5,959 nt of DNA from Desulfobia sp. (GTDB lineage Bacteria > Desulfobacterota > Desulfobulbia > Desulfobulbales > SURF-16). The stretch is taken from NCBI GenBank assembly GCA_030608985.1, contig JAUWDC010000085.1, positions 1 to 5,959 on the forward strand. The letters are read 5' to 3'. This document shows positions 1 to 5,959 of the stretch, in pieces. The translations under genes and the position numbers were made by a program. The notes under the pieces are model-generated. The model did not search any database. It was given only the letters and a program-made list of their open reading frames with translations, and was not told the DNA's origin. Position 1 is the stretch's first letter. Each line of letters opens with the position of its first letter.

Positions 1-119
1 CGTTTCGGTTGCTCAGGGACATTGACTGATCTTCCAACCTGATCAATCATCTCCTCTGCTGAAGCAGAAGAGGGGATTGAAATGATAAAAATAAAAAGAA
101 GGATGACTATTTTTTGCAT
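1..119 (-). CDS. Periplasmic binding protein of ABC importer (BtuF/FecB type), N-terminal fragment
   Basis: The first 39 complete codons of a gene cut by the low-coordinate edge. I translated it by hand: it begins MQKIVILLFIFIISIPSSAS, followed by AEEMIDQVGRSVNVPEQPKR. This is a Sec signal peptide (K3, hydrophobic core about residues 4-15, likely cleavage after the SASA stretch at residues 18-21) followed by the opening strand of the Peripla_BP_2/TroA-like fold, where iron-siderophore, haem and cobalamin binding proteins carry a D-x-x-GR-x-V-x-V-P-x-x-P-x-R pattern. No lipobox cysteine is visible. The ATG at 119 is preceded in frame by TGA at 131-129, so no other ATG, GTG or TTG is available upstream; the Shine-Dalgarno is weak. 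It follows tonB after 175 bp in the same direction and probably opens the inner-membrane ABC importer part of the locus. The ligand cannot be read from this fragment; corrinoid is inferred from context. Confidence 0.8.
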   Translation of the reverse strand, partial: MQKIVILLFIFIISIPSSASAEEMIDQVGRSVNVPEQPK

Positions 120-294
120 AAAATTAATTCAATTTGTATGAAAATATCTCACAGAGCTCTCAGAGATGCCCTGAAGGAAATACCCTTGGGGTGCACTGAG
201 AAAAAAACTCTGTGAACTTTGTGCCTCTGTGAGATATCAATTTTCATATTTGGTTGTGACTACTTGTCATGGTCTGTTATTGATTACCCCTGAC
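120..294. other. Intergenic gap between tonB and the downstream binding-protein gene
   Basis: This 175-bp stretch contains no credible gene. About two thirds of it is the palindromic element described separately. No convincing sigma-70 promoter or intrinsic terminator was found on the minus strand, so it is unclear whether the downstream gene is co-transcribed with tonB. I looked for a B12-box-like element and saw none. Confidence 0.6.
137..248. repeat. MITE-like palindromic element with terminal inverted repeats
   Basis: The arms at 137-156 and 225-248 are inverted copies: all 20 bases of the left arm match the right arm once a 4-base insertion in the right arm is allowed. The core (about 158-200) continues as an imperfect hairpin (ctcag 159-163 with ctgag 196-200; aagg 174-177 with cctt 184-187), so the whole 112 bp could fold into one long stem. 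The right half carries three near-copies of a heptamer, CTCTGTG at 208-214, CTTTGTG at 217-223 and CTCTGTG at 225-231. The element is flanked exactly by a 4-base direct repeat TTTG (133-136 and 249-252), which could be a target duplication but is short enough to be chance. It resembles, from memory, CACAGAG-type repeats scattered between genes of many environmental bacteria. It encodes no protein, so any movement would depend on a transposase elsewhere. Confidence 0.7.
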
Positions 295-1023
295 CTAATC
301 AGCAATGAGCTTAAATCGTACGGGGACCTTAACCCACATTTCCATTATTTTCCCGTTTTGTCTGCCTGGTGTAAAATGCCATCTACGGATAGCTTTTAAC
401 GCGGCTTTGTCCAAAACACTATGACCACATGATACATGGAGGTGTTGCTCTTTCACTCTCCCATTGATATCAACCAACACATTAACTTCAACCAGGCCCT
501 CAAACCCTCGTCGTCTGGCGGCACGAGGGTAGGGTGGAGGATGATTGTAATGTAGTAGTGGAACCGCTTCCTGTATAACATTGCCGGCCACTGAACTGCG
601 TGCAGGAGTGGATGTGTTTTGTTCAGTTTTTTCTACACGCTGCTGTGGTGTTTTTATAAGTTCTTTTTTCTGAAGCGGCACAACAGGGGCTGGAGTTTTT
701 CTTTGCTGCTTCTCAATAGGCTTCTTTCTCTGAACAGGTCTCAGCGGTTTAATTGTATTTTGTATTGGGTTTGGCGCTGGAGGTTCAACGTGAGCAATCG
801 TTTTTTCTTTACTGATTGGCTGATCAGTTAATTCTGCCGGAGGTTTTTCCATGGGACTATGGTTGTCATCTGGCGCCGGGGATTCAATGTCAGCAAGTGA
901 GACCATAATCTTCTTGAATTCGAGGGGTCTTGGTCGAATCATTTGTGGATCTGCCAGTTTTATAAAAAATAAGGCAGCATGCAGCCCGATGGCAATTAAA
1001 AATGCTGCCAGCAACCGTTTCAT
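295..1023 (-). CDS. tonB: TonB energy-transducing protein
   Basis: A 242-residue TonB, close to the usual 230-270. It links the ExbB-ExbD proton channel in the inner membrane to TonB-dependent receptors in the outer membrane. Visible parts: an N-terminal membrane anchor at residues 4-22 with a histidine in the helix (H15, in the place of the conserved SHLS-motif histidine); a proline- and lysine-rich periplasmic spacer at about 48-145; and the C-terminal TonB domain at about 150-242, with Y165-P166, the strand GFEGLVEVNVLVDINGRV and the helix-strand ALKAIRRWHFTPG. The ATG overlaps the exbD stop as ATGA (1020-1023). Only weak Shine-Dalgarno complementarity is seen upstream, so translation probably depends on coupling to exbD. 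A later start would delete the membrane anchor. Position in the operon suggests a copy dedicated to the receptor upstream. Confidence 0.95.
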   Translation of the reverse strand: MKRLLAAFLIAIGLHAALFFIKLADPQMIRPRPLEFKKIMVSLADIESPAPDDNHSPMEKPPAELTDQPISKEKTIAHVEPPAPNPIQNTIKPLRPVQRKKPIEKQQRKTPAPVVPLQKKELIKTPQQRVEKTEQNTSTPARSSVAGNVIQEAVPLLHYNHPPPYPRAARRRGFEGLVEVNVLVDINGRVKEQHLHVSCGHSVLDKAALKAIRRWHFTPGRQNGKIMEMWVKVPVRFKLIAD

Positions 1024-1454
1024 TGAACAGGTTTTGCTTCTAATTTTTCGGCAGCAAGGGAAATATGCTGGATACCCGAAGCCTTAATTCTATCCAGCAC
1101 CTGAAAAAGATCCTGGTAGGAGACTGATTTGTCACCATAGACCTGTACTTTTCTTTCTTTTTTGTCACGAAGCTCGCATTTTTGCTCCAGAACGGCTGTC
1201 AGGGAATTCAAAGGGATTTTTTCTGCATCAACAAAGAGTGAAATGCCGTTATCCTGGGACTGCAAAGTCACTGTTATGGCCTCATTGGTGTCGATCTGTA
1301 CAGAGTCTGAAGAAGGCAGTTGCACCGGCTGGCTGCGATGAACACTCATTGACAGCATGGCATAGATAAAGAAGACCAGCAGTAGAAAGACGATATCGAT
1401 AAGAGGCAGCATCTCAATACGAGGTTGTTTTACCTTATCTCGTCTTATTCTCAT
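1020..1454 (-). CDS. exbD: ExbD/TolR family proton-channel subunit
   Basis: A 144-residue ExbD, near the normal size of about 140. It is anchored in the inner membrane by one helix (about residues 17-36) and forms the proton path with ExbB. The PLID motif at 17-20 contains D20, which corresponds to the essential aspartate of ExbD (D25 in E. coli) that is protonated during channel function. The periplasmic domain (about 50-144) ends in the family pattern GDKSVSYQDLFQVLDRIKAS followed by G-I-x-x-I-S-L. The short basic N-terminus (R2, R4, R5, K7, K9) fits the cytoplasmic side. It overlaps exbB at its start and tonB at its end by ATGA, so all three subunits are translationally coupled. ExbD rather than TolR is preferred because it sits between exbB and tonB next to a TonB-dependent receptor. 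Confidence 0.95.
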   Translation of the reverse strand: MRIRRDKVKQPRIEMLPLIDIVFLLLVFFIYAMLSMSVHRSQPVQLPSSDSVQIDTNEAITVTLQSQDNGISLFVDAEKIPLNSLTAVLEQKCELRDKKERKVQVYGDKSVSYQDLFQVLDRIKASGIQHISLAAEKLEAKPVQ

Positions 1455-2074
1455 TCCACCTCCTTTTTACCTTGAAGTTTGTTGTAAACCACTTCAAGGC
1501 TGGTGGCATATTTTTCCATAATATGGACAGAATTTTCTATGCGGCTGTTAAAATAATTATAAGGAAAAACTGTGAAGATAGCGATCCCAAGGCCTGATGC
1601 CGTGGTGATAAGTGCCTGGGCGATACCCGCGGTAACCAGCTTTGGGTCAGCAATGCCGCTTGTGCCTAATATTTTAAAGGAAGAAATGATTCCAATGACT
1701 GTCCCGAAGATTCCCAAAAGAGGGGCTACAGTTATCATGGTGTCAAGAATAGACATAAACTTTCCCATTCTTTTTATTGTCACCTGACTTTCAGCTTCCA
1801 TGGCTTTGACCATGTCATATTCCCGATGCATTATTCCAACGGTAAGGACCCGGATGACATGATCTTTACATCCCTTGGTCTTTTCACGGATAAGCGGCCA
1901 ATCTCCCTCTTCGGCAATGGCAAGGATTTCATCCATCAAACTGTGATTACGTTGTCTTCTTACGCCAAGCCAGAATAATGTCCGTTCGATAATGACTGTC
2001 AGGACAATGATTGAGCAGGCAAGGAGAGGCCACATTACTGGTCCGCCGTTATTAAAAAAGTCCAGGATGGTCAT
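1451..2074 (-). CDS. exbB: ExbB/TolQ/MotA family proton-channel subunit
   Basis: A 207-residue ExbB, the shorter form of the family (E. coli ExbB is 244). It is an inner-membrane protein that forms the pentameric channel around ExbD. Three membrane segments are visible: about 13-36 (ending in the conserved E30-R31), about 112-134 with the signature APLLGIFGTVIGII (T125 lining the pore), and about 148-172 with ALITTASGLGIAI (T157/T158). The loop between helices 1 and 2 is the expected cytoplasmic domain and contains conserved-looking A-x-E and R-M-G-K residues at 91-105. The start at 2074 is supported by an AAGGAG ribosome site and overlaps the stop of the upstream fusion gene as ATGA. The last codons (KKEVE) are written by the bases that also form the exbD ribosome site, so the two functions share sequence. 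Confidence 0.95.
   Translation of the reverse strand: MTILDFFNNGGPVMWPLLACSIIVLTVIIERTLFWLGVRRQRNHSLMDEILAIAEEGDWPLIREKTKGCKDHVIRVLTVGIMHREYDMVKAMEAESQVTIKRMGKFMSILDTMITVAPLLGIFGTVIGIISSFKILGTSGIADPKLVTAGIAQALITTASGLGIAIFTVFPYNYFNSRIENSVHIMEKYATSLEVVYNKLQGKKEVE
1459..1465 (-). promoter_or_regulatory. Ribosome binding site of exbD
   Basis: AAGGAGG on the minus strand, four bases upstream of the exbD ATG at 1454. It is the strongest Shine-Dalgarno in the window and lies inside the last codons of exbB, which fixes the exbD start and suggests that exbD is strongly translated. Confidence 0.85.
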
Positions 2075-4086
2075 TTGTGACTCCTTGTTTGAAGACCTGT
2101 AATCAGGGCTGACAGAGAATTATTAATAAAAAGAGGGAGTTTGTCACCTGGCAATGGTTGTAGTTCTTCTATATGGCGTCCTGCAAGTTGTGAAGCGACG
2201 GCAAGACACCAATGGTGAAAGAGTGAAGGATCAGACAACAAGCCTTTTTCAGATGTATCGCTTAAGGTCAATGCCATGTGAAGAAAATCGGCATAAGAAG
2301 GTTGGAGAAGCAATTCCTCAAGCTCCTGCCGCAGCTGGTTATCAGGTGATGTGAGTGCATAGAGGTTGATGTGACGTTCTTGCAGACGATGAAATATAGA
2401 ACGTTGCGCTGTGAGGCCATTCTGTTTCTGGGTGGATTCAATGATCCCTTGATATACTGCCTCCGCTATCAGCTGGCCAATTTTGGTGTGACCGCCAGTG
2501 CGGTCAATGTCAACCCCGCTGCCCTGGACGACTATGATATTATCAGTTCCGGTCCCTGTTGCCTGATTGTGCAATGGTGTCGGAGTACTGCGCACATCAA
2601 GATCCTGCATGGCCGCACTCTTGGCTTCTGTTATATTTATAATTGCCTTGGTCATTGCCCGAGGTGACAAGGTAACATTGGCAAGGAGAATGATATTAAT
2701 GGTGCCTGGCTTTTGTTGAATGTGGTCAATAGCCGTATCCCCGAATTGCGCAGCTGGATAGAAATTTCCCGTATCGGTCCCCATGCGAAGTGCATTAGAT
2801 TTTACTCCTGCCGTCACCAGAATATAGACAACTATGTCACGGTATGTTTTTTTTACCACTGCAAGGTTGTCCATGTCAGCGCCGGTGAAGAGAAAAGCAC
2901 TTGTTGCCGGATCCATACCCAAGGCTTTTAAGGTATGCTTCTCTAGACCGGCGAGACCGTCATTATGCCCCAAACCCCATGACGGTGGTGGAAAAAAATG
3001 GTTGGCAACCGTAGTGATTCCTTTTCGTTCACCAGCCAGGGTGGATAGAATCTGCATGGGCTTGTTAAATTCAATAACCACGGTTTTGTTTCTGAAATCA
3101 CGGATATTACTCTCAATTATTTTTGTTTGAGTGACATAATCTAGGTCCACGTGGATTGGCCGTTCGCTCACCATGCCTTCGTTAAGAGCATACTGTGCCG
3201 GATCACTGAACTCTTCAGGGTAGAGGCGTGCAGCGAGCAGTGAAACAAAGTTTCCAGCTTTGGTTGCAACTCTGCATGTGAGATCACAGGGGAAGGAGAA
3301 AATACGATTTTCCCGTACTGCTTCAACGTCTTTCCAGCCGGTTTGTTGAAGAAACTGCCGGAGTTCACTGTTGTCACCGCAGCTATAGAGAGCCTGGGGA
3401 TTAAAGTTCTGCCATTCTGCCATCGTTACAGGAATAATAGAGCCATTCCGGCCAAAAGAAGGGGGAATCCCTCCAGCCCTCCTGATATATTCATTCTGAA
3501 AGGAATCATCTCCCGGAGTCATCACGGAACTCTGACCCATAAGACGCATAACGCGGAGTTTCTTGCCATTATCAATGTGTGCTGTTTTTCTTTCGATCAA
3601 GTCGAGCAGACGTTTCTGTTCGGAAATAATACGATGTGCTCTTTCCGGTTGGTCGAATATATCTCCTAAAAGGTGGATATGATCAAAGCTTTCTTCTGTG
3701 GAGTTCGCTTGCAGGTTAATGAGGGACACTTTCCCCTGAAAATGATCAACTATATCCTTTTGAATGCTACTGTAAAAAATAAGATCGGGCTGTAATGATT
3801 CAATTTTCGCAATGGAAGGATGTGCAAACCCTCCGACTATAACCTTTTTTGTTGTGACAGAGGGCAGGGTAGAGTGGTAGGTAACGCCTACCAGGGATGT
3901 GTCAACGCCAATGCTCAAAAGCATCTCGGTTACGGAAGGTACCAGAGAGACAATACGGTTCGGCCTTGTGGATATGCTAAACTCATAACCTGATGAGTCT
4001 GTAAAGACAATTGGTGAGGCTACTGGTTCAAGAACATTAAAAAGAAGTATGAACGCAGTTATTAATATGTACTGAATAGTTTTCAT
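2071..4086 (-). CDS. cbiZ: Exported fusion of BtuF-like corrinoid-binding domain and CbiZ adenosylcobinamide amidohydrolase
   Basis: A 671-residue protein with three parts. Residues 1-24 are a Sec signal peptide without a lipobox cysteine, so a soluble periplasmic protein is predicted. Residues about 26-295 are a BtuF-like helical-backbone binding domain (Peripla_BP_2): NRIVSLVPSVTEMLLSIG, then VGV, VGGFAHPSI and LQPDLI. Cysteines C237, C267 and C271 could form a disulfide, as in BtuF. Residues about 335-555 match CbiZ (PF01955): LFTGADMDNLAVV, VTAGVKSNALRMG, ATGTGTDNIIVV (509-520) and GGHTKIGQLIAEAV (531-544). CbiZ cleaves the aminopropanol side chain of adenosylcobinamide, giving cobyric acid for rebuilding cobamides. 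Residues about 556-671 are a helical extension I do not recognise. The ATG at 4086 is fixed by an in-frame TAA two codons upstream; no Shine-Dalgarno is visible. The end overlaps exbB by ATGA. Oddities: an exported CbiZ, and alanines (A93, A223) where BtuF-type proteins have permease-docking glutamates. Domain assignment is confident; periplasmic activity is inferred. Confidence 0.92.
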   Translation of the reverse strand: MKTIQYILITAFILLFNVLEPVASPIVFTDSSGYEFSISTRPNRIVSLVPSVTEMLLSIGVDTSLVGVTYHSTLPSVTTKKVIVGGFAHPSIAKIESLQPDLIFYSSIQKDIVDHFQGKVSLINLQANSTEESFDHIHLLGDIFDQPERAHRIISEQKRLLDLIERKTAHIDNGKKLRVMRLMGQSSVMTPGDDSFQNEYIRRAGGIPPSFGRNGSIIPVTMAEWQNFNPQALYSCGDNSELRQFLQQTGWKDVEAVRENRIFSFPCDLTCRVATKAGNFVSLLAARLYPEEFSDPAQYALNEGMVSERPIHVDLDYVTQTKIIESNIRDFRNKTVVIEFNKPMQILSTLAGERKGITTVANHFFPPPSWGLGHNDGLAGLEKHTLKALGMDPATSAFLFTGADMDNLAVVKKTYRDIVVYILVTAGVKSNALRMGTDTGNFYPAAQFGDTAIDHIQQKPGTINIILLANVTLSPRAMTKAIINITEAKSAAMQDLDVRSTPTPLHNQATGTGTDNIIVVQGSGVDIDRTGGHTKIGQLIAEAVYQGIIESTQKQNGLTAQRSIFHRLQERHINLYALTSPDNQLRQELEELLLQPSYADFLHMALTLSDTSEKGLLSDPSLFHHWCLAVASQLAGRHIEELQPLPGDKLPLFINNSLSALITGLQTRSHK
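2081..2086 (-). promoter_or_regulatory. Ribosome binding site of exbB
   Basis: AAGGAG on the minus strand, six bases upstream of the exbB ATG at 2074 and inside the final codons of the binding protein-CbiZ gene. It supports the exbB start and the ATGA overlap. Confidence 0.8.
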
Positions 4087-4089
4087 TTT

Positions 4090-4143
4090 TTAAAGATCGG
4101 CTTTCGGTTGCCCATACAGACAATCGAAAGCCGAAAATGTCAT
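4090..4143 (-). CDS. Possible 17-codon leader ORF between receptor and fusion gene
   Basis: ATG at 4143 follows the receptor stop (TAA 4147-4145) after one base, reads MTFSAFDCLYGQPKADL and stops with TAA at 4092-4090, leaving only AAA before the fusion ATG at 4086, in the same frame. It spans the whole inverted repeat. It has no visible Shine-Dalgarno of its own, so it could only be used by ribosomes finishing the receptor. It may be chance, as the gap is short; its value is as a possible relay that opens the hairpin and delivers ribosomes to a start that lacks a Shine-Dalgarno. Confidence 0.25.
   Translation of the reverse strand: MTFSAFDCLYGQPKADL
4097..4134 (-). promoter_or_regulatory. 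Hairpin between receptor gene and binding protein-CbiZ gene
   Basis: Arms at 4097-4110 and 4121-4134 pair over 14 positions with a single A-C mismatch in the minus-strand RNA and a 10-base loop. The stem ends ten bases before the fusion start. The downstream tract (ATCTTTAAAAA) has only three consecutive T residues, so this is not a good intrinsic terminator. An mRNA-stability or partial-attenuation role is more likely, which would let the receptor be made at a different level from the downstream genes, or a translation-control role because it abuts the start region. Confidence 0.7.
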
Positions 4144-4144
4144 T

Positions 4145-5959
4145 TTAATAGTTGTATGTCAAGCTCATGAAGAGACTGCGGCCCGGCATTGGATACCCTT
4201 TTACATAGGCGTATTCTTTGTCAAAAAGGTTGATTATATCACCTTTTACTGTAAAGGTGCCGTACTGGTCAAAGTCCAGAAACCTTTTACTCAATGAGAG
4301 ATCTGCTACAGTAAAGCCGCCCATTTCAACTTCAGGAGTAGGCCAGCCACCTGTCTCCCAGTCATCAACTGTCTGGCGACCCGTATAAGAAAAATTCAGA
4401 CGGCTGGAGAAACCATCCATATCAGAAATGCTCAGACCATAAGAGGCATTCCAGTCGTTAGTATATTTCAAGTCTTCATCGTTTTCTTCATCCCTATATT
4501 CGTCGAGATAGACAAAGTTGACATAAGGTTTTACCTCATATTGCCAACCAAGTCTCATGCCGATATCGTATGAGAATAGACCTTCAATACCTGAAATCTC
4601 AGCCTCACCGACGTTGTCCCATGTGGAACTTCCGGCAACGGAAACTGTTTCAATTTTGTCCTCGAAATCAGTATAAAAGTAACTGAGACTGGCGGACATG
4701 ACATTCGTAGTATAGTCAACACCGACCTCATACGTCTTACTTGATTCAGGGTCAAGATCAGGATTGCCAACATAATGAATACCCCATATAACATAATCAG
4801 CTGCCAGCTGATCCGCACCTGGCATAACGAATGCCTCTCCATATTGTGCTCGTATTTTAAGGTTTTCAGTTGGAAGATAGGCCACTCCAATGCTTGGAGT
4901 GACGTTATTGTCATCTTCTGAGTTGCCTGCAGGTTCTGAGACTTCAACATCATAGGTGTCATAACGAAGACCTACATCAACGATAATGTGATCTTCATAA
5001 AATTTGGCCTTTGTCAGCAGAAAATAGCCTGTATTTTCGTATTCGGTTTTTTCCGGAGTCCAGGTTGTGGTCATCTCATAGTCCAACCAGTCTATACCTC
5101 CTGTCATTTTCAGCCAGGACATGTCTTTCGTTATCTGGGCCTGAAAACCTTCATGGTCGGTTTTCTGTTTATCAGGGATTCCATCATCCCACCCACTGGC
5201 ATTGCTGTCTGTAGGGTCGTGCCAGATATCCTCATCTTCACCATCAAAATAACGTACAAGCCAGAACATATCTTTCGAGCTGGTATTTCCCGTATAGATG
5301 AAATCAATGGATGAAAGTTCAGAGTCAGTGTAGTTATCGAGGTCATTGTTGCTCAGGTAGAATGGATTACCGATTTCGTCAGCATCATATTGAGAGTATA
5401 TTATTCCAACCCTATGATTTTTCAGGTTATACCCAAGGTTAAGAGAAATACTGTCCTTTTGGTCAAAACCTGTGTTTTTAAACTTGTCTCCAGAGCCTGT
5501 ATCGTAATCATCCATGGAAGATCGAGAAAAACTTGCGGACAGGTCAAAACCATTCTGTTCTCCTGAGACAAGAATACCTGCTTCATCATAGCTGAAGCTT
5601 CCAAGGGTCCCGGTGAGTTCCGCAGACGGTGCCCCTTCACCCTGCCTGGTGATTACATTGATTACACCACCAACTGCTGCAGAGCCATACTGCACCGCTC
5701 CAGGACCTCTGATGATCTCTATGCGTTCAATATTTCGGGTGGAAATCTTTGCAACATTGCCGGTACCGGCACGCCTTCCATTTAACAGTACAAGAACATG
5801 TCCACGCAGGTCATTTCCGTGTGTGTCAGTTTTGAAACCGCGTATGCCAATGGTTGTAAGGGATCCTGGGTATTTTTTGATGTAGCCGGTCCCTTTTTCT
5901 GCTAGCAGATCGCCTAAGTCTTTTGCCGGGGATGCAGCAATTTCTTCAGCGTCAATGAC
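4145..5959 (-). CDS. TonB-dependent outer-membrane receptor, probably for corrinoids (BtuB-like), N-terminus missing
   Basis: 604 codons of a receptor open at the high-coordinate edge; frame continuity from 5959 to the TAA at 4147-4145 was checked by hand translation. The first ~110 residues are the plug domain: VIDAEEIAASPAKDLGDLL, TTIGIRGF, VLVLLNGRRAGTGNV and IERIEIIRGPGAVQYGSAAV. The rest is a 22-strand beta barrel ending with NLFDKEYAYVKGYPMPGRS and a terminal aromatic Y, the C-terminal signal for barrel assembly; NPDLDPESSKTYEVGVDY is a typical mid-barrel motif. The missing part should be only the signal peptide, TonB box and first plug strand. There are no cysteines in the visible part, and some loops are very acidic (for example 5150-5245). 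A corrinoid ligand is inferred from the adjacent BtuF-CbiZ fusion and the BtuB-like C-terminus; a siderophore receptor cannot be excluded from sequence alone. The GTG at 5695 lies inside the plug and is not the start. Confidence 0.93.
   Translation of the reverse strand, partial: VIDAEEIAASPAKDLGDLLAEKGTGYIKKYPGSLTTIGIRGFKTDTHGNDLRGHVLVLLNGRRAGTGNVAKISTRNIERIEIIRGPGAVQYGSAAVGGVINVITRQGEGAPSAELTGTLGSFSYDEAGILVSGEQNGFDLSASFSRSSMDDYDTGSGDKFKNTGFDQKDSISLNLGYNLKNHRVGIIYSQYDADEIGNPFYLSNNDLDNYTDSELSSIDFIYTGNTSSKDMFWLVRYFDGEDEDIWHDPTDSNASGWDDGIPDKQKTDHEGFQAQITKDMSWLKMTGGIDWLDYEMTTTWTPEKTEYENTGYFLLTKAKFYEDHIIVDVGLRYDTYDVEVSEPAGNSEDDNNVTPSIGVAYLPTENLKIRAQYGEAFVMPGADQLAADYVIWGIHYVGNPDLDPESSKTYEVGVDYTTNVMSASLSYFYTDFEDKIETVSVAGSSTWDNVGEAEISGIEGLFSYDIGMRLGWQYEVKPYVNFVYLDEYRDEENDEDLKYTNDWNASYGLSISDMDGFSSRLNFSYTGRQTVDDWETGGWPTPEVEMGGFTVADLSLSKRFLDFDQYGTFTVKGDIINLFDKEYAYVKGYPMPGRSLFMSLTYNY

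Follow-up and report, generated by a model that had tools for sequence, protein, structure and literature searches.

CbiZ, the adenosylcobinamide amidohydrolase of Methanosarcina and Rhodobacter sphaeroides, is a cytoplasmic enzyme devoid of a binding-protein domain. A different arrangement occurs in Bacillaceae, where a Cytobacillus spongiae plasmid encodes a BtuD-CbiZ fusion whose row of genes also includes a binding-protein gene, a permease gene and cobamide genes; CbiZ is there attached to a component of the B12 importer and follows what reads from the sequence as a cytoplasmic ATPase, the record itself naming an amidohydrolase only. Cobamide remodelling is also initiated by CbiR of Akkermansia muciniphila, described as a likely TIM barrel that cuts another bond and is not similar to CbiZ (PMC7733943). 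The same paper sets out the problem posed by remodelling: the cell must spare its own cobamides from the cutter, and coupling to uptake is one answer (PMC7733943).

The stretch of DNA analysed here (hereafter the window, 5,959 bases) encodes a CbiZ that, unlike the Methanosarcina and R. sphaeroides enzymes, carries in addition a signal-peptide-like N-terminus and a BtuF-like domain. The gene is a single open frame of 671 codons plus stop, running from 4086 to 2071; the unbroken frame of the earlier note thus stands at its coordinates, on the minus strand. From the N- to the C-terminus, the protein comprises a signal-peptide-like start (about residues 1-24, 4015..4086), a BtuF-like periplasmic binding domain (about residues 25-295, 3202..4014), a CbiZ domain (residues 339-547, 2446..3072) and a C-terminal helical region without a Pfam match (residues 556-671, 2074..2421). 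Pfam Peripla_BP_2 matches residues 45-266 (6.3e-19), and the BtuF-like domain has the class III binding-protein fold. The CbiZ domain had been taken for a complete one, and it is: its match to PF01955, the family shared over nearly the full length with the Methanosarcina and R. sphaeroides proteins, covers profile positions 1-190 of 191 and scores 166.6 bits against a curated cut-off of 27 (8.3e-49). The two motifs singled out previously are also present, TGTGTD as ATGTGTD at residues 509-515 (2542..2562) and GGHTKIG at residues 531-537 (2476..2496). The best match to the CbiZ part in a plasmid collection is the 255-residue CbiZ of Dehalococcoides mccartyi (pDhc6), which is 37.6% identical over residues 335-548 and has neither a BtuF domain nor, by eye, a signal-peptide-like N-terminus. 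Chance, a chimeric frame or an assembly artefact can be dismissed as the origin of the fusion, since public databases contain a protein 97% identical to it and since a genome scan, in which 298 relatives were found, recovered the same architecture in 80/80 loci kept, 78 of them through ORF calling and two (L048 and L102) in frames that the ORF caller lost but that are likewise open.

On which side of the membrane does this CbiZ reside? The N-terminus of the window fusion, where the AlphaFold2 model places a helix at residues 2-18, is signal-peptide-like according to a simple hydropathy rule used in place of SignalP, as is that of 75 of the 76 testable fusions, so that the fusions are not predicted to lack an export signal as a cytoplasmic CbiZ would. 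When 14 non-fused CbiZs were scored by the same rule for contrast, a single one (L013) exceeded the threshold, in an over-extended frame. Return of CbiZ to the cytoplasm through a second membrane segment was considered and rejected: at a threshold of 1.6 over 19 residues, no membrane-like stretch lies between the BtuF and CbiZ domains in any of the 78 fusions (highest hydropathy 1.26). When the span begins ten residues inside the BtuF match and runs through CbiZ, the threshold is exceeded in two of 78 fusions (L091, 1.83; L047, 1.67), in each case close to where the BtuF domain starts. The C-terminal tail exceeds it in three of 78 (highest 1.74), and a tail anchor would leave the position of CbiZ unchanged. 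Computation therefore supports the proposed export. An N-terminus without a role in export, on a remodelling enzyme that simply works in the cytoplasm, would fit the location of the characterised CbiZs, the BtuD-CbiZ fusion type of the Cytobacillus locus, which ties CbiZ to the transporter's ATPase, and the simplicity of the signal-peptide rule. This reading is nevertheless very improbable given the near-universal signal and its junction to a binding-protein fold whose place of action is extracytoplasmic, in many cases with a TonB system encoded nearby. The window CbiZ, which follows a periplasmic binding protein, would then lie on the opposite side of the membrane from that of Cytobacillus.

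Is the exported CbiZ domain likely to be catalytic? Nine positions are identical in all 129 aligned CbiZ rows (120 distinct), so that each of the 91 fusion rows (82 distinct) retains the same nine; the aligned CbiZs, which include two from Rhodobacterales plasmids but not the Methanosarcina and R. sphaeroides sequences, thus share their invariant residues. Gly511, Thr512, Thr514 and Asp515 of the ATGTGTD motif are invariant in 129/129 rows, as are Thr462 and Asn464 of a GTIN motif (residues 461-464, 2695..2706). Loss of catalytic residues, which would have spoken against the earlier proposal, is therefore not what the alignment indicates. Structure prediction combined with Foldseek assigns the CbiZ half a DmpA-type Ntn-hydrolase fold, albeit with low TM-scores (0.29-0.40) to DmpA/NylC-type structures; the match rows end at model residue 263 of the CbiZ half, having started at residue 1, so that the C-terminal tail is barely probed. 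The predicted DmpA/NylC-type fold, that of self-cleaving amidases, suits amide hydrolysis and makes Thr462 the likely nucleophile. A low-confidence loop (residues 431-459, 2710..2796; pLDDT <50) immediately precedes strand 462-469 in the AlphaFold2 model and could be a self-cleavage loop. In a model of CbiZ only, residues 504-511 also have pLDDT <50, which makes the ATGTGTD motif a low-confidence region. Sequence homology between CbiZ and the Peptidase_S58 amidases of Ntn-hydrolase type (DmpA, NylC, ThnT, BapA) was looked for and did not emerge: with the S58 side limited to four sequences, hhalign gave E 0.11, or 0.9 in a global run, and Pfam Peptidase_S58 (PF03576) matched none of six sequences at E up to 10. 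The likeness is consequently structural only. A profile search of the PDB yielded no CbiZ relative (best E 1.5), and in another PDB sequence search the matches were confined to the BtuF part, save one row at E 0.3.

The main argument against cutting in the periplasm comes from the substrates. Adenosylation is not expected in this compartment. The characterised CbiZs are described as acting on adenosylated corrinoids, a ligand hard to supply outside the cytoplasm. It could hence be supposed that the CbiZ domain does not cut and that the protein is a periplasmic two-site corrinoid-binding or buffering protein. Such a role is quite improbable, for it would leave unexplained both the retention of all nine invariant positions by the fusions and the fact that, among these, the CbiZ part is more conserved than the binding part.

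The status of the BtuF-like domain was assessed through the docking residues. In E. coli BtuF these are Glu72 and Glu202, a glutamate pair described as docking BtuF on BtuC (PMC3741162). The window fusion has alanine at both positions. With the reservation that the alignment register at position 202 is unsure, the Glu pair is present in only 12 of 78 fusions, versus 31 of 32 stand-alone BtuFs of the same loci (Fisher p 1.9e-16, a value that is too small because the rows are related). This difference suggests that the fused BtuF probably does not serve the importer as its docking protein; it would instead present the substrate to CbiZ, another BtuF delivering the product. The earlier note was right about the presence of a BtuF-like domain; a docking role for it agrees poorly with the rarity of the pair. 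According to the opposite hypothesis, the fusion is the importer's own binding protein, its BtuF docking on BtuCD and its CbiZ cutting while docked, in one step. Both docking positions are indeed acidic (Glu or Asp) in 31/78 fusions, and an acid lies at most two residues from position 202 in 74/78. Moreover, no separate BtuF is visible in 49 of the 78 loci, many of which are on short contigs, and loss of the pair shows no link to the separate BtuF seen in the other 29 (both positions acidic in 14/29 with it and 17/49 without). Against this stand, besides the contrast with the stand-alone BtuFs and the two alanines of the window fusion, the L076 and L085 fusions: directly followed by BtuC-BtuD, they bear an extra C-terminal BtuF that has both glutamates. 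Docking by the fused domain is accordingly unlikely, and a BtuF-like domain serving the attached CbiZ is the preferred interpretation.

The genes around the fusion connect it to uptake across the outer membrane. Upstream on the minus strand lies a TonB-dependent outer-membrane receptor gene (4145..5959; PF00593, PF07715), its 5' end cut by the end of the contig, which is exactly 5,959 bases long; downstream come genes for an ExbB-like proton channel (1451..2074; PF01618), an ExbD-like protein (1020..1454; PF02472) and TonB (295..1023; PF03544), with 4-bp overlaps at the fusion/ExbB, ExbB/ExbD and ExbD/TonB junctions. This position and the survey of genome loci support the coupling to TonB uptake that had been suggested; the same-strand run contains no named gene in 10 of 78 loci. 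Of 20 loci searched, a set chosen by size, 17 have a cobalamin riboswitch ahead of the operon. As for the other three, the receptor gene is already truncated at the start of the L061 and L097 contigs, and the L052 contig starts 174 bases before its MotA gene. No cobalamin riboswitch was found in the window, where the expected place is missing, the receptor gene running off the end of the contig. Cobamide genes, one of each kind being confirmed by Pfam, occur in a few of the 78 same-strand runs (cobD-like aminotransferase in 5, cobQ in 4, cobA in 4, cbiA in 4, cbiB in 3 and cobT in 1). Heme, siderophore and B12 models score about equally on the receptor, all under cut-off. At some loci, the neighbours include an exported CobN-like protein and DUF2162-MotA-DUF2149. 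These gene kinds presumably match those of the Bacteroides heme operon hmuSTUV, which raises the question of whether the substrate is another tetrapyrrole (heme, porphyrin) handled together with the CobN-like protein. The resemblance and the equal score of the receptor for heme would agree with this, whereas the riboswitches and the cobamide genes point to B12. The HmuS family is described as possessing a Met-rich insertion (PMC12583661). The CobN-like neighbours lack it (22 proteins, at most 8 Met in any stretch of 40 residues), which speaks against an HmuS identity. A tetrapyrrole other than a corrinoid is therefore a very improbable substrate.

Taken with the corrinoid as substrate, these data make it likely that the fusion, with its predicted export, works in the periplasm and there removes the aminopropanol/nucleotide arm of corrinoids, which would make a cobyric-acid-type product the form that crosses the inner membrane. 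Periplasmic trimming, as first proposed, agrees with the predicted export and fold, the intact CbiZ residues, the TonB coupling and the B12 control. Mixed cobamides and cobinamide would enter the periplasm through the TonB-dependent receptor, whose substrate I infer from the B12 riboswitches of relatives and which is probably energised by the ExbB-ExbD-TonB of the operon. The N-terminal BtuF-like domain, its docking glutamates being lost, would capture corrinoids for the attached CbiZ rather than dock on BtuCD, and the CbiZ domain would hydrolyse the amide bond, Thr462 probably serving as nucleophile. A separate BtuF, or the extra C-terminal one of the three-domain relatives, may pass the product to BtuCD, and CbiB and CobU may help rebuild the cell's own cobamide inside. 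There is about an even chance that the whole line holds, with an exported BtuF-CbiZ that captures whatever corrinoid TonB brings in, a self-cleaving DmpA-type site at Thr462, cobyric acid handed to a second, docking-competent BtuF, and breakdown and rebuilding in separate compartments; were this so, all CbiZs would be Ntn-type amidases.

A periplasmic cutter would solve the self-cutting problem by space: trimming of foreign B12 variants would likely take place in the compartment between the membranes, ahead of import, and B12 breakdown would be kept apart from the building of B12 inside the cell. If so, enzymatic editing joins the periplasmic leg of vitamin import, the adenosyl-ligand requirement is called into question and genome-based predictions of which organism remodels what change. 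Two elements go beyond the earlier note, the apparent loss of the docking glutamates from the fused BtuF and the predicted DmpA/NylC-type fold, which gives the CbiZ family a testable catalytic residue. Names of existing database proteins already show both domains. The text accessible in open PMC, a collection outside which the main CbiZ papers and a 2024 review fall, yielded no description of an exported or BtuF-fused CbiZ.

When 43 CbiZ domains, including 25 from fusions, were placed in a tree, a single change (support 97/99) was enough to account for the fused and non-fused labels. The long branch of D. mccartyi nests within the fused set, a position that should not be relied on. The genome of the window itself, 70.5% complete, has neither a FecCD match above cut-off nor CbiB. 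CbiB and CobU are present in 13/13 genomes checked; among 13 chosen genomes, 10 have no CbiZ other than the fusion. Sulfate reducers and their relatives that encode a BtuF-like/CbiZ fusion with a predicted export signal are numerous. Of the 89 CbiZ places recorded across 395 sampled genomes of the phylum, 53 belong to frames at least 600 residues long, length being the only criterion.

Pfam and ORF calling confirmed the earlier note's reading of a BtuF-like and a CbiZ domain in one uninterrupted frame at 2071-4086, and placed it on the minus strand: the fusion gene (4086-2071) is a single open frame of 671 aa, in which Pfam places a periplasmic binding protein domain at residues 45-266, followed at residues 339-547 by a CbiZ domain whose profile is covered almost end to end. 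All genes identified by Pfam lie on the minus strand, in the order TonB-dependent receptor (truncated where the contig ends), fusion, ExbB, ExbD and TonB. The fusion/exbB, exbB/exbD and exbD/tonB junctions each consist of a 4-bp overlap, which is the pattern of a tightly coupled operon. The receptor (4145-5959) scores alike against heme, siderophore and B12 models, every score being under the cut-off. The window spans its entire contig and comes from a draft genome of 1.69 Mb (completeness 70.5%); in this incomplete genome CbiB was not found and FecCD was seen only as a fragment under the cut-off.

A protein search returned 1486 relatives at E ≤0.001, with both domains in all 120 matches listed. 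Scanning one genome for each GTDB species yielded 298 relatives, of which the best 80 were kept; their titles are mostly delta-proteobacteria or Desulfo- genera, with a few others. ORF calling confirmed the two-domain fusion in 78 of these 80 loci, on which the locus counts rest, and the frame is likewise open in the remaining two. CbiZ was found in 56 of 193 genomes of the window's order and in 81 of 395 genomes of a phylum sample; judged by frame length alone, 35 of 62 and 53 of 89 CbiZ places, respectively, lie in frames of at least 600 aa. The window's order also has a second kind of CbiZ (loci L002-L019), about 400 aa long and lacking both BtuF and signal peptide, which accompanies the fusion in some genomes. 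These non-fused proteins also have a tail beyond the CbiZ domain, loosely alignable to the C-terminal region of the fusion (residues 556-671, window 2074-2421), which is helical, conserved and without Pfam match.

Is the fused CbiZ domain a dead one? Of the 129 rows in the CbiZ alignment, 91 are from fusions (82 distinct); the other 38 include D. mccartyi, two Rhodobacterales and one Bacillaceae protein. T401, G427, N431, T462, N464, G511, T512, T514 and D515 are invariant throughout, and mean pairwise identity among 51 fusions is higher for CbiZ (63.0%) than for BtuF (51.7%) and the tail (41.2%). Nine invariant positions in the most conserved part of the protein argue against a dead domain. 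The predicted fold, of DmpA/NylC type with Thr462 as putative nucleophile, would offer a new mechanistic lead for the CbiZ family as a whole.

Neighbours were labelled by sequence cluster, one member per cluster being confirmed by Pfam (CobN, CbiK, BtuF, DUF2149, DUF2162, MotA/ExbB and FecCD in locus L050; elsewhere receptor, ExbB, TonB, ABC ATPase, CobQ-like, CbiA-like, CbiB, CobA, CobT-like and an aminotransferase). Counted anywhere on the stretch, a TonB-dependent receptor is present in 54 of 78 loci, a separate BtuF in 29, ExbB in 27, TonB in 25, ExbD in 24, a CobN-like chelatase in 22, BtuD in 18, BtuC in 16 and CbiK in 14. The same-strand run containing the fusion includes at least one named gene in 68 loci and none in the other 10. 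A search for cobalamin riboswitches in loci chosen by size gave hits in 11 of 14 loci of one set and 6 of 6 of another; in all 17, one lies immediately 5' of the same-strand genes leading to the fusion. In the three loci where none was found, two contigs start within the receptor gene and one starts 174 bases before the MotA gene; the operon thus carries a B12 switch wherever one could be seen. The earlier interpretation, a proposed periplasmic corrinoid remodelling coupled to TonB uptake, holds largely as regards location (export is predicted) and partners (TonB system genes, and B12 riboswitches in relatives).

According to PMC3741162, two BtuF glutamates (Glu74, residue 72 by the precursor numbering used here, and Glu202) pair with BtuC arginines in BtuCDF, and docking requires such Glu-Arg pairs in related importers. 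Both glutamates are present in 31 of 32 stand-alone BtuFs from fusion loci versus 12 of 78 fusions, counts subject to an uncertain alignment register at position 202; both positions are acidic in 31 of 78 fusions, and the window fusion has Ala at both. Ten long relatives (of which P0024 and L047 are apparently one contig) have three domains, the third being a BtuF at the C-terminus, and include BtuF-CbiZ-BtuF proteins of 901-937 aa at L047:9929-12742, L076:2-2785, L085:2-2707 and L094:182-2971. Both glutamates occur in 10 of 10 of these C-terminal BtuFs versus 0 of 10 N-terminal BtuFs of the same chains. Compared with stand-alone BtuFs of other loci, the C-terminal BtuF reaches 57-67% identity in its two best matches, and the three-domain proteins appear to be fusions onto which a downstream btuF gene was joined. 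From the glutamate pattern in stand-alone, fused and C-terminal BtuFs, evolution seems to have kept two jobs apart, one BtuF presenting corrinoid to CbiZ and another feeding the importer. Against this reading, however, both positions are acidic in 14 of 29 fusions with a separate BtuF in the locus and in 17 of 49 without one, so that across the 78 loci loss of the pair does not follow the presence of a separate BtuF.

A likely scheme is that mixed corrinoids would enter the periplasm by TonB-driven uptake, where the first BtuF domain would hold them while CbiZ cuts off the aminopropanol arm along with any lower ligand; the remainder would be imported by a second BtuF with BtuCD, and the cell would then rebuild its own cobamide. 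The genes, their order, the riboswitches and the conserved residues and residue patterns are observed, export and fold are predicted, and the substrate, the periplasmic reaction and product import are what I infer from them. Sixteen genome entries, selected for carrying the fusion, reduce to 13 distinct host genomes, as three pairs agree in size and place. The fusion is the sole CbiZ in 10 of the 13, including Desulfonema magnum and Desulfosarcina widdelii, whose genomes are complete, and a non-fused CbiZ accompanies it in three. Because CbiB and CobU are present in all 13, the cell could make use of a cobyric acid product. The weak point of the scheme is the adenosyl ligand that the described CbiZ substrates bear and that is not expected to be synthesized outside the cytoplasm. 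The gene for the corrinoid adenosyltransferase, cobA, lies directly 5' of the fusion gene in L056, L072, L089 (Pfam-checked) and L101, which would fit adenosylation once the corrinoid is imported.

One survey (PMC6461909) gives 9.1% as the share of bacterial species with an annotated CbiZ, and in many bacteria CbiZ is reported to adjoin B12 transport genes (PMC8620254; PMC4285132); a coupling of remodelling to uptake was suggested earlier (PMC7733943). Among papers listed in searches of the open PMC literature, a scope excluding the main CbiZ papers, no description of an exported or BtuF-fused CbiZ was found; in Bacillaceae there is a fusion of CbiZ to BtuD.

CbiK-like cobaltochelatases at L037:15282-16286 and L110:508-1404 have a signal-peptide-like N-terminus by eye, and the same cluster also has members without one. 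Of the CobN-like chelatases (L050:762-8447; also L041, L042 and L044 among others), 21 of 22 are signal-peptide-like, the remaining one being cut by its contig, and their genes are part of B12-riboswitch operons. These neighbours are without a Met-rich insertion. Their loci mostly have DUF2162-MotA-DUF2149 genes adjoining the fusion, a set that, with the CobN-like gene, presumably resembles the hmuSTUV module of Bacteroides. For the CobN-like protein, a candidate role is that of an exported chelatase or dechelatase acting on corrinoids.
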